Below are positions 1 to 64,000 of a stretch of DNA of 64,000 nucleotides, one piece after another (the first letter of the stretch is position 1; every line of letters starts with the position of its first letter). The DNA lies in the NCBI RefSeq assembly GCF_017355875.1, contig NZ_JAFEWC010000001.1, forward strand, positions 1,178,001 through 1,242,000, given 5' to 3'. This DNA is from Aridibaculum aurantiacum (GTDB taxonomy: Bacteria > Bacteroidota > Bacteroidia > Chitinophagales > Chitinophagaceae). A model generated the notes under the pieces. That model searched no databases and had not been told where the DNA came from. It saw nothing but the letters and a program-made list of their open reading frames with translations. The translations under genes were made by a program, and so were the position numbers.

Positions 1-1
1 C

Positions 2-592
2 AACTGCCTGCTATATACATATGAGCAAATTCTCGCTACCGCTTATGCTTCGCAAAGGCAAAACAGCAAAAGCAGGCAGTACAGCCAGCGGGCGCAGAAA
101 AGGAAAGAAGCCATCAACCGGCTGTTCTGGAGCGAGGAAAAGCAGTACTACTTTGACTACCACACCGGCAGCGGCACCCATACTGATCGTTGGTCCCTGG
201 CAGGGGTGATGCCTCTTTTTGTACAGGCAGCCACTCAACAGCAAGCAGCCGCAGTTACTGATCATGTGCGCAGCAGGTTTTTGAAGCCCGGAGGCGTTGT
301 AACAACTACTTATAAAACCGGCGAGCAATGGGATGCACCTAATGGCTGGCCGCCGTTGCAGTACGTTACTGTGAAAGGCTTGACGAATTACAAGCACAAT
401 AGCCTGGCGGATACCATTGCCCGCAGGTGGATGAAGATAAATGAAGATGTATACCAGCGTACCGGCAAAATGATGGAGAAATATGATGTAGAGGTGATAG
501 GATTAGAAGGAGGCGGAGGTGAATATCCTACGCAAGATGGCTTTGGATGGACCAATGGTGTATACCTGGAGTTCAGGCGGATGTTCAAGTAA
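2..592 (+). CDS. alpha,alpha-trehalase (GH37), C-terminal fragment
   Basis: This is the C-terminal part (about 196 residues) of a periplasmic or cytoplasmic trehalase, which hydrolyses trehalose to two glucose molecules. The frame is open from base 2, so the start lies outside the window; an internal ATG at 206 is in the same frame but is not the real start. The GH37 signature QWDAPNGWPP and the C-terminal GGGGEYPTQDGFGWTNGV motif are both present, and the fragment ends a few residues after the latter, as full-length trehalases do. The upstream part (YTYEQILATAYA, FWSEEKQYYFDY) matches the alpha-toroid helices. Family assignment is firm; localisation cannot be judged without the N-terminus. 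Confidence 0.93.
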   Translation, partial: NCLLYTYEQILATAYASQRQNSKSRQYSQRAQKRKEAINRLFWSEEKQYYFDYHTGSGTHTDRWSLAGVMPLFVQAATQQQAAAVTDHVRSRFLKPGGVVTTTYKTGEQWDAPNGWPPLQYVTVKGLTNYKHNSLADTIARRWMKINEDVYQRTGKMMEKYDVEVIGLEGGGGEYPTQDGFGWTNGVYLEFRRMFK

Positions 593-683
593 GAAATGGA
601 GGATCTGATATATAATAGCTGGAATAGGAATAGCCTGATAGCTGCTAATGGTTATTATGTAAAGGCTAATCATCAACTACCAG

Positions 684-691
684 TACTTTTG
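684..691 (+). promoter_or_regulatory. putative -7 element (TACTTTTG) of the S1-domain gene
   Basis: TACTTTTG fits the Bacteroidota -7 consensus TAnnTTTG and lies 21 bases before the ATG at 713. No clear -33 TTTG is visible, so the call is moderate. Confidence 0.45.
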
Positions 692-712
692 CAAACACAC
701 AAATAATTGAAA

Positions 713-1546
713 ATGGTTAATGTAGGGCAATACAATACGCTTAAGGTGCTACGCACGGTTGATTTTGGAGTTTACCTGGATGATGGTGCTGAAGGTATTC
801 TTTTACCTAAACGTTTTGTACCTGATGGATTGCAAGTGGATGATGAACTGCGTGTTTTCATTTACCACGACAGCGAAAGCAGGTTGATTGCCACAACAGA
901 AGAACCTAAAGGTGTGGTAGGTGATATTGTAAAACTTCGGGCAGTGACTGTTACAAAAGAAGGAGCTTTCCTTGACTGGGGCTTGATGAAGGATATTTTT
1001 GTACCCAAGAGTAAGCAGCAAAACTACATGCGTGAAGGAGCTGAATACCTGGTAAAGATTTACCTGGATGAACAAACAGGACGCGTAGCTGCTACTGAAA
1101 AATTTGACTACGAATTGAGTAATGATGAGCTTACCGTAAAGGAGATGGATGAAGTGGACCTGGTAGTATACCGTCGTACAGATATTGGTTACGTGGTTAT
1201 CATCAATAACAAGCATACAGGCGTACTGCACGAAAATGAAATTTACAGGAACATTACTGTGGGCGACAGGATGAAGGGATTTATAAAAACAATTCGTGAA
1301 GAAAATAAGATAGACGTAGTGGTGGGTAAAGCAGGGTATGGAAGGGTAGAAGGTGAAGCAGAAAAAATTCTTCGCTTGTTGAAGGAGAACGATGGCTACC
1401 TGCCTTACCACGATAAATCTGCACCGGAAGAAATTTACGATTTCTTTGGCATGAGTAAGAAGTCTTTTAAAATGGCAACAGGGAGTTTATACAAGCAGAA
1501 GAAGATCGAGTTCACCAAAACTGGTATCAAATTATTAGAGGAATAA
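713..1546 (+). CDS. CvfB/YitL-like S1 RNA-binding protein
   Basis: The protein (277 residues) has tandem S1-like OB-fold repeats: one from about residue 5 (LKVLRTVDFGVYLDDG...ILLP), a second near 65-125 (VTKEGAFLDWGL...FVP) and a third near 140-205 (GYVVIINNKHTGVLHENEI). It ends in a winged-helix-like segment, where FFGMSKKSFKMATGSLYKQ is typical of the CvfB family. CvfB proteins bind RNA and influence expression of virulence or stress genes in Firmicutes; the role in Bacteroidota is not established. I chose the ATG at 713 over an in-frame TTG at 707 because it matches the family N-terminus and fits the promoter at 684. It stands alone between trehalase and the methyltransferase. Confidence 0.85.
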   Translation: MVNVGQYNTLKVLRTVDFGVYLDDGAEGILLPKRFVPDGLQVDDELRVFIYHDSESRLIATTEEPKGVVGDIVKLRAVTVTKEGAFLDWGLMKDIFVPKSKQQNYMREGAEYLVKIYLDEQTGRVAATEKFDYELSNDELTVKEMDEVDLVVYRRTDIGYVVIINNKHTGVLHENEIYRNITVGDRMKGFIKTIREENKIDVVVGKAGYGRVEGEAEKILRLLKENDGYLPYHDKSAPEEIYDFFGMSKKSFKMATGSLYKQKKIEFTKTGIKLLEE

Positions 1547-1612
1547 AGGCTGGCTGTTGATTGCGCTCCTCCCGTTTCCTTAGTCTGTATATATTGCACC
1601 ATTATTCATGCT

Positions 1613-2812
1613 ATGATCTATTCCTCAGAACAGCTGCCTGCAACTGTAGTGGCTCTTAAAAAAACAAGGCCCATTATTAAGTGGACAGGTGGCAAGTATG
1701 ATGAATATGCAGAGTTCTCCCGCTTTATTCCATCGTTCAAAAATTACTATGAACCCTTCTTTGGTGGTGGGGGTGTTTTCTTTGCTGCAAGGCCACAAGG
1801 GAAAGCATTTTTAAACGATAAAAGCAAGGACCTGTTTGCTTTCTACTCGCTTATCCATTCTTCGCTTTTAAAAAAGCATTTACTGAAATATGCTGATGCA
1901 TGGGATGAAGCGAAAGTGCTGACAATGGCATGTACTAGTAAACTGCTCCCGATTTTTGTGAAGTTCATTAAAGGGGCTTACCAGCTGGAACAACTGCAGT
2001 CGCAAGTAAAGTTTATAGTGGAAGATGAAATCAGCAACAAGCACTATAGCTTGTTGGATGAGAGTTTTATAATTGACAGCAATGCTTTCAAAACAAAACT
2101 TGCTCATTCTATAGCTGATAAGATAAAACGTATAGCTGCTATCAGCATAAAAGAACAACGCCACTTTACCAAATCTGAACTTTCTGAACACATAGAAACA
2201 GGTATCAAGAGTGGCCTGTATTTATACCTGCGCAAGATCACGAATCAACATGCTACAGGAGCTCTTTCTTTACCTAAAGAAAAGGCTGTAGCCAATTGGT
2301 ATTTCGTCAGGGAGTTTTGTTATGCTTCTATGTTTCGCTTCAATGCTAAAGGCGAATTCAATATACCCTATGGTGGCATTGCCTATAATAAAAAAGACTT
2401 TCGCCAAAAGGTGAATAATATCTTTTCACCTACTATAAAAGAGCTATTTAAGAACGCCTCTTTTTATAATCATGATTTTGAAGAATTCTTGCGAAAAACA
2501 AAACCTCACAAAGGCGATTTCATTTTTGTAGATCCGCCGTACGACAGCGAATTTTCGGAATACGACCAGAACGCATTTACCAAAGAAGACCAGGAACGAC
2601 TGCGCGATGTGCTGGTAAAAATGCCGGCAAAAATGATGATGGTAATAAAAGAAACGCCATTTATCCGTAACTTATACAGCGGTCATTGCAGGTTGATAGA
2701 GTTTGACAAAACCTATACTTACAATGTTCGTGGAAGAAATAACCGTGATACAAAACACCTGATCATCATTAACTATGATATAGGTGAACATGCATTACAT
2801 CTGCCTAAGTGA
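1613..2812 (+). CDS. DNA adenine methyltransferase (Dam/D12 class), candidate type II modification enzyme
   Basis: This is an N6-adenine DNA methyltransferase of the alpha (D12/Dam) class. The N-terminal SAM-binding motif KWTGGKYDEY is at residues 23-32, the FxGxG loop (PFFGGGGVF) at 48-56 and catalytic DPPY at 307-310. At 399 residues it is about 120 longer than Dam of enterobacteria; the extra length lies between about 85 and 215, the region that normally holds the target-recognition domain, so its specificity cannot be assumed to be GATC. Its last 23 bases overlap the next gene, a putative PD-(D/E)XK nuclease, which suggests a restriction-modification pair rather than a solitary housekeeping methylase. 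Start at ATG 1613. Confidence 0.9.
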   Translation: MIYSSEQLPATVVALKKTRPIIKWTGGKYDEYAEFSRFIPSFKNYYEPFFGGGGVFFAARPQGKAFLNDKSKDLFAFYSLIHSSLLKKHLLKYADAWDEAKVLTMACTSKLLPIFVKFIKGAYQLEQLQSQVKFIVEDEISNKHYSLLDESFIIDSNAFKTKLAHSIADKIKRIAAISIKEQRHFTKSELSEHIETGIKSGLYLYLRKITNQHATGALSLPKEKAVANWYFVREFCYASMFRFNAKGEFNIPYGGIAYNKKDFRQKVNNIFSPTIKELFKNASFYNHDFEEFLRKTKPHKGDFIFVDPPYDSEFSEYDQNAFTKEDQERLRDVLVKMPAKMMMVIKETPFIRNLYSGHCRLIEFDKTYTYNVRGRNNRDTKHLIIINYDIGEHALHLPK

Positions 2813-3398
2813 TTTTGTATACGACTGCCAACAGTGCCACACACGCTGCGATGGTATAAGCAAAGGCGTCTACAACTTTCAACACGACGTTTCATTTTCT
2901 GAAGGCTTTGAGCAAATGATCATTGAAAGGATCAATAGATCCGGGAAGTATCATGCTGCAAAATCTTTAGCGCCGGGTTATCCTGATGTAGAGATTTCGA
3001 GCATAGATGGCCAGGTGCAGCGTTACCTGGAAGTAAAGGTGCAAAAGCGAACATTTATGCAGGTAAAGAAATACCTGCCGGCCAGTGATCTCTGTCCTTC
3101 TGAGACGGTCGCACTAAACGAAAGCGACCTTGTCAGGTATTTTGATATATATCATTCTGTGCACATTCCTGTTGTGGTAGTATGGGTATTGCTAAATAGA
3201 CTATGCATAGTGCCGGAGCATTATTTCCGCTTATACTTCCAGGATGTAAGACGCCTGGAGGAGATCTATAAAAAATACGGCGATACGCGCCGGTTCAGGA
3301 GAAAATCAGGTGAAGGTGATGTAGTGGAAGGTGTTCACAAAGGTGTTACCGTAAACTACCACTTTAGCTTAAAGGAATTAAAAGGCTGGAACTTCTAG
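2790..3398 (+). CDS. putative type II restriction endonuclease (PD-(D/E)XK-like)
   Basis: I do not recognise this 202-residue protein by family, but it has a nuclease-like core. PD at residues 65-66 (GYPDVEI) is followed 15 residues later by E-V-K at 81-83 (YLEVKVQ), the spacing and strand pattern of a PD-(D/E)XK active site; a preceding helix contains E41 (FEQMIIERI). A hydrophobic strand (HIPVVVVWVLL) follows, as expected for the core sheet. Cysteines at about 5, 13, 16 and 20 near the N-terminus could bind a metal. ATG 2790 overlaps the methyltransferase by 23 bases; a GTG at 2784 is also possible. The coupling to a DNA methyltransferase is the main reason to infer restriction activity; this is inference, not a family match. 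Confidence 0.62.
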   Translation: MHYICLSDFVYDCQQCHTRCDGISKGVYNFQHDVSFSEGFEQMIIERINRSGKYHAAKSLAPGYPDVEISSIDGQVQRYLEVKVQKRTFMQVKKYLPASDLCPSETVALNESDLVRYFDIYHSVHIPVVVVWVLLNRLCIVPEHYFRLYFQDVRRLEEIYKKYGDTRRFRRKSGEGDVVEGVHKGVTVNYHFSLKELKGWNF

Positions 3399-3421
3399 CT
3401 AAGTAAGATCATTAAAAAAAG

Positions 3422-3485
3422 AAAGTTCGCACGTTCCGGCAGTTAAATTCTTCTTGGAATATTAACTACAGAAACGGCGAACTTT
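3422..3485. terminator. long bidirectional hairpin between convergent genes
   Basis: Outer arms AAAGTTCGC (3422-3430) and GCGAACTTT (3477-3485) enclose inner complementary blocks CGTT/AACG, AGTTAA/TTAACT and ATTC/GAAT around a TTCTTG loop, giving a nearly continuous 64-base stem with small internal loops. It has A-runs on one side and T6 on the other. It lies between the + strand nuclease gene and the - strand SRPBCC gene and can terminate both. Confidence 0.75.
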
Positions 3486-3515
3486 TTTATGATTATTGAT
3501 TTTTACAGGCAGTGC

Positions 3516-4220
3516 CTATTTATCGTCATTCAACGGGTTGTCACCTGTTTCCATGTGACGCTTAAAGTTCTTTACATCTTCCACGATCATTTTTTCAAAC
3601 ATCGGGTTGAACATAGAAGCAATGCCTTCGCCTATGTCACCAAATGGTGGACGGTAAGTTATCAGGACTTTTAGCTCAGTACCACCGGAAGGAGAATCTT
3701 TAAATTCCACCTTACCAGCATTGTGAATGGTAGCGCCAGGTAATGAGTTCCATCCCAGCAGTTCGCCTTCTATTTCTTTTACTATTTCAGCATCCCATTC
3801 TATACTGCCTAATACGCCCATTGCTTTTGCCTTCCAATGCGATGTCTTATCATCCAGTACATCTACTGTTTCCAGATGGCTCATGAACTTTGGCAGGTTA
3901 CTTAGTGTACGCCAGTAGTTGTACACTTCCATCCGTGGCTGGTTTACATGAATTACCGTAAGAATATTAATGTTCTTAACCGTGTCAGGAAGTTTGCCTT
4001 TGCCGGCAGCGCTGTATATATCGCAGTGTCCGGTAGTGCCCCTGTACAACAAGTATCCACCTGCTACAGCAATAGGTATTTTAAATTTCTTTCCTTGCTC
4101 TTTCTTGTTATTGCGCAGGCCCTGGTATACCAAAGCCGTTCCTGCAAGTATAGAGGCTATTCTTTCCAGTTTGCCAACATTGGTAGAAAGCTTGGCCCCG
4201 GTTGATGAATTCGTGTTCAT
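3516..4220 (-). CDS. SRPBCC (cyclase/dehydrase) family protein with N-terminal DUF2892-like membrane segment
   Basis: The 234-residue protein begins with a DUF2892-like module (residues about 15-70: VGKLERIASILAGTALVYQGL, then IAVAGGYLLYRGTTGHC), which predicts two short membrane helices. A START/SRPBCC ligand-binding fold follows from about 85 (ILTVIHVNQPRMEVYNYWRTLSNLPKFM) to the end. This architecture is common in environmental bacteria and is often annotated as polyketide cyclase or dehydrase; the ligand is unknown. It lies 20 bases downstream of the SDR gene on the same strand, so the two are probably co-transcribed. Both types are frequently found together in general-stress gene sets, which suggests but does not prove a stress role. 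Confidence 0.8.
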   Translation of the reverse strand: MNTNSSTGAKLSTNVGKLERIASILAGTALVYQGLRNNKKEQGKKFKIPIAVAGGYLLYRGTTGHCDIYSAAGKGKLPDTVKNINILTVIHVNQPRMEVYNYWRTLSNLPKFMSHLETVDVLDDKTSHWKAKAMGVLGSIEWDAEIVKEIEGELLGWNSLPGATIHNAGKVEFKDSPSGGTELKVLITYRPPFGDIGEGIASMFNPMFEKMIVEDVKNFKRHMETGDNPLNDDK

Positions 4221-4240
4221 ATAATTCTCATTTAGAACAG

Positions 4241-5101
4241 TTATGTATTTAATACCGTGCCACCATTAGGGTGCAGGAACTGCCCGGTTATATAGCTAGC
4301 ATCGTCCGATGCCAGGAAGACAAAACAACTGGCTACTTCTGCAGGTTGTCCTGCACGTTTCATTGGCGTATCACTTCCAAAATCTTCCAGTTCCTGTCCT
4401 GGAAATGTAGAAGGTATGAGTGGTGTCCATATAGGGCCGGGTGCCACACCATTCACCCTGATATTCTTTTCTGCTAGTTGCGTAGAAAGCGAACGCGTAA
4501 ATGCAACAATGGCTCCTTTGGTTGAAGAATAATCGACCAGCTCTTTGTTGCCACGATAAGCATTTACCGATGCATTGTTTACAATAGCAGCACCAGCTTT
4601 TAAATGTGGAAGCGCAGCCTTACTCATGAAAAAGTAAGAGTAGATATTGGTGCGAAAAGTTTCATCCCACTGCTGCTCTGTTATCTCTTGCAGGTCTTCT
4701 TTTGGAAATTGGATAGCAGCATTGTTCACCAGTATATCCAGCTTGCCAAAGGTGTCAATGGTCTGCTGCACTATATTCCTACAGTTTTCTTCTACACTTA
4801 CATCAGCCTGTATCACTAATGCTTTTCTGCCTTTTTCCTCTACAAGCTTTTGTGTCTCGTCAGCGTCTTGTTTTTCCTTGTAATAAACAATTACGACATC
4901 TGCGCCTTCACGGGCAAAATGAATGGCAACAGCTCTTCCAATACCACTGTCGCCACCTGTAATGATTGCCACTTTATCTTGCAGTTTCTTTGGCTGCAGG
5001 TCGTACTCCCGCTCATATACAGGGCGGGGAGTCATATCCTTTTCACTATTGGCTGCCTCGTCTATTTTATCGTGGTAATTCTGATCTTCTTTGTTTGACA
5101 T
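4241..5101 (-). CDS. SDR family oxidoreductase (YghA/GSP39-like)
   Basis: This classical short-chain dehydrogenase has a roughly 40-residue N-terminal extension, giving 286 residues in all. The NAD(P)-binding TGGDSGIGRA motif is at about 48-57, NNAA near 127 and the catalytic YSSTK (YxxxK) near 191. The extension (PRPVYEREYDLQPKKLQDKVAII) and the C-terminal SYITGQFLHPNGG segment match the YghA / general stress protein 39 / glucose-and-ribitol dehydrogenase-like subgroup. The physiological substrate is unknown. It is transcribed with the SRPBCC gene downstream. Confidence 0.9.
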   Translation of the reverse strand: MSNKEDQNYHDKIDEAANSEKDMTPRPVYEREYDLQPKKLQDKVAIITGGDSGIGRAVAIHFAREGADVVIVYYKEKQDADETQKLVEEKGRKALVIQADVSVEENCRNIVQQTIDTFGKLDILVNNAAIQFPKEDLQEITEQQWDETFRTNIYSYFFMSKAALPHLKAGAAIVNNASVNAYRGNKELVDYSSTKGAIVAFTRSLSTQLAEKNIRVNGVAPGPIWTPLIPSTFPGQELEDFGSDTPMKRAGQPAEVASCFVFLASDDASYITGQFLHPNGGTVLNT

Positions 5102-5187
5102 GTTGTCCTGTTTTAGGTGTAACTGTAAAACTGGTTGGTCACTGAAAGTATGTCGATACCCTACCAGTTGTAGATGAATTTGAACAT

Positions 5188-5409
5188 CTATTTCTGCATT
5201 GGAGTCTGCTTGTTGTTGGTATCTAAGCCAGCGCCTGCACTGTCATTTCTAAATACACTGCTGTCCATTCCCGGTACACGGGTTATATCGGTAGCACCTT
5301 CGCCGCCACTATTTTCCGGTGTACTTGTATTATTAGAGCCATCTGGTCCATTGCACGCTACAGCCAAACTGAATGAAGCAATGCCAAGTAAGGTTTTTAG
5401 AATCTTCAT
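5188..5409 (-). CDS. small lipoprotein of unknown function
   Basis: A 73-residue protein with a lipoprotein signal: the charged start MKILK is followed by a hydrophobic stretch and the lipobox-like AVAC at residues 16-19. The mature part is short, polar and Gly/Ser/Asn/Thr-rich with no recognisable domain. The frame stays open upstream to 5487, but that extension runs into a terminator hairpin at 5466-5485, so the ATG at 5409 is preferred. Function is not known. Confidence 0.65.
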   Translation of the reverse strand: MKILKTLLGIASFSLAVACNGPDGSNNTSTPENSGGEGATDITRVPGMDSSVFRNDSAGAGLDTNNKQTPMQK

Positions 5410-5458
5410 ATGATTGTTTTTTGCATGAAGAAAAAAACCATTCCATAGAAGAGGGCAT

Positions 5459-5485
5459 AAAAAAAGAGGCATATTTCTATGCCTC
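5459..5485 (-). terminator. rho-independent terminator of the Hpt gene
   Basis: Read on the - strand, GAGGCATA and TATGCCTC (arms at 5478-5485 and 5466-5473, 4-base loop) are followed by T7. It lies 27 bases past the stop of the Hpt gene. Confidence 0.85.
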
Positions 5486-5511
5486 ATTAAATGATGTTGG
5501 AAAGTACTGTA

Positions 5512-5934
5512 TTACAGACTGAAAACCTGCTTCAGATCTGCTGCTACTGCATTAAGAACCTCGTCTACTTTATTTACAAGGTTTGGTAGTATTTCTTTGT
5601 TTACCTGGTTTTTCGCATCCAGTTCTATGGTACGTATATCCTGTGTAATGGTGGTCATACGCATCATGTCAATAGTAGACTTCAGCTTATGCGCCAGTTT
5701 ACTTACCATATCCCAGTTTCCGCCCATGCATGCATGTACCATTTCAGCGCTGTTTGCAGGTATGGTATCCAGGTAAATTTTTACTAGTGAAAGAATGAAT
5801 TCTTTGTTGCCTCCCGACATGTCATGAAGTGCCCCGAGGTCGTACAGATCGATAGTTTCACCAGCTTTCTTAACGGCTGTGCCGGCTATAGGGCGTTTTT
5901 GGTCAGTATTAGGTAGGGGTAAAGAGGATATCAT
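5512..5934 (-). CDS. Hpt domain phosphotransfer protein
   Basis: A 140-residue protein made essentially of one histidine phosphotransfer domain. The phosphorylatable histidine is H82 in the canonical context AHKLKST, preceded by a helix with FILSLVKIYLDTIPANSAEM. Such proteins relay phosphoryl groups between receiver domains of hybrid kinases and response regulators. The gene starts 15 bases after the stop of an NtrC-like regulator, so the two are very likely one operon and this Hpt may phosphorylate that regulator. No histidine kinase is encoded beside them. Confidence 0.9.
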   Translation of the reverse strand: MISSLPLPNTDQKRPIAGTAVKKAGETIDLYDLGALHDMSGGNKEFILSLVKIYLDTIPANSAEMVHACMGGNWDMVSKLAHKLKSTIDMMRMTTITQDIRTIELDAKNQVNKEILPNLVNKVDEVLNAVAADLKQVFSL

Positions 5935-5949
5935 ATAGGTTTGGATTTA

Positions 5950-7344
5950 CTAATTCATAAAGCTGTTCTCATACGCATATTTCTTGTGTACAAAAACCTC
6001 TTTGTTCTGGATCATGCGGTAAATGGTTGACTTACCTACATCCAGCTTGCGTGCTACTTTTAGCACATCGTAGTTGTACTTATCAAGATAGTACTGAATA
6101 AACTTCGTCGTAAATTCTTTCAGCGTTACTTCCTTCATCATAAAGTCGCTGATGATGTTTTGAGAAGTTACGTTCAGGTGATCTGGTTCAATATCATTTC
6201 CTTCGGCCATCACACATGCCAGTTCCACTACCGATTTCAATTCGCGCACATTACCAGGAAATGCATGACCCAGCAGTTTCTTCTTTGCCTCAGTAGAAAA
6301 ATTCTTTACCTGCAAGTTGTTCTCTTTACAAAATACTTCCATGAAGTGTTTTGCAATGATCAGAACATCATTCTCTCTTTCGCGCAGTGGCGGCAGGTTT
6401 ATAGGCAAACCCAGCAAGCGGTAATACAAGTCTTCTCTAAAGGTTCCTTCTTTCACCATGTCGAGCAGGTTGCGGTGCGTAGCTACTATGATGCGCACAT
6501 CTATCTTCACCAGGTCGTTGCTACCTACGCGCATGATCTCTTTTTCCTGTAGTGCACGCAGCAGTTTTGCCTGCATGTTTATGTCCATTTCACCAATCTC
6601 ATCCAGGAAAAGTGTCCCTTTTGAAGCTTCTTCAAATTTACCTATACGGCGGGCTATAGCACCTGTAAAAGCACCTTTTTCATGGCCAAACATTTCGCTT
6701 TCCAAAAGGTCTTTTGGAATGGCTGCAAGGTTTACGGCAACAAAAGGTTGATTTTTACGCGGAGAGTTATAGTGGATAGATTTTGCTACCAGTTCTTTAC
6801 CAGTACCTGTTTCGCCAGCAATGGATACAGTGATGTTGGTGCGGGCTGCTTTTTCCATCATGCTAAACACGCGCTGTATCACCGGGCTATTGCCAATGAT
6901 AGCTTTGCTGAAGTCGTACTTGCGGTGTACTTCTTCTTTCAGTGTTTCAATCTCTTGTTTTAGCTGAACGTTCTCGCGAAGGTTTTGGATGGTATTCCAC
7001 AGACGATCTTTAGCATCTTCGTCTTTTACTATATAATCGTAAGCGCCTTTCTTCAAAAGGTCGAGCGCAATCTTTACATCTTCCTGTCCACTGATTATGA
7101 TGACTTTGCTATCCGGGCTGATCTCCTTTATCTGCATGAGCAATTGGTCGCCATTCATGTCGGGCAACGAATAGTCAAGCGTTATCACCTCCGGCTTTTC
7201 GTGTATACGAGCCAGGAATGACTTAGCAGTGTCAAACTTTTGGATTACGTAGTCGGGATTAAGTGATAGGTAATACTCCAGCATAGAGCTATACCACAGG
7301 TCATCCTCTACTATAAAAACCCTGAAGGTCTTTTGGTCTTTCAT
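5950..7344 (-). CDS. sigma-54-dependent NtrC-family response regulator
   Basis: The 464-residue protein has three modules. The receiver domain (1-120) has acidic residues D14/D15, phospho-acceptor D57 (TLDYSLP) and K107. The AAA+ sigma-54 activation domain (about 147-385) has Walker A GETGTGKE at 177-184, the sigma-54 contact loop GAFTGA at 224-229, the Walker B region LFLDEIGEM and the arginine fingers (FREDLYYRL). The C-terminal helix-turn-helix is ARKLDVGKSTIYRMI. The intact GAFTGA means it should activate sigma-54 promoters when phosphorylated. It is followed by the Hpt gene and is divergent from a glycosyltransferase gene; the region between them holds an inverted repeat (7390-7419) that could be its binding site. 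Confidence 0.95.
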   Translation of the reverse strand: MKDQKTFRVFIVEDDLWYSSMLEYYLSLNPDYVIQKFDTAKSFLARIHEKPEVITLDYSLPDMNGDQLLMQIKEISPDSKVIIISGQEDVKIALDLLKKGAYDYIVKDEDAKDRLWNTIQNLRENVQLKQEIETLKEEVHRKYDFSKAIIGNSPVIQRVFSMMEKAARTNITVSIAGETGTGKELVAKSIHYNSPRKNQPFVAVNLAAIPKDLLESEMFGHEKGAFTGAIARRIGKFEEASKGTLFLDEIGEMDINMQAKLLRALQEKEIMRVGSNDLVKIDVRIIVATHRNLLDMVKEGTFREDLYYRLLGLPINLPPLRERENDVLIIAKHFMEVFCKENNLQVKNFSTEAKKKLLGHAFPGNVRELKSVVELACVMAEGNDIEPDHLNVTSQNIISDFMMKEVTLKEFTTKFIQYYLDKYNYDVLKVARKLDVGKSTIYRMIQNKEVFVHKKYAYENSFMN

Positions 7345-7389
7345 ATTATTGGTAAAACGAAAAACAAGTCTCAGTATTGTTTCGGGTTG

Positions 7390-7419
7390 TCATATTGGGA
7401 AAATATCTTCCAAATATGA
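7390..7419. promoter_or_regulatory. inverted repeat, possible operator between the NtrC-like and GT2 genes
   Basis: TCATATTGGGAA (7390-7401) and TTCCAAATATGA (7408-7419) are complementary at 11 of 12 positions with a 6-base centre AATATC. No T-run follows, it lies in the divergent intergenic region, and its size suits a dimeric DNA-binding protein. The identity of the protein is inference. Confidence 0.5.
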
Positions 7420-7537
7420 GAACAAAGAAAGGGTAAAGCGACTATACTTAGTACAATTACCACTTAACTTGTTATTAATAATCCGTATTTCCTGCAAAAT
7501 AGCAAAAGCTGCTCTTTCTTTTCCTTTTCTTTGTAAG

Positions 7538-8734
7538 ATGTCATTCGCGTACGTATTGTTCTGGATCAGCTTGTTTTTGCTGTTTTATACGTACATAGGT
7601 TATGGCCTTTTCCTGCTGCTTATCAACAAGCTGAAAACAAGAAAAAAAGAACAAAAAGATAATGCGGAGCTTCCGCCGGTTACGCTAATCATTCCTGCTT
7701 ACAATGAGGCTGAGTGGATGCACCAGAAGATCCGCAACTGCCTGGAACTGCAGTATCCACGGCATCTGTTACAGCTCATATTCATAACAGATGGTTCTAC
7801 AGATGAGACCAATAAAATAGTAGCAGGTTATGAAGATATTGACCTGCTGTATCAATCGGTGCGCAAGGGTAAAATGGCTGCCATCAACCGCAGCATGCAG
7901 TATGTTTCAAACCCTATCGTGGTTTTCTCGGATGCCAATACCTTGCTCAATAGAGAATGCCTGCTTCACATAGTTAAGCACTACACCCATGAAGCAGTAG
8001 GAGGGGTGGCAGGGGAAAAGAAGATCTATACAGAAAACCTGAAGTCGAGGATAGGCTACAGCGAAGGCCTGTACTGGAAGTATGAGTCTATGCTCAAGCA
8101 ATTGGATTCTGATTTCAATACAGTAGTAGGCGCTGCCGGTGAATTGTTTAGCATGCGTACCAGCCTTTTTACGCCGCAGCCTGAAAATATCATCCTGGAC
8201 GACTTTATGCTTTCGATGAAGCTGTGCGTGGATGGATACAAAGTGGTGTACGAGCCGAAGGCTTTTGCTATAGAAGCGCCTTCTGTAACCATAGGCGAGG
8301 AGAAGAAGCGACGTGTGCGCATAGCTGCCGGTGCATTCCAAACCATACCGCTGCTGTGGAAGCATTTTCTTCTTATCAATAAACCGGTACTTTACTTCCA
8401 ATATTTTTCCCGGAGGATACTGCGCTGGGTGGCATGCCCGGTGTGTTTGCTTCTGTTGTATGTTTCCAACGGCATCATTTTTTCCAACGCCGACTCTGCT
8501 AGTTTCTTTACCGTATTCTTTGCCTTGCAAAACCTGTTTTACCTGGTAGCTATCATTGGAAGTTTTTCTTATAGAACAGGCGTAACGCTTAATGCTTTTT
8601 ACATCCCATTTTATTTTCTCTTTATGAATAGTTTACTGGTAGAAGGATTTTGGAAATATGTAGCGGGTAAACAGACCGTGCTGTGGGAGAAAAGTAAACG
8701 GAAGGTTATACCCCTACATGCCGGTCAGCAATAA
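7538..8734 (+). CDS. membrane glycosyltransferase, GT2 family
   Basis: A processive-type GT2 enzyme of 398 residues that transfers sugar from a nucleotide donor to a cell-surface glycan. An N-terminal membrane helix (about 3-25) precedes the catalytic domain: IPAYNEAEWM, DGSTDET, the donor-binding SDANTL and the acceptor/base region DDFMLSMKL. Several C-terminal membrane helices follow. I start it at ATG 7538 (MSFAYVLFWISLF); the frame is open upstream to 7349 but that stretch lacks conservation and would cover the regulatory region. It is divergent from the NtrC-like regulator. Confidence 0.88.
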   Translation: MSFAYVLFWISLFLLFYTYIGYGLFLLLINKLKTRKKEQKDNAELPPVTLIIPAYNEAEWMHQKIRNCLELQYPRHLLQLIFITDGSTDETNKIVAGYEDIDLLYQSVRKGKMAAINRSMQYVSNPIVVFSDANTLLNRECLLHIVKHYTHEAVGGVAGEKKIYTENLKSRIGYSEGLYWKYESMLKQLDSDFNTVVGAAGELFSMRTSLFTPQPENIILDDFMLSMKLCVDGYKVVYEPKAFAIEAPSVTIGEEKKRRVRIAAGAFQTIPLLWKHFLLINKPVLYFQYFSRRILRWVACPVCLLLLYVSNGIIFSNADSASFFTVFFALQNLFYLVAIIGSFSYRTGVTLNAFYIPFYFLFMNSLLVEGFWKYVAGKQTVLWEKSKRKVIPLHAGQQ

Positions 8735-8761
8735 ATCAACTGTTAGTAACCTTCATCCGTT

Positions 8762-8769
8762 ATTTTTGT
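8762..8769 (+). promoter_or_regulatory. putative -7 element (TATTTTTG) of the gatC operon
   Basis: TATTTTTG matches TAnnTTTG exactly and lies 15 bases before the gatC ATG, which implies a very short leader. Confidence 0.5.
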
Positions 8770-8784
8770 TTTAAGTAAAAAAGT

Positions 8785-9075
8785 ATGGAAGTAACAAACG
8801 AACTGGTAGATCACCTGGCACATCTTTCCAGGCTTACCATTCAACCACATGAAAAGGAAGCTGTGAGAACAGACCTTGAAAAAATGATCTCGTTCATAGA
8901 AAAGCTGCAGGAGGTGGATACCACTGGTGTAGAACCGCTGATGTTTATGAGCGATGAGGTAAATGTGCTGCGCGATGATGAGGTGAAAGGTTCCGTACCC
9001 AGGGAAGTTGCCATGCTTAATGCGCCTACTACTGATGGCGTTTTCTTCAAGGTTCCTAAAGTGATAAAGAAGTAG
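8785..9075 (+). CDS. gatC: Asp-tRNA(Asn)/Glu-tRNA(Gln) amidotransferase subunit C
   Basis: The 96-residue GatC subunit stabilises the GatA-GatB amidotransferase, which converts misacylated Asp-tRNA(Asn) or Glu-tRNA(Gln) to the correct amide. Family hallmarks are [10 protein letters not shown] near the start, [16 protein letters not shown] in the middle and the C-terminal [11 protein letters not shown] with a GVFFKVPKV end. Length is normal. It heads a probable three-gene operon with an ABC ATPase (32 bases downstream) and a cobalamin adenosyltransferase; gatA and gatB are not in the window. Confidence 0.95.
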
Positions 9076-9107
9076 ACGACAAAAATCCTCCAAAACCTAC
9101 CCTAGCT

Positions 9108-9827
9108 ATGACCATTCCTGCCAATTCTGTTATTCACCTGGAAAAAATTCAAAAAAGTTACTTCATGGGCAACCAGGCTATACCTGTTCTTAAGGGTATA
9201 GACCTTGATATTTTTCGCAATGAATACGTGGCTTTGATGGGGCCTTCTGGTTCGGGTAAGAGTACGCTGATGAATATACTGGGATGCCTTGATAGCCCTA
9301 CCAGTGGCAGCTATATACTCAACAGCAAAGATGTAAGCAAGATGGCTGATAATGATCTTGCTGCTATCAGGAACAAAGAGATCGGATTTATTTTCCAGCA
9401 ATTCAACCTGCTGCCGCGGCTAACTGCAGCAGAGAATGTAGCGCTTCCACTGGTTTATGCTGGTGTAGGTAAAAAAGAAAGATTGGAAAGAGCAAGAGAG
9501 GTACTGGCTAAGGTTGGACTGGCAGAAAGAAGTCATCATAAGCCGAATGAACTAAGTGGCGGACAAATACAACGTGTAGCCATTGCCCGTGCATTGGTAA
9601 ATAATCCTTCTATTATACTGGCTGATGAACCTACAGGTAACCTTGATTCCAAAACATCTGCAGAGGTGATGGACATATTTGGAAAAATACAGGCAGCAGG
9701 AAATACGGTAGTGCTGGTAACACACGAAGAAGACATAGCAGCTTATGCTAAGCGAGTAGTAAGGCTTCGCGATGGTATAATAGAAAGTGATACAATAACA
9801 GCGGGAAGAGTAGCTGAATTCAGCTAA
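9108..9827 (+). CDS. ABC transporter ATP-binding protein (MacB/LolD type)
   Basis: A 239-residue ATPase of the MacB/LolD/FtsE class, which powers mechanotransmission or lipoprotein release instead of classical uptake. It has Walker [10 protein letters not shown] at about 45-53, the Q-loop [10 protein letters not shown], signature [15 protein letters not shown], Walker [13 protein letters not shown] and the switch His in VTHEED. No permease gene is adjacent, so its membrane partner must be encoded elsewhere. It sits between gatC and the adenosyltransferase gene, closely spaced on the same strand. Confidence 0.93.
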
Positions 9828-9879
9828 ACCTTCATAATCTGCGCCAGCAGCGAAGAAAAAACATCAACACCTTCTTACA

Positions 9880-10443
9880 ATGGCATTCAAGATATATACA
9901 AAGACAGGCGATAAAGGAAAGACCTCACTGATAGGAGGAACGAAAGTAGCAAAGAGTCATATACGCATAGAAAGCTACGGCACAATTGATGAACTGAATT
10001 CGTTCATTGGTTTGCTGCGCGATCAACTGCAGGATGAGGAGATAAAAGTTTTCCTGAAAGAGGTGCAGGACAGGTTGTTTACCATTGGTTCGTCACTGGC
10101 TTGCGATCCTGATAAAGAGCCGCTGATGAAAATACCAGACCTGAAGGAAGAAGATATAAAGGTGCTGGAAGCAGCTATTGATGCTATGAATGAAGAGCTG
10201 CCGGTGATGAAGAATTTTATACTTCCTGGTGGTCATGCTGCTGTATCCACTGCGCATATATGCCGCTGTGTATGCAGGCGCGCTGAAAGAATATGCGTGA
10301 GTATGCAAGAACATGAAATATTTGTAGAGCCGCTTGTAATTAAATACCTGAACCGCCTGAGCGACCACCTGTTTGTGCTGGCGCGTTACATCGGCCACAA
10401 GCTAGGAGTGGAGGAAGTGGCGTGGAAACCAAGAACAGCTTAA
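9880..10443 (+). CDS. cob(I)yrinic acid a,c-diamide adenosyltransferase, PduO type
   Basis: A 187-residue ATP:corrinoid adenosyltransferase that transfers the adenosyl group of ATP to cob(I)alamin, making coenzyme B12. The ATP-binding N-terminus YTKTGDKGKTSLIGG and the following RIESYGTIDELNSFIG are diagnostic of PduO. The C-terminal CRRAER and RLSDHLFVLAR motifs complete the trimer-forming helix bundle. It ends a probable operon with gatC and an ABC ATPase; no other cobalamin gene is nearby, consistent with B12 salvage. Confidence 0.95.
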   Translation: MAFKIYTKTGDKGKTSLIGGTKVAKSHIRIESYGTIDELNSFIGLLRDQLQDEEIKVFLKEVQDRLFTIGSSLACDPDKEPLMKIPDLKEEDIKVLEAAIDAMNEELPVMKNFILPGGHAAVSTAHICRCVCRRAERICVSMQEHEIFVEPLVIKYLNRLSDHLFVLARYIGHKLGVEEVAWKPRTA

Positions 10444-10577
10444 TTTGAAAATTTGGGAATTTGAAAGTGTGCAAATTTCCTTTTTTGGCTATTTGATTGA
10501 TCACTGGACGAATCGAAAATAACTGGTGCGCTTCTCCCCATTTTCAAATCTTCAAATTGCCTCATTTTCAAATTACC
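10444..10577. repeat. AT-rich inverted low-complexity tract between convergent genes
   Basis: The left side iterates the word AATTTGAAA (10442-10480) and the right side iterates its complement TTTTCAAAT (10541-10575). The two halves can fold into one long imperfect stem that could terminate both flanking genes. It belongs with the other phased tracts of this window. Confidence 0.55.
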
Positions 10578-11234
10578 TCATTCCCCCACAATCTTCCCAT
10601 CCTTCATATGTATCACACGATCGCTGATTTGAGCGAGCTCTTCGTTGTGTGTAACTATCAGAAAAGTTTGGTTGAACTGGGTGCGCAGGTGAAGGAACAG
10701 TTCGTGTAGTTCGCGGGCATTGGTACTGTCGAGGTTACCGGTTGGTTCATCTGCAAAAACAATTTCAGGATTATTGATGAGTGCACGGGCTACCGCTACC
10801 CGTTGTTGTTCTCCTCCACTTAGTTGTTGTGGCTTGTTATCCAGCCTGTGGCCAAGATTAAGCGTTTTGAGCAGTTGCACGGCGCGATCCGAAACTTCTT
10901 TCTTTTTGCGGCCTGCTATCCAGCCAGGGATGCAAACATTTTCCAGTGCATTAAACTCGGGAAGTAGGTGGTGAAACTGGAAGACGAAACCAATATGCGT
11001 GTTGCGAAACTTGGCAAGTTGCCTGCCTCGTAGTGTATCAATTCTTTTGTTGTTAAGTGAGATCTCTCCGCCATCGGCGGTATCCAATGTACCCAAAATA
11101 TGAAGTAGCGTACTCTTACCTGCACCTGAAGAACCGGCTATACTTACGATCTCGCCTTTGGTTATTTCCAGGTCTACACCTTTCAATACCTGTAGGTCTC
11201 CATAACTTTTATGAATATTGCGGCAGGTAAGCAT
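10578..11234 (-). CDS. LolD-like ABC transporter ATP-binding protein
   Basis: A 218-residue ATPase of the LolD group, which drives release of lipoproteins from the inner membrane with LolC/E-type permeases. Walker A is GSSGAGKST at about 35-43, Q-loop [16 protein letters not shown], signature [15 protein letters not shown], Walker [13 protein letters not shown] and switch His in VTHNEE. The FHHLLPEF segment favours LolD over MacB. No permease lies beside it; in Bacteroidota the permease is often unlinked. It is divergent from the DUF2795 gene. Confidence 0.9.
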
Positions 11235-11344
11235 TCAGTTGCAATTAATGATTGTACAATAATGAGTTGCAAACCTACATCACTGCTATGTAAGCCTGCG
11301 ATTTTTATAAAAAATTATATAACTAGCCGTTCCAAAAACGATGA

Positions 11345-11375
11345 TTTGGTTATATCGTTTATACCCCTACATTTG
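11345..11375 (+). promoter_or_regulatory. Bacteroidota-type promoter of the DUF2795 gene
   Basis: TTTGG at 11345-11349 and TACATTTG at 11368-11375 match the -33 and -7 elements with an 18-base spacer. The ATG follows at 11398. Confidence 0.6.
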
Positions 11376-11397
11376 CAAAAATTAAAAAACAGCGAAG

Positions 11398-11619
11398 ATG
11401 TTTTGGACACTTGAATTAGCCAGTTATCTAGAAGAGGCCCCTTGGCCAGCAACAAAAGACGAGCTGATCGATTACTCTATCAGATCAGGGGCGCCAATTG
11501 AAGTGGTTGAAAACCTGCAGGAACTTGATGACGAAGGTGAAGTGTATGAAAGCATAGAAGACATCTGGCCTGACTATCCTAGCCAGGACGACTTTATGTT
11601 CAACGAGGACGAGTACTAA
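11398..11619 (+). CDS. DUF2795 family protein
   Basis: A 73-residue acidic protein recognised by its highly conserved N-terminus (MFWTLELASYLEEAPWPATK) and the IRSGAPIEVVENLQEL segment, which are near-invariant in Bacteroidota members of DUF2795. It has no signal peptide and is probably cytoplasmic. Function is unknown. It has its own promoter and its own strong terminator, so it is monocistronic and probably well expressed. Confidence 0.9.
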   Translation: MFWTLELASYLEEAPWPATKDELIDYSIRSGAPIEVVENLQELDDEGEVYESIEDIWPDYPSQDDFMFNEDEY

Positions 11620-11640
11620 AAGTAATAAGCTATAAATGAA

Positions 11641-11675
11641 CAGCCATCTTGTGTAAGCAAGATGGCTGTTTTGTT
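11641..11675 (+). terminator. rho-independent terminator of the DUF2795 gene
   Basis: An 11-bp perfect stem CAGCCATCTTG / CAAGATGGCTG (11641-11651 and 11658-11668) with a 6-base loop is followed by TTTTGTTT. Confidence 0.92.
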
Positions 11676-11692
11676 TATGAGCAAAGTTGAGG

Positions 11693-11950
11693 CTATTGCT
11701 TGAAGCTGAATTTGAAATAAACCAGTATCAACGCCATGAGCAACACCATACTATTGGCCACCATTACCGGTCCGCTGTTGATACCAATGCCATAGATAAG
11801 CCAGAGTGTAGCACTGGTAATGACGATGAGCATCATCCACATGCTAAGGTCGCCAACGCTTTTGGTCTTCCATGCTTTGTATACCTGCGGAATAAAGGTG
11901 ATGGATGTGAGAAAGGAGCCGATGTATCCAAAGTAGTCGTACCAAATCAT
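11693..11950 (-). CDS. SemiSWEET-type sugar transporter
   Basis: An 85-residue membrane protein with three predicted helices (about 7-25, 36-55, 62-81), the SemiSWEET triple-helix bundle that dimerises to move sugars. The first helix carries the family's PQ motif (TFIPQVYKAWKTKSVGDLS), which acts as the hinge, and the second has WLIYGI. I use ATG 11950 because the longer frame upstream adds only non-conserved sequence encoded by an intergenic repeat. The substrate is unknown. Confidence 0.88.
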   Translation of the reverse strand: MIWYDYFGYIGSFLTSITFIPQVYKAWKTKSVGDLSMWMMLIVITSATLWLIYGIGINSGPVMVANSMVLLMALILVYFKFSFKQ

Positions 11951-11960
11951 AGGTAAGCCG

Positions 11961-12152
11961 AATGAAAAATGTAAAATGTAAAATGTAAAACGAAAGCCGC
12001 CAGTGTTGCTGCTTGATGTGATACAGCACAAGTGTGCGACGCAACAGGAGCTAAATCTTTATTCAACCTGCTGGTAGCATAACCACTTCCAGAACTATAA
12101 AAAAATGAAAAATGTAAACCTGCTCAATTGAACATTTTACATTTTTCATTTT
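11961..12152. repeat. AAATGTA-type phased repeats and hairpin downstream of fabI
   Basis: A first block at 11961-11991 iterates AAAATGT three times. A second block forms a perfect hairpin with arms at 12102-12118 and 12136-12152 (17 bp; core AAATGAAAAATGTAAA). Both share the word GAAAAATGTAAA. The hairpin begins 10 bases past the fabI stop and may serve as its terminator. Confidence 0.65.
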
Positions 12153-12161
12153 GCATTAGAA

Positions 12162-12977
12162 CTATTTCTCCATCTGCTCTATCACTTCAGCGGTTACACC
12201 TGTGAAGCTAAAGCCGCCATCGTGGAAGAGGTTCTGCATGGTGACAAAACGTGTAAGATCGCTGAATAATGCCACACAATAGTTGGCGCAATCCAATGCA
12301 TCGGCATTGCCCAGCGGGCTCATCTTTTCTGCGAACGATATAAAGCCATCGAAGCCTTTAACGCCGCTGCCGGCAGTAGTGCGGGTTGGCGACTGGCTAA
12401 CAGTATTGATGCGCACTTTGTTTTTTACACCATAGTGGTACCCAAAACTGCGGGTGATGCTTTCAAGCAAAGCTTTGGCATCGGCCATTTCGTTGTAATC
12501 AGGAAACACACGCTGTGCAGCTATATAAGTAAGCGCAACTACACTTCCCCATTCGCTGATAGCATCCAGTTCGTAAGCTGTCTGCAACACACGGTGCAGG
12601 CTCAATGCAGAAATATCAAGCGTCTTGTGCTGGAAGTCGTGGTTGAGCTTGGTATAATGAAATCCTTTGCGAATGTTGAGGCTCATGCCCACGCTGTGAA
12701 GAATAAAATCAACCTTTCCACTAAAGTGCTCCATTGATTTTTCAAACAGGTTCTTCAGGTCGTCCATGTTGGTAACATCGGCGCCAATAACAGGAGCGTT
12801 ACCACATTCTTCAGCCAGTTTATTTATTTCGCCCATGCGCAATGCGATGGGTGCGTTTGTAAGTACTATCTGTGCTCCTTCAGCATAACATTGTTGAGCG
12901 GTTTTCCAGGCAATAGACTGATCGTTCAATGCACCAAATATGATCCCTTTCTTTCCCTTCAATAGATTGTAAGCCAT
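12162..12977 (-). CDS. fabI: enoyl-[acyl-carrier-protein] reductase
   Basis: The 271-residue FabI catalyses the last, NADH-dependent reduction in each cycle of fatty acid elongation. The N-terminal nucleotide-binding segment GIIFGALNDQSIAW is the FabI version of the SDR glycine motif, and the active-site pair fits Tyr-x6-Lys (FPDYNEMADAK). LHSVG and the C-terminal NLFHDGGFSFTG are also typical. Members of this family are the usual target of triclosan-type inhibitors. Monocistronic in appearance. Confidence 0.96.
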   Translation of the reverse strand: MAYNLLKGKKGIIFGALNDQSIAWKTAQQCYAEGAQIVLTNAPIALRMGEINKLAEECGNAPVIGADVTNMDDLKNLFEKSMEHFSGKVDFILHSVGMSLNIRKGFHYTKLNHDFQHKTLDISALSLHRVLQTAYELDAISEWGSVVALTYIAAQRVFPDYNEMADAKALLESITRSFGYHYGVKNKVRINTVSQSPTRTTAGSGVKGFDGFISFAEKMSPLGNADALDCANYCVALFSDLTRFVTMQNLFHDGGFSFTGVTAEVIEQMEK

Positions 12978-13031
12978 AACAATTGGTTTTGTTTTTTGGT
13001 AAGAATGGCGGTAAAAATAGAAATTAGGAAG

Positions 13032-13247
13032 CTAACCCCGAAAAAAGAAACTGAAGTACAGCCACATGGATAATGCATGCATGAGGTAAGCCGTAGCTAT
13101 CACGCCAAAGAAGTACAACAGCAGGTTGCCAAATGTCCTGTTGGCATATGCTCTTGCCTTTAGTTTGTTGTGAACAAAATACACCGGTACTGCCACCAGT
13201 ATCAAATAAATCAATACCAGCCATTGCCAATGCGGAACGTTTTTCAT
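13032..13247 (-). CDS. small membrane protein of unknown function
   Basis: A 71-residue protein with two predicted membrane helices (about 8-26 and 43-65) joined by a basic loop (HNKLKARAYANRTFGN). I do not recognise a family. ATG 13247 gives MKNVPHWQW; an upstream ATG at 13256 adds three residues. It lies 82 bases downstream of recN on the same strand and could be co-transcribed. Confidence 0.6.
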   Translation of the reverse strand: MKNVPHWQWLVLIYLILVAVPVYFVHNKLKARAYANRTFGNLLLYFFGVIATAYLMHALSMWLYFSFFFRG

Positions 13248-13329
13248 TGGTAGCAACTTGAGAGTTGGCAGAAGGTAGAAGCGTAGCCTGTTATCATCTT
13301 AGTGAAATTTATAACCTGCAGCGTCCAAG

Positions 13330-14985
13330 TTAATTCATCACCATTTCGCGTGCATTTTCCAATGCTGCTGCGGTTGGTTTTTCACCGCTTAGCATTTGGG
13401 CTATAGCTGTGATGCGCTCATCCTGCGTTAGCTGTTTTATGTTGGTAGTGATGCTGTCGTTCTTTATTTGCTTGTAAACAAAGAAGTGCGCATTGGCCTT
13501 GCCGGCTATCTGCGGCTGGTGTGTGATGCAAATTACCTGGCGGGCAGTGGCAAGTTCTTTCATAATTACTCCTACCTGTTTTGCTGCTTCCCCGGATATA
13601 CCTGTGTCTATTTCATCGAAAATGAGCGTAGGAAGATCCATTGACTCTGCAACCAGTGATTTGATGCATAGCATCAGGCGGCTAAGTTCTCCACCGCTGG
13701 CCACTTTGCGTATCGGTTCAAAACGATTGCTCTTGTTGGCATCAAACAGGAATTCTATAGCATCGGCACCAAAGGCATGCAGTGCTGAAGGTGCTATTTG
13801 CACCTTTAGTCTAGCATTGGGCATACCTACCTGCGCCAGTAAGCGATTAACATTTTCTTCAAAAGACGGAGTTTGCTCCTGCCTGCGCTGCGAAAGGTTT
13901 TCTGCCAGCGTTGTACATGACTGGTGCAGTGTCTCTACCTGTTGTTGTTTTTCCAGTATGGTGTCATCAATATTAAGGACAGCCTGGAGTTTGCTGCTTA
14001 TCTCGTCTCTTATCTCAATGAGTTGCTTTGTGGTTTGTACACCATGCTTCTTCAGCAGTTTATAACCTGCAGACAAACGATCATTCACCTGGTCTACCCG
14101 CTCCTGGTCAAAGTTGATGTGGTCATTTACACCATCTAATTCATCGGCTATATCCTGCAGTTCTAGCTGGGCGCTGTACAATCTTTCTACAATAGCAGGT
14201 AAAGCAGGATGATAGTCAGCATAACCAACCAGCTGGTTTGCCAGTTGTTTTAGTTGTGGTATAATAGGTTGTTCGCTTTCCTTTAGCTCGAAGAAAACCT
14301 TGGTGAGCGAAGTCTTGATGCCTTCTGCATTTTCCAGCAGCTTCAATTCGTTTTCCAGGTCTTCCAGCTCATTGTCTGCCAGCTGTAGTTGGTCCAGCTC
14401 ATTGAAGATGAATTGGTGATAATCTGCTTCCTTTTGAAAGCTATCCTTTTCTGCCTGCAATTTCCTCAGCTCGGCTAGTTGTTGCTGCCACTTGCGATAT
14501 GCATGCTGGTACTCACCTAGCAGGTCGTTATTAGCGGCAAGAGCATCTAACACCTCGCGTTGAAAATCACTGTCGCCTATTTCTAACGTGTCGAACTGCT
14601 GGTGCAGGTCTACCAGCAGCGATGCCAGCTCTTTTAGTTGCTGCAAAGTGGCAGGTGTATCGTTTATAAATGCTCTCGATTTTCCATTCACTGCTATCTC
14701 TCTCCTGATCACCAGTTCAGCTTCATTATCCAGCTCGTTCTCCTCTATGAATTGCTTCACTGCCGACTTGCCGTCTACAGTAAAAAATCCTTCGACCACG
14801 CATTTCTTTTCCCGGTTCTGCAGCACAGAACTGTCAGCTCTTTCACCCAGTATAAGGCTCAGTGCGCCCATCAAAATACTCTTTCCAGCGCCTGTTTCAC
14901 CGGTTATAATGCTCAGGCTGCCGGGAAAGAAGATCTCCAGCGAATCGATTATTGCGTAGTTGTGTATATCCAGCTTGCGTAGCAT
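13330..14985 (-). CDS. recN: DNA repair protein RecN
   Basis: A 551-residue SMC-like ATPase acting early in double-strand break repair. Walker A GETGAGKS is at 29-36 after the typical MLRKLDIHNYAIID start. Long coiled-coil arms span about 155-380. The C-terminal half has the signature GGELSRLML and Walker B LIFDEIDTGISG, then the D/H-loop ITHQPQIAG. Length and motif order are normal for RecN. It is divergent from the YceI gene. Confidence 0.96.
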   Translation of the reverse strand: MLRKLDIHNYAIIDSLEIFFPGSLSIITGETGAGKSILMGALSLILGERADSSVLQNREKKCVVEGFFTVDGKSAVKQFIEENELDNEAELVIRREIAVNGKSRAFINDTPATLQQLKELASLLVDLHQQFDTLEIGDSDFQREVLDALAANNDLLGEYQHAYRKWQQQLAELRKLQAEKDSFQKEADYHQFIFNELDQLQLADNELEDLENELKLLENAEGIKTSLTKVFFELKESEQPIIPQLKQLANQLVGYADYHPALPAIVERLYSAQLELQDIADELDGVNDHINFDQERVDQVNDRLSAGYKLLKKHGVQTTKQLIEIRDEISSKLQAVLNIDDTILEKQQQVETLHQSCTTLAENLSQRRQEQTPSFEENVNRLLAQVGMPNARLKVQIAPSALHAFGADAIEFLFDANKSNRFEPIRKVASGGELSRLMLCIKSLVAESMDLPTLIFDEIDTGISGEAAKQVGVIMKELATARQVICITHQPQIAGKANAHFFVYKQIKNDSITTNIKQLTQDERITAIAQMLSGEKPTAAALENAREMVMN

Positions 14986-15290
14986 GGCGTAAAGATAATT
15001 GTGGCGAAGAAACTGTAAGTAGAATTATATGCACAGGCTCTTTCACGTGCTGCTTTGGAAAGATAGCGGGAAGCAATGCATGTTGATTTTCATATTCCTG
15101 CTTCTGCAGAACAACCTATCTATAAAAGAAGAACAGATTTTAAGGAATTAATATTTCACCGGTAGCTGCATGAGTTACACCCGGTTATCATGCTTAAAAG
15201 AAGGTTTCTTTTCAGAAGCTGCACTAGCTGGTTGTGCGCCTGCTGTTCAAACATTAATAACCAGTATATTGCTGCCCAAACCTAAAACAC
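14986..15290. other. 305-bp divergent intergenic region between recN and the YceI gene
   Basis: The stretch must hold the promoters of both genes, but I see no exact TAnnTTTG element. A short hairpin (AAAAGAA / TTCTTTT near 15195-15211) is the only structure noted. No coding potential on either strand is convincing. Confidence 0.4.
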
Positions 15291-15869
15291 ATGAAAATAG
15301 CTTTAGCGCTAGTCGCAGTATCTTTTGCCGGGTTGGCATTCAAGTATTCATCTACAGCTGTGCAAATGAATGTAGAAACAAATGCAAGTAAAGTAGAATG
15401 GGCAGCCACTAAAAAGACCGGTTACCACCAGGGAATTATGAAAGTAAAAAGTGGTAATGTACAGGTAGAAGGTGGTAAACTGGTAGGAGGTAAATTCGTT
15501 ATTGATGTTACTTCTATTAATGCTACTGATTTTGAAAACCCTGTTGAGAACAACTTTGTAAAGCACCTGAAGAGCAAAGATTTTCTTGAAACAGAAACAT
15601 ACCCTGAGGCAACTTTCGAGATAACTAAAGTTGATTACAAAGACGAGAAAAACGTGGTGCTGAACGGAACTTTCACCATGAAGAACGTTTCTCTACCTCT
15701 GTCATTTCCTGCTACTATCAACAATGCAGATGAAAAGCGTTTCTTCGGTTTTGCACACTTTACATTCGATCGCACTTTGTGGAATGTAATGTACGACACC
15801 AACCGCGCCAGCAAAGATGTAAACATTGGTGTTTATCTTTTTGCAGTGCCAGCTGAAGCAGCTAAATAA
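15291..15869 (+). CDS. YceI family periplasmic protein
   Basis: A 192-residue secreted lipocalin-like protein with a signal peptide at about 1-20. The YceI fold is supported by WAATKKTGYHQGIMKVKSG, GKFVIDVTSINATDF, HLKSKDFLETETYPEATFEI and the late FTFDRTLWNVMYDT. The family binds polyprenoids or amphiphiles in the periplasm, and in Bacteroidota it is often linked to stress or respiration. It has a very strong hairpin after the stop. The specific ligand is unknown. Confidence 0.93.
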   Translation: MKIALALVAVSFAGLAFKYSSTAVQMNVETNASKVEWAATKKTGYHQGIMKVKSGNVQVEGGKLVGGKFVIDVTSINATDFENPVENNFVKHLKSKDFLETETYPEATFEITKVDYKDEKNVVLNGTFTMKNVSLPLSFPATINNADEKRFFGFAHFTFDRTLWNVMYDTNRASKDVNIGVYLFAVPAEAAK

Positions 15870-15905
15870 ATCTCTATAGAAGTTTCTAACACTTCTTCAT
15901 CTTTT

Positions 15906-15957
15906 CCTACAAAAGCAAAAGCCACTCCTGAAAAGAAGTGGCTTTTGCTTTTGTAGG
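15906..15957. terminator. bidirectional terminator between the YceI and subtilase genes
   Basis: A perfect 21-bp inverted repeat (15906-15926 and 15937-15957) with a 10-base loop; the arm core is AAAAGCAAAAGCCACT. The A/T-rich stem base gives T-rich tails in both directions. It separates the convergent genes ending at 15869 and 15965. Confidence 0.88.
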
Positions 15958-15964
15958 TGTTTTG

Positions 15965-18900
15965 TTACCTGATTACGATCTTCCCTGTGGTTACCTGGTT
16001 TTGCTCATCTACAATATTGTAGAAGTACATACCTGGAGTATTGATAGGTAGTTGTATACTTTGCGCACCAGTAGTCAGTATAGCCTGGTGCAAACGTCTT
16101 CCTGCTGCATCAGTTATATAAAGAGTTCCTGTTGCACCAGCAAAGTTTACCTGTACATTCTGTCCCGGATGAATAATGGTAGGGTACAGGGTGCTGGTGA
16201 TAGCTTTTCCTATTTGCAGTAAAATGACATGTGTGTAATGGATCTTACCTGTTGCATCTGTCATTTTTATACGATAGAAATTCTTACCAGCAAGTGGAGT
16301 AGCGTCTATGTGATCGAAAGGCTGTGAGCAACGAGCCTGCGATGCACGGATTGTTCCAATAGAATGGAAAACCGTTCCGTTACCACTTCTTTCAACTTCG
16401 AAAGTGGCAGCAGTGTTGGCACAATTAACCTTCCAGTTCAATTCGTTCACACTGCCATTGCTTATGCCCCTGAAATGCTCTATAACTATTGGAAGCGTGG
16501 TCTCATCAGTCATTACTATAAAGCCACTGAAGCCAACTACATCAAAAGTCACTTCCCAACGATTTGCCTGTGTATTCCAGATGATGTTGCCATCTGCAGG
16601 ATCTATCATTGTTGGTGTGCCGGTGTAGGAGTGAGGTGTGCCGCTTCCGTCGTTGCTGGTGCCCGGGAACTGCATTACACGCAGGTTCGCTTTTCCTGCA
16701 TCGTCTGTCGGACCAGTAGGCAGGTTCAGGTCGCTGCCCGGGTGATTGTTGAAAGCATCAAACTCTGCCTGGGTAAAAAACAAAGTCACTCTTCCGGTAG
16801 CTGTAGATGTATTCGTTACAGGAGTGATCTCGTAATGGCGCTGCACATATGGTTCATTGTTGTACAGTTGTACAGTTGGTTGTTTCCATACTTTACTGGT
16901 TACCACGCCGCTTACAGGGTTCAACCCGTTTGGTTCAATTTGCACAATAGCTTCACAAACATTATTCAGGAACAGGTTGCTGGTATTGATATTCCTGATG
17001 TCTGTTGAATTGTTTTGTGCAATAGGTCCTGACACCTGTACATTGTGATAGACCACTGACCGGATCTTGTAATCTACACCTGGATTGGTCCATGTAGTGT
17101 TGTCGGTAGAGGTAAGGCTCCTGTTGTCCAACGCAATGCTTTCTCTGCGCAAACTCCACGCTGCAGTACTGCTTGGGCTGCGCGACAGCACCACGAAGTA
17201 ATCAACACCATTGGTTACAGAAACATCAAGATGGCTAACATCAATATAGTTATACGTATAGCGTGCTGCCAAAACAGAGTCTATGATCATAGAACCTAAT
17301 ACGGCGCCTGGTACACCAGCATTGTTGTCTCTTATTTCTAATAATAAACTGGTGGAGGTAAGAGAGGTATGGAACAGCACACCGCCCAGTTTGCCTGTCA
17401 TATCAGGTGTAAAACGAACAGCTACACGGTGATTGCTAAGGGTCATGCCTGATTCTTCGCTATTGCGTGTAGATGCATCGTATTGCAACATCTTTCGTTG
17501 TGCAGGTAAACAATTGAACATAGCAGATGCTGCCTTATAAACATCCAGTTTCCCATGACCCCATGTAGGATTTGGTGTTGGACCTACCAATTCTGTCATT
17601 GCATCTTTTGTTGCCGTAGAAGTGAGCAGTGTTTTGATCTGCGCAGCTGTTGCATTAGGATTTGCTTGAAGCAGAAGAGCGGCCGAACCAGCTACACCCG
17701 GTGCCGCCATACTCGTACCATTTATACTACGGTACAATCCGGTAACAGCGGTGCTGGATGCACTTGCTGACATATCAGATGATAGTGCTGAAACCACCAT
17801 TTGTCCTACAGCTGCAATTTCAGGTTTTAGTACTCCATCTCTCCTGGGGCCACGTGCACTAAATGGTGATATACTGTCCATTCTTACTGTTGATAGAAAT
17901 TGGCCGCTGTTGTTCGGTTGTGAGTACCATGAGTTTCTGCCGATATAAGAAGCAACTGTTATAGCGGTTGCTGCATTACCGGGAGAACCTACCAGCAATT
18001 CGTTGTCACCGTTCTGAAGGGTAGTGCCGCTAAAGGATGAACTTCTGTAATTTAACCAGCCATCCAGCACTACTGCAGTGGCAGAGGTATTGGTTACTTC
18101 TAATGTCCACGTGCCTTGTGGATTGGTAGTGTTTGAACCAGTACGTGTGATGTAGAAATTGACATAGCGAAGTCCATTGAGACTGTATATCTGGTTGGTA
18201 ACACGCATATTAAAAGAACCACCTAATACAGGTTCTACTTTGGCATCTCCGGGATTTGCAACCGTCGTTTCACCAGATGGTGCAGTGCCTGTAGCAACAA
18301 GATCACCTGTAGTATTAGAAAAGAGAGAGAACTGGAAAACATCTGTTCCGGCTGTGCCACTTGGTACATTTATCACAATGGTGCCCGAAGCGCCTGGCTC
18401 CAGGTTTAGCCGGCGGTGGATATTACTTCCATTATCATTTCCTGCAGAAATAACTACAACACGACCAGGTGCTGCTGTGGTAAAATTATCTACAGCAACT
18501 TCATATGCGCGGGTACCATCATGAGCACCTGTTTGTCCACCTATACTCCAGTTTACCACAATAGGTCTTCCTAAAGTATTGGATAGATTTTGCGCATAGG
18601 TCAGCCCGTCTATCATCCTGCTTTCGTTAAAAGAACTCTCACCACCCTTTATAACAATGATGTCAGACTCTGGTGCCATACCAGCATATTTTCTTGATGG
18701 CAGTGCAGCGCCATTGCCAGCAGCTGTACCTGCTACGTGAGTGCCGTGGCCGTTAGTATCTTTCTGGCGAACAACGCCAGTAGGCGTCCCATCTATTTCA
18801 TCATTTATCTGCGTTTGAGTGTACTCTACGCCATAGCTAAATCCTGTAGGTGGCGCCTCACCAGTTTGTGCAGTGAGCGTTTGATCCCAGATGCGCAAGA

Positions 18901-19531
18901 TCCTGCTCTTGGTGGTATCATCAGCATGCCTGAAGTCAAGGTGCTTCCAATCTACGCCAGTATCGTAAATGGCCACCAGCACATTGCGGCCTTTGTACGT
19001 GGTGTTGTTTAGCCTGCCATTGTGCAGCAAAGATGCTCCTGCCTGTCCTACAGAAACATCATTGGCCAGGAATTCAACTTGTGGCGCTGCTACAAAATCA
19101 ACTTCTTTCATTTGTGCCAGCTGTTCTACCTGGTCTATAGTAGCCCATGCAGTAACAAATTTTGGTAGTACCGAATTAATGACAATACCAGTTTCTCTCA
19201 AAGCAGCTGCATCCTTGGTATAAACAATAACCTCGTACCTTTTCTCCAGCCGGCCTGTTTCTGTAAATCCTTCTGTTGGTTCCAAAACATAGATGCCGGA
19301 GAATTTCTGTTCTGCTTTTGAAGGATCTGCTTTTACCTCGCTGAAACGCTGCTTCAAAATAGGATCGATCTTCTGCCCGGGAAGCAGGTTCTGCGCATAG
19401 CTGCCGGAGAAGATGAATAACGTAATCAACAGCATCAAGCACCTGCTTTTAAAAACTCGCAGACGCGTCTTGTGTTGATTTTCTAATAAACCTCTTAAAG
19501 ACATTGTGGGCCAAAGTGTAAATTTTCTCAT
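15965..19531 (-). CDS. S8 family subtilase with T9SS C-terminal sorting domain
   Basis: A 1188-residue secreted serine protease. A signal peptide ends near residue 47 (SGSYAQ), preceded by an unusually long basic N-terminus. An I9-like propeptide covers about 98-150 (YEVIVYTK...DFVAAP). The catalytic triad is visible: D190 (AIYDTGVDWKH), H262 (NGHGTHVAGT) and S607 (NGTSMAAPG), with oxyanion N365 in SAGND. A large insertion (about 375-500) carries a PA/jelly-roll-like beta region. The last 75-80 residues form a type A T9SS sorting domain (MYFYNIV...GKIVIR), so the enzyme should cross the outer membrane and be anchored or released. A paralogue of its propeptide is encoded just upstream. Confidence 0.93.
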   Translation of the reverse strand: MRKFTLWPTMSLRGLLENQHKTRLRVFKSRCLMLLITLFIFSGSYAQNLLPGQKIDPILKQRFSEVKADPSKAEQKFSGIYVLEPTEGFTETGRLEKRYEVIVYTKDAAALRETGIVINSVLPKFVTAWATIDQVEQLAQMKEVDFVAAPQVEFLANDVSVGQAGASLLHNGRLNNTTYKGRNVLVAIYDTGVDWKHLDFRHADDTTKSRILRIWDQTLTAQTGEAPPTGFSYGVEYTQTQINDEIDGTPTGVVRQKDTNGHGTHVAGTAAGNGAALPSRKYAGMAPESDIIVIKGGESSFNESRMIDGLTYAQNLSNTLGRPIVVNWSIGGQTGAHDGTRAYEVAVDNFTTAAPGRVVVISAGNDNGSNIHRRLNLEPGASGTIVINVPSGTAGTDVFQFSLFSNTTGDLVATGTAPSGETTVANPGDAKVEPVLGGSFNMRVTNQIYSLNGLRYVNFYITRTGSNTTNPQGTWTLEVTNTSATAVVLDGWLNYRSSSFSGTTLQNGDNELLVGSPGNAATAITVASYIGRNSWYSQPNNSGQFLSTVRMDSISPFSARGPRRDGVLKPEIAAVGQMVVSALSSDMSASASSTAVTGLYRSINGTSMAAPGVAGSAALLLQANPNATAAQIKTLLTSTATKDAMTELVGPTPNPTWGHGKLDVYKAASAMFNCLPAQRKMLQYDASTRNSEESGMTLSNHRVAVRFTPDMTGKLGGVLFHTSLTSTSLLLEIRDNNAGVPGAVLGSMIIDSVLAARYTYNYIDVSHLDVSVTNGVDYFVVLSRSPSSTAAWSLRRESIALDNRSLTSTDNTTWTNPGVDYKIRSVVYHNVQVSGPIAQNNSTDIRNINTSNLFLNNVCEAIVQIEPNGLNPVSGVVTSKVWKQPTVQLYNNEPYVQRHYEITPVTNTSTATGRVTLFFTQAEFDAFNNHPGSDLNLPTGPTDDAGKANLRVMQFPGTSNDGSGTPHSYTGTPTMIDPADGNIIWNTQANRWEVTFDVVGFSGFIVMTDETTLPIVIEHFRGISNGSVNELNWKVNCANTAATFEVERSGNGTVFHSIGTIRASQARCSQPFDHIDATPLAGKNFYRIKMTDATGKIHYTHVILLQIGKAITSTLYPTIIHPGQNVQVNFAGATGTLYITDAAGRRLHQAILTTGAQSIQLPINTPGMYFYNIVDEQNQVTTGKIVIR

Positions 19532-19685
19532 GAGCGTTTCTTTTGAGTGTTACAAATATGTTTCTTAAGAAAGGGCCTGAGGTTGATCAAGAGGAATGGA
19601 AGATCGGAAGTCAATTGGATGATAAAGTGAAGTAGTGTAAAGTTTTTAATTCATGCCATGTTGGTTGGTTAGTGAATAAATTTTT

Positions 19686-20126
19686 CTAGTGTAATTGATC
19701 AGTTCCCGGTGCATCTACATAAGTTACATCAGGCATGGCAGCCATCAGCTTTACCTGGTCAAGAGTTGCTACTGCGGTTACAAAGGTTGGAAGTACAGAA
19801 TTCACTGTAATTCCTTTTGCACGTATGGCAGCAGGATTTTTGGTATAAACGATCACATCATATTTCGTTTCTTCTTTACTGGTGCTTGCCATTTTCTTTT
19901 GCTTCTTTGCCCGCCTTTTGCCGCACTTCTTTTTTTCGTCTTTTGGCTGCTGTTCAGTAATTAAAGTCCTAAAATAAGGTGCTAGTTTTTCCATTTGTAT
20001 GTCCTGGGCCGTAGCTCGCAGTTGTATAAAAAATAATGCTGCTACAATAACCAATGATCGTTTGAATATAGCAAAGGCAGGGGCTTTTTTCCATTTCCAC
20101 AGAGCCGGTAGCATCGTCGTTTGCAT
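19686..20126 (-). CDS. secreted stand-alone subtilase-propeptide-like protein
   Basis: A 146-residue protein with a signal sequence (hydrophobic 22-37, ending RATAQ) and a basic Lys-rich linker (65-80). The C-terminal part (89-140) aligns without gaps to residues 99-150 of the subtilase encoded next, with about 32 of 52 identical positions including VIVYTK, NSVLP and FVTA. No catalytic domain follows: the frame stops at 19686 and the 150 bases before the protease gene show no protease remnant. It could be a separate inhibitor or folding helper for the protease, like other detached I9-type propeptides, or the leftover of a truncated duplicate. The intact signal and clean stop favour a functional protein. 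Confidence 0.75.
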   Translation of the reverse strand: MQTTMLPALWKWKKAPAFAIFKRSLVIVAALFFIQLRATAQDIQMEKLAPYFRTLITEQQPKDEKKKCGKRRAKKQKKMASTSKEETKYDVIVYTKNPAAIRAKGITVNSVLPTFVTAVATLDQVKLMAAMPDVTYVDAPGTDQLH

Positions 20127-20306
20127 ATCAATGGATTGATGTGAAAGAAGATCATGAAATTAGGGAAAAATATGTGGAGAAGGAAAGAAGGAGACTTTAG
20201 TGCAGCTGGTTTATATAATAGAAAGCCCGATGTTGTTAAGCCTCAGTAGGATAGGAAAATCATGAATTGGATTCAGTTGAGCCTGTAGCTCAATTACCTC
20301 CTGTTA

Positions 20307-20342
20307 TTTTGATTTCACTCAAGTAGAACGGTGCTACCTTTG
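20307..20342 (+). promoter_or_regulatory. promoter of the DEAD-box helicase gene
   Basis: TTTTG at 20307-20311 and TACCTTTG at 20335-20342 match the -33/-7 elements with a 23-base spacer; ATG follows at 20359. Confidence 0.5.
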
Positions 20343-20358
20343 CCAATCATTTACAGAT

Positions 20359-21690
20359 ATGACCTTCAAAGATTTTAAGATAAATAAGCAACTGGTAAAC
20401 GCCCTTGACGACCTTGGATACACAACACCTACCACTATTCAGCAAAAGGTTTTTTCGGTGGTGATGAGTGGCGCAGACGTTTGTGGTATTGCGCAAACGG
20501 GTACAGGTAAAACATTGGCTTATTTGCTTCCGCTGCTAAACCAGTGGAAATTTTCTAAAGAAAAGAACCCGCAGGTGCTGGTACTGGTGCCTACCAGAGA
20601 ACTGGTAGCACAAGTGGTAGAAACGGTGAAAAAGCTGGCAACCTATATGTCAGTAGAGGCAATAGGTGTATACGGTGGCACCAATATAAATACTCAAAAG
20701 CTGGAGCTGCAAAATGGCGTGGATGTGCTGGTGGCAACACCCGGTAGGTTGTTTGACCTGGCAATGGCCGGTGCATTCAAAGTGAAGAGCATCAAAAAAC
20801 TGGTTATAGACGAAGTGGACGAGATGCTGAACCTTGGCTTTCGCTCACAGCTGAAAAACATCCTGGAACTGCTTCCGGATAACAGGCAGAACCTTTTATT
20901 TTCTGCCACACTTATAGAAGAAGTGGAGGAATTGATGAATGAATATTTTGATACACCTACACGCATAGAAGCTGCACCCGCAGGTACGCCTGTAGAGAAC
21001 ATAGTTCAGCAGGCATACGAGGTGCCTAACTTCAATACCAAAGTAAACCTGCTGAAGTTATTGTTGCAGGAAGATGAGACGATGACAAAGGTGCTGGTAT
21101 TTGCTGCATCGCGCAAGCAGGCCGATGACCTGTTTGAGCAGTTGGAAAGTACATTTCCTGAACAGGCTGGTGTTATACATTCTAATAAGGAACAGAACCA
21201 TCGTTTCAACACGGTGAGGCAGTTCAAGGATGGATCGTATCGTTTTATTATAGCTACTGATATTGTAGCGCGTGGTATAGATGTAGCCGAAGTAACGCAC
21301 GTAATCAATTTTGATGTACCACCTGTGCCTGAAAATTACATACATCGCATTGGCCGTACAGGTCGTGCTGATAAGCAGGGTATAGCTATTAGTTTTATAG
21401 CTGAAAAAGAACAGGAAGCCCGTAAGGCAATAGAAGAATTGATGGGTGTAGAAATTCCTGTATTACCGTTGCCGCCGCACCTTGAGATTTCTTCAGTGCT
21501 TACCGAAGATGAGATACCTAAGGTGCACATGAAGGAGATACAGGTGAAACTGCCAAAGCGGGAGGAGCGCGGTGCATCGTTTCATGAAAAGTCGGCTAAG
21601 AACAGCAAGACCAATAAAAAAGTTACCCGCCGCGACCAAATGAAAAAGAAGTATGGTAAACCAATAACCAAGAGAGGGAAGAGGCGGTAG
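20359..21690 (+). CDS. DEAD-box ATP-dependent RNA helicase
   Basis: A 443-residue superfamily 2 helicase that unwinds RNA duplexes. The Q motif ends in PTTIQQK; Walker A AQTGTGKT is at 45-52; PTREL and TPGR follow; motif II reads DEVD at 151-154 instead of DEAD; SAT is at 182-184; domain 2 has ATDIVARGIDV and HRIGRTGR. The last 50 residues are a basic tail (SKTNKKVTRRDQMKKKYGK), as in RhlE-type cold-shock helicases that use it for RNA binding. It is monocistronic with its own promoter. Confidence 0.93.
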   Translation: MTFKDFKINKQLVNALDDLGYTTPTTIQQKVFSVVMSGADVCGIAQTGTGKTLAYLLPLLNQWKFSKEKNPQVLVLVPTRELVAQVVETVKKLATYMSVEAIGVYGGTNINTQKLELQNGVDVLVATPGRLFDLAMAGAFKVKSIKKLVIDEVDEMLNLGFRSQLKNILELLPDNRQNLLFSATLIEEVEELMNEYFDTPTRIEAAPAGTPVENIVQQAYEVPNFNTKVNLLKLLLQEDETMTKVLVFAASRKQADDLFEQLESTFPEQAGVIHSNKEQNHRFNTVRQFKDGSYRFIIATDIVARGIDVAEVTHVINFDVPPVPENYIHRIGRTGRADKQGIAISFIAEKEQEARKAIEELMGVEIPVLPLPPHLEISSVLTEDEIPKVHMKEIQVKLPKREERGASFHEKSAKNSKTNKKVTRRDQMKKKYGKPITKRGKRR

Positions 21691-21694
21691 TGGT

Positions 21695-21765
21695 TGTTGA
21701 TAGATAGGTTGGGAAGTTGATAAATTAATAAGTTAATAGGTTGAGAAGTTGGTTGGTTAATTACG
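21695..21765. repeat. phased AGTTGATAAATTAA-like low-complexity tract
   Basis: The region between the helicase stop and the convergent VF530 gene iterates near-copies of the words AGGTTGAGAAGTTG and AAGTTGATAAATTAA. No coding potential or clear hairpin is visible. Confidence 0.5.
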
Positions 21766-21769
21766 TAAA

Positions 21770-21979
21770 CTACTTCAGGGTGCTGATGTAGAGGTCTTCA
21801 ATTTTCTTGCGTGCCCACGGAGTTTTGCGTAAAAAAGTTAGGCTTGATTTTATGCTTGGATTGTTTTTGAAGCAATTGATGTTGATGTAGGTTGAAAGCT
21901 TTTCCCAGCCAAAACGATCAACCAGGTATGTGAGGATCATTTCCAGCGTTTTGCCATGTAGCGGATCATTATTTGTCAT
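21770..21979 (-). CDS. VF530 family DNA-binding protein (DUF2132)
   Basis: A 69-residue protein covering the complete VF530 domain. Nearly every family hallmark is present: [31 protein letters not shown] and [20 protein letters not shown]. The family is small, cytoplasmic and implicated in DNA binding from structural work; its biological role is unclear. Length is normal. Confidence 0.93.
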
Positions 21980-22039
21980 ATATTATTTTTTTAAAAAGTT
22001 TGGAAAGAAATAATTCTCCTATTTATTCTGTTTTTTTAT

Positions 22040-22525
22040 TTACTGTGCATTTTCTTTTTTCTGCAATTTATTTACCATATAATAAATCCTTTGTTGTACA
22101 AATAATGCATGCTGATCATACATCAGCATTAGTTCATCAGAGGGAATAGGAGAATTACTACCTGTAGAATAGTTTATTTTCTTTTTATTTTCTGCAAAAT
22201 ATTTATCTCTTTTTTGCAGCCATTGCAGTTGTTCTGTTTTCAGCTGTTTTTGCTCTTCAGCATTTAAAGTAGAGCGTAGTTTTTTATAGGTAACGTTTAG
22301 CATGCTATCCATCTGCAAGTAATAAGTGCGTGCACATCCATTCATGTCTTCTCCTTTATCAAGACAAGACTGGTAAAGGTTTTCAAGATGCTGTAGGTCA
22401 TTTTTATTTTGTGCCTGTGCTGGGAAATAAAATAGTACCTGCAGATAAAATAAAACATATGCTTTCCTCCTAATAATTTGAATGTAAAATCTACTGTTAG
22501 GTATTCGCTTCTGTATTATTAGCAT
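22040..22525 (-). CDS. DUF1311/LprI-like secreted protein
   Basis: A 161-residue protein with a basic N-terminus and hydrophobic stretch (about 23-36) ending in PAQAQN, a likely signal peptide. The mature part resembles the lysozyme-inhibitor LprI N-terminal domain (DUF1311): a Cys pair (QSCLDKGEDMNGC), LQMDSMLNVTYKKL, then EEQKQLKTEQLQWLQKRDKYF. That family includes proposed lysozyme inhibitors, but this link is not proven for distant members. The gene and its flanks are visibly more A/T-rich than the neighbourhood, which may indicate later acquisition. Confidence 0.7.
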   Translation of the reverse strand: MLIIQKRIPNSRFYIQIIRRKAYVLFYLQVLFYFPAQAQNKNDLQHLENLYQSCLDKGEDMNGCARTYYLQMDSMLNVTYKKLRSTLNAEEQKQLKTEQLQWLQKRDKYFAENKKKINYSTGSNSPIPSDELMLMYDQHALFVQQRIYYMVNKLQKKENAQ

Positions 22526-22698
22526 ACTAGATTTTTTATTACTTATTATTCAGCAATAACATTAGAATTTATCTACCTGCAGTTCATCTTCTTTACCGAC
22601 CGTTCATCCCAACCACATAAGTATGCTATTGGCCTGCTACCAACTGCACAGCATTTTTGCAACCGAAATCAAAACACATCAAAACAAAAACTACAATT

Positions 22699-23382
22699 AT
22701 GAAAAAGGTATTTTTATTAGCAGCAGCGTCTTTACTTGCTACAGCAGGTTTTAGCCAGGTTCGTTTCGGTGGCCAGGCGTTAGGTGTTGTAAGTTCAGCA
22801 TCAGTGGGTGAGGAAATGGAAGGTATGAAAAAGTCTATGAAACCAGGTTTTGGAATAGGCGTGGTAGCAGAAATCGGACTTACTGATGCACTTACACTTC
22901 GCCCGTCTCTTAATTATTTGCAGAAAGGTGTAAAGATGAAAGGCAGCGGAAACACTGATGTTGGTACCTACAGTGGTGAAATGAAGGTAAACATGAACTA
23001 CCTGGAACTTCCTGTAGTGCTTGCTTACAACATCAACACTGCAAATGGTAAAGTATTCTTCGGTGCTGGTCCTTCTTTGGGTTATGGTATCGGTGGAAAA
23101 ACTAAAGTTGATATGACAGTTTCATTCCCATCTATACCAGGCATGCCAGCGCAACATCATTCAGAAGATGCAAAGACTTTCAAAAAAGAAGAAGATGAGG
23201 GTGCTGGATTTAAGCGCTTTGACTTCAGTGCAAATGTTATTGCTGGTATGCAATTCAACAGTGGCTTCTTTGTAAATGCCGGAGGTTTGTTTGGTCTTTC
23301 AAACATTGGCTCAGAAGACAGCAAGTACAGGAACATTGGAGCACAACTTACTGTAGGTTTCCTGCTGAACAATAAGAAGTAA
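22699..23382 (+). CDS. outer-membrane beta-barrel protein (PorT-like/OMP_b-brl family)
   Basis: A 227-residue protein with a clear signal peptide (MKKVFLLAAASLLATAGFSQ) and alternating amphipathic strands typical of an eight-stranded barrel: GFGIGVVAEIGLTDALTLRPSLNYLQKG, MNYLELPVVLAYN and the C-terminal IGAQLTVGFLLNNKK. These resemble the PorT/OmpW-size family that is abundant in Bacteroidota. ATG 22699 is chosen because it starts the signal peptide. Cargo or function is unknown. Confidence 0.85.
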   Translation: MKKVFLLAAASLLATAGFSQVRFGGQALGVVSSASVGEEMEGMKKSMKPGFGIGVVAEIGLTDALTLRPSLNYLQKGVKMKGSGNTDVGTYSGEMKVNMNYLELPVVLAYNINTANGKVFFGAGPSLGYGIGGKTKVDMTVSFPSIPGMPAQHHSEDAKTFKKEEDEGAGFKRFDFSANVIAGMQFNSGFFVNAGGLFGLSNIGSEDSKYRNIGAQLTVGFLLNNKK

Positions 23383-23410
23383 TCTCTCATCGTTAACAAT
23401 CAATCAATCA

Positions 23411-23440
23411 AAAGGATTGCCCATGCGGCAGTCCTTTTTT
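23411..23440 (+). terminator. rho-independent terminator of the beta-barrel gene
   Basis: AAAGGATTGCC (23411-23421) pairs with GGCAGTCCTTT (23427-23437), with one G-T wobble and a 5-base loop, followed by T's. Confidence 0.88.
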
Positions 23441-23522
23441 GTAGGTAATACTTTATGATGAGCGTCAAGTTATTCTAGAGTTGCAGCTGATAGTTTACTC
23501 CTGTCACTACTCATTTTACGGC

Positions 23523-23530
23523 TATCTTTG
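23523..23530 (+). promoter_or_regulatory. putative -7 element (TATCTTTG) of the PNP gene
   Basis: TATCTTTG matches TAnnTTTG and lies 19 bases before the ATG at 23550; it also argues against the longer frame that starts at 23481. Confidence 0.5.
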
Positions 23531-23549
23531 CCGACTTCAAATTTTATTT

Positions 23550-24368
23550 ATGGCAGTTTTAGCGCAACTAAAAGAAACGGTTGATTATATACATTCTCTT
23601 TATACAGCCACGCCTACTGTAGGCATTGTACTGGGAAGTGGCCTAGGTAACTTCACCAGTGGTATGACGGTGGAGCAGGAGATACCTTATGAAGACATTC
23701 CACATTTTCCGCATAGTACGGTAGAAGGCCACAGCGGTAAATTGATCTTTGGCCAGATGAATGGCAAGACAGTTGTTGCAATGGCTGGTCGTTTTCACTT
23801 TTATGAAGGATATACACCGCAGCAGGTAATTTACCCAATACGTGTAATGAAAATGCTGGGTGTAGAAACTGTTTTGGTATCGAATGCAGCTGGCGGAACT
23901 GGTGATAATTTTAAAGTTGGTGACCTTATGATCATTCGCGATCACATCAGCTTTTTTGCCATCAACCCATTAATTGGAAAAAATGAAGCTGAACTGGGGC
24001 CACGTTTTCCTGATATGAGCGAGCCTTATAGCAAGGAACTAATTGCTAAAGCAAAAACAATTGCTGAACGGTTGGAAATACCTGTTCATACTGGAGTTTA
24101 CCTTGGTGTTACCGGTCCCACCTTTGAAACGCGTAGCGAGTACCTGCTCATTAAAACATTAGGTGGCGATGCTGTGGGCATGAGCACTGTGCAGGAAGTA
24201 ATTGTTGCAGCACATATGGGAATGAAAGTTTTTGCCATGAGCGTGATTACCGACATTGGCATTCGCGAAGAAGAGAACACCATCACCCACGATGAAGTAT
24301 TGGAAGCAGCACGTAGTGCTGAGCCAAAACTTACGGCAATATTTACTGAACTGGTAGGAGCTATTTAA
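23550..24368 (+). CDS. purine-nucleoside phosphorylase
   Basis: A 272-residue trimeric-type PNP, which splits purine nucleosides with phosphate to base and ribose-1-phosphate for salvage. The phosphate-binding GIVLGSGLGNF, HFPHSTVEGHSGKL and GRFHFYEGY motifs are intact. NAAGG and the C-terminal VTDIGIREEENTITHDEVL complete the site. Start at ATG 23550 gives a normal length; the open frame upstream is not conserved. Confidence 0.95.
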   Translation: MAVLAQLKETVDYIHSLYTATPTVGIVLGSGLGNFTSGMTVEQEIPYEDIPHFPHSTVEGHSGKLIFGQMNGKTVVAMAGRFHFYEGYTPQQVIYPIRVMKMLGVETVLVSNAAGGTGDNFKVGDLMIIRDHISFFAINPLIGKNEAELGPRFPDMSEPYSKELIAKAKTIAERLEIPVHTGVYLGVTGPTFETRSEYLLIKTLGGDAVGMSTVQEVIVAAHMGMKVFAMSVITDIGIREEENTITHDEVLEAARSAEPKLTAIFTELVGAI

Positions 24369-24450
24369 AGAAGAATGTTCTCCATATTGTTCTATAAATG
24401 GAGTACTACTTATTGCTCCTGCTATTGTTAAAATCAGTTGAAAGAAACAG

Positions 24451-24483
24451 ATGCTGCACCTTTACCTTTACTTTGTGCAGCAT
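24451..24483 (+). promoter_or_regulatory. leader hairpin before the Porin_10 gene
   Basis: ATGCTGCAC (24451-24459) and GTGCAGCAT (24475-24483) form a perfect 9-bp stem with a 15-base T/C/A-rich loop, ending 15 bases before the ATG at 24499. There is no T-run, so it is not an ordinary terminator; it could be a 5'-UTR structure or an operator. Confidence 0.4.
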
Positions 24484-24498
24484 TTGTTGTTTCTATAC

Positions 24499-26556
24499 AT
24501 GAAGAAAGGAAGTATTCACTATAGCATCTTAATTATTCTCTTATTATTTATTGCTACCGGTGCTGAGGCGCAGCGAGGAAGAGAAGTAATAAACGAACAA
24601 ACGACCACACCCGTGCGCCGATTTGATGCTACCGGAAGACCTATTCCTACCGCTACCAATGCACGTACAGATACTTTGCAAAGGCGCGACAGCAATGTAG
24701 ATTCAATCACCATCTACTTCCGCATCTTTGATTCTACTCGCATCCATTTTCTTGACTCCACAGTAAATAATTTTTATAACCGGGTGCCAGTGCCACCGCA
24801 TTATGTCCATCTTGGAAATCATGGTACTGCTGCCCGTTCTTTACTTTTCAATCCCAACACACGCCCCGGTTGGGATGCTGGTTTTCATGCTTATGATATT
24901 TACAGGCTGAAAGTAGAGGATACACGTTTTTACCAAACCACCAGGCCTTTTACCGAAATGGGCTACCTGCTTGGAAGTAAGACCGAGCAGATGATCAATA
25001 TCCTTCATACGCAAAACATCAAGCCTACGTTCAACATGGCTTTCCAGTACCGGTTCATTAATTCACCGGGTTTTTTCAAAAGCCAGAACACCAGCCACAA
25101 TAGTTTTAGAATAAACGGGCACTACCAGAGTAACAACAAGCGATATACTGCTTATGGAATATTCATCAGCAACCGTTTTAAAGCTTCGGAAAATGGTGGC
25201 GTGAAATACGACAGCCTGTTAGGTGATAGCCGCTACGACGACAGGTTCCTGCTACCAACCCGTTTAGGTGGTGATGTGCAGTTCAGGCGCGATTTCTTAA
25301 GCACCAATATCAGCCTGGGAAATATTTATAAAGAAGATGTTTTCCTGTACCGCCACCAGTACGATCTTGGGCAGAGAGACTCGCTGGTTGTAAATGATAG
25401 CACCACCATCAAGTTATTTTACCCGAGGCTAAGGTTAGAACATACCCTTCGCTATGGCAGCTTCGATTATCTTTTTAAAGATGTTCCCAACCAGCCAAAT
25501 CCAACACGTGATGTAGACTACCAGAACATATTCGGTTTAACGGTAGGGATGAATGATTCTTTGAAGTTCAACGACAGGTGGCGCGAAATAAGAAATGATT
25601 TCAGCTTGGTTTCTTTTCCTGAGAAGAATAACCTAAACCAGTTTTTGAAAGCTGGTATTACCCTGCAGAACCTGCGTGCTACTTTTGATAGTACGGGTGA
25701 CAGGTTTCACAACTTATTTGTTCATGGAGAATACCGCAACCGCACTCGCAACCAGAAATGGGACCTGGAAGCAAAGGGTAATTTCTACATCAATGGGTTG
25801 AATGCAGGCGACTACCTGGCTGAAGTGCGGCTTAAGCGTGTACTAAATGCACGGCTAGGTTTTATTCAACTCGGTTTCATGAATGTGAACCGGACACCTT
25901 CATTTGTTTTTAACGAGGCGAGCAGTTTCCCGGTTACCACTACACAGAATTTTGATAAGGAAAACATCACCCGCATCAGCGCGCAACTGAACAACGACCG
26001 CTATGGCTTTAACCTTTCAGGAAATCTTTACCTGGTAAGTAACTATAGCTACTTTAATGGATTTTTATCTGCGCAGCAATACTCGCCCCTGTTCAATGTA
26101 CTTCACCTGACTGCTGAGAAAAGATTTCGCTGGGGTAAAGGTTTGAACCTGGTTTCTGCCATTCATTTGCAACAGACCGCAGGCAACCCGCCAGTCAACC
26201 TGCCGTTGATCTTTACCAACCATCGTTTCTTCTACCAGGGAATTTATGCCAAAAATATGCTGCTGGCAACAGGTGTTGAGCTGCGGTATCATACACCTTT
26301 CAGAGGCGATGGATATTCTCCTTTTGTCGGGCAGTTCTTTTACCAGGACACCATGATGCTTCGCAACAGGCCAGAGGTAAATGTGTTCTTCAATTTCCGG
26401 ATCAAGACCTTTAATGCATTTACACGCCTGGAGAACCTGCAGTCACTCATTCCTGGTGGCGGAGGCAACTACAGTAAAGAAAGCCAGTTTGTGCCGCACT
26501 ATTACTACCCGTCGCTGTGGGTAAGGATCGGGATCTTCTGGAGGTTTATTAACTAG
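24499..26556 (+). CDS. Porin_10-type putative outer-membrane porin
   Basis: A 685-residue outer-membrane protein with a signal peptide (hydrophobic 8-22, ending GAEAQ). The body is an unbroken series of amphipathic strands rich in aromatic and Asn/Arg residues (FQYRFINSPGFFKSQNTSHNSFRING, DVQFRRDFLSTNISLGNIYKED). The C-terminus WVRIGIFWRFIN ends in an aromatic strand, as required for BAM insertion. Pattern and size fit the Bacteroidota 'putative porin' family. Start ATG 24499 begins the signal peptide; transport substrate is unknown. Confidence 0.82.
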   Translation: MKKGSIHYSILIILLLFIATGAEAQRGREVINEQTTTPVRRFDATGRPIPTATNARTDTLQRRDSNVDSITIYFRIFDSTRIHFLDSTVNNFYNRVPVPPHYVHLGNHGTAARSLLFNPNTRPGWDAGFHAYDIYRLKVEDTRFYQTTRPFTEMGYLLGSKTEQMINILHTQNIKPTFNMAFQYRFINSPGFFKSQNTSHNSFRINGHYQSNNKRYTAYGIFISNRFKASENGGVKYDSLLGDSRYDDRFLLPTRLGGDVQFRRDFLSTNISLGNIYKEDVFLYRHQYDLGQRDSLVVNDSTTIKLFYPRLRLEHTLRYGSFDYLFKDVPNQPNPTRDVDYQNIFGLTVGMNDSLKFNDRWREIRNDFSLVSFPEKNNLNQFLKAGITLQNLRATFDSTGDRFHNLFVHGEYRNRTRNQKWDLEAKGNFYINGLNAGDYLAEVRLKRVLNARLGFIQLGFMNVNRTPSFVFNEASSFPVTTTQNFDKENITRISAQLNNDRYGFNLSGNLYLVSNYSYFNGFLSAQQYSPLFNVLHLTAEKRFRWGKGLNLVSAIHLQQTAGNPPVNLPLIFTNHRFFYQGIYAKNMLLATGVELRYHTPFRGDGYSPFVGQFFYQDTMMLRNRPEVNVFFNFRIKTFNAFTRLENLQSLIPGGGGNYSKESQFVPHYYYPSLWVRIGIFWRFIN

Positions 26557-26566
26557 GAAGACTTGT

Positions 26567-26612
26567 TTTTATAGTTTTTGAATTTTGAATTTTGACTTTT
26601 GCCTTTTGACTT
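26567..26612. repeat. TTTTGAA/TTTTGAC phased tract
   Basis: About five near-copies of a 7-8 base unit TTTTGAA or TTTTGAC follow the porin stop codon. It belongs to the same class of 3'-end tracts seen elsewhere in the window. Confidence 0.5.
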
Positions 26613-26671
26613 ATAAACATCTTTAACATACCTACCTGTTACCAGTCACGCTATAGTTTCTCCTGCTGCCT

Positions 26672-26679
26672 TACATTTG
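26672..26679 (+). promoter_or_regulatory. putative -7 element (TACATTTG) of the HMA gene
   Basis: TACATTTG matches TAnnTTTG, 31 bases before the ATG at 26711. Confidence 0.5.
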
Positions 26680-26710
26680 TCATCCTGTTTACATCAATTT
26701 AATTTTTGGT

Positions 26711-27067
26711 ATGAAAACTCTTCAAGTATTTATTGCCTTTATATTTTCTGTAGTTGCTTTTTCAGCGAATGCACAAACAAACGCTGGTAAAAAAGAAACC
26801 GTAAAAGTGTATGGCAACTGTGGCATGTGTAAAAGCCGTATAGAAAAAGCTGCTGTTGCTGCTGGCGCTTCTACTGCCACTTATAATTATGATACGAAAG
26901 TGTTAGCAGTGACTATTGCTGATGAAAAGACTTCTATGGAGCAAATAGAAAAGGCTGTAGCTGCTGTTGGTCACGATACCAAGAATTTTACTGCACCGGA
27001 AGAAGCATACAAGAAACTACATGGCTGCTGCAAATACGATAGAAAAGCGGCAGGCAGTAAAGAATAA
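26711..27067 (+). CDS. periplasmic heavy-metal-associated (HMA) domain protein
   Basis: A 118-residue exported metal-binding protein. Signal peptide about 1-21 (FSANAQ). The HMA fold has its metal loop GNCGMC with C37 and C40, followed by KSRIEKAAVAAGA and the beta-strand ATYNYDTKVLAVTI. The C-terminal tail has an additional HGCC motif (H104, C106, C107) that could form a second site. HMA domains bind Cu(I) or similar soft metals; a periplasmic free-standing version may buffer or hand over metal. It is followed 115 bases later by a TlpA-like thioredoxin on the same strand. Confidence 0.88.
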   Translation: MKTLQVFIAFIFSVVAFSANAQTNAGKKETVKVYGNCGMCKSRIEKAAVAAGASTATYNYDTKVLAVTIADEKTSMEQIEKAVAAVGHDTKNFTAPEEAYKKLHGCCKYDRKAAGSKE

Positions 27068-27182
27068 TAAAGTTTTACCTGGAAATAGCTTTTCCTAACG
27101 GCCAGTTGGTAGTTGTTAAATTCTACCCGCTGCACCTGCTGCTGCCGTTGTTTCTTTATTATTGTTTCTTCAAACCCCTTAC

Positions 27183-27662
27183 ATGAGAAAGCTGATCCTG
27201 CTTCTACTTACTGCAACAATTCATTTTACAGTTATTGCACAACCTCCTGTAGGAGCCAAGGCACCAGAGTTTACACTAGCTGATGCTAATGGGAAAAACA
27301 TAAGCCTTGCCTCGCTAAAAGGCAAGGTGGTGATGGTTGACTTTTGGGCTTCATGGTGTCGTCCGTGCAGGCAAAGCAATAAAGAGCTGTTACCTGTTTA
27401 TGAAAAATTTCGTTCACGAGGCTTCGAGGTTTTGGGCGTATCAGTGGATGAGCGCAAGGGTGCATGGATCAACGCTGTAAAACAAGATAAAATAAAATGG
27501 CTGCAGGTGCTTGATCCAGAAGCGAGCAGGGGTAGTAGGCTAATGCAGGTTTACAATGTGCAGTTTATTCCTTCTACTTTTTTGCTTGATAAGCATGGTG
27601 TAGTAGTGGCGGTAAATCCTGGCAGAGAAGAACTGGAAGGTTGGCTGAAGAAACTACTGTAG
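27183..27662 (+). CDS. TlpA family thiol-disulfide oxidoreductase
   Basis: A 159-residue periplasmic thioredoxin-like protein with signal peptide (MRKLILLLLTATIHFTVIAQ). The redox-active CxxC is in WASWCRPCRQ; the DFWASW strand and cis-Pro region FIPSTFLLDKHG are intact. The AhpC/TSA-type start (VGAKAPEFTLADANGK) is typical of TlpA/ResA. It keeps periplasmic thiols reduced, for example in cytochrome maturation or copper-site assembly, which would fit with the HMA protein upstream. ATG 27183 begins the signal peptide. Confidence 0.92.
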   Translation: MRKLILLLLTATIHFTVIAQPPVGAKAPEFTLADANGKNISLASLKGKVVMVDFWASWCRPCRQSNKELLPVYEKFRSRGFEVLGVSVDERKGAWINAVKQDKIKWLQVLDPEASRGSRLMQVYNVQFIPSTFLLDKHGVVVAVNPGREELEGWLKKLL

Positions 27663-27699
27663 TAGTTTACAACAGCCAATTAACTTCAATCACTTATTG

Positions 27700-28896
27700 C
27701 TATTGCTCAAAAAATGCGATAGATCCGCCCACCCAGGTCTTGTCTTTGTTGTATCGTACACCAATCATCTTTCCTTTACTTAATCGTGCAAGATTGTGTG
27801 TTGCCACGGGGCGTGGTTCTCCATCTTTCCAGAAATAAAAAATGCGTATCTCAGCTTTAGCTGGTTCACCTGGTGTTTCTATAATATCAGCATATTTTAC
27901 TTTTTTCTGCAGTATCCAATTTTCCGGGTCTTTTACGTTTTCAATATCTTCTTTAGTAACATCAATCACAACTCCCTGCCCTGCAAAGGAAAATAGCGGC
28001 TTCAATACATATTGATCCAGGTCTTCAGGCAGTTCCTTTACATCATTCAGAAACCTGGTTGGCGGAACATAAGGATGTTCTATAAAAGGCAGCGTGTATT
28101 TACTAATGCGATAAAACCAATTAGGATGCGGCACCCATTCAACATCCAGTTCATCCAGTAGAAGTTTCCCTTTTTCCTGTACTTCGGCTGTTTGTTGCTG
28201 CAGGTCATCAAAAATCACCCGGTTGTAAATGCGCTTTATCTCCGTCTCTTTTCCATCCAGCAGGTAAAACAATTTGTTGCCTTTCCTTATCAGCTCCGTA
28301 AGGCAGACCATCTTGATTCCTAAGGCGTCTTCTGTTACAAAAAAGTCTATCCTTGTTTTTTGGTTGCGTGGGAATATTTCCAGCAGGATAACCTGCTCCG
28401 GTGCATGATCTCCAATTATGATCTCCTTTAAGAGTTTATAGTAGCTCTCTTCGTTGAACCCGTTCAGGTAGCTGTCATAATTTGGCGGCAATGGAAAGTG
28501 TTTCTTCATGGTCTTGCTATGCCATGCCTGGTATGCAAAAAGTGTAGGGAAGCCTTGCATTTCTATCAGCTGTGGCTCTAGTCCACCTTGTTCATTTTCA
28601 CAAATCCCAAAATCGAAAGCTATGAAATTTGGAATACCTTCTTGTCCGGGAACATGAACATTGGCAGGTATGGCGCGTGTAGATTGTTCCTTGAATGAAG
28701 GCTCCAAAATAACATCTACAATAGCCTCGCAGGCAGAAAGCATTTTGTTGGTGAAGTCTTTGTCGCAGAAGATTCCTGTCTCAGCTACACGGAAATCCAG
28801 CTGGCCCGGGTGAAGCCCATGCAGCTCGTCCAGGTAGCTTTGGTATTTTTCTTCTGTAAATCCTTCGTTGAACTCTTTCCTTATAGCCTTTACCAT
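27700..28896 (-). CDS. ATP-grasp-like hypothetical protein (amidoligase candidate)
   Basis: A 398-residue cytoplasmic protein not recognised by name. The C-terminal half has ATP-grasp features: YVLKPLFSFAGQGV (Lys-bearing strand plus glycine-rich loop), WILQKKVKYADII (adenine-contact region) and AEIRIFYFWKDG. The N-terminal half has IEMQGFPTLFAYQ, reminiscent of circularly permuted or glutathionylspermidine-synthase-like ATP-grasp enzymes. Such enzymes form amide bonds through acyl-phosphates. It lies 84 bases downstream of a class I glutamine amidotransferase on the same strand and near a second ATP-grasp and a carboxylate-amine ligase, which suggests a shared pathway. Convergent with the TlpA gene. 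Confidence 0.68.
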   Translation of the reverse strand: MVKAIRKEFNEGFTEEKYQSYLDELHGLHPGQLDFRVAETGIFCDKDFTNKMLSACEAIVDVILEPSFKEQSTRAIPANVHVPGQEGIPNFIAFDFGICENEQGGLEPQLIEMQGFPTLFAYQAWHSKTMKKHFPLPPNYDSYLNGFNEESYYKLLKEIIIGDHAPEQVILLEIFPRNQKTRIDFFVTEDALGIKMVCLTELIRKGNKLFYLLDGKETEIKRIYNRVIFDDLQQQTAEVQEKGKLLLDELDVEWVPHPNWFYRISKYTLPFIEHPYVPPTRFLNDVKELPEDLDQYVLKPLFSFAGQGVVIDVTKEDIENVKDPENWILQKKVKYADIIETPGEPAKAEIRIFYFWKDGEPRPVATHNLARLSKGKMIGVRYNKDKTWVGGSIAFFEQ

Positions 28897-28927
28897 TGCA
28901 GATAATTTATTGATACTTCGTAAAATA

Positions 28928-28960
28928 AATAATCCCTGCCAATAAACGGCAAGGATTATT
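28928..28960 (-). terminator. hairpin between the amidotransferase and ATP-grasp genes
   Basis: AATAATCCCTGCC (28928-28940) pairs with GGCAAGGATTATT (28948-28960) with one mismatch and a 7-base loop. The T-run on the - strand is weak (ATTTATTTTA), so it may attenuate transcription, not stop it. Confidence 0.5.
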
Positions 28961-28980
28961 CTGCTACCATGCTATAACCA

Positions 28981-29814
28981 CTATGCTAGCACTGCCACTG
29001 CCTGGTTAAGGAAGTTGGGTAAAATATTTTGGTAAGTAAGGGTGATCTTGCGCGGGTCGTTCAGGTTATCGATCATGTTCTGCCATTTCTCACGACCATA
29101 GTTTTCTATCACCGTCTGCATTTTGTCTTCCCTGTTCAGGTACATACTCATACCTGTTGGGTCGGCCTCAGGATGGAACTGAGTGCCGATAAAATAGTCG
29201 CTGAAACGAATGGCCATTACAGCACGTTCGTAAGGCACATGTGGACGTTCTTTTTCTATAGCCAGGATTTTAGCTCCCAGTTTTTTCAGCTGTGCATGGT
29301 TTGGTTCTATCACCTGGAAGTCGCGGCTATCCACTGCATAAAAAGGATCTTTCAGTCCTTCAAAAACAGGTTCACCTTTAGCACCCTGCATCATGTGAAT
29401 AGGGAAAATGCCAAAAGCCGTTGATTTTCGTTTGCACACATTGCCTGCATTGTAATACCTGCAAGCCATCTGGAAACTGTGGCAGATAAAGAAGACATAC
29501 TTCTTGTTTTCTTTAGAAACATCATTGTTCCATGCTTCTACATTTTGCAACCACTCGTAGTATTTATTCTCCCAATCGCTTCCTATGCTTTCCAATGGTG
29601 AACCCGGGCCACCGCTGGATATATAAATGTCATAATTAAGTCCCGGCACGGCTAAATTCTGCCTTACATCAAATTCATCCAGCACATATTCCAGTTGGTT
29701 TGCCTGGCCCCATTGATGAACAATCTCCCGGATACAGCGCATACCCTGGTTCTCCTTGCCCTCGTACAGGTCAAGGAGAGCTATGCGTACCTGTCGGTTT
29801 TCATTCCAATTCAT
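28981..29814 (-). CDS. class I glutamine amidotransferase domain protein
   Basis: A 277-residue protein with a complete class I GATase triad: nucleophile C111 in FFICHSFQMA, H214 and E216 in TQFHPEAD. The oxyanion region ISSGGPGSP near 66-72 also fits. These domains release ammonia from glutamine or hydrolyse gamma-glutamyl bonds. No synthase domain is fused, so ammonia would have to reach a separate partner, plausibly the ATP-grasp protein downstream. Alternatively it may act as a gamma-glutamyl hydrolase. Part of the probable amide-forming cluster at 27.7-37.2 kb. Confidence 0.85.
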   Translation of the reverse strand: MNWNENRQVRIALLDLYEGKENQGMRCIREIVHQWGQANQLEYVLDEFDVRQNLAVPGLNYDIYISSGGPGSPLESIGSDWENKYYEWLQNVEAWNNDVSKENKKYVFFICHSFQMACRYYNAGNVCKRKSTAFGIFPIHMMQGAKGEPVFEGLKDPFYAVDSRDFQVIEPNHAQLKKLGAKILAIEKERPHVPYERAVMAIRFSDYFIGTQFHPEADPTGMSMYLNREDKMQTVIENYGREKWQNMIDNLNDPRKITLTYQNILPNFLNQAVAVLA

Positions 29815-29939
29815 GCCGGCAAAACTACTAATTTTCTGCCGCCATCACTGTTTAAACGCTGTTATAGCCGCAGATGCAGGTGTACCAGCTTGTAAATGAA
29901 GAAGATGTAATTCCTGTTTTTTATCTTTTAGCAGGTGTT

Positions 29940-30659
29940 TTACCCGTGAAAAGCAATGAAAAAAAATGTAGACCGTTTGTGGAAGTGCTGCTCGAACTGT
30001 GGATGGGTGAGTGGTGGCTTGTTCGACAGGAATCGTGGCAATGTGTTTAGCCGGTAATTTTTGCTTTTTAAAAAGGCATACATCATGGCCGGAGTTATTC
30101 CGTAGGCATCAGATCCGCCTTTTCCAAATTCGAATAAAATGTGTGGATGATGTGCCTGCAGCAGGTTTGAAGCTCCTTGCAGTGCATGGTATTCTCCTCC
30201 TTCTATATCCAGTTTTACCAGGTCTATCTTTTCCGATGCAGGTATTACTTCATCCAAAGTAGCGGTTGCAACTTCTATGATCTCATCTTTTTCAGGCTTA
30301 TCGTAAGGACGCTTTAGAAGCCCGCTATAAGCAGGGTCGGTTATCACATAATTGAAACTGCTAGTTCCGCTTTTGTTGCTGATTGCTAATGGATGAATAT
30401 GCGCCGCACTGCTATACCTCCGTTTTAGTTTGTGGTATAAAAAAGGAATAGGTTCAAATGCATAATGCATACTGGCCGGGCAATGGCGAATGAATAGCGC
30501 CAGTATCTTTCCTTCGTTTGCGCCCACATCAACACATGTAGAATCAGCTTTGCATACACGCCGGATCACTCTTTCAGTCAACCTGTCGTAGTACTCATTT
30601 TTTGTAAGAGGAAATGGGAGAAGTGCCGCAATCTTTTTAAGAAAATTTCTTACCGACAT
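29940..30659 (-). CDS. FkbM family methyltransferase
   Basis: A 239-residue SAM-dependent methyltransferase. The SAM motif is VDVGANEGKIL (about 43-53), followed by the acidic strand YAFEP. The FkbM signature KIDLVKLDIEGGEYHALQG is present near 143-161. The family O-methylates sugars, polyketides or lipids. The ATG at 30659 directly follows the T-run of the upstream gene's terminator, so a promoter must lie within or before the upstream lipoprotein gene, or the hairpin acts in the leader. Substrate unknown. Confidence 0.93.
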   Translation of the reverse strand: MSVRNFLKKIAALLPFPLTKNEYYDRLTERVIRRVCKADSTCVDVGANEGKILALFIRHCPASMHYAFEPIPFLYHKLKRRYSSAAHIHPLAISNKSGTSSFNYVITDPAYSGLLKRPYDKPEKDEIIEVATATLDEVIPASEKIDLVKLDIEGGEYHALQGASNLLQAHHPHILFEFGKGGSDAYGITPAMMYAFLKSKNYRLNTLPRFLSNKPPLTHPQFEQHFHKRSTFFFIAFHG

Positions 30660-30685
30660 AAAAAAAGCAGGACAGTGTCCTGCTT
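30655..30685 (-). terminator. terminator of the lipoprotein gene, abutting the FkbM start codon
   Basis: On the - strand AAGCAGGAC and GTCCTGCTT (30685-30677 and 30673-30665, 3-base loop) are followed by a T-run that continues into the FkbM ATG at 30659. Confidence 0.85.
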
Positions 30686-30702
30686 GCTAAGATAAGCTTG
30701 TG

Positions 30703-31695
30703 CTACAGATTTTGAAGGTATTGCTCTACCTGTTGCATGGTGCGCTCCACAGGCTGCATAGAAACAGGCATATTAGCTGCGGTAGTTATTTCTTTTGTGC
30801 CTAAAAAAATTGTGTTTCCAAACTTAGAAAGCGAAACAATGGTAACCTGCCTGCCAACAGGCATATTTACCGTGAAGAAAGAGCGTGTGGCATAATCAGC
30901 ATTCAGCTGAACCACTATGTTCTCATTCTTAAAAACAGCAAACACATTGGTATTTGTGTTGGTGTAATTGATAGGGAAGAGTACGTTTAGCTGTGTGCGG
31001 GTTTGGGTAGTGTCGATGAAATAATCAGCATTTACCCAATTGAGCCGCTGCGACCAAAGCTCGTATCCCCGAACTATGCCGCCTGTAGAGTCCTGCTGTT
31101 GAAAAACACTTACAAAAGAAGAGTCTGTTGCCGGTGTCCATGTAAAAGTAGGATTGGTACCTGCAGGAAGATTACCTGTAGGATTTTCAATGCCATAAAA
31201 AATGCTCATCCTTTGATTAGGTGAAGTCGTATTGTACTTAATCCGGAAAAATGTGTTTTGTGCAAGCCTTAGTTCTTGGCCATTACTTGTAGCGCGAATA
31301 TGAAAAGCGCCTCCTGTTTCCAATAATTTACCATAGCTGGTAGTAGGCCTCGACCAGCGGATCATGTCTCCTTTCTTCCTCAGGTCAATAAGCTCAATAT
31401 TGATAGGTCCGGTAGGCGCAGCACCTGCAGAAGTTCGTAAAGAATTTGGTGCAATTCTTACTTGCAGGTCAGCAAAAGAAAGCACCGCACCATTATTACC
31501 AGTGAAAGATGAGGTAGCAGGAGCGGTTCTCAAGCTTTCCATCAGTTGTGCGGCCTGGTTGTTTGCAGGTACATGTTGTACCCATGCAGTATCATTTACC
31601 GGGTTGTTAGGATAGGGGAAAAAGCTATCGGAATTTTCTTTTGAACACGAAGAAAATACCAAAGTAAATATGAGTAGGTAAAACAAGTTCTTCAT
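30703..31695 (-). CDS. lipoprotein of unknown function
   Basis: A 330-residue predicted lipoprotein: MKNLFYLLIFTLVFSSCSKEN has a clear lipobox (FSSC) with C17. The mature part is beta-rich with FTGNNGAVLSFADLQVRIAPNSL near the N-terminus, similar to ZU5-like or adhesin-type modules often seen in Bacteroidota surface proteins. No enzyme motif is visible. ATG 31695 is chosen because the longer frame (to 31746) would overlap the upstream gene and lose the lipoprotein signal. It starts 22 bases after the barrel-protein stop and completes an ECF / barrel / lipoprotein operon. Confidence 0.75.
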   Translation of the reverse strand: MKNLFYLLIFTLVFSSCSKENSDSFFPYPNNPVNDTAWVQHVPANNQAAQLMESLRTAPATSSFTGNNGAVLSFADLQVRIAPNSLRTSAGAAPTGPINIELIDLRKKGDMIRWSRPTTSYGKLLETGGAFHIRATSNGQELRLAQNTFFRIKYNTTSPNQRMSIFYGIENPTGNLPAGTNPTFTWTPATDSSFVSVFQQQDSTGGIVRGYELWSQRLNWVNADYFIDTTQTRTQLNVLFPINYTNTNTNVFAVFKNENIVVQLNADYATRSFFTVNMPVGRQVTIVSLSKFGNTIFLGTKEITTAANMPVSMQPVERTMQQVEQYLQNL

Positions 31696-31717
31696 TAGTG
31701 CCATTTGCTTGTAGATA

Positions 31718-33259
31718 TTATCGGCTGTACGATTGCTGCCTGCCATTTAATTTAAACCTAAGTCCGATGTTCAGACCAGCTGCATGAAACTTCTGTTGGA
31801 AAGGCAAGGAGCTATTGGTCATATTGCTAATGTGGTAACGGAAATAAGGTTCAGCAAATATTTCGCTGCTGGCTCCAATTGATTTATAAAAAGCCACACT
31901 GGCAAATACACCCAATCCAATATTTCTTTTAAACATGGAATTGCCTTTGGTGAACATTACCGGGTTGTACGAAGTATCCAGCATATCGCCTTGCTGCCAC
32001 GACTGCAGGTTAAAGATCAACCCGCCGTTGATGCTTGTTCTGAAGTTTTCATTACCCCATTCATAGCCCAATATTACCGGCACATCTATGCTGCGGTAGC
32101 GGTTGAACGTGGTCTTCACCCTATAGCCAATCTGTTCCATGGTGCTGGTGTCGGTTACTCTTATGGTATCGCCGGGTGAACGAACAATGGTACGTATGGT
32201 TACCACCGTTACCGTTTTACGTTCGTTTTCACTTCTGAAGTTGAACTTCTCGTTGATCTGCGAAAACTGTAGCCCAGACTTTAGCATCATATTCTGGCCG
32301 ATGGTTTTGCTGATGCGAAAACCGGCTGTGAATGCACTTCTGAAATTCTCGGTGCTGTCTTTACGACGCAGGTATTCATCATTAGAACTGGTTGTGTTTT
32401 TAATTGCGTAATCAGGCGAAGCGAACACTTCTAAGAACCAGTTGCTCCTGCGTTCGCCATCTGCTGGAGGGCATTCTACTACAGGTAAAAAATTTAGTTT
32501 GTTTAATGTGCCGTTATGAGAGCTGGAGAATGCAGATCCGCTTCTTTTCGCAAGCATTGGTATTGCATCTGTTCTGTTATAAACAGTAACACCTTCCTCC
32601 GCTGCCGCTTTTTTATTAAATGAAACATCAATGGCTGGCAGACCTGCAGGTAATGGTTTCTTTTCATTTACTTGTTGACCAAAGGCCGGTGCAGTTACCT
32701 CTTTTTTGAACTTAGCAAATGCTCGTGCAGATCTTTTTTCATTGCCTGATGATGTAGCAGATCTATCACGTGTTGTAGCTACTTGTTCTACTTCTTTGTC
32801 TGTAGTAAGTATTGAAGAATTGGTTGTTGCCACTTTTGCGGCAGTGCTAGTGGCTGTTTTAGCCTCGTCACTTGTTGTACTGTTTGCTATTCCTGTTTCG
32901 GTTGAAGGTGCTGTTGAAGTGGCAGCAAGATCCAGCGGTTCGTTACTACTATTTCCACCCGGAATAGAATTTATTGTTGGTTCAGCTGTTTGTTGGGCAG
33001 GTATGTTAGCAGGAGCTATTGAAGATGAACTGTGAGTTATGCCTTTATCATCTTGCTTTGAATAGAAGTAAATAAATGAACTGGTTACCAACAGTGCAGT
33101 TAGAATCAGCATCCAGTTTTTATAGTTATTCCACCACAAAGCGGGCTTCCGATCCTTTTCTTTTTCAGCAAGTATACGCTGCCACATATCGCCCGGTACG
33201 GGTGATGCATGATCTTGTAGCTTGTTCCTGATGAAATTATCAAAATGCTGATCACTCAT
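31718..33259 (-). CDS. inner-membrane-anchored protein with C-terminal beta-barrel-like domain
   Basis: A 513-residue protein with an unusual topology. Residues 1-48 are hydrophilic with a short helix (MSDQHFDNFIRNKLQDH, GDMWQRILAEKEKDRK). One membrane helix spans about 49-67 (WMLILTALLVTSSFIYFY). A long Ser/Thr/Ala-rich linker (70-180) follows. From about 273 (NWFLEVFASPDYAI) to the end there are barrel-type strands (FRSAFTAGFRISKTIG, LNIGLRFKLN). It starts 2 bases after the ECF sigma stop, so it is translationally coupled. The N-terminal part could bind the sigma factor as an anti-sigma, but no known anti-sigma motif is evident. Confidence 0.75.
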   Translation of the reverse strand: MSDQHFDNFIRNKLQDHASPVPGDMWQRILAEKEKDRKPALWWNNYKNWMLILTALLVTSSFIYFYSKQDDKGITHSSSSIAPANIPAQQTAEPTINSIPGGNSSNEPLDLAATSTAPSTETGIANSTTSDEAKTATSTAAKVATTNSSILTTDKEVEQVATTRDRSATSSGNEKRSARAFAKFKKEVTAPAFGQQVNEKKPLPAGLPAIDVSFNKKAAAEEGVTVYNRTDAIPMLAKRSGSAFSSSHNGTLNKLNFLPVVECPPADGERRSNWFLEVFASPDYAIKNTTSSNDEYLRRKDSTENFRSAFTAGFRISKTIGQNMMLKSGLQFSQINEKFNFRSENERKTVTVVTIRTIVRSPGDTIRVTDTSTMEQIGYRVKTTFNRYRSIDVPVILGYEWGNENFRTSINGGLIFNLQSWQQGDMLDTSYNPVMFTKGNSMFKRNIGLGVFASVAFYKSIGASSEIFAEPYFRYHISNMTNSSLPFQQKFHAAGLNIGLRFKLNGRQQSYSR

Positions 33260-33261
33260 TT

Positions 33262-33798
33262 TTAGATGGCGATTTTTTGCAGGTTAACGATTTGGTTTTG
33301 CAACATTTTCCGTGCTTTTACTAATTGACTGCGGCTGGTGCCTGGCTGTATATCCAGCATCTTAGCAATTTCTTCGTGGCTAAATCCTTCTATGATACTC
33401 AGGTTGAAGACCAGCCGGTAGCCTTCAGGAAGTTGTTGTATCAGTTTCATTATCTCCTCTTCTCCCAGGCTAGAATATGCATAAGCATCAATGCGCGGAG
33501 AATGTTCAGAATGATCATTGATCTCAGAGAAAGCTAATTTTCGCTTTTGAACATACTTCAGGGCAGTATTTACTACTATACGCCTGATCCATCCCTCAAA
33601 AGAACCCTCGAATTTGAATTGGTGAATATACCGGAACACACGCACCATGGAATCCTGCAGTATATCTTCTGCTTCCATGGTATCAATGGCATAACGCAGG
33701 CATACGGTCATCATCTTGCCAGCGTATTGCTCAAATAGCTTACGCTGGCAGGTAATGTCCTCCCTAATACAGCCTCTAATGAGATCGTGTTCAGTCAA
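33262..33798 (-). CDS. RNA polymerase ECF sigma factor
   Basis: An extracytoplasmic-function sigma-70 of about 178 residues. Region 2 is KLFEQYAGKMMTVCLRYA...DILQDSMVRVFRYI (core binding and -10 recognition), with WIRRIVVNTALKY; region 4 has LPEGYRLVFNLSIIEGFSHEEIAKML, a typical HTH. The frame is open to an ATG at 33897, but homologous ECF proteins begin close to TEHDLIRGC, so a TTG at 33798 is preferred. The next gene starts 2 bases after its stop and probably encodes its regulator. Confidence 0.9.
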   Translation of the reverse strand: MTEHDLIRGCIREDITCQRKLFEQYAGKMMTVCLRYAIDTMEAEDILQDSMVRVFRYIHQFKFEGSFEGWIRRIVVNTALKYVQKRKLAFSEINDHSEHSPRIDAYAYSSLGEEEIMKLIQQLPEGYRLVFNLSIIEGFSHEEIAKMLDIQPGTSRSQLVKARKMLQNQIVNLQKIAI

Positions 33799-33943
33799 TG
33801 TTATTGAATATATGGCCGGTGACCGGTGGCTAGATATGTTTATAAAGCATACCGCTGCCCGGAGATCTAACAAACCTAAAATTTTCTTGCACAGCATGAT
33901 AGCTATACAAGTTATACGAGCTTAAACCTATATAAGCGGGAAT

Positions 33944-33974
33944 AAAAAAGCAACAACTGCGGCGAGTTGTTGCT
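33944..33974 (-). terminator. terminator of the carboxylate-amine ligase gene
   Basis: AGCAACAACT (33949-33958) pairs with AGTTGTTGCT (33965-33974), 6-base loop, with T6 on the - strand. The arms are identical to those of the terminator at 35192-35218. Confidence 0.88.
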
Positions 33975-33998
33975 TAGAAGAGTTTGTTCGGCGAGATC

Positions 33999-35114
33999 TT
34001 ACTGGTCCACTTTTAGAAACTGGTCGTGGATATAATCTACTACCGCACTCATATCTTTTGTTTCATTAAATACTTTTAACTGGCGGTCGGCTCCGGTTCC
34101 GCGGTCGAGCATACGATGCACATAATTGATGGCATTGCGGCTGCCTAAGTGGTCTACCACATCATCTACAAAATCAAGTAGCTCGTAAATAAGTACACGG
34201 GTATTCACTTCTGCTTCCTTTCCAAAATCAATCATAGTTCCGTCGATACCATACCTGCCTGCACGCCATTTGTTTTCATTTATAAGCGTACGGTGATACA
34301 TAATGAAATTCAGGTTCTGGCTTCTTAGCTTGTAAAGCTTAGCACATATAGCCTGGAAAAGAGCTGCAATTGCAATGGTCTCATCTATATTCATGGGCAC
34401 ATCGCAAATGCGGAACTCTACCGTATTGAAAAATGGATGAACCCGCAGGTCCCACCAAATCTTCTTGGCGTTATCTATACAGTTGGTTTTTACCAGCAGC
34501 TTGATGTAGTTATCGTATGACTCTATGCTTTCAAAAAAATCTGGTATGCCGGTACGTGGGAACTTGTCGAAAACTTTGGTGCGGAATGATTTGTATCCTG
34601 TAAGCCTTCCTTCCCAGAAAGGGGAGTTGGTGCTAAGGGCATAGACGTGTGGTAAAAAATAACGTGCAGAATTGGCTATATGTATGGCCATTTCGCGTGT
34701 CTCCATTCCAACGTGCACGTGCAGGCCAAAGATCAGGTTACTCCTGGCTGCTTCCTGCAGTTCATTTACTATTTCGCTATAGCGGATGTGATCTGTAATC
34801 AACTGCCGCTCCCAATGACTAAATGGATGCGTGCCTGCAGCGCCTACCCACAATCCAAGGTCGCCGGCAATCTGTGAAATGGTTGTTCTTAAAGCAGCAA
34901 CATCTCTATAGGCTTCATCAATATTTTCGCATATATCAGTTCCTACTTCTACCACTGCCTGGTGCATCTCAGCTTTTACCTTATCCTTGATCACCTTTTG
35001 TCCTTCTGAAACTATCTTTTGTTCATGGCTTTTCAACTCCCTGGTCTGAGGATCTATTACCATGTATTCTTCTTCTACTCCAAGTGTAAAGTGTTTGTAG
35101 CTGATGCTTGCCAT
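33999..35114 (-). CDS. carboxylate-amine ligase (GCS2/YbdK family)
   Basis: A 371-residue member of the glutamate-cysteine ligase type 2 superfamily, which joins a carboxylate to an amine with ATP. The metal- and substrate-binding LGVEEEYMVID is at 11-21; ENIDEAYRDVAALR, GLHVHVGMETREMA and the later EFRICDVPMNIDETIAIAAL are all typical of YbdK-type enzymes. E. coli YbdK has weak GCL activity; the natural substrates of most members are unknown. It lies 112 bases downstream of an ATP-grasp gene, and a class I GATase and another ATP-grasp lie further down, which suggests a multi-step amide or peptide-like product. Confidence 0.93.
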   Translation of the reverse strand: MASISYKHFTLGVEEEYMVIDPQTRELKSHEQKIVSEGQKVIKDKVKAEMHQAVVEVGTDICENIDEAYRDVAALRTTISQIAGDLGLWVGAAGTHPFSHWERQLITDHIRYSEIVNELQEAARSNLIFGLHVHVGMETREMAIHIANSARYFLPHVYALSTNSPFWEGRLTGYKSFRTKVFDKFPRTGIPDFFESIESYDNYIKLLVKTNCIDNAKKIWWDLRVHPFFNTVEFRICDVPMNIDETIAIAALFQAICAKLYKLRSQNLNFIMYHRTLINENKWRAGRYGIDGTMIDFGKEAEVNTRVLIYELLDFVDDVVDHLGSRNAINYVHRMLDRGTGADRQLKVFNETKDMSAVVDYIHDQFLKVDQ

Positions 35115-35179
35115 TGTGTCGTTTTTGGTTCTTGCTTTTGTTCGTAGGTGATTACTGTTACACTATCTACAGAACTACT

Positions 35180-35218
35180 TTTAGAAAAAGAAGCAACAAC
35201 TTTTGAAGAGTTGTTGCT
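35180..35218 (-). terminator. terminator of the second ATP-grasp gene
   Basis: AGCAACAACT (35192-35201) pairs with AGTTGTTGCT (35209-35218), 7-base loop, with a T-rich tail (CTTTTTCTAAAAG) on the - strand. It lies 9 bases past the gene stop. Confidence 0.82.
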
Positions 35219-35226
35219 TACATGAA

Positions 35227-36180
35227 TTAATACAAAGCTTGTTTGCCGCTGCTGCGTACAACATATTCTCCCCATGTCAGGTTATCTTTTCCTGGTTCAA
35301 AACTCTGGGCTTTTTCTATGGCAAATTTAGCGGCGGTTTCTACCACCCATTCAAAGTTCTCCTGGCCTACGCTGGTTACTTCAGCATCAGGAGCGGGGTT
35401 ACAAAAATCAATAGCATAAGGAATTCCATCTCTTACGGCTAGTTCCACTGTATTGAAATCATAACCCAGGTATTTATTTAATCGAAGGACAATGTCTTCC
35501 ATCTCCGCCAGCTTTTCTGCTGTAGGAGCAAAGTCAGCTACATAACGCAGGTGAAATGGATTGCGTGGTTCGTATGGCATTATGCGTACATATTTACCAC
35601 CTATACAATAGCAGCGATAGTATTCTTCGAATTTTATCTCTTCCTGCAGTAGCATCACCAGTTGGCCTGTTTCTGCATGCGCGTTGAAGAAATCATCAAT
35701 GCTATCCAGGCGGTAAACATTCTTCCAACCGCCACCGGCAAAAGGCTTCATATAAGTTGGGAAGCCGGTATAAGAAAAAATTCCTTCCCAATCGAGCGGG
35801 TATGCAAGGTTGCTGAAAGACTCATCTGATGTATCGCTCGGTAGTTCCCTTGATGGAAGAATAACCGTTTTAGGCACCGGAACATTGATCTTGGTTGCAA
35901 GGCAATTATTGAAGAACTTCTCGTCGGCGCTCCACCAAAAGGGATTGTTGATAACAGCAGTGCCGGTAAGCGCAGCATTCTTCAGATAAGCGCGATAGAA
36001 AGGAACATCCTGGCTAATCCTATCAATAATAACAGCATAACCTGATGGTTCACCCTGTACTACTTTATCAATACGAACCGGTTCCGCTATAATTCCGTCT
36101 AGCTTTTGGCTGTTGATCTTTTCAATGAAGGCTTCCGGGAAGCTTCTTTCCTTACCGAACAAAATGCCGATCTTTTTCAT
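35227..36180 (-). CDS. ATP-grasp domain protein (RimK/D-Ala-D-Ala ligase-like)
   Basis: A 317-residue putative amide-bond ligase. The N-terminal domain (KKIGILFGKERSFPEAFIEKIN) resembles the pre-ATP-grasp fold. The ATP-grasp core has a Lys-containing strand and glycine-rich loop (PTYMKPFAGGGWKNVYRL), the adenine-contact segment MLLQEEIKFEEYYRCY and the metal-binding C-terminal YAIDFCNPAPDAE. It is upstream of the GCS2 ligase on the same strand and divergent from an esterase gene. With the other amide-forming genes it is likely to act on a common small-molecule or peptide substrate, which is unknown. Confidence 0.83.
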   Translation of the reverse strand: MKKIGILFGKERSFPEAFIEKINSQKLDGIIAEPVRIDKVVQGEPSGYAVIIDRISQDVPFYRAYLKNAALTGTAVINNPFWWSADEKFFNNCLATKINVPVPKTVILPSRELPSDTSDESFSNLAYPLDWEGIFSYTGFPTYMKPFAGGGWKNVYRLDSIDDFFNAHAETGQLVMLLQEEIKFEEYYRCYCIGGKYVRIMPYEPRNPFHLRYVADFAPTAEKLAEMEDIVLRLNKYLGYDFNTVELAVRDGIPYAIDFCNPAPDAEVTSVGQENFEWVVETAAKFAIEKAQSFEPGKDNLTWGEYVVRSSGKQALY

Positions 36181-36366
36181 AATCTGTTTTTAGATGATAG
36201 TATTGGAATAGGTATAGTAATTGAATTCTTAAAAAGTGAACAATACTAAAATTTTTAAGGGATTAGAACGTTCACCAATATACTTACTATTTTAAACCCA
36301 GCATGTATTACATAGAAAAACTTTGTCATCAAAACATTGTTTTTTAAACACCTATTTTTGAACAGT

Positions 36367-37194
36367 ATGGCTGAAGAAAAAACCGCACCCTCTCCAAAAT
36401 CCTTATCATCAGTTCTTGTAGAGACGCTCACGATTTACTCTGAGTTTTTAGAAAGAGATGTAGAAGTAGATGCTTATTTACCTACCGATATTGTCATTCC
36501 TGAAGATGTAAGCTTGCTGATCATTAACGATGGGCAAGACCTTGTAAAGATGCCCTTTGATGAGATGATTGATGAACTGATGTCTACAGGTAAGATACAG
36601 AAGATCATGTGCCTGGGCATTCATTGTGGGCCAGAAAGAAAAATGGAATATGGTACCGTGTGTACTGCCGACTACGAAGGACGTGGAGCTAAGGCTGGTT
36701 TATACTCTAAGTTCGTTTTCGATGAATTGTTGCCATTTATCCGCAAGAAGTACCATATAGCTTCCTTCAAAGAAAAAGCTTTTGCGGGTTTTTCTTTAGG
36801 AGGATTAAGTGCACTTGACCTGGTATGGAACAATGCCAGCGAGTTTAGCAAAGTAGGTGTTTTCAGTGGCTCGCTTTGGTGGCGGAGAAAAGGCTACGAT
36901 GACGGCTATAACGATGAAAAGGATCGCATTATGCACCTGCAGGTACAGAAAGGCAGGTTTCATCCGTGGTTACAATTCTTTTTTCAAACCGGATTATTAG
37001 ATGAAACTGCAGATAGAAATAATAATGGCATAATAGATTCGGTAGATGATGCGTTAGATATGATATTGTCGCTAAAGTCGAAAGGGTATACCGATGATCA
37101 TATCAATTATCTTGAACTGCCGGATGGCCGTCATGATGTAGAAACATGGGCTAAGGCTCTGCCAAAGTTTCTGAAGTGGGGTTGGGGTAAGTAA
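36367..37194 (+). CDS. alpha/beta-hydrolase, esterase D / enterochelin-esterase-like
   Basis: A 275-residue cytoplasmic serine hydrolase. The nucleophile is S143 in GFSLGG, the acid probably lies in the Asp-rich DRNNNGIIDSVDDAL region and the catalytic His in GRHDVETW near the C-terminus. The first half has ISLLIINDGQDL and CLGIHCGPERKMEYGT, typical of Fes/EsD-like enzymes. ATG 36367 is preferred; an in-frame upstream ATG (36337) precedes a promoter-like TATTTTTG at 36353. It is divergent from the ATP-grasp gene and probably shares its control region; it may hydrolyse an ester in the product of the adjacent cluster. Confidence 0.85.
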   Translation: MAEEKTAPSPKSLSSVLVETLTIYSEFLERDVEVDAYLPTDIVIPEDVSLLIINDGQDLVKMPFDEMIDELMSTGKIQKIMCLGIHCGPERKMEYGTVCTADYEGRGAKAGLYSKFVFDELLPFIRKKYHIASFKEKAFAGFSLGGLSALDLVWNNASEFSKVGVFSGSLWWRRKGYDDGYNDEKDRIMHLQVQKGRFHPWLQFFFQTGLLDETADRNNNGIIDSVDDALDMILSLKSKGYTDDHINYLELPDGRHDVETWAKALPKFLKWGWGK

Positions 37195-37348
37195 GTAGTT
37201 GAGCTGTGATTTTTGGATTACTTTGTAGATGAGTGATAAGTTGATTTAGATTTTGTTAGTTGTTTTGGTTTTGTTGTTTGATTGATTTGTTTTTGTATTG
37301 TTGGTTCTAGTTAATGTTCAACCTTTTTCCCGGAATTAATAGAAAGAA

Positions 37349-37381
37349 AAGCCGCTCTTTTTCAAGAGCGGCTTCTTTTTT
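37349..37381. terminator. bidirectional terminator between the esterase and TonB receptor genes
   Basis: AAGCCGCTCTT (37349-37359) pairs with AAGAGCGGCTT (37364-37374), 4-base loop. T7 follows on the + strand and T4 C T3 on the - strand. It sits 16 bases past the receptor stop. Confidence 0.9.
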
Positions 37382-37396
37382 TAGATCATTGATCTA

Positions 37397-40300
37397 CTAG
37401 AATATATAACGCAGACCAACCATCAGCGCCCAGGTGCTCGCTGTGTTGTTGTTGTTGATATAAGTTCTGTCAACTAATTGTGGAGTTGTGCTACCACTTG
37501 GCGTATAAGTAGCCATTTGATATCTAACTTCTCCTGTAGTTGGGTTCTTAGTAGCTCTCAATGGGTTGTTCACTACAAAGAAGTTTCTTACACCCCAATT
37601 AGGGTTCAACAGGTTCAGGAAGTTAGTACAGTCAACACTGAACTGTAGCGTGTGTCTTCTTGTACCAATATCAGTGAAGATGTCTTGCAGGAATTTGAAG
37701 TCAACCCTGTGGTAGAACGGCTGAACCACTCCATTTCTTTCAGCTACTTGTCCTTTCCTGTTTCTCAGGTATTTGTCTTGCTCTACAAAAGCAAAGAATG
37801 CATCGCTCTGCTCCTGTGCAGTATATGTTCTTGTTACTGCAGGGTTACCACCAGATGCAGGAGTGATAGTGATAGTTTGAGGAATGAAAGTGATCTCAGA
37901 CGCGTTGCGAGGAACGTAGATCAGGTCTTGGCTATTACCATCGTAGTTGATGTCGGCTGTATTGCTAAAGCCTGCAGGAGCAGTACCTGCTGCAGCACCA
38001 TATACATAGCTAAATCTTCCTTGCGCAGCACCATCATAAAATAATGATACAGTAGTTCCCAACTTCTTAAAGTATTCTTTTCTATAAGATAGTGAACCTA
38101 CTATACGATGTGGAACGGCAAAAGCAGAAGGCGCCAGTTGCAGATCGTTTTGTGTACCACTGGTTGGGTTATTCTGCCAGGTAGAACTTGCCTGAGAACC
38201 TGGATTAGCTGTCAGGTCAGATGCATCTGTGAAAGTATAAGCAAGTGAACCAAAAAATCCTCTTGCGAAACTTTTGTTGATCTGAGTAGTAAACTGGAAT
38301 GCTCCACCGCCTTTAGCGTTTTCTAATACAATTGCATTAGCATAACTATTGTGTACACGACGTGTTGCAGTAGAAGTGTTGGTGAAACTTGGTCTTGTAT
38401 TTCCACCACCTAAGTTAACCACACCAGTTGGTGTTCTTTGGTTAGCATTACGCATTACCGTTGCGTTCAGGTCTTTGGTGTACAACGCGTCTACAGACAA
38501 TGTCCATGTTTGACCTAACTTCTTGTCAAAACCAAGGTTTGATCTCCAAACCTGAGGGAATTTATATTCAGGATCGATCAATACAAAACCAGCAGAGTTA
38601 GGTGTTGGAGCTGGTGCTGTAAACAGGCTCTGCCATCTTGTTGGGTTTGGATCGAAAGTGATCTGTGAAAGTTGAGATGCGTTAGCCAACGCTTGTACCT
38701 GGTACATACCACTGTTAGTTGGCATATTGGTCAGGTATACAAATGGAATTCTTCCGGTGAAGATACCTGTACCACCTCTTACAGTTACTCTTTCTACTTC
38801 TGGAGATACATCCCAACGGAAGCTAGCTCTTGGAGACCAGTACCAGCTTGACTTAGGCCACATTCCTGTAGAGTAGTTCCTTGTGCCGTTACCATCTTTA
38901 TTAGGGAAAGCAAGTGCAGTGATAGAAGGATTTTCCAAAGGTTGATCAAGGTAAGTTGGCCTGTCTATACGCACACCATAGTTCACTTTCAAACGGGAGT
39001 TGATGGTGAACTCGTCCTGTGCATACAATCCAAGCTGACCAATTTTCATTTCAGCTGAATAAACAGCCTCTTTTCCAGGAACCCTGCTGTAAGTAAGTGC
39101 ATAAGCAATTGGATTTGCTCCGCTAATGAACTCCTGCAGTGATCCATAGGTATAATAGCTCTGAGAAGCTGCCATGAACATATTTCCTACATACTGCTGC
39201 TCATAAGTACCACCAACAGTTATTGAGTGCCTGTTTAACTGGTAAGTAAAGTTGTCAGTAATGTTGAAGATGTCGTTCTTAACATCGTTGTTGTTTGAGT
39301 AAGGCTCCATACCTGCACTCATATAGTTGTTACGAGCACCACCTGCATAAGTAGCAGCTGCACCAGTTCTGGTTCCATCACCAATGATGTCGATGAATGG
39401 GAACAAGGTACTGTTAGGTACACGTGTAGTTCTGATTTTAGTAAAAGTAGCCAGCAACTGGTTTGAGAACCTGCCACCAAACGTACTGTTCAATTCTAAA
39501 GCGCCTGATCTAACAGCATCTTTGAAACGGTAGTTAGAATTAGCAAAAGACATTGCATTTTGGCCATTACGTGCAGTAGATGTCCAAACGTTTGTACCGC
39601 CAGTAGCACCATTTGGTACACTGGTAGCATTCAGTTGAACATCATTCTCACTTACCAGTTCGTTATACTTTGCAGTAAGTTTATGACCCCTTACAATGTT
39701 CCAGTCGATCTTACCAAGGAACTTGTGGTTGAAGCTGGTGAAATTTGGAAAATTGTCATACGCACCTGTTTCATAACCATAAGTCTCTCTCAAATGCCTT
39801 GAAAACTTTATTAAAGAGTCTACAGGAGTGTTAGAAATATTACCTCTTCCAGAACCACCTCTTGGAGTCCAGCTGGTTCCCGGAGGAGAAATCCTGTTCT
39901 CGTATTCTCCGTTTACGAAGAAGAACAATTTGTTCTTGATGATTGGCCCCCCTAGAGTACCACCAAAGATCTTAGCTGTAGAAGTAGCTTGTTCTGGTAA
40001 TTGGAAACCAGCAACGTTTCTTCCGATGAAGCTTTGGTCGCGGTAGTAGGTGTAAGCCGAACCTCTGAAAGTGTTAGTACCGCTTTTAGTAACAGCAGCA
40101 ATGTTAGCACCTGTGAAGTTTGCTTGTCTTACATCGTAAGGAGCAATACTTACAGTTACCTGGTCGATAGCGTCCAGAGAAATTGGTTGGTTACCACCAC
40201 CAGGAAGTGGATCAGTGCTCAGTCCAAAGTTGTTGTTCAGGTTCGCTCCGTCTACAGTTACGTTGTTATAACGTGCATCTCTACCACCTATATTATTACC

Positions 40301-40789
40301 GTTAGCCTGTGGGGTTAAACGGGTAAAGTCAGTTAAACTTCTAGATATGGTAGGAAGTGCAGTGATCTGCCTGTTAGAAACGTTGGTAGAAGCTGCACTT
40401 CGGTCTACTACAGTTCTGCGTGTAGTAGTTACCGATACGCCTGTAAGGACTTGAGATTCAGGAGTAAGTGTAGATTTTACAATGAACGGTTCGCCCAGCG
40501 ACAGGCTAAAATCTGAAATGGTTTCAGTACGCATACCTACATAGTTAATGGTCAGTTGGTATGGACCACCTACCCGTAGGTTTAGTAGCGAGAAAGTACC
40601 GCCTTTCTTGGTTACAGTGTTGTACACAGTTCCAGAAGGCTGGTGTGTAGCAGTTACAGTAGCTCCTTCTAATCCGTCGCCGGCAGCGTTAACCACAGTT
40701 CCAGTAATATTACTGGTAGTTACCTGGGCAGCCAAACCGAACGGCAAAAGCAGCACAATAAACAGCTTGAATAGTTTTTTCAATTGCAT
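37397..40789 (-). CDS. Oar-like TonB-dependent receptor with N-terminal carboxypeptidase-like domain
   Basis: An 1130-residue outer-membrane receptor. Signal peptide 1-21 (LLLPFGLAAQ), then a CarboxypepD-regulatory-like domain (about 25-100: ITGTVVNAAGDGLEGATVTAT...TISDFSLSL), a plug domain (about 120-225: DFTRLTPQANGNNIGGRD, VTVDGANLNNNFG, SLDAIDQVTVSIAPYDV) and a long barrel ending in WALMVGLRYIF. The pattern matches Oar-like OmpA-related receptors, which have been implicated in protein or peptide import and surface adhesion. No SusD partner is adjacent, in contrast to SusC-type glycan receptors. The substrate is unknown. Confidence 0.92.
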   Translation of the reverse strand: MQLKKLFKLFIVLLLPFGLAAQVTTSNITGTVVNAAGDGLEGATVTATHQPSGTVYNTVTKKGGTFSLLNLRVGGPYQLTINYVGMRTETISDFSLSLGEPFIVKSTLTPESQVLTGVSVTTTRRTVVDRSAASTNVSNRQITALPTISRSLTDFTRLTPQANGNNIGGRDARYNNVTVDGANLNNNFGLSTDPLPGGGNQPISLDAIDQVTVSIAPYDVRQANFTGANIAAVTKSGTNTFRGSAYTYYRDQSFIGRNVAGFQLPEQATSTAKIFGGTLGGPIIKNKLFFFVNGEYENRISPPGTSWTPRGGSGRGNISNTPVDSLIKFSRHLRETYGYETGAYDNFPNFTSFNHKFLGKIDWNIVRGHKLTAKYNELVSENDVQLNATSVPNGATGGTNVWTSTARNGQNAMSFANSNYRFKDAVRSGALELNSTFGGRFSNQLLATFTKIRTTRVPNSTLFPFIDIIGDGTRTGAAATYAGGARNNYMSAGMEPYSNNNDVKNDIFNITDNFTYQLNRHSITVGGTYEQQYVGNMFMAASQSYYTYGSLQEFISGANPIAYALTYSRVPGKEAVYSAEMKIGQLGLYAQDEFTINSRLKVNYGVRIDRPTYLDQPLENPSITALAFPNKDGNGTRNYSTGMWPKSSWYWSPRASFRWDVSPEVERVTVRGGTGIFTGRIPFVYLTNMPTNSGMYQVQALANASQLSQITFDPNPTRWQSLFTAPAPTPNSAGFVLIDPEYKFPQVWRSNLGFDKKLGQTWTLSVDALYTKDLNATVMRNANQRTPTGVVNLGGGNTRPSFTNTSTATRRVHNSYANAIVLENAKGGGAFQFTTQINKSFARGFFGSLAYTFTDASDLTANPGSQASSTWQNNPTSGTQNDLQLAPSAFAVPHRIVGSLSYRKEYFKKLGTTVSLFYDGAAQGRFSYVYGAAAGTAPAGFSNTADINYDGNSQDLIYVPRNASEITFIPQTITITPASGGNPAVTRTYTAQEQSDAFFAFVEQDKYLRNRKGQVAERNGVVQPFYHRVDFKFLQDIFTDIGTRRHTLQFSVDCTNFLNLLNPNWGVRNFFVVNNPLRATKNPTTGEVRYQMATYTPSGSTTPQLVDRTYINNNNTASTWALMVGLRYIF

Positions 40790-40967
40790 AGGTGTAAAAT
40801 TTCAGGTGCAAAGAAAGTGATAAAAGGATGAAGATGTATCTAGAGATGTTAACAAAATATTATCAGCGGTAAGGCAATCGTCCGGCGGATAATGCTGCAT
40901 CTGCTGGTTTTTTCACAAAAGCAGTGTTAGCAGCAATAGTTTTACAACCTTTTACTTTCAATGCTTG

Positions 40968-40975
40968 TAATTTTG
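40968..40975 (+). promoter_or_regulatory. putative -7 element (TAATTTTG) of ribBA
   Basis: TAATTTTG matches TAnnTTTG, 18 bases before the ribBA ATG. No FMN riboswitch is recognisable in the short leader. Confidence 0.55.
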
Positions 40976-40993
40976 ATACCTTAATTATAGAAT

Positions 40994-42202
40994 ATGCTCG
41001 ATACTATAGAGAGTGCCATTGAAGCAGTTAGGCAAGGAAAGATGGTGATAGTGGTGGATGATGAAGACCGTGAGAATGAAGGTGACTTTATAACAGCAGC
41101 ACGCAACGTTACCCCCGAAGTGATCAATTTTATGAGTAAAGAAGGGCGTGGCCTTATTTGCGCCTCGCTGGTTGAGGACCGCTGCGACGAACTAGGGCTT
41201 GAGCTCATGGTGAACAGCAATACCTCTTTACATGCTACTCCTTTCACTGTTTCTGTTGATCTTCTGGGTCATGGCTGTACAACAGGCATTTCTGCTCATG
41301 ATCGTGCAAAAACAGTTCAGGCATTGATAGATCCGGCTACAAAACCTTCGGACCTGGGAAAGCCGGGACATATTTTTCCTTTACGAGCAAAAAAGGGTGG
41401 AGTTCTTCGTCGTACCGGCCATACCGAGGCGACTATTGACCTTGCCCGCCTTGCCGGATTTGAACCTGCAGGGGTGCTGGTGGAGATCATGAACGAGGAC
41501 GGCACCATGGCGCGGCTTCCCCAGCTAATGGAAATCGCCAAAAAGTTTGACCTGAAAATAATATCCATAAAAGACCTGATAGAGTACCGTCTGAAGATGG
41601 ACTCGCTGATAGAAGAGTTGGTGCGGGTGGAAATGCCAACTAAATGGGGCAACTTTAAGCTGGTGGCTTTTAAAGAAAAGCTTACCGGCCGCGAACACCT
41701 GGCGCTAATGAAGGGAGAGTGGGAAAAAGATGAACCTGTACTTACCCGTGTACATAGCAGCTGTTTTACCGGCGATATTCTTGGAAGCTTTAGATGCGAC
41801 TGCGGCGAACAATTGCACAAGGCTATGACCATGGTAGAGGAAGAAGGCAAAGGTGTAATATTATATATGAACCAGGAAGGCCGCGGCATAGGACTGATAA
41901 ACAAGCTGAAGGCTTACAAACTGCAGGAAGAAGGCATGGACACCGTAGAGGCTAACCTGCACCTGGGTTTTGGAATGGATGAAAGAGACTATGGCATCGG
42001 GGCACAGATACTGCGCCACCTGGGAATTACTCACCTAAAGCTGATGAGCAACAATCCGAAAAAACGTGCAGGCCTGAAAGGTTATGGATTAGAGATCGTT
42101 GATATTATACCAATCCAGATAAAGCCAAACCAGCACAACGAGAAATATTTACAGACAAAGCGGGATAAGCTGGGACACGAGATTTTTAATGATCCGCTGT
42201 AG
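40994..42202 (+). CDS. ribBA: bifunctional 3,4-dihydroxy-2-butanone-4-phosphate synthase / GTP cyclohydrolase II
   Basis: A 402-residue fusion catalysing the first steps of both branches of riboflavin synthesis. The N-terminal DHBP synthase has [13 protein letters not shown] (about 23-35), [12 protein letters not shown]-type substrate region and the [13 protein letters not shown] helix. The C-terminal cyclohydrolase II (about 205-400) has zinc ligands in [17 protein letters not shown] and the GTP site [11 protein letters not shown]. Both halves appear complete, so both activities are expected. The gene is monocistronic. Confidence 0.97.
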
Positions 42203-42206
42203 GAGA

Positions 42207-42360
42207 GGTCAAGGTTTAAGGTTGAATGTTTAAGGTTTAAAGTTTGAAGTTTGAGGTTGTGACGGTGTTATTGACAACCTAATAATTAACGCCTACGCTT
42301 TTCCCAAAATCATCCAACATCTAACATCCAACTTCTAACATCCAACCTCCAACAACTACC
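42207..42360. repeat. phased GTTTAAGG / ACATCCA tracts downstream of ribBA
   Basis: The left part (42207-42258) iterates GTTTAAGGTTTAA and GTTTGAGG. The right part (42309-42360) iterates ACATCCAACTTCTA. They are two different 7-12 base units on the two sides of a 50-base non-repetitive segment, between convergent genes. Confidence 0.65.
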
Positions 42361-42370
42361 ATCTACCAAC

Positions 42371-45300
42371 TTAATCGTCTCTTCTCCTGAAAGTATCTGC
42401 TGGCTCTGCAGGAAGGTTGGCTGCTTCTCTTTGTTCCCTTTCCTTTTGCTGTTTTTGTTTTGACTTTAGTACGTGTTCAAAATCGCGGCGGTAGGAGAGT
42501 GATACGCCCTGGCGACTGCGGCGGCCTACAGCCTGTTCGGTTGATATGTCAATATTATTCCGGCTGAAGATGATGGCTCTCACCCTGCGATCCTGGCTCA
42601 GGATAAATTCTATAGCTATATCAGGCAGCCACTGCAGTGCACCCAGCTGTTGACTGGAAGCAGTGGTACTACCAAAACGAAAATCAAGATCGCCACCCAC
42701 AGATACTATAATATTATTATTGAACAGGTTTTTGCTGAACTTAAAATTCACCTGCTGGCGGTCAATATTATTAGTAGCCGTTACATTTCCGCTAAAGAGG
42801 GAGCTACTATTATAGAAAGAGGTGCTTACTTCAAATTGCAAGCTCCTGTCTTTAAAAATGTCAAATAGCAGGTTGGAAACCAGTTTATTCACCTGCTTCG
42901 ACACCATTTCAGAAATTGTATTGTAGCCAAGCGTGGTAAAATTGGTCAGCAAGTTTCTCCCTTCACCATAAGGTGCAAACGAGTTAAACACCAACAGGTA
43001 GGTCACCTGCTTCAGCATCTCGTTCTCGTCTTGCTCCAGCTTAGCCAGGAATTGCGCGAAAGTTGGATCATTCACAATCTGCTGCCCTGCCTGCGGAAAC
43101 TCAAACCTGAACTTTATGGTTGGTTGCTCCAGGTAACCTGTAATAAGCGCCACCACATAAACCTTATCGTTATAACTCCTGGCAGAGCCACCCAGGTTTT
43201 GGTTTGCTATCAGGTCTCCTAGCCGAACATTGTCAGCCGTATAGGTTGCTTCTACACGCAGCCTTGCGTTGAAAGGATCTCCATTCCATTCAATAAAACT
43301 ACCCGCGCCCTCACGAAGTTCAAATGGTTTTGGAATAAGCGACTGGAAATTGAAATCATAGCTACCGCGCTGAATATCGTAACGACCATTTATGGTGAGT
43401 GCTTCACTGGTTCCGGCATGTATCCTCAACCTGCCATTACCATTGGCCCTGATGATGTCACCAGTCATCTCATCCAGTATCACATCTATTTTAGCCAGCG
43501 GATTAGCTGTCAGGTCAAGATCAACCACAATATTGGTTTCACCACGCGCATTCATATCCTCCATCTCCACACCATATTGTTTAAAAACAATGAAATCTGC
43601 ATCAGCACTTTCGCGTGTGTTGGTGGTAGGTATGTAAATGTGTGAACTGTCAACAGGTTCAGCAGATATGTACATACGCAGGTTTTCCTCAGGACCGGTA
43701 AGACTTAGGTTGGCACGGCCAATGGCATTTCCGTAAAAATTACTGTTGTCGCTGGCTCTGGTATCAATAAGTAATAAACGTTGCGAGGAAATATCGAAGT
43801 CGTAGCGGATGTTCTCAAAACCGCGTTGATACATTCTGCCTTCTACAGTGCCAGCGTTTCCAAATTTGTCTTTGATGGTAAACCTGCCAAAGTTTATCAT
43901 GTTTTCGGTAAACACAAATGTGGCACTGTCAATAGTATATCGCACCTGCGTAAAGTTTACCAGCAGCGAACCATTTCTCAGTTTAACCCTCCCAAGCAGG
44001 TCAGGTTTTGTTGGATTACCACTCAGCCGAAGATTACCGGTAGCCAGTCCATCGACATCTGTAAATACCGTATTAAGGAACTTATTTAAAAACGTGATCC
44101 TGGTGTTACGCAGGTTCATATCTATAGCCAGAGGTTGACCAATAGAATCTGACAGATTGTAGGTGCCGCTAGCCAGGAAGTTATAAAGTTCATTAGGTGA
44201 CTCTACATTATACCTAATCATCCCAGTGCGGCTATTGTACAGGCCATTGATGTTTACAATACCAATAGAATCATTATCCAGCCTGAATTGTTCTGCGCTC
44301 AAACTAGCTTCCACTCTAAAATTTCCAAAGAAGTCTTTTAGCTCAAGGTCGCCGGAAAGTGAACCTTCTAAACGTGGATCGGTAACTACCAATGGAGCAA
44401 AATCACCGATGTTCAGGTTTTTCAGTCGCACCGCCAGGTTGCTCTGGTCAAATTCTGTATCGAATACTGTTTCAGCTTCTATCACCTGGTCGCCCTGCGT
44501 AAACCTGATATTTTCGGCAGATACGAAGTTGCGCCTGATTACCAGTTCTCCTTCTTTTTCCAGTGCCCAGCGCTTATCATTGATCACGAAATCAGAAGGA
44601 TTGAAGTGTATGCGCACACCATCAGAAAAAGTATACACCGCTGCATCCAGGTTCAGCTCATTAAGCGTAGTAGATGCTTTCGTTTGAATTTGCACTTGCG
44701 ACACATCTTTCTGTGAAACGATCTGGATCTTGGTAGTAGGGAAGTTGGTACTATCGCTGATGTTGATGTTCCCAACATCACCGTCTATCTGTAGCTCATC
44801 GAGGTTGCCCCTGCCTTTCAATGCGATGCTGTTGAACCTATATTGCTTGTACCCAAAAGAAGGAATGTCTGCATCTACTTCAAATAGCGTATCAGGCGTA
44901 TTTATAAGACCAGCAATTCGGCTATTGCTGAAGCCGGTCAGGTTCTTATCGAAGAGCTGCGTGTAGCCGTCAATGTTTTTGGTGTTCAGCTCAAAAGTAA
45001 ACTGCTGGTCGCGGGGCGTTTTGCGCGGTTCGGCTATATAAGAAGGATAATATTTGTGCAGGAAAACCTGGAAGTTGCCCGGAAGATCAAAGATGTTGTA
45101 TACGCCTTCTATCTGCGCATCAAACTCGTTGCTGGCAAGATTGAGTAATCTTCTGCCATCTTCAAATCTTGATTGCAAACTTAGTGAGTCGAAGTTTAAG
45201 CGTGTGCTATCGTGCAGCAGGTTTGCATTGAATATTTTGATTGACCCCAGGAACTGGTCAATATTCTTACCACTAAAGTTTAAGTCAAACAGGCCACTGA

Positions 45301-47227
45301 TCTCAAGCTGTTTGTTGCTAAGACCAATACTTTGAAAGTCGCTGTTGGCAAGATCGCCCAGCACATTGAAGCGTGGCTGGTTTTGCCTGAAATCCATTTT
45401 TAACGTAGTGAAAAGGTTCAGGTTAGGATCATCCACTTTCACTGTTCCTTCAAATTGCTTCCGCTGGAAAGTTCCTTCTACTCCAATGTTTTTGTACTGG
45501 TAACCCGCGTAAGACAAGTGCTGGATATTTCCATTAACGCTGGTCCTTAGGTTTTCCAAATCCAAACCTACACCATTGATATTTCCATTGAAAGCAACAT
45601 TGCCCATGTCTCTTACCACCAGGAATCTTCCTACATCGAACTGGCGGGTAAGCACTTTACCAGAGTAAACAGGTGGACCATAAGTAGGAATGCGCATAGC
45701 GATATCAGCTGAAAAAGCCCCGAGCCCGGTGCTGAAATTTCCGGCTGTTTTGAAATCACGTAAAGTACCATGGAAGTTGCCACGAAACTGCAGATTACCC
45801 AAACTGGATAAAGACGGTACATCAACTGTGCGGATAGCCGGTACAAAAGAAACCGCGTCCCGGTAGTTTGTACGAAGGTCGCCTGAATTAAGTGTAAATA
45901 CAGTTCTATCTATATCCGGCAGACCTACAATAGAAAGATCGCCACTTACCGATGTGCCTGACTCGGTGCGCAGAAACATATTTTTAGCAGAAAGGTTTTC
46001 TACCGTTCCTTTTGCATCGCCCCACATGGTAATGCGCCTGTTCCAGTTGCGGATCTCAGGAGCAAAAAAAGCAATGTCATCGCTGTGCAGGTTGGCATTT
46101 ACAAATTTGGCTTCCATGGTCACCTCTGCTATGTAATGCTTAAAGTCTTCATTGAAGTCAGTGAACTTCATAGCATAGTAATTCTGCAGCCGGCTAAGCG
46201 GTGTTACCAGGTCAAGGTTTTTAAACTCCATGATCTCTGGTGTAAGCCTGAAGTCAGACTTAAGTCGCCTTATCTCGAAGCCACTTCTTTCTTTGGTGGC
46301 CAGTTCTATGTTTGCCCTGATGGTGTCTTTTACAAAACTGAAGTTTTGCAGGCTGCCGGTAATCTTTTGAAAATCTATATGCGATCCATCAAAATGAGCA
46401 AGCGGTGGATTGTCCGAATTTACAGAAATGAAAGTGCCGTTCTTGATGTTGATGTTGTTTACCGTAAAGCGCATGTCGCCCTGGTTGAAATACATGCTGG
46501 TGTCGTTATGCACCCGCTTCTTTTTTATGCGTGGTGGGCGGATGCCATCAAAATCGTACATAGCTACATAAGGGCGGTCCAGGTCTAGCTGGCTTATGGC
46601 GATAGCATTGTTAGCAAGATCAAATCTTTCAGCATCCATTTGTAGCGCGCCTACTTTAAATTCCATGCGGCTTCCTACCCAAAGGTCGTTCTGAACAAAG
46701 CGCACATTCTTAAAGTCGAGTTTTTTCAGGTCGAGCTTTAGGTTGCTTTTCTTCTTTGGCTGAGGCGATGTGGGAGTAAAGTAGTCAACAAGGAACTGGT
46801 AATTCCAAACTGAATCTTTCCTGTACAGGTTTATGTAAGCATCATCCAGTCCTACATATTTCAGCACCAACTCATCGCGCAGGAAAAACCAATCGGTGAT
46901 TCTAACTTTTAGCTGGTCGGCATATAAGAGTGTGTCTTTATTCTGATCACGGACAAGTGTGCCTTCCAAATTCATCCGGTTGAAAAGCGCAAAGCTTACG
47001 TGCTTTATTCCTACTTCGGTATTCAGATCTTTAGAAAGACGTGTGGTAACTTTTTTTACGATGAAGTTTTGAACAGGTTCTGTTTGTATAAGTAGCCATA
47101 TAAGCAGCGCTAAGGCTACTACAATCACTAATAATCTTACTACTACCCGTGCTGTTATTTTAAGAATCTTCTTCAGATACCTTTCATTTACTTTTGGTAA
47201 AAATAGCGAAACACAAACGGAGGACAA
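42371..47227 (-). CDS. translocation/assembly module TamB-like protein
   Basis: A 1618-residue protein with one N-terminal membrane helix (about 30-50), then repeated beta-rich AsmA/TamB segments over more than 1,000 residues, and a C-terminal TamB domain (DUF490; PFELREGAGSFIEWNGDPFNARLRVEATYTA). TamB-like proteins form hydrophobic grooves that bridge inner and outer membranes and move phospholipids; they also help insert some barrels. The frame starts with a TTG at 47227; homologous N-termini would suggest a CTG at 47176 (reading KKILKITARVV). It is divergent from the isoaspartyl peptidase gene with only 44 bases between. Confidence 0.92.
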   Translation of the reverse strand: MSSVCVSLFLPKVNERYLKKILKITARVVVRLLVIVVALALLIWLLIQTEPVQNFIVKKVTTRLSKDLNTEVGIKHVSFALFNRMNLEGTLVRDQNKDTLLYADQLKVRITDWFFLRDELVLKYVGLDDAYINLYRKDSVWNYQFLVDYFTPTSPQPKKKSNLKLDLKKLDFKNVRFVQNDLWVGSRMEFKVGALQMDAERFDLANNAIAISQLDLDRPYVAMYDFDGIRPPRIKKKRVHNDTSMYFNQGDMRFTVNNINIKNGTFISVNSDNPPLAHFDGSHIDFQKITGSLQNFSFVKDTIRANIELATKERSGFEIRRLKSDFRLTPEIMEFKNLDLVTPLSRLQNYYAMKFTDFNEDFKHYIAEVTMEAKFVNANLHSDDIAFFAPEIRNWNRRITMWGDAKGTVENLSAKNMFLRTESGTSVSGDLSIVGLPDIDRTVFTLNSGDLRTNYRDAVSFVPAIRTVDVPSLSSLGNLQFRGNFHGTLRDFKTAGNFSTGLGAFSADIAMRIPTYGPPVYSGKVLTRQFDVGRFLVVRDMGNVAFNGNINGVGLDLENLRTSVNGNIQHLSYAGYQYKNIGVEGTFQRKQFEGTVKVDDPNLNLFTTLKMDFRQNQPRFNVLGDLANSDFQSIGLSNKQLEISGLFDLNFSGKNIDQFLGSIKIFNANLLHDSTRLNFDSLSLQSRFEDGRRLLNLASNEFDAQIEGVYNIFDLPGNFQVFLHKYYPSYIAEPRKTPRDQQFTFELNTKNIDGYTQLFDKNLTGFSNSRIAGLINTPDTLFEVDADIPSFGYKQYRFNSIALKGRGNLDELQIDGDVGNINISDSTNFPTTKIQIVSQKDVSQVQIQTKASTTLNELNLDAAVYTFSDGVRIHFNPSDFVINDKRWALEKEGELVIRRNFVSAENIRFTQGDQVIEAETVFDTEFDQSNLAVRLKNLNIGDFAPLVVTDPRLEGSLSGDLELKDFFGNFRVEASLSAEQFRLDNDSIGIVNINGLYNSRTGMIRYNVESPNELYNFLASGTYNLSDSIGQPLAIDMNLRNTRITFLNKFLNTVFTDVDGLATGNLRLSGNPTKPDLLGRVKLRNGSLLVNFTQVRYTIDSATFVFTENMINFGRFTIKDKFGNAGTVEGRMYQRGFENIRYDFDISSQRLLLIDTRASDNSNFYGNAIGRANLSLTGPEENLRMYISAEPVDSSHIYIPTTNTRESADADFIVFKQYGVEMEDMNARGETNIVVDLDLTANPLAKIDVILDEMTGDIIRANGNGRLRIHAGTSEALTINGRYDIQRGSYDFNFQSLIPKPFELREGAGSFIEWNGDPFNARLRVEATYTADNVRLGDLIANQNLGGSARSYNDKVYVVALITGYLEQPTIKFRFEFPQAGQQIVNDPTFAQFLAKLEQDENEMLKQVTYLLVFNSFAPYGEGRNLLTNFTTLGYNTISEMVSKQVNKLVSNLLFDIFKDRSLQFEVSTSFYNSSSLFSGNVTATNNIDRQQVNFKFSKNLFNNNIIVSVGGDLDFRFGSTTASSQQLGALQWLPDIAIEFILSQDRRVRAIIFSRNNIDISTEQAVGRRSRQGVSLSYRRDFEHVLKSKQKQQKEREQREAANLPAEPADTFRRRDD

Positions 47228-47271
47228 ATAACTGTTCTATCACCCTGGTAAATTCTACAAAATCATAACAT

Positions 47272-48324
47272 ATGAAATTTATTTGCTTCATCATTTCTAT
47301 ATCTCTTTCACTTGGTTTATGTGCACAACCGGCAGTTACAGCAAAACAAGTTCCAACAAACAAAAAGCCTGTGCTTGTAATACATGGTGGTGCTGGTACT
47401 ATCCTGAAATCACAGATGACACCAGAGCGTGAAGCAGCTTACAAGGCAGGAATGATGGAAGCCCTGGGTGTAGGCTATAACATCTTAAAGAATGGCGGAA
47501 CCTCTTTAGATGCGGTGGAAGCAACGGTGAAAGTACTGGAAGATAATCCTCTGTTCAATGCCGGTAAAGGCGCCGTGTTTACAGCTGCTGGAACAAACGA
47601 ATTGGATGCAGCCATTATGAATGGAGCAGACCTGAAAGCCGGTTCTGTTGCCGGTATCACCACTATCAAAAATCCTATTACTGCTGCCAGGGCGGTAATG
47701 GAAAAAACGGAACATGTGATGCTAATGGGTAAAGGCGCTGATGATTTTGCAAAAAGCGCAGGATGTGAGTCTGTAGATCCGTCATACTTCTTTACCGAAG
47801 CAAGATTTAGAGGACTACAAAATGCACGACGCAATGATTCTCTTAAATCAATAAATGAATTAGTACCTAAACAAGAGGCTTCCCTTAAGCAAGCCAGCAA
47901 CAATGACTATAAGTATGGTACCGTTGGTGCCGTAGCACTGGACAGCAAAGGCAACCTTGCTGCGGCCACCAGTACCGGTGGAATGACCAATAAGAAGTTC
48001 GGTCGCATAGGTGATGCTCCAATCATTGGTGCAGGTACTTACGCTGATAATGCTACCTGCGCTATCAGCTGTACAGGTTGGGGTGAATATTTTATCCGCC
48101 TGGTGATGGCTAAATCTATAAGCGATAGAATGGCTTTCGGTAAACAAACACTCAAGCAAGCCAGCAATGAAATGGTGATGAAAAAATTACCAGAACTAGG
48201 TGGCGATGGTGGATTGGTAGCAGTAGATAAAGATGGCAATATTGCCATGCCTTTTAATACAGCGGGAATGTACCGCGGCTATGTAGACAAGAATGGTAAG
48301 ATGGTGGTGGAGATCTACAAGTAG
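47272..48324 (+). CDS. isoaspartyl peptidase/L-asparaginase, Ntn-hydrolase type
   Basis: A 350-residue exported N-terminal-nucleophile hydrolase. Signal peptide 1-18 (SLSLGLCAQ). The alpha chain has VIHGGAGT (37-43) and NPLFNAGKGAVF. The autocleavage site is before T217 in DYKYGTVGAVALD; T217 becomes the nucleophile of the beta chain, with TSTGGMTNKKFGRIGDAP forming the substrate pocket. It removes beta-aspartyl residues from damaged peptides and hydrolyses asparagine. The linker before T217 is cleaved in the mature protein. Confidence 0.94.
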   Translation: MKFICFIISISLSLGLCAQPAVTAKQVPTNKKPVLVIHGGAGTILKSQMTPEREAAYKAGMMEALGVGYNILKNGGTSLDAVEATVKVLEDNPLFNAGKGAVFTAAGTNELDAAIMNGADLKAGSVAGITTIKNPITAARAVMEKTEHVMLMGKGADDFAKSAGCESVDPSYFFTEARFRGLQNARRNDSLKSINELVPKQEASLKQASNNDYKYGTVGAVALDSKGNLAAATSTGGMTNKKFGRIGDAPIIGAGTYADNATCAISCTGWGEYFIRLVMAKSISDRMAFGKQTLKQASNEMVMKKLPELGGDGGLVAVDKDGNIAMPFNTAGMYRGYVDKNGKMVVEIYK

Positions 48325-48695
48325 GTTTGAAGTTTAAGGTTTGAAGTGGTTTAAGGTTTAAAGTTTAAGGTTTGATGTTTAAGGTTTAGCGTCCTTCTAG
48401 CTGATCTTTCTATTGATGGTGTTCACCATTTGCGGATACCACTGTATCTGTTAACGCAGGGATAACCTTGGCATAACATTGTGGTTATTTTATATGGATA
48501 ATTTGCATAAACGAAAGTATATGCTGATCCAAATTAATCGTGCTGAACCAACACTTTCTTTCCCTGTTCAACAGCCACCTTTTAAGCCCTTTGCCCAATT
48601 GCAGAAACGCCTGCAATTGTTTGTGAGCAATGCGGTATCTATTGTTGTGATTTCTGTTAGTTCTTCGTTCTCTTCCATCCTAAAAACTGCACCAC
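48325..48695. repeat. TTTAAGG phased tract followed by 300 bp without a supported gene
   Basis: 48326-48390 iterates GTTTAAG/GTTTGAAG seven or more times. The remainder to 48695 contains an open frame of 76 codons (48479-48709) without homology-like features that overlaps the next gene; I do not support it. The promoter of the LpxH-like operon should lie here, but no exact TAnnTTTG element was found. Confidence 0.6.
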
Positions 48696-49550
48696 ATGAC
48701 AAAGCATAAGCGGCATGTGGATGTATTGGTGATCTCTGATGTACATCTTGGTACCTATGGCTGTCGCGCCAAAGAATTGTTGCATTACCTGAAAAGCATT
48801 AAGCCGAAGACGGTAGTGCTCAATGGGGACATCATCGACATTTGGCAGTTCAGCAAAAGCTATTGGCCAAAGAGCCACATGAAAGTGGTGAAGCACATCA
48901 TGGGGTGGGTAAGTAAAGGGGTGAAGACCTACTATGTTACTGGCAATCACGATGAGATGTTACGCCGCTTTGTCGGAATGAAATTCGGGTCCTTCAGGAT
49001 AGTTAATAAGGTGGTGCTGCCACTGCCCGGTGATAAGCACGCATGGATCTTTCACGGCGATGTATTTGATGTAACCATGCAGCATAGCAAGTGGCTTGCG
49101 AAACTTGGCGCAGTAGGCTACGACACGCTAATCATCATCAACAGTATAGCCAATTTCATTTCTGAAAAAGTTTTCAGAAAAGGCAAACTGTCTCTCTCCA
49201 AGAAAATTAAGAACAGCGTAAAGTCTGCTGTAAAATTCATCAACGATTTTGAACAAACTGCTGCAGACATCGGCATCAGCAATGGCTACGACTATGTAGT
49301 ATGCGGTCATATTCACCACGCAGAGATGCGCACCATTAGCAATGCCAACGGTAGCATTACCTACCTCAACTCCGGTGATTGGATCGAGAACTTATCTGCA
49401 CTTGAATACACCAATGGTCAGTGGGATATCTATCGCTTTGATGAGGCTCAGCATATTGATATGATCATGCAGCAGGAAAAGGAAGATGAGGAGCCCAATT
49501 ACAACCAGCTATTTCATAAGATGATGAAAGAATTCAACCTGATGCGATGA
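48696..49550 (+). CDS. metallophosphoesterase, UDP-2,3-diacylglucosamine diphosphatase (LpxH)-like
   Basis: A 284-residue calcineurin-like phosphoesterase. All five metal motifs are visible: SDVHLG (near 15-20), NGDIID, TGNHDE, HGDVFD and CGHIHHAE. The size and the HSKWLAKLGAVGYD segment place it in the LpxH / YbbF subgroup used in lipid A synthesis, though related members act on other diphosphates. The glycosyltransferase gene overlaps its stop by 4 bases (ATGA), and a GH1 gene follows directly, so the three are an operon. Whether it is the main LpxH of the cell cannot be seen here. Confidence 0.88.
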   Translation: MTKHKRHVDVLVISDVHLGTYGCRAKELLHYLKSIKPKTVVLNGDIIDIWQFSKSYWPKSHMKVVKHIMGWVSKGVKTYYVTGNHDEMLRRFVGMKFGSFRIVNKVVLPLPGDKHAWIFHGDVFDVTMQHSKWLAKLGAVGYDTLIIINSIANFISEKVFRKGKLSLSKKIKNSVKSAVKFINDFEQTAADIGISNGYDYVVCGHIHHAEMRTISNANGSITYLNSGDWIENLSALEYTNGQWDIYRFDEAQHIDMIMQQEKEDEEPNYNQLFHKMMKEFNLMR

Positions 49551-50638
49551 AGATATTGTACGCTATACAAGGCACCGGAAATGGACATATATGCAGGGCC
49601 AAAGAGATCATACCGCTGTTACAACTCAACCACGATGTAGACGTGCTGGTAAGTGGTACGCAGGCCGATGTGCACCTGGGGCATGATGTGAAGTATAGCT
49701 TCAATGGACTTAGCTTCATCTTTGGTAAAAAAGGCGGTGTTGACCTGCTGGATACTTACAAGAAAAGCAGGCTGCGAAAGCTTTTTAAAGAGATCAATGA
49801 ACTGCCTGTAGAAGAATATGATCTTATACTAAATGATTTTGAACCTGTATCTGCATGGGCAGCTTACATCAAGCGGAAGCCTTGCATAGCACTTAGTCAC
49901 CAGGCTGCAGTATTGCATCCTGCGGCACCGCAACCAAAGGCTTTTGACCCTGTAGGTAAGGCGATCTTAAAAAGTTATGCGCCTTCTACGGCTCAATATG
50001 GTTTTCATTTCACCCCGTATGATCGTCACATTTTTACACCCGTAGTACGCAATGATGTACGGCAGTTGCCTGTAGAAAATCAGGGGCATTATACCGTTTA
50101 CCTCCCTGCTTACGATGATAAGCGAATACTTAAAGTTTTAAAGAAGGTAAAGCATGTGCAATGGCAGGTATTCAGCAAGCACAATAAGAAACCAGTAGAA
50201 GATGGAAATGTAATCATCAAGCCTATAGAGAACGGATCTTTTTTACAAAGTATGGCCAGCAGTGAAGGTGTGCTTTGCGGAGCTGGTTTCGAAACACCAG
50301 CCGAAGCCTTGTACCTGCAAAAAAAGCTGATGGTGATACCTATGAAGAACCAGTACGAGCAACAATGTAATGCAGCAGCACTCGAGAAAATGGGTGTGCC
50401 TGTAATAAAAAGCCTGAAAGACAAACACCTGCCGGCAATCATGGATTGGATAGAAAACGGTAGCGTAGTGCTGGTGAACTATGCTGATAATACCAAAGAA
50501 ATTCTCAACATAATCCTGCAGAAACATGCTAATGATGCGGTAGCAAAAAAGCTTGGTAAAGACAGCAGGCTAGCATACTTCCGCGACTTTAGGAAGCTTG
50601 CAGTAAAGCGGTTAATGAAACAACTTCAAATGCGATAG
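49547..50638 (+). CDS. GT28/MGT-like glycosyltransferase
   Basis: A 363-residue GT-B enzyme. The N-terminal GTGNGHICRAKEI (9-21) is the acceptor-side glycine motif of MurG/MGT-like enzymes. The donor site CGAGFETPAEALYLQKKL and IPMKNQYEQQCNAAALEKMG near 245-285 matches the C-terminal nucleotide-sugar signature of GT28. It overlaps the phosphoesterase stop and ends exactly one base before the glycosidase ATG. The likely product is a glycolipid or other membrane glycoside; the exact acceptor is unknown. Confidence 0.85.
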   Translation: MKILYAIQGTGNGHICRAKEIIPLLQLNHDVDVLVSGTQADVHLGHDVKYSFNGLSFIFGKKGGVDLLDTYKKSRLRKLFKEINELPVEEYDLILNDFEPVSAWAAYIKRKPCIALSHQAAVLHPAAPQPKAFDPVGKAILKSYAPSTAQYGFHFTPYDRHIFTPVVRNDVRQLPVENQGHYTVYLPAYDDKRILKVLKKVKHVQWQVFSKHNKKPVEDGNVIIKPIENGSFLQSMASSEGVLCGAGFETPAEALYLQKKLMVIPMKNQYEQQCNAAALEKMGVPVIKSLKDKHLPAIMDWIENGSVVLVNYADNTKEILNIILQKHANDAVAKKLGKDSRLAYFRDFRKLAVKRLMKQLQMR

Positions 50639-51985
50639 ATGGAAGATAAATTTTCGTGGGGAGTGTCTACAGCAGCCTATCAAATAGAAGGTGCACATAA
50701 CATCCATGGCAAAGGTGCTTCTATATGGGATGTATTTGCCAATACACCTGGTAAAACGCATGGCAATCAACATGCAAATGTTTCCTGCGATTTCTATCAT
50801 CATTATGCGCAGGACATAGCACTGATGGCGCAGATGAATATTTCCAACTTCAGGTTTTCGCTTTCCTGGAGCAGGATCATTCCTGGTGGTACCGGCGCAG
50901 TGAATCCGGATGGTATAGATTTTTACAATAAGGTCATCGACTTCTGCCTTGACCTTGGCATTGAGCCGTGGGTAACGCTTTACCATTGGGATCTGCCTTA
51001 TTCTTTAGAATTAAAAGGCGGCTGGACAAATCGTGAGATCATTAACTGGTTTACGGTTTATGTACAGCTATGCCTAAAACTATTTGGTGACAGAGTAAAG
51101 CACTGGATGATCTTGAATGAACCAATGGTTTTTACCGGCGCAGGTTATTTCATGGGCATTCATGCACCGGGGCGTAAAGGCCTCACTTCTTTTTTGGCTG
51201 CAGCGCACCATGCAGCCTTGTGCCAGGCAGAAGGAACACGTGCTGCAAGAGCTATACGCAGTGATGCTACCATCGGCACTACTTTCTCCTGTTCTTTGAT
51301 AGAACCCTATACGTCTTCTGATAATGATCAATATGCAGCTACCAAACTAGATGCTTTAGCCAATCGCATGTTTGTAGAGCCGCTGGTAGGTAAAAGCTAC
51401 CCGGTAAAGGATTTCAAGCTGCTAAACAGGCTGGAGAATTTTGTAAAAGATGGAGATGAAGCAAAGCTTGCGGCCAATGTAGATTTCATAGGAATACAGA
51501 ATTACACACGCGAAAAAGTCACTCATTCTTACATGGTACCATTGCTGTGGGCCAAGGTGGTGAAAGCGAGCAAAAGAAGCGTAGATCATACACTGATGGA
51601 TTGGGAAGTCTATCCACCCGCCATACATTCAATGCTGCATCAATTCAGTAGTTATGGAAAGCCTTTAATAGTAACTGAGAATGGTGCTGCCTTCAATGAC
51701 ATCATTTTGAATAATGCCGTTCACGATCACCAGCGGCAGCAATATTTGCAAATGCATATAGAGCAAGTGCTAAAAGCAAAACAGGAAGGGGTAGATGTGC
51801 GTGGCTACTTTGTTTGGACACTGCTAGACAATTTTGAATGGGCCGAAGGATATCGTCCGCGTTTCGGGCTTGTGCATGTTGATTTTAAAACACAAAAGCG
51901 CGTGATAAAATATTCAGGACATTGGTACGCCAACTTTCTGCAGAGCCATGGTGAAAGCGCGCTTCAGTTAAGTAGAACAGCATAA
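50639..51985 (+). CDS. GH1 family beta-glycosidase
   Basis: A 448-residue (beta/alpha)8 retaining glycosidase. The acid/base is E161 in MILNEPMVF and the nucleophile E347 in VTENGAAF; the start (FSWGVSTAAYQIEGA) and WTLLDNFEWAEGY are also family-defining. No signal peptide is visible, so it acts in the cytoplasm. ATG 50639 immediately follows the glycosyltransferase stop. GH1 enzymes hydrolyse beta-glucosides, beta-galactosides or 6-phospho-beta-glycosides; which of these applies is not determined by the motifs seen. Confidence 0.94.
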   Translation: MEDKFSWGVSTAAYQIEGAHNIHGKGASIWDVFANTPGKTHGNQHANVSCDFYHHYAQDIALMAQMNISNFRFSLSWSRIIPGGTGAVNPDGIDFYNKVIDFCLDLGIEPWVTLYHWDLPYSLELKGGWTNREIINWFTVYVQLCLKLFGDRVKHWMILNEPMVFTGAGYFMGIHAPGRKGLTSFLAAAHHAALCQAEGTRAARAIRSDATIGTTFSCSLIEPYTSSDNDQYAATKLDALANRMFVEPLVGKSYPVKDFKLLNRLENFVKDGDEAKLAANVDFIGIQNYTREKVTHSYMVPLLWAKVVKASKRSVDHTLMDWEVYPPAIHSMLHQFSSYGKPLIVTENGAAFNDIILNNAVHDHQRQQYLQMHIEQVLKAKQEGVDVRGYFVWTLLDNFEWAEGYRPRFGLVHVDFKTQKRVIKYSGHWYANFLQSHGESALQLSRTA

Positions 51986-52159
51986 TAAACTGCAGGTGTT
52001 ATAACTAATAAATTGTTTAGTGTACTGCATTTATTTATCTGTAACAAAAGGATTGATAATAAGTCTTAACCCAATGATGTTAATCCCGTTACATTAAGTT
52101 CATGTTGCAGCGGCATCTTCGCATTGTTAAGGTATAACGTTTATAGATTCTCATGTGCG

Positions 52160-52186
52160 CCCCTTGTTTCTACGAGGGGTTTTTTA
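52160..52186 (+). terminator. terminator of the phosphoesterase/GT/GH1 operon
   Basis: CCCCTTG pairs with CGAGGGG (52160-52166 and 52173-52179; one wobble), 6-base loop, followed by T6. Confidence 0.82.
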
Positions 52187-52215
52187 TTGAAGCTAGTTGA
52201 GCGTATAAATAAAAT

Positions 52216-52719
52216 TTAACCGTTACCCGGTGCCTTAGCTTTAGGAATACTCAAGCTGGTAAAATCTTCCTTCTGCATTTTTGCAAGCAGAACAATCTGC
52301 CCAACATGATAGCTGTAATGCGTAAGCTGGCGATGCAACGCTTCCAACACAGTATGTGGTTCTGAACGTATATAAACAGTTTTACCAAGATCATCTTCTG
52401 TTAATGCGCCAAGTGCATTGAAGACGGTCTGCCAGCCTGTTTTCCAAAAGTCCATTAAGTCTTGTTTGGATACATCCATTGCTTCAAATTCTGCATCACG
52501 TTTGCGCCATTCCTTTTCGCCATCTCCGGTAAGAATATTGGTAAACCGGCTCATGGCATTGCCATACATATGCTGAATGATGATGGCAATGCTATTGCTC
52601 TGACCAACTGGCCTGAAAAAGAAATGTTCTTCATCCAATTGCTGAAAAGCTTTTTCTGCAAGTGTCTTATATGTTTCAAAATATTTGGTAAGTGTAGGCA
52701 GTAGTTGAATTGCTTCCAT
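52216..52719 (-). CDS. DinB/YfiT-like protein (DUF1572)
   Basis: A 167-residue four-helix-bundle protein of the DinB superfamily. Metal ligands are visible as three histidines: one in IIIQHMYGN (about 49) and two in RQLTHYSYHVGQIV (about 134 and 138). DUF1572 members occur widely in Bacillota and Bacteroidota and may act as thiol transferases or stress enzymes; no function is proven here. Convergent with the GH1 operon. Confidence 0.87.
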   Translation of the reverse strand: MEAIQLLPTLTKYFETYKTLAEKAFQQLDEEHFFFRPVGQSNSIAIIIQHMYGNAMSRFTNILTGDGEKEWRKRDAEFEAMDVSKQDLMDFWKTGWQTVFNALGALTEDDLGKTVYIRSEPHTVLEALHRQLTHYSYHVGQIVLLAKMQKEDFTSLSIPKAKAPGNG

Positions 52720-52789
52720 GTTTGGATTTTAAGGTAATACTTACATGATCTTCATTGAAAATAAAGGACCCTTGCCTGCAGTTTGGTGA

Positions 52790-54808
52790 TTATTCAGCTG
52801 GTAATAAAATTTTGAAAGTAGCACCTTCGCCAGGCGCACTTTCTGCCCATATATAGCCGCCATGATTCTCTGCTACTTTTTTAGCTATAGATAATCCTAC
52901 ACCAGTGCCTTTGTATTCAGCATTGCCATGAAGGCGTGTAAAAACGTTGAAGATCTTTTCAGCATTCTCCTGCTCAAAGCCAATACCATTATCCTTCACA
53001 ATAACCTGGTAGAACTGCTTGCTGCTGTCCTCTTTCCTGATGATGGGTAAATTCATTACCTGCGCAGGCATTGCTGAAATATGAAGTTCAGGTTTGGTAG
53101 CAGGTTTAGAATATTTAAGCGCATTGCCCAGCAGGTTTTCAAACAGTTGCTGTATCTGCCTTTTGTGTCCTTTTATAGAAGGCAGCTGATCTATTTTGAT
53201 GATAGCGCCTTTTTCTTCTATCTCGAGCTCAAGGTCCTCCAGTACGTTCTGTACATTCTCGTTCAGATCTACCAGTTCAACTGCTGAAACACCTCGACTG
53301 ATGTGCGAGTAGGTAAGCAGGTCCTCAATCAATGTATTCATGCGCCGTGCAGCCTGTTGTATACGTTCGAGTAAATGAGATTGATCTTTTGTTAGTGTCT
53401 CTTTTAACTGGTTCTCTAGCCGGTCTGTAAAAAAGCGGATCTTTCGGATAGGCTCTTTCATGTCGTGGCTTGCTGCATATGCAAACTCTTCCAGGTCAGC
53501 ATTTGATCGCTTTAGTTCATTATTCAGGTGTTCCAGTTCCAGTGTTCTTTCCAGCACTTTTTCCTGCAGCCTTGCTTCGTTTTCTTCCAGTTGTTTCTGG
53601 TGAAGCATCTGTGCAGTTACATCTTGAATAATCCCAAGTATCAGGTAGGGTTTCCCTTCTTCGTTGAACATGGTTTTTCCAAAAGAACGCATGTGGCGAA
53701 TAATGCCAGTGGTAGGATGTACAATCCTGTACGTTACATCGTGCCGGCTGGCAGCTTCTGATTGTAAAGTGGAAGCAATGACCTTGTCCACTCTTGGCCG
53801 ATCTTCAGGGTGAATAGCATTAAAGCCTTCTTCTCTGCTGTAGCCTTGTTTATCGTGCCCAAACCATTCATTTACTTTTTGCGAACTGGTAGCTAGATTA
53901 TTCACCAGGTCCAGGCGAAAAGTTCCGAGATCCGCGATGTCAATGGCTAATTGTAATTCTTCACTGGTTTCAGCCACAGTCTGCCGGGCTTTTACCTGCT
54001 GCGTTACATCGTGACCAACACTTATAACTCCGCTAGCCCTTCCTGTTCCACCGTTTTCATAATACGGTTTGTAAACGAAATCAAAATACAAAACCTCTTC
54101 TACGCCATTCCTGATAAGCTTTATAGGATATTCATGTGCATAGAAAGGATTACCAGTAACAACTACTTCATCCAGCAATTGCGTAAAACCTTGTTCAGCA
54201 AGTTCAGGAAGAGCGGTTGTCAAAGGTTTGCCTATTACATCAGATGTTTTTCCCCAAACCTCCAGTAGACTATCATTTGCTAATTCAATGATATAGTCGT
54301 GGCCACTTACATAGCCAATGATCACAGGCGCCGTCATGAAGAAATGATAGGCTTTTTCTATGCCTTTGCCGGCTTCTACTTTTTGCTCTGCTACTATTTG
54401 TTCCGTTATGTCTACTGTGGTATGTATGATATATTCAACCTCTCCAGTATCGCCAGTCACAGGAGAGTTCCTGATCTTCCAATACTGTTCTTTAGTTCCA
54501 TTAAGACCGGGTATATCATAACGCTGTACAGGTATATCGTGAGCAGAGCCGGTAGCCATTACTTGTTTGAAAGAGGCCTGTAGTTTATCCTCACCATTTA
54601 CTGGATTAGAAGGGAATACTTCAAAAAGAGAATTGCCTACCAATGCTTCTTTTGAGATGCCTGTTTGTTGAGAATATTCATCGCTGGAGGCAATAATGGT
54701 AAATTGAAACGCCGAGGTTTTTATTAAGATGCTACTGCCCGGCATTGCATTGAACAACCTCGCATACACTAATTCGTTACCTGCAGTTGCAGAATACATA
54801 TCGTTCAT
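52790..54808 (-). CDS. multi-PAS sensor histidine kinase, cytoplasmic
   Basis: A 672-residue kinase without membrane helices. Three PAS-type domains are at about 20-140, 150-275 and 285-400 (the third with a PAC end LILGIIQDVTAQ). A coiled coil (403-440) leads to the HisKA domain with phospho-accepting H448 (AASHDMKEP). The HATPase domain (about 550-672) has N box LLGNALKY, G1 KDNGIGFEQ and G2 GTGVGLSIAKK. This is the phytochrome-like HWE/HPK class often coupled to a separate response regulator, which is not nearby. The signal sensed by the PAS domains is not known. Confidence 0.94.
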   Translation of the reverse strand: MNDMYSATAGNELVYARLFNAMPGSSILIKTSAFQFTIIASSDEYSQQTGISKEALVGNSLFEVFPSNPVNGEDKLQASFKQVMATGSAHDIPVQRYDIPGLNGTKEQYWKIRNSPVTGDTGEVEYIIHTTVDITEQIVAEQKVEAGKGIEKAYHFFMTAPVIIGYVSGHDYIIELANDSLLEVWGKTSDVIGKPLTTALPELAEQGFTQLLDEVVVTGNPFYAHEYPIKLIRNGVEEVLYFDFVYKPYYENGGTGRASGVISVGHDVTQQVKARQTVAETSEELQLAIDIADLGTFRLDLVNNLATSSQKVNEWFGHDKQGYSREEGFNAIHPEDRPRVDKVIASTLQSEAASRHDVTYRIVHPTTGIIRHMRSFGKTMFNEEGKPYLILGIIQDVTAQMLHQKQLEENEARLQEKVLERTLELEHLNNELKRSNADLEEFAYAASHDMKEPIRKIRFFTDRLENQLKETLTKDQSHLLERIQQAARRMNTLIEDLLTYSHISRGVSAVELVDLNENVQNVLEDLELEIEEKGAIIKIDQLPSIKGHKRQIQQLFENLLGNALKYSKPATKPELHISAMPAQVMNLPIIRKEDSSKQFYQVIVKDNGIGFEQENAEKIFNVFTRLHGNAEYKGTGVGLSIAKKVAENHGGYIWAESAPGEGATFKILLPAE

Positions 54809-54954
54809 AAAGATGGATGATGAAGATAGTATGTTTTTTTATTCAACAACTTCCTGCAATTGCACTTCTTCAGCTATAGCAATTGTATGCTTTGTAATTT
54901 ATCTTTTTCGCAGGGATAGATAGATTGGCCCAGGATAGCTATAGATCCATCCGA

Positions 54955-54986
54955 TATAAAAAAAGCAGCCTTGCTACAGGCTGCTT
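54955..54986 (-). terminator. terminator of the SRPBCC-VOC operon
   Basis: On the - strand AGCAGCCT and AGGCTGCT (54985-54978 and 54971-54964, 6-base loop) are followed by T7. Confidence 0.88.
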
Positions 54987-55009
54987 ATTAAAATTTTGTG
55001 ATGTAGAAC

Positions 55010-55450
55010 TTACGGCTTTTCACTGCAATTGAACATCCAGTTAATGCCAAACTTATCGGTACAACTTCCATAGTAATCTCCCCAGAACATATCCTGCAAT
55101 TCCTGCGTCACTTTTCCTCCTTCGGAAAGCTTATCAAACAAACGTTTGGTTTCTTCCCTCGTATCTGGTTGAAGATTTATGTGAACATTATTTCCTGCCG
55201 CCAGTGTAAACCCCATAGATGCAGGTGCATCGGTTCCCATCAATTTATGTCCGTCAAGTATCGGCAGCTCTACATGCATTACCAGGTCCAGTTCAGCCTC
55301 CGGTAGTGGAGGTAATTCGTCTGATGGAGGAATATCACGAAAGCGGTAAATGCCGGTGCCGGAATATTCGCCACCAAAAACCGACTTGTAGAAAGTGAAA
55401 GCTTCCTCTGTTTTGTTTGCAAAATTGAGATAGGTACTAACGCTTGCCAT
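55010..55450 (-). CDS. VOC family protein (PhnB-like)
   Basis: A 146-residue glyoxalase/bleomycin-resistance-fold protein of the PhnB subgroup. The two beta-alpha-beta-beta-beta modules are recognisable: YLNFANKTEEAFTFYKSVFGGE at the start and DTREETKRLFDKLSEGGKVTQEL followed by WGDYYGSCTDKFGINWMFNC at the end. The latter segment is diagnostic. The biochemical activity is unknown. It starts 17 bases after the stop of the SRPBCC gene, hence co-transcribed. Confidence 0.92.
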   Translation of the reverse strand: MASVSTYLNFANKTEEAFTFYKSVFGGEYSGTGIYRFRDIPPSDELPPLPEAELDLVMHVELPILDGHKLMGTDAPASMGFTLAAGNNVHINLQPDTREETKRLFDKLSEGGKVTQELQDMFWGDYYGSCTDKFGINWMFNCSEKP

Positions 55451-55467
55451 AGCAATTGTTTTAGGTT

Positions 55468-56346
55468 TTATCCTTCACAAATGGTTTTCAAAATGTTTAA
55501 TGCCTTTGGCCAGGTATCTTGAAAATACTGCTTGAATTCTTCATTAGAATCCATTTCTATAGAGAGTAAAGTTTTGCCGTCCTGCTCGGTAAAGGAATAA
55601 TTCTCTAATGCGCCTGCCCATGACTCTACTTCTGGTCCACTGATTATTTCCTGTTCGCCCTGCAGTATTCCCAGGTGTTCTATTGATACAAATGAATTAG
55701 GTATATTTTCTTTTATGCGACTAACCATGCCGCCCTTATTTCCTTGCTCGTCTGTTCCTATAAAGAGGATCTTAGAACCTTTCTCCCACGACCCTTGAAA
55801 GCATGAAGAAGGATTGAATGCAGCTGTCCACGTCTGGTAGTGTTGTTCATCGAGCATGGTAGCATAAACTTTCTCTACAGGTGCATCAATGGTGGCTTCA
55901 AAAGTTAGTTTTTCACCCTTAGGTGGCGCCTCTATATACTTCTTAAAATTGTTGAGTATAGCTTGCCAACCTGCACTTTGAATATCTATAGGGTGAGTGG
56001 GTTCTGGCTCAAAAGTTTCTACTACATGAGTGGTGTCGCCTTCCTGGGTGAAAGTTATGTTCACCATCCTGCCATCATCTAATCGCATTTCTATAGTAGA
56101 ATGTTCTTCTACTTTGGTGTATGATCCGGCAAAGTCAAAACCAAAACTTCCATCTTTAGCCTCCATGCGGGTAGTGAATTTACCTCCGGGCTGCAGGTCG
56201 TTTTCGGCTCGCGGACTATGCCATTCGTCTGTGGCAAAATACCAATTGACTATGTGTTTGGCATCTGTAAAGTATAGCCAGGCTTTTTCTATTGGAGCAT
56301 TGACACTAACCTCTACGGTAATTGTAGCGTTTTCTGTAGCAATCAT
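55468..56346 (-). CDS. tandem SRPBCC (AHSA1-like) domain protein
   Basis: A 292-residue protein containing two SRPBCC domains in series. The first (about 6-138) has VEVSVNAPIEKAWLYFTD, WYFATDEWHSP and GWQAILNNFKKYIE; the second (about 146-290) has FEATIDAPVEKVYATMLDEQHYQTWTAAFNPSS. Each is a complete AHSA1/activator-like fold; most relatives have a single domain. Two such domains could form an internal dimer. Function is not known. It is upstream of the VOC gene in one operon, a pairing common in Bacteroidota. Confidence 0.9.
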   Translation of the reverse strand: MIATENATITVEVSVNAPIEKAWLYFTDAKHIVNWYFATDEWHSPRAENDLQPGGKFTTRMEAKDGSFGFDFAGSYTKVEEHSTIEMRLDDGRMVNITFTQEGDTTHVVETFEPEPTHPIDIQSAGWQAILNNFKKYIEAPPKGEKLTFEATIDAPVEKVYATMLDEQHYQTWTAAFNPSSCFQGSWEKGSKILFIGTDEQGNKGGMVSRIKENIPNSFVSIEHLGILQGEQEIISGPEVESWAGALENYSFTEQDGKTLLSIEMDSNEEFKQYFQDTWPKALNILKTICEG

Positions 56347-56529
56347 AGTTTGTAGTTTTTTCTCCTACAAACTTAGAGCAGTTGATACAGAATATCAATG
56401 TGCAAAAGCGACAGTTTTTGAGGCCATTTGCGACAAGTTTGAAAAGTTTCATTACACTGCCACAATCATCTTTATAAGAGCAAGTAGTAGAAGGTACAAT
56501 GGTAAAATCTTTTGCTTTACACGATAAGA

Positions 56530-57564
56530 TTATATATGCTCATCCACTTTCACCACCACCTTACCCATTGTTTCACCTTTTTGGAAAAGCCTGATCGCAT
56601 CATGCATTTCATTGAAAGAGAAAATATGACCCACATGCTGTGGCCTTAGTTGAAGCGCCTGTAGTTCAGCCAGCATATCCAGCATCAGGTCTGTTTGCTC
56701 GTACAGGAAGATCAGGTTGAAACCCATGAGCGATTTATTCTGCGAAGGCAAACGCAGGGGATCAATTTTAGGCCGTCGCAAAAACTTCCAGATAAGCTTT
56801 GGGTAGTTAGGAGAAGCCGTATGGCTGGTAAAACTTGCACTGCCGTATGCTACCATTCTGCCCATAGGAGCCATAGCATCCCAGCTTGCGCGTAGTATGT
56901 CGCCACCTATACATTCCATAACCAGCTGAAGCGGCCGGTTGTTGAGTGCATCCTGTAATTTGGCTGCGAAATTTTTATCCCGCACGATCACATCATCATA
57001 GCCTTCTTCATTCAGTAAAAAATCAACTTTACGTGCTGAACCGACAGTGCCTATAGTGTACGCACCTATTTTTTTACAAATGCGATTGGCCATGATGCCT
57101 ACACCGCCGGCAGCGCTATGAATAAGCACGTTCATGCCCGGCTGCAGGTTGCCGAGTTTGGTGAGAGCATAATATGCAGTTAGTCCTTGCACAAGAAATC
57201 CTGCACCTTCTTCAAAGCTCCAATCTCCCGGTAAGGGTATCACATATCGTTGATTGATATTGATGTGAGAAACATAGCCTCCAAACTTGGTAGCACCCAT
57301 CACACGGTCACCTACTTTCAAATTGTGCACGCCATTGCCTATGGAAATGATTTCACCAGCAAATTCTAACCCGGGTATAAAAGAACCTGGAGGTGTGGCA
57401 CTATACAAACCTTGCATGGCAAAGATGTCAGCAAAGTTCAACCCGATGGCTTTTACCTGCACGCATACTTCACCTGCTTTTGGTTGCTCCAATGCCTCTG
57501 TTACCAGTTGCAGGTTTTTAATTGATCCTGCCTTGGGCATCCTGTACACCTTTCGTTGTTGCAT
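56530..57564 (-). CDS. zinc-type alcohol dehydrogenase / quinone oxidoreductase (MDR family)
   Basis: A 344-residue medium-chain reductase. The GroES-like N-terminal domain has GLNFADIFAMQGLY and GLEFAGEI; the Rossmann domain has VLIHSAAGGVGIMANRICK, binding NADPH. No zinc-ligand cysteine set is visible, so it belongs with the non-zinc quinone oxidoreductases (QOR/VAT-1 subgroup), which reduce quinones or enones. It is divergent from the Crp/Fnr-like gene; the intergenic palindrome could regulate both. Confidence 0.92.
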   Translation of the reverse strand: MQQRKVYRMPKAGSIKNLQLVTEALEQPKAGEVCVQVKAIGLNFADIFAMQGLYSATPPGSFIPGLEFAGEIISIGNGVHNLKVGDRVMGATKFGGYVSHININQRYVIPLPGDWSFEEGAGFLVQGLTAYYALTKLGNLQPGMNVLIHSAAGGVGIMANRICKKIGAYTIGTVGSARKVDFLLNEEGYDDVIVRDKNFAAKLQDALNNRPLQLVMECIGGDILRASWDAMAPMGRMVAYGSASFTSHTASPNYPKLIWKFLRRPKIDPLRLPSQNKSLMGFNLIFLYEQTDLMLDMLAELQALQLRPQHVGHIFSFNEMHDAIRLFQKGETMGKVVVKVDEHI

Positions 57565-57621
57565 AGTTGGTTGAAGTTATCCTGTACCTAATAAGCAGCA
57601 AGGTAAAAGATGTTTTACAAC

Positions 57622-57650
57622 TTGTATTTAATGCAGCTCTTCTACTTTTG
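57622..57650 (+). promoter_or_regulatory. promoter of the Crp/Fnr-like gene
   Basis: TTG at 57622-57624 and TACTTTTG at 57643-57650 fit the -33/-7 elements with an 18-base spacer. Transcription would start near 57657, just before the 14-bp palindrome. Confidence 0.55.
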
Positions 57651-57664
57651 GCAGGTTTTATTTT

Positions 57665-57678
57665 GTAATGCGCATTAC
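57665..57678. promoter_or_regulatory. perfect 14-bp palindrome, candidate operator
   Basis: GTAATGCGCATTAC is fully self-complementary. It lies just downstream of the promoter at 57622-57650 and upstream of the Crp/Fnr coding region, a position where a bound dimer would repress. Autoregulation is inference. Confidence 0.5.
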
Positions 57679-57716
57679 CAGATTAGCTGTTAACTTTCAT
57701 CAACAATACTATCATC

Positions 57717-58280
57717 ATCGACCAGTTATCAAAGCACATTAAGACCTACTACCAGCTCAGCGAAGCTGCTGAACAGGCATTGTACCATAATCTTGAACAA
57801 GTTGTTTTATCTAAACATGAACACCTTGTAAAGGAAGGGAAGACGTGCAGGCATCTTTATTTTCTACAGCATGGAGCATTGCGGGGCTACTACAACATTG
57901 ATGGTAAAGACACTACTTATTGGTTTGCATTTGAAAATGATTTTGCTACTTCATTTCACAGCTTTACTACGCAGCAGCCTGCAATAGAAAATATCCAGCT
58001 GCTGGAAGGAAGTGTGCTTTGGGCAATATCAAAAGACAACCTTACAAAGCTCCTTGAGCAATACCATGAGATAGAAAGATTGGTGAGGATCGTTTATGAA
58101 AAGTATTACCTGCGGCTGGAAGAGCGATTTGTAAATGCACAATTCAAAACAGCAACTGAAAGATACCAGGAGATGCTTTTAGCCACTCCTCATATAGTGG
58201 AGCGTGTACCGCTTGGGCACATAGCTTCCTATCTAGGTATCAGCCAGGAAACGCTTAGCCGTATACGCAGCAGGCTTTAA
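57717..58280 (+). CDS. Crp/Fnr family transcriptional regulator (non-canonical start)
   Basis: A cyclic-nucleotide-binding-fold regulator. The sensory domain has [23 protein letters not shown] and [14 protein letters not shown]; the C-terminal HTH is [22 protein letters not shown]. The family N-terminus ([20 protein letters not shown]) is encoded upstream of the first ordinary start, a TTG at 57780, yet no ATG, GTG or TTG lies in frame between that part and the stop at 57684. I therefore place the start tentatively at an ATC (57717); a CTG at 57687 is the alternative. The ligand-binding Arg-Ser pair of Crp is absent, as usual in this Bacteroidota subgroup. Confidence 0.8.
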
Positions 58281-58363
58281 CAATTGGAAATCTTGTTTTT
58301 GATATTTGTCAAAAATTGCAGGCAAGGCGAGCCATAGGTTTGTTCTACAAAACAAAAACTACT

Positions 58364-58828
58364 ATGGAACAAAAGCACAACTTCAAACCTTCTGCAGCAT
58401 TTATTGGCGCCTCATGGGCAGCATTACTTATTGGCGTTACAGCTTATCTCATAGGGTTATGGAACGCCGAAATGGAATTAAATGAGAAAGGTTACTACTT
58501 CACTGTTTTAATGTTCGGATTGTTCTCAGCCATATCCGTTCAGAAATCTATCCGCGACCAAATGGAAGGTATACCCGTAACCAACCTGTACTATGGCATT
58601 TCATGGTTTACCACCATCTTATCCGTTGTTTTACTTACTGTAGGATTATGGAACGCTGACCTGTTGCGCAGCGAGAAAGGGTTCTATGCTATGTCTTTTG
58701 TGCTGAGTTTATTTGCATCTATTGCTGTGCAGAAAAATACCCGCGACATGCGCATAGCTGAACTTGATGATAGTTTCAAAAGCCAGCCTTTCGTGCATCA
58801 TCACCACGATGGTTCCAGGCATGAGTAG
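58364..58828 (+). CDS. YiaA/YiaB family inner membrane protein
   Basis: A 154-residue protein with four membrane helices arranged as two homologous halves. The repeat is evident: [22 protein letters not shown]...[24 protein letters not shown] and [22 protein letters not shown]...[24 protein letters not shown]. The C-terminal tail is His-rich (VHHHHDGS). Function of YiaA/YiaB is unknown. ATG 58364 is preferred over an upstream one at 58316. It lies 83 bases after the Crp/Fnr gene on the same strand. Confidence 0.9.
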
Positions 58829-58920
58829 AATATGCTTTGCCATTTATATAAAGCAATAATATGTTGGTCATGCATGTGTCAGCTAATCATTAAAGTGTTA
58901 CTTTTTCACAAACACGTACT

Positions 58921-59823
58921 ATGCTATCACCAACATCTTCCAGGTTTGCCTGTTTTGGAGAAGTACTATGGGATGTACTTCCTTCAGGGCCACAACCTGG
59001 TGGCGCACCAATGAATGTAGCTTATCATCTTCGGAAATTAGGACATGAGCCGGCACTTGTAACCAAAGTAGGCGTGGATGAATATGGTGATCAACTAAAG
59101 GAAGTACTATCAGGCAGTGGCCTTGTACTGGATTACCTACAGCAAGATCCTACCTATCATACAGGACTAGTATATGCTGATGTAAACGATAAGCACGAGG
59201 TGGCTTACAATATTGTTATGCCTTCTGCCTGGGACTTTATTGATTTGCATGAAGCGTTGGTTGAATTGGTAAAACAAGCGAAGTATTTTATTTATGGCAG
59301 CCTTTCCTCGCGGAGTAGTGTATCAGCAAATACATTGCATCAATTGCTGGAAGTAGCTAATGTGAAAGTGCTTGACGTCAACCTGCGACCGCCACACTAC
59401 AATCAACCTACACTAGAGGGCTTACTTGAAAAAGCAGATATACTTAAGATGAACCTGGCAGAGCTTGAATTCGTGTCCGGTTGGTTTGGTAGTTACAATA
59501 CAATTGAAGACCAGGCGGCAGTCTTGCAAGAAAAGTTTACAATAGAAACGCTTATTGTAACACTTGGTGGCGATGGTGCATTTGTAACTAATAATGGTGC
59601 TACATACAGGCATAGCGGTTACAAAGTAGAAGTAACAGATACAATAGGAAGTGGCGATGCTTTTCTGGCCGGTTTTCTTTCGGAGATGGATAAAGGCGCT
59701 ACTGTAGAAAATGCATTAGCATTTGCATGTGGCATAGGAGCATTTATAGCTACGCAAAAAGGTGCCTGTCCAGGTTACGCGGTGTCGCAGGTATACCAGC
59801 TTCTCCAGTCATATAAGAATTAG
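58921..59823 (+). CDS. PfkB family carbohydrate kinase (fructokinase-like)
   Basis: A 300-residue ribokinase-fold kinase that phosphorylates a sugar with ATP. The N-terminal substrate site has FGEVLWDVLPSG and GGAPMNVAYHL (27-37). The anion hole and catalytic base are in DTIGSGDAF (240-248), with D246 as the base. These features are closest to bacterial fructokinases, but the sugar cannot be assigned with certainty. It ends 104 bases before the convergent tRNA genes. Confidence 0.9.
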   Translation: MLSPTSSRFACFGEVLWDVLPSGPQPGGAPMNVAYHLRKLGHEPALVTKVGVDEYGDQLKEVLSGSGLVLDYLQQDPTYHTGLVYADVNDKHEVAYNIVMPSAWDFIDLHEALVELVKQAKYFIYGSLSSRSSVSANTLHQLLEVANVKVLDVNLRPPHYNQPTLEGLLEKADILKMNLAELEFVSGWFGSYNTIEDQAAVLQEKFTIETLIVTLGGDGAFVTNNGATYRHSGYKVEVTDTIGSGDAFLAGFLSEMDKGATVENALAFACGIGAFIATQKGACPGYAVSQVYQLLQSYKN

Positions 59824-59927
59824 TGTTGCCAGAAAAACATTCTTGAATAGCAACTGGTATAAATATTTCTTCTCTAAAAATAGGGGAGAGGATATATGTA
59901 AGGTTACCAACGTGCAGAAATAAAAAA

Positions 59928-59949
59928 AGCAACTTACGTTGCTTTTTTT
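59928..59949. terminator. terminator following tRNA-Leu
   Basis: AGCAAC and GTTGCT (59928-59933 and 59938-59943), 4-base loop, with T-runs on both sides (T7 each), so it can terminate both the tRNA-Leu transcript and the kinase gene. Confidence 0.78.
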
Positions 59950-59953
59950 CTTG

Positions 59954-60039
59954 TACCCGGGAACGGAATCGAACCGTCACTCCGTTTAAGCGGAACAGGA
60001 TTTTAAGTCCTGCGTGTCTACCAGTTCCACCACCCGGGT
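59954..60039 (-). tRNA. tRNA-Leu (anticodon UAA)
   Basis: On the - strand the 86-base gene has acceptor arms ACCCGGG / CCCGGGT, discriminator A, D-loop TGGTAGAC, an anticodon stem-loop with CTTAAAA (UAA), a long class II variable arm and the T-loop GGTTCGATTCC. CCA is not encoded. Confidence 0.96.
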
Positions 60040-60045
60040 GTACCC

Positions 60046-60076
60046 AAAAAAAAACCCGCATCGAGCGGGCTTTTTT
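60046..60076 (-). terminator. terminator between tRNA-Gly and tRNA-Leu
   Basis: CCCGC and GCGGG (60055-60059 and 60065-60069), 5-base loop, with T9 on the - strand and T6 on the + strand. It lies 3 bases past the tRNA-Gly end. Confidence 0.75.
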
Positions 60077-60078
60077 AG

Positions 60079-60151
<73 letters not shown>

Positions 60152-60186
60152 ATTATTTGTAAGAACTTGTTTCGTTGTTGGGAGTG

Positions 60187-60217
60187 CAAAAATAGTATCT
60201 GAATGCTAACTACCAAA
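60187..60217 (-). promoter_or_regulatory. Bacteroidota-type promoter of the tRNA genes
   Basis: On the - strand TTTGG (60217-60213) and TATTTTTG (60194-60187) are separated by 18 bases, a near-consensus -33/-7 pair. The tRNA-Gly 5' end is 36 bases downstream. Confidence 0.72.
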
Positions 60218-60234
60218 TTTCTTTTCAACTTTTT

Positions 60235-60438
60235 TTATTTGTACTTCGGAGTGTACATAGTGCTTTCTGGAATCGCTACATCTGGCTTACCAGTATAACG
60301 CTTGTTGTACAGTTTGTAGCATCCACCAAGAATGAAAGCTACAAGACAAAATACTTGTATATAAAATAGGAACCTTGAAGACTTAACCCAGTTGTAGTTA
60401 AAATCTTTCTCTTTGTGCTCTTGTATTTCGTTTTCCAT
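60235..60438 (-). CDS. small single-pass membrane protein of unknown function
   Basis: A 67-residue protein with an acidic/basic N-terminus (MENEIQEHKEKDFNYNW), one membrane helix at about 23-42 (FLFYIQVFCLVAFILGGCYKLY) and a short basic tail. It is not recognised by family. The intact start, stop and separate position between tRNA and glycosyltransferase genes support it as real. The tRNA promoter lies beyond its stop. Confidence 0.6.
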   Translation of the reverse strand: MENEIQEHKEKDFNYNWVKSSRFLFYIQVFCLVAFILGGCYKLYNKRYTGKPDVAIPESTMYTPKYK

Positions 60439-60484
60439 ACGTTAAAAATTGCGTTGCAAAAATAAGGGAGTAGCATCAAAACTT

Positions 60485-61510
60485 TCACCTGCTTCTCAAA
60501 ACAATTTCAGTAAAAGTTTTTTTCTTCTTAATAAAGTATTCCCATACCACACTTCCATGGTATACCCCGGTAAGTTGATGGCTTTTAGTTGCCGATGTCT
60601 GCCTGTCTTTTTTATGTAATACAAGCCAACGCATAAATGTGATTTCTGCTTTGCAAACACCTTTACAAAAAGGCATATCACCTTTCATTGCAGCTTGCAA
60701 AGCCGAAACTATATCGAGTAACATGCGCAGTGGCAGTTTCCATATCTTTTCAGCCAACGTCCAATTCTTATACACCATCACCAGGTTGTTGCGGAAGTTC
60801 AGAAAAGCCTTTCGTTCACCCTTTGGTAATGTGCCGCCGCCTACATGGTAAACTACAGATTGTGGGCAGGCCATGATCTTGTAACCCGCCAATTGCATTC
60901 GCCAGCATAGATCAATTTCTTCCTGGTGCGCAAAGAAAAAAGCATCAAAACCTTTTAATGTATTGTACACTTCTGAGCGTACAAAGAAAGCTGCTCCAGA
61001 TGCCCAGAATATGGGAGCGATGGAATCATATTGACCTTTATCTTCTTCGCAATCATCAAACACACGACCGCGGCTAAAAGGATAGCCTAGTGAGTCTATC
61101 CAGCCACCGGCAGCGCCTGCATATTCAAATAAATGTTTGTGGTGATACGATAATATCTTAGGCTGGCAAGCTGCGATGTTCTCATCAGCCTGCATCAATT
61201 CTATCACCGGTTCAATCCATCCTGCAGGGACTTCTACATCACTATTCAATAAAATATAATAGTCTGCATTTACCTGCTTCAGCGCTTCGTTGTATCCACG
61301 GGCAAAACCATAGTTGGTGGGGAGAATGATCCTTTCAACATGCGGATGATTTTGCTGCAGCCATTGTACGGAATTGTCGGTAGAAGCATTGTCTGCTACA
61401 ATAACACGTTTATTAGGATAGGAGGAGTTGACAACCAGTCCTAAAAACTGTTGCAAATAATGAAGACCATTATAATTCAGGATGACAATTGCTACGGTTG
61501 GGTATTGCAC
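60485..61510 (-). CDS. GT2 family glycosyltransferase
   Basis: A 341-residue GT-A enzyme of the rhamnosyl/galactosyl-transferase type. Start VAIVILNYNGLHYLQQFL; the UDP-binding DNASTDNS; the metal-binding LLNSDVEVP (DXD-like); and the acceptor region FWASGAAFFVR with FAHQEEIDLCWR. The C-terminal part has amphipathic helices but no clear membrane span, suggesting peripheral membrane binding. It is probably used in LPS or other glycan assembly. Divergent from a histidine kinase with 49 bases between. Confidence 0.92.
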   Translation of the reverse strand: MQYPTVAIVILNYNGLHYLQQFLGLVVNSSYPNKRVIVADNASTDNSVQWLQQNHPHVERIILPTNYGFARGYNEALKQVNADYYILLNSDVEVPAGWIEPVIELMQADENIAACQPKILSYHHKHLFEYAGAAGGWIDSLGYPFSRGRVFDDCEEDKGQYDSIAPIFWASGAAFFVRSEVYNTLKGFDAFFFAHQEEIDLCWRMQLAGYKIMACPQSVVYHVGGGTLPKGERKAFLNFRNNLVMVYKNWTLAEKIWKLPLRMLLDIVSALQAAMKGDMPFCKGVCKAEITFMRWLVLHKKDRQTSATKSHQLTGVYHGSVVWEYFIKKKKTFTEIVLRSR

Positions 61511-61559
61511 TGGGTGTTGTAAAAGCCAAAATAACAGAAAGCTTTTCTATTTTAGTTAA

Positions 61560-62711
61560 ATGATTCAACACTGGGTGAACTGGCGAACAGCATTGGCTTT
61601 GGTTGCTATTGTTATTGTGACGGGAACAATCTTCTATTCAAATTATTTAGCAAAGAAAATAGCTGAAGAGGAAAGGCAGAAGGTAGAGACCTGGGTGGAG
61701 GCACAACGTAGCATTATGAGTGCAGGTGAGAATGCTAATCTCAACCTTGCCACACGGATAGTAATAGAAAACGATGACATTCCTATCATAGAAACCAACG
61801 AACGAGACAGCATAACTACCTATTTGAATCTTGACTCAAATCACCTGAAGACAAACAAAAACTACCTGAAAGAAAAATTACAGGAGTTTCAACAATTGCA
61901 TCCACCCATAGTACTTGTACTGAATGAAAAGCCTTACCAGGCAAACCGCTACTACTATGGTGAAAGTGACTTGCAAAAAGAAGTTCGATACTATCCTATA
62001 ATCCAGTTGGTGATCGTTGGCTTATTCATCATCATCACATTTATAGCCATACAAAGCAGAAACCAAAACACACAGAACCAGGTGTGGGCAGGATTGGCTA
62101 AAGAGACTGCACATCAACTAGGCACACCGGTTACCAGCCTCGAAGGTTGGCTGGAAGTATTACGTGATGTTCCAGGTAATGAAACCATTGTAGTAGAAAT
62201 AGAAAAGGATGTTAACAGGCTGAAACTTATTTCGGACAGGTTTGGTAAAATCGGTAGTATACCCAAACTGGAAGAACGAAACCTGGTAGAACAGGTGCAA
62301 CAGATGGTGGATTACATAAAGAAACGTGCAAGTGGTAAAGTGCATTTTCATGTAGATACAAAAAATGAAAGCAATGTGCCGGGCATGATCTCGCCGCCAC
62401 TGTTTGATTGGGTTATAGAGAACTTGCTGAAGAATGCATTGGACGCAATGGATGGAAAAGGTGAGATACATGTAACCATTGCAGATGAAGCATCCCAGGT
62501 TTTGATTGATGTAAAGGATACAGGAAAGGGAATAAGTAAAAAGAATATCGATAATGTTTTCAAACCCGGCTTTACCACTAAGAAAAGAGGGTGGGGGCTA
62601 GGGCTTACACTTACCAAGCGAATTGTAGAGCAGTATCACAGGGGGCAGATTTTTGTAAAGCATACAGAGCCGGGTAAAGGCACCACCTTTCGAATTGTGC
62701 TAAAAAAATAA
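61560..62711 (+). CDS. membrane sensor histidine kinase
   Basis: A 383-residue kinase. TM1 at about 9-29, a periplasmic domain (30-145), TM2 at about 146-164, then H185 in KETAHQLGTP. The spacing before and LEGWLEVLRD after the His are typical of a Bacteroidota kinase group. The HATPase has N box VIENLLKNALDAMDG, G1 VKDTGKGISK, F FKPGFTTKKRGWGLGLTLTKRIVEQY. The cognate regulator is not adjacent. The periplasmic part does not resemble a known sensor domain by eye. Confidence 0.93.
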   Translation: MIQHWVNWRTALALVAIVIVTGTIFYSNYLAKKIAEEERQKVETWVEAQRSIMSAGENANLNLATRIVIENDDIPIIETNERDSITTYLNLDSNHLKTNKNYLKEKLQEFQQLHPPIVLVLNEKPYQANRYYYGESDLQKEVRYYPIIQLVIVGLFIIITFIAIQSRNQNTQNQVWAGLAKETAHQLGTPVTSLEGWLEVLRDVPGNETIVVEIEKDVNRLKLISDRFGKIGSIPKLEERNLVEQVQQMVDYIKKRASGKVHFHVDTKNESNVPGMISPPLFDWVIENLLKNALDAMDGKGEIHVTIADEASQVLIDVKDTGKGISKKNIDNVFKPGFTTKKRGWGLGLTLTKRIVEQYHRGQIFVKHTEPGKGTTFRIVLKK

Positions 62712-62831
62712 TACTGGATGGCTTAACATTTCTTCTGCAGTTTCTACACTGTTTGTTCAGTCTAATTAAGATGTTTTAATATAACTGTCTCTGTCCTTTC
62801 TGTTATTTTGCCAACACTAAACCCTGTGTTG

Positions 62832-64000
62832 TTGAAATCCCTGGATCTCCTCCTGTATAATTTGTTGTTGTTCTGCTGCGTGCTGCCATCATGCACACGA
62901 TCTAACAGTGACGCAGCTACAGCCAGCAACTTGGTGGCACTAAAGGATTCTGTTTTGCAGTTTGCAAGGGATGTACATCAAAGTGGTGAGTACAGTTCCG
63001 CCTCTTACAACGATTTTCTATATAACAATGCGAGTTTTCACCTGGCAAAAGCCGCTGTTGATAATGAACAGGCTACTGTGCATGACATGCTTTTTATGAG
63101 CAACATTGCGTGGCAAAGTGGCTGGTACGACCAGGCCTATGAATATGCATTAAAGGCGAAAGAGATGGTAGTGCTTCCGGAAGACAATGCAGCCGTGTTG
63201 CTCGCTGAATGGCAGTGTTATCTTAATTCAATGGATACGGCGCGGTCTGTGGATTTACTGGAAACTATAGATACTGAACTCGACAAATTTTCATCTTACC
63301 CGGTACAGTTGCAATACAAGATCAACCTCGGCTATCATTTTCACAATAGGAAAATGTATAACGATGCTATCAACCATTACCACCAGGCAGCTGCAGGTAA
63401 TGCACGACTTACACGAGATGATAGTACATGGTTGGCAAGCACGTATCACAAATTGGCTAACTCATTTAATGATATACTGAGAGATAAACACACACATATT
63501 TTTCCGCGGCAAATAGCTTACGACAGTGCACGTTTTTACTACAATAAAGCAATTGAGATAAACCAGGAAATACTTCCAAAAGTGCACCCGCGACTTGCAA
63601 TCTCTTACATAAACCTGGGGCTCACGGAGCGTTCCAACATTGAGTTAGATAAAGCAGAAAGCATGTACTTAAAGGCGTTCCAGCACCTGGTAGTGGATAA
63701 GCACCCGGTTCAGCCTGTTTATACTTCTTTAGCAATTACCCAACTTGCGGAGACTTACCTGAAGCGCTACCAGGTAGCAGGCAATGATAGTGACCTGGAA
63801 GAGGCTGGCAAGTTCTTTCAATATAACAACCAGTTTCTGAGACATGAACTGGTAACTTATTCCACAAATGCCGGCCGCGAAAACCTGCTGAAGTATTTCA
63901 ACCAAAGATCGTTTGAAAGAGTGGCTTCGCTGGTGGGTGAAAGTTATAGCGATGGCAGCTACCCTCTGAACCCTGCACTAATCGAGTTGTCGAATGAAAG
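62832..64000 (+). CDS. TPR-containing lipoprotein, N-terminal part (runs off the window)
   Basis: The frame is open from a TTG at 62832 (alternatives GTG 62826 and TTG 62829) to the end of the window; no stop is reached, so about 390 residues are visible. The start reads KSLDLLLYNLLLFCCVLPSC, a signal with a lipobox-like Cys. Tetratricopeptide-type helical repeats follow: AWQSGWYDQAYEYALKAKE, YHFHNRKMYNDAINHYHQAA, YINLGLTERSNIELDKAESMYLKAF. The C-terminal domain lies outside; CHAT-protease or LuxR/kinase domains are frequent partners of this TPR class in Bacteroidota, but that is a guess. No ATG start is available. Confidence 0.75.
   Translation, partial: MKSLDLLLYNLLLFCCVLPSCTRSNSDAATASNLVALKDSVLQFARDVHQSGEYSSASYNDFLYNNASFHLAKAAVDNEQATVHDMLFMSNIAWQSGWYDQAYEYALKAKEMVVLPEDNAAVLLAEWQCYLNSMDTARSVDLLETIDTELDKFSSYPVQLQYKINLGYHFHNRKMYNDAINHYHQAAAGNARLTRDDSTWLASTYHKLANSFNDILRDKHTHIFPRQIAYDSARFYYNKAIEINQEILPKVHPRLAISYINLGLTERSNIELDKAESMYLKAFQHLVVDKHPVQPVYTSLAITQLAETYLKRYQVAGNDSDLEEAGKFFQYNNQFLRHELVTYSTNAGRENLLKYFNQRSFERVASLVGESYSDGSYPLNPALIELSNE

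Follow-up and report, generated by a model that had tools for sequence, protein, structure and literature searches.

A conserved Bacteroidota gene set of unlike peptide ligases, a glutamine amidotransferase-like protein and hydrolases, probably serving one pathway

In the putrescine pathway the ligase PuuA adds a gamma-glutamyl group and PuuD, a class I glutamine amidotransferase-like hydrolase, removes it, while in the NAGGN osmolyte pathway an ATP-grasp ligase and a glutamine amidotransferase yield an amidated dipeptide. The locus described here, from Aridibaculum aurantiacum, resembles the NAGGN pathway in combining ligases with an amidotransferase-like protein, but appears to use different enzyme families. 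Like the amidoligase neighbourhoods reportedly surveyed by Iyer and colleagues in 2009, it links unrelated peptide ligases. According to the available text of PMC4431377, linked unrelated peptide ligases often perform successive ligations, and in the available text of PMC12568646 YgiC and YjfC are termed peptidylpolyamine synthetases and Cp1B (9CJN) links a dicarboxylic acid with an amino acid.

The window is the whole stretch of 64,000 nucleotides of A. aurantiacum DNA that was analysed. The first-pass annotation had placed in it, at 27.7-37.2 kb, two distinct ATP-grasp proteins, a class I glutamine amidotransferase, a GCS2 ligase and a divergent esterase. Pfam and NCBIfam profiles together with predicted folds confirmed this content, and all ORF coordinates were recovered in the sequence, the esterase start given earlier being an ATG within the domain ORF (Table 1). 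The ATP-grasp labels agreed with the folds of both proteins, although the family models all scored under their cut-offs. A scan of the window with the Bacteroidetes-type promoter pattern gave 4 matches against 3.98 expected, and the only one nearby lay within ATPg2 (35322-35355, minus strand), about 210 bp before GCS2.

Table 1. Genes of the locus, with positions in the window and the evidence for each assignment
Feature	Position	Strand	Evidence
ATPg1: glutathione synthetase/GspS-fold ligase, 398 aa, last core gene	27700-28896	-	AlphaFold2 and Foldseek fold
GAT: stand-alone class I glutamine amidotransferase-like protein, 277 aa, C111/H214/E216	28981-29814	-	PF00117
FkbM-family methyltransferase, between the two core halves, non-core	29940-30659	-	TIGR01444
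347-aa protein of the ECF operon, non-core	30703-31746	-	Operon with ECF sigma factor
Protein with weak beta-barrel match, ECF operon, non-core	31718-33259	-	PF13568, 26.4 bits (cut-off 27)
ECF sigma factor, non-core	33262-33897	-	PF04542/PF08281
GCS2: YbdK-family carboxylate-amine (gamma-glutamyl-type) ligase, 371 aa	33999-35114	-	PF04107, NF010039
ATPg2: RimK/LysX-like ATP-grasp ligase, 317 aa, first core gene	35227-36180	-	AlphaFold2 and Foldseek fold
Est: esterase divergent from ATPg2, ATG at 36367, likely partner	36337-37194	+	PF00756, 75.1 bits

The AlphaFold2 model of ATPg1 (pLDDT 88.0) gave 22 Foldseek matches at E<=0.001, none of them from outside the glutathione synthetase/GspS/YgiC/YjfC/Cp1B group, with the best at E 2.3e-15 (TM 0.64 by query length) and the next match at E 0.11. 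Identity to the glutathione synthetase-group structures was 10-15%, and the GSP_synth profile (PF03738) scored 14.6 bits, under the Pfam cut-off of 29.3. On its model, ATPg1 is predicted to be a ligase of the glutathione synthetase/GspS/YgiC fold, which is common to eukaryotic-type glutathione synthetase, glutathionylspermidine synthase, YgiC/YjfC and fungal Cp1B; where Cp1B carries E163 and N165, ATPg1 carries E112-x-Q114, placed by eye. No plasmid match was found for ATPg1, and no relative was encoded on any viral contig searched. An amidohydrolase gene adjoins ATPg1 in two loci (L069 and L079).

The ATPg2 model (pLDDT 88.5) was closest to ArgX (3vpc, E 2.4e-12), and its nearest folds were ArgX/LysX, one of them in complex with the carrier protein LysW, RimK, PsnB and Ddl-type ATP-grasp proteins. 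The RimK/LysX/ArgX ligases are thus the best fold matches, but TM values were modest, only about 0.4-0.5, and ATPg2 scored 22.7 bits against rimK_fam (TIGR00768, RimK alpha-L-glutamate ligase), under the cut-off of 143.4, and 14.4 bits against R2K_2 (cut-off 26.2). K145 and the GGGWK motif were kept in 15 of 16 aligned ATPg2 sequences. No plasmid match was found for ATPg2. These folds, with ArgX/LysX and its LysW carrier, PsnB and RimK among them, and the proposal, in the available text of PMC4431377, that ATP-grasp ligases of bacteria tag proteins with peptides would fit a protein-tagging system, in which ATPg2 and the other ligases put amino acids or a small tag on a protein and GAT, Est and a further hydrolase, c4, take it off. 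This reading is unlikely, since ATPg1 matches glutathione synthetase-group ligases only and no small carrier or target recurred near the core among ORFs of at least 90 aa, a filter that lost some genes.

GCS2 scored over the curated cut-offs of PF04107 (206.5 bits, cut-off 21) and NF010039 (PRK13515 carboxylate-amine ligase; 527.9 bits, cut-off 371), and matched the YbdK-type structures 1r8g and 1tt4. It is therefore assigned a predicted YbdK-type carboxylate-amine ligase activity, although, in difference to YbdK, it sits in a multi-ligase set; it is also the sole PF04107 match of its own genome. A GCS2 enzyme beside a glutathione synthetase-fold ligase recalls glutathione logic, with GCS2 making gamma-Glu-Cys and ATPg1 and ATPg2 extending it to a glutathione-like thiol, but glutathione synthesis would call for neither the second ligase nor the GATase-like protein nor the hydrolases. 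BshC was found in 79 of 80 genomes, whether the system was present or absent. A glutathione-like thiol product is improbable; a second thiol may still be made. With BshC nearly universal and no complementary distribution seen, a substitute for bacillithiol was rejected as well.

GAT scored 40.7 bits against PF00117 (cut-off 22.8), and its Cys-His-Glu triad, called intact in the first-pass annotation, is the same in all 13 aligned sequences, that of the window included. The usual nucleophile motif of class I GATases is GxCxG. GAT lacks this elbow and reads FICHSFQ, with S113, the second residue past the cysteine, invariant in the 13 sequences; it is therefore called GATase-like and an amidotransferase by prediction only. 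The best solved-structure match of its profile was homoserine O-succinyltransferase 2vdj (E 1.6e-4), while the HTS family PF04204 scored 20.8 bits, under its cut-off of 27. Because ICHSF stands in place of GxCxG and 2vdj is the best structure match, GAT may possibly be an acyl transferase. The pairing of a GCS2-type ligase with a stand-alone GATase-like protein also recalls PuuA and PuuD, and GCS2 could gamma-glutamylate an amine for breakdown, with GAT stripping the gamma-glutamyl group. Such amine utilisation is quite improbable: GAT gave no Peptidase_C26 (PuuD) match, PF00117 and HTS being its only Pfam matches at E<=1 and none of its six NCBIfam hits being of that kind, two extra ATP-using ligases are unexpected in catabolism, and the recurring annotated neighbour families, among mostly unannotated neighbours, included no amine oxidase or aldehyde dehydrogenase.

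The distribution of the core genes was determined in 296 Bacteroidota genomes, with GAT and GCS2 counted at E<=1e-20; Fisher p values ignore relatedness. ATPg2 was found in 109 genomes (one match weak), GCS2 in 103, ATPg1 in 92 and GAT in 70. ATPg1 and ATPg2 occurred together in 89 genomes, ATPg1 only in 3, ATPg2 only in 20 and neither in 184; for ATPg1 and GCS2 the corresponding numbers were 87, 5, 16 and 188, and for ATPg2 and GAT 69 with both, 40 with ATPg2 only, 1 with GAT only and 186 with neither. All four core genes were present in 50 of the 296 genomes and none in 175. In 29 genomes all four lay within 7 kb on one strand, and the order was ATPg2-GCS2-GAT-ATPg1 in every one of the 29. 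The grouping of the core genes is beyond chance. The families keep company in other genomes without the FkbM and ECF genes, as the check proposed in the first-pass annotation asked, and the outcome that would have refuted its shared pathway did not occur. In a set of 59 genomes, the window's own counted, ATPg2 was found in 33.

Exceptions were of several kinds. At E<=1e-20, 37 of the 92 ATPg1 genomes gave no GAT match, the seven genomes of family f47 included, and 5 gave no GCS2 match. ATPg1 occurred without ATPg2 in three genomes (G199, G209 and G275); in G209 ATPg2 is missing next to GCS2 although the contig continues. GCS2 without ATPg2 was seen in 12 genomes, with lower scores, and nine of these lack all other three core genes. 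In favour of one unit, the ATPg2 copy of G023 (36-37% identity) is without the ATP-grasp lysine and the Gly-rich motif, and ATPg1, GAT and GCS2 were not found in that genome. All seven f47 genomes tested carried ATPg1, ATPg2 and GCS2 together with the FMO protein, which we take to be a marker of green sulfur bacteria and on which the assignment of f47 depends; three of the four core genes thus appear to extend to green sulfur bacteria.

The genes are also retained when scattered, as in G114 (ATPg1, ATPg2, GCS2 and c4) and G233 (ATPg1, ATPg2, GAT and c4). This retention, and a shared profile covering many families, makes it highly improbable that the genes are unrelated neighbours held by general synteny. 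In line with that explanation, conserved RibBA and TamB are frequent neighbours of the cluster inside the family, but the stretches examined from other families held no RibBA or TamB relatives, and the core order was unchanged there. Among the neighbours of scattered genes, an aromatic lyase, an amidohydrolase, an efflux pump and a serine-palmitoyltransferase-like gene were identified and set aside.

Linkage is looser among the close relatives of the window. Of the 56 loci whose downstream sequence exceeds 8 kb, only 13 held GAT on the same strand within the sequence examined and 12 held ATPg1 there, and in L151 both were on the other strand; GAT and ATPg1 usually lie away from ATPg2 and GCS2 there, which counts against tight linkage in this group. 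FkbM occurred together with GAT in 1 of the 56 loci, a beta-barrel relative in 18, and the ECF gene downstream of GCS2 on the same strand in 17. In other families the contiguous clusters contain no ECF operon and stand without FkbM or ECF relatives. The FkbM gene and the ECF operon therefore look like insertions and not core members, the first of two options left by the first-pass annotation.

Est scored over the PF00756 cut-off of 22. In 69 of the 70 loci from close relatives with over 2 kb of upstream sequence, it precedes ATPg2 in divergent orientation, and an esterase is within or close to the cluster in 9 of 27 compared loci; Est is a likely partner of the core set. The alpha/beta hydrolase c4 adjoins ATPg2 in other families and is encoded elsewhere in the A. 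aurantiacum genome. Of the genomes tested, all 68 with ATPg2 carry it, against 1 of 12 without. Nine Chitinophagaceae were tested for c4; their match (E 1e-55 to 1e-63) does not adjoin ATPg2 and scores under most operon copies, and G279 and G291 each have one operon-type and one Chitinophagaceae-type copy; for these reasons the Chitinophagaceae match may be a paralogue. Among the neighbours of non-operon c4 copies, one unannotated family recurred in 5 loci (L162, L164, L171, L174 and L176) and others in at most 3.

A further ATP-grasp protein, c13, was present in 12 of 13 tested genomes lacking ATPg1, and in 11 of these 12 it sits between ATPg2 and GAT. Homology to ATPg1 was rejected (hhalign probability 3%), and c13 is therefore taken as a replacement of ATPg1, not an orthologue. 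Relatives of c13 also occur in two genomes that have ATPg1, G192 (E 7e-104) and G134 (E 4e-11). Another ATP-grasp protein, c6, is carried by 37 of the 68 ATPg2 genomes, against 0 of 12 without ATPg2, and was commoner where GCS2 was missing (11 of 13 vs 26 of 55, p 0.03). As the A. aurantiacum genome has no copy at E<=1e-40, its role is at most accessory.

Co-occurrence, fixed order, retention when scattered and ligase replacement show that the core genes and their partners form one unit, and it is very likely that core genes and hydrolases serve one shared pathway. The single pathway suggested in the first-pass annotation stands on co-occurrence, order and clusters free of FkbM and ECF genes, and was incomplete in missing c4, encoded elsewhere in the genome, and c13. 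From the chemistry of the families, the product is probably a small peptide-like compound. In our main reading, to which we give a probability of about 0.55, the pathway is conserved and probably has a housekeeping role: it puts together and trims a small peptide that is gamma-glutamyl-type or amidated, or else a peptide-amine. GCS2 would activate a carboxylate, which is probably the glutamate gamma-carboxyl, and couple an amine to it; ATPg2, being RimK/LysX-like, would put an amino acid onto a carboxylate; and ATPg1, with its glutathione synthetase/peptidyl-polyamine synthetase fold, or c13 instead, would attach a further amine-bearing unit. The GAT triad could free ammonia from glutamine for amidation or take off a gamma-glutamyl group, and c4 and Est would split or transfer an acyl group. 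Confidence in the order of steps and in the role of GAT is low.

As the genes are widespread and conserved, and no plasmid match was found for ATPg1 or ATPg2, a general cofactor, osmolyte or signalling molecule seems likelier than a strain-specific antibiotic. A wider reading is offered tentatively, at a little under even odds: Bacteroidota and green sulfur bacteria would share an ancient primary-metabolism pathway whose product, a new and widespread cofactor or osmolyte, is a gamma-glutamyl or amidated peptide. Its enzymes would be GCS2, two ATP-grasp ligases of different kinds, the GATase-like protein and dedicated hydrolases, with a lineage-specific swap of one ligase. A literature search, with the 2009 amidoligase survey outside its reach, found no published account of the gene set, nor does the available text of PMC12316311 and PMC2922099 hold one; the counts across the phylum, the link with c4 and the swap to c13 all come from this analysis.

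A phylum-wide gene set that has no assigned product offers a direct route to a common metabolite not described before. Cultured strains of Sediminibacterium, Niabella, Hydrotalea and Flavihumibacter carry ATPg2, the only gene looked at in them, and deletion with untargeted metabolomics in cultured ATPg2-bearing strains could expose the compound. The pathway would lend functions by association to proteins annotated merely as ATP-grasp, amidotransferase or esterase, and would offer a natural example of ligase-for-ligase replacement.

A link to cyanophycin was rejected: its synthetase (TIGR02068) was found in 13 of 68 ATPg2 genomes, one of the 13 under the cut-off, vs 2 of 12 without ATPg2, which is not an enrichment, and neither its distribution nor that of BshC explains the gene set. 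Near the cluster, a cyanophycinase gene was seen in two loci (L064 and L080), an isoaspartyl peptidase-like gene in three (L064, L073 and L080) and a cyanophycin synthetase gene in L064.

Every gene that the first-pass annotation had named was found in the window where it had been placed, and the split cluster of amide-forming enzymes that it proposed as a shared pathway held up as a real functional unit, on the basis of co-occurrence across 296 genomes and a fixed gene order in 29. The unit includes partners beyond the original set and is far more widespread than the window alone could reveal. Its core comprises two ATP-grasp ligases (ATPg1 and ATPg2), a class I glutamine amidotransferase-like protein (GAT) and a YbdK-type ligase (GCS2).

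Within the genus, family and order, ATPg2 was present in 33 of 59 genomes, the window's own being counted, and the complete core was carried by each of the nine family members in the sample whose ATPg2 is well conserved. In the phylum sample (n = 296), ATPg1 was found in 92 genomes and ATPg2 in 109 (E ≤ 1e-5; one ATPg2 match, in genome G094, was weak), and GAT in 70 and GCS2 in 103 (E ≤ 1e-20). The core was complete in 50 genomes and wholly missing in 175, while GCS2 stood alone in 9. GAT was not found at its threshold (E ≤ 1e-20) in 37 of the 92 ATPg1-bearing genomes. The p values for co-occurrence reached 1e-51, and overstate the case because relatedness is ignored.

Joint occurrence of core gene pairs in 296 genomes
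Pair	Both	First only	Second only	Neither
ATPg1-ATPg2	89	3	20	184
ATPg1-GCS2	87	5	16	188
ATPg2-GAT	69	40	1	186
ATPg1-GAT	55	37	15	189

All 29 genomes with the core on one strand within 7 kb or less had the order ATPg2-GCS2-GAT-ATPg1. In family f18, GCS2 was not found (E ≤ 1e-20) in the four genomes having the other three genes, which adjoin as ATPg2-GAT-ATPg1 in three and are scattered in G233. Other families (e.g. G114, G192) kept ATPg1, ATPg2 and GCS2 although scattered. ATPg1 occurred without ATPg2 in three genomes (G199, G209 and G275); in G209 the ATPg2 site beside GCS2 holds other ORFs and the contig continues, so the absence is not an assembly end.

GCS2, GAT and the PF00756 esterase exceeded curated Pfam cut-offs, and GCS2 additionally an NCBIfam cut-off. 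The ATP-grasp labels of ATPg1 and ATPg2 had weak sequence scores and were supported by predicted structures. The ATPg1 model (pLDDT 88.0) gave 22 Foldseek matches at E ≤ 0.001, the next being at E 0.11, and these were exclusively glutathione synthetases and the like, glutathionylspermidine synthases, YgiC/YjfC and Cp1B. The ATPg2 model (pLDDT 88.5) matched ArgX/LysX/RimK/Ddl ligases with E values to 2.4e-12 and modest TM-scores; the two proteins belong to different ATP-grasp branches. At least 588 named relatives of ATPg2 were confirmed, the best 80 being mostly Chitinophagaceae, Chitinophagales or Bacteroidetes by title. The GAT triad C111/H214/E216 was unchanged in all 13 aligned sequences, the residues following Cys were unusual, and the top solved-structure match of the GAT profile was homoserine O-succinyltransferase (E 1.6e-4).

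Of 70 close-relative loci for which more than 2 kb of upstream sequence was available, 69 had the esterase upstream of ATPg2 and divergent from it. A further partner, c4 (about 237 aa), is an alpha/beta hydrolase in which S118 (within GxSxG), D189 and H219 are invariant. In 27 loci, mostly picked from other families, c4 was immediately upstream of ATPg2 in 15 and PF00756 esterases were within or close to the cluster in 9, both counts being lower bounds because the ORF filter discarded genes that longer spurious ORFs overlapped (in L074, ATPg2 and GAT were both missing from the ORF list, yet were placed there by genome searches). In 80 genomes, c4 was present in 68/68 with ATPg2 (of the 109, spanning families) versus 1/12 without (G071); of these 12, seven were explicit non-matches for core genes and five were merely absent from match tables. 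The 68 included G215, which has a diverged ATPg2 and no other core gene and still has c4 (E 2e-54). The arrangement esterase-c4-ATPg2 is suggested as the ancestral order, since c4 lies between the two in 4 of 56 listed close-relative loci (L129, L148, L150, L160) and in G233 (L177), with its scattered core, an esterase still diverges from c4. Copies of c4 apart from ATPg2, mostly lower-scoring, may form a paralogous subfamily.

From family chemistry, GCS2 would convert a carboxylate to an amide, which ATPg2 and ATPg1 would extend via acyl phosphates; GAT would hydrolyse a gamma-glutamyl amide, either glutamine or a pathway intermediate, and c4 and the esterase would act on acyl bonds. As precedents, Cp1B, of the ATPg1 fold, is reported to couple an epoxysuccinic acid with an amino acid, and YgiC/YjfC are termed peptidylpolyamine synthetases (PMC12568646); peptide ligases encoded together are said, in general terms, often to work successively (PMC4431377). 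A bacillithiol link is argued against by the near-universal presence of BshC in the tested genomes, and a cyanophycin link by the lack of association with cyanophycin synthetase.

Coordinates of features in the window, its own genome (G000) and other loci
Feature	Location	Remark
Operon of ECF sigma factor, beta-barrel-like and 347-aa proteins	window 30703-33897	Recurs downstream of GCS2 in about 17/56 close-relative loci
c4	G000:C4:345213-345929	Outside the window
Cyanophycin synthetase gene	G000:C3:974857-977442	Beyond the window
Cyanophycin synthetase gene	G000:C1:1403340-1405931	Beyond the window
Esterase fused in one ORF with DinB/mycothiol S-transferase-like domain	L080:12963-14522	Adjoins the cluster
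Serine palmitoyltransferase-like gene	L078:7048-8319	About 90 bp before ATPg1 in FMO-bearing G192; perhaps chance
ATPg1, GAT and GCS2 in order, with ATPg2 lacking at its expected place	L184:5400-7400	G209
c6	L064:5715-6923

In the window, an FkbM methyltransferase gene and the ECF operon separate GCS2 from GAT. The suggestion that these are insertions was borne out, as the clusters that are contiguous in other families contained no relative of either. More than 8 kb of downstream sequence was available for 56 close-relative loci. Of these, 18 had the beta-barrel protein, 17 had ECF on the same strand and downstream of GCS2, and one had both FkbM and GAT. A same-strand GAT was present in 13 loci and a same-strand ATPg1 in 12, which makes the split usual among close relatives.

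The FMO protein, which marks green sulfur bacteria, was present in nine of the 53 genomes tested for it, comprising all seven of family f47, G334 (f68) and G142 (f34). The f47 genomes and G334 contained ATPg1, ATPg2 and GCS2, with no GAT at E ≤ 1e-20, and c4 was present in both f47 genomes tested. Plasmid records gave no match to ATPg1 or ATPg2, and no viral contig encoded an ATPg1 relative. ATPg2 was the sole core gene in G023, G142, G215, G341 and the weakly matching G094. In the first four it was 33-42% identical to the window's copy with altered glycine-rich motifs, the ATP-grasp Lys being lost in G023 only; these diverged copies (L055, L181, L182, L183), from genomes in which the other three core genes were not found, may be decaying or have been repurposed.

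Where families have ATPg2 and GAT and no ATPg1, c13, a circularly permuted-type ATP-grasp protein, lies between the two (PF14403 and PF04174 both over cut-off in L075 only). It was present in 12 of 13 tested ATPg1-less genomes, the exception being G215. ATPg2 and GAT flanked it in 11 of these 12, the remaining genome (G344) having GAT on a separate contig. Of 55 tested ATPg1-bearing genomes, two, both f47, had lower-scoring c13 relatives (G192, 348 bits, E 7e-104; G134, E 4e-11) versus 660-957 bits in the twelve. Profile comparison of c13 with ATPg1 showed no homology beyond the superfamily. Yet another ATP-grasp protein, c6, which bears a weak resemblance to dapdiamide synthase and ligases of that kind, was seen in L052, L054, L064, L066 and L073, adjoining an M17 aminopeptidase and esterase in L052, L064 and L066; it occurred in 37/68 genomes with ATPg2 and 0/12 without.
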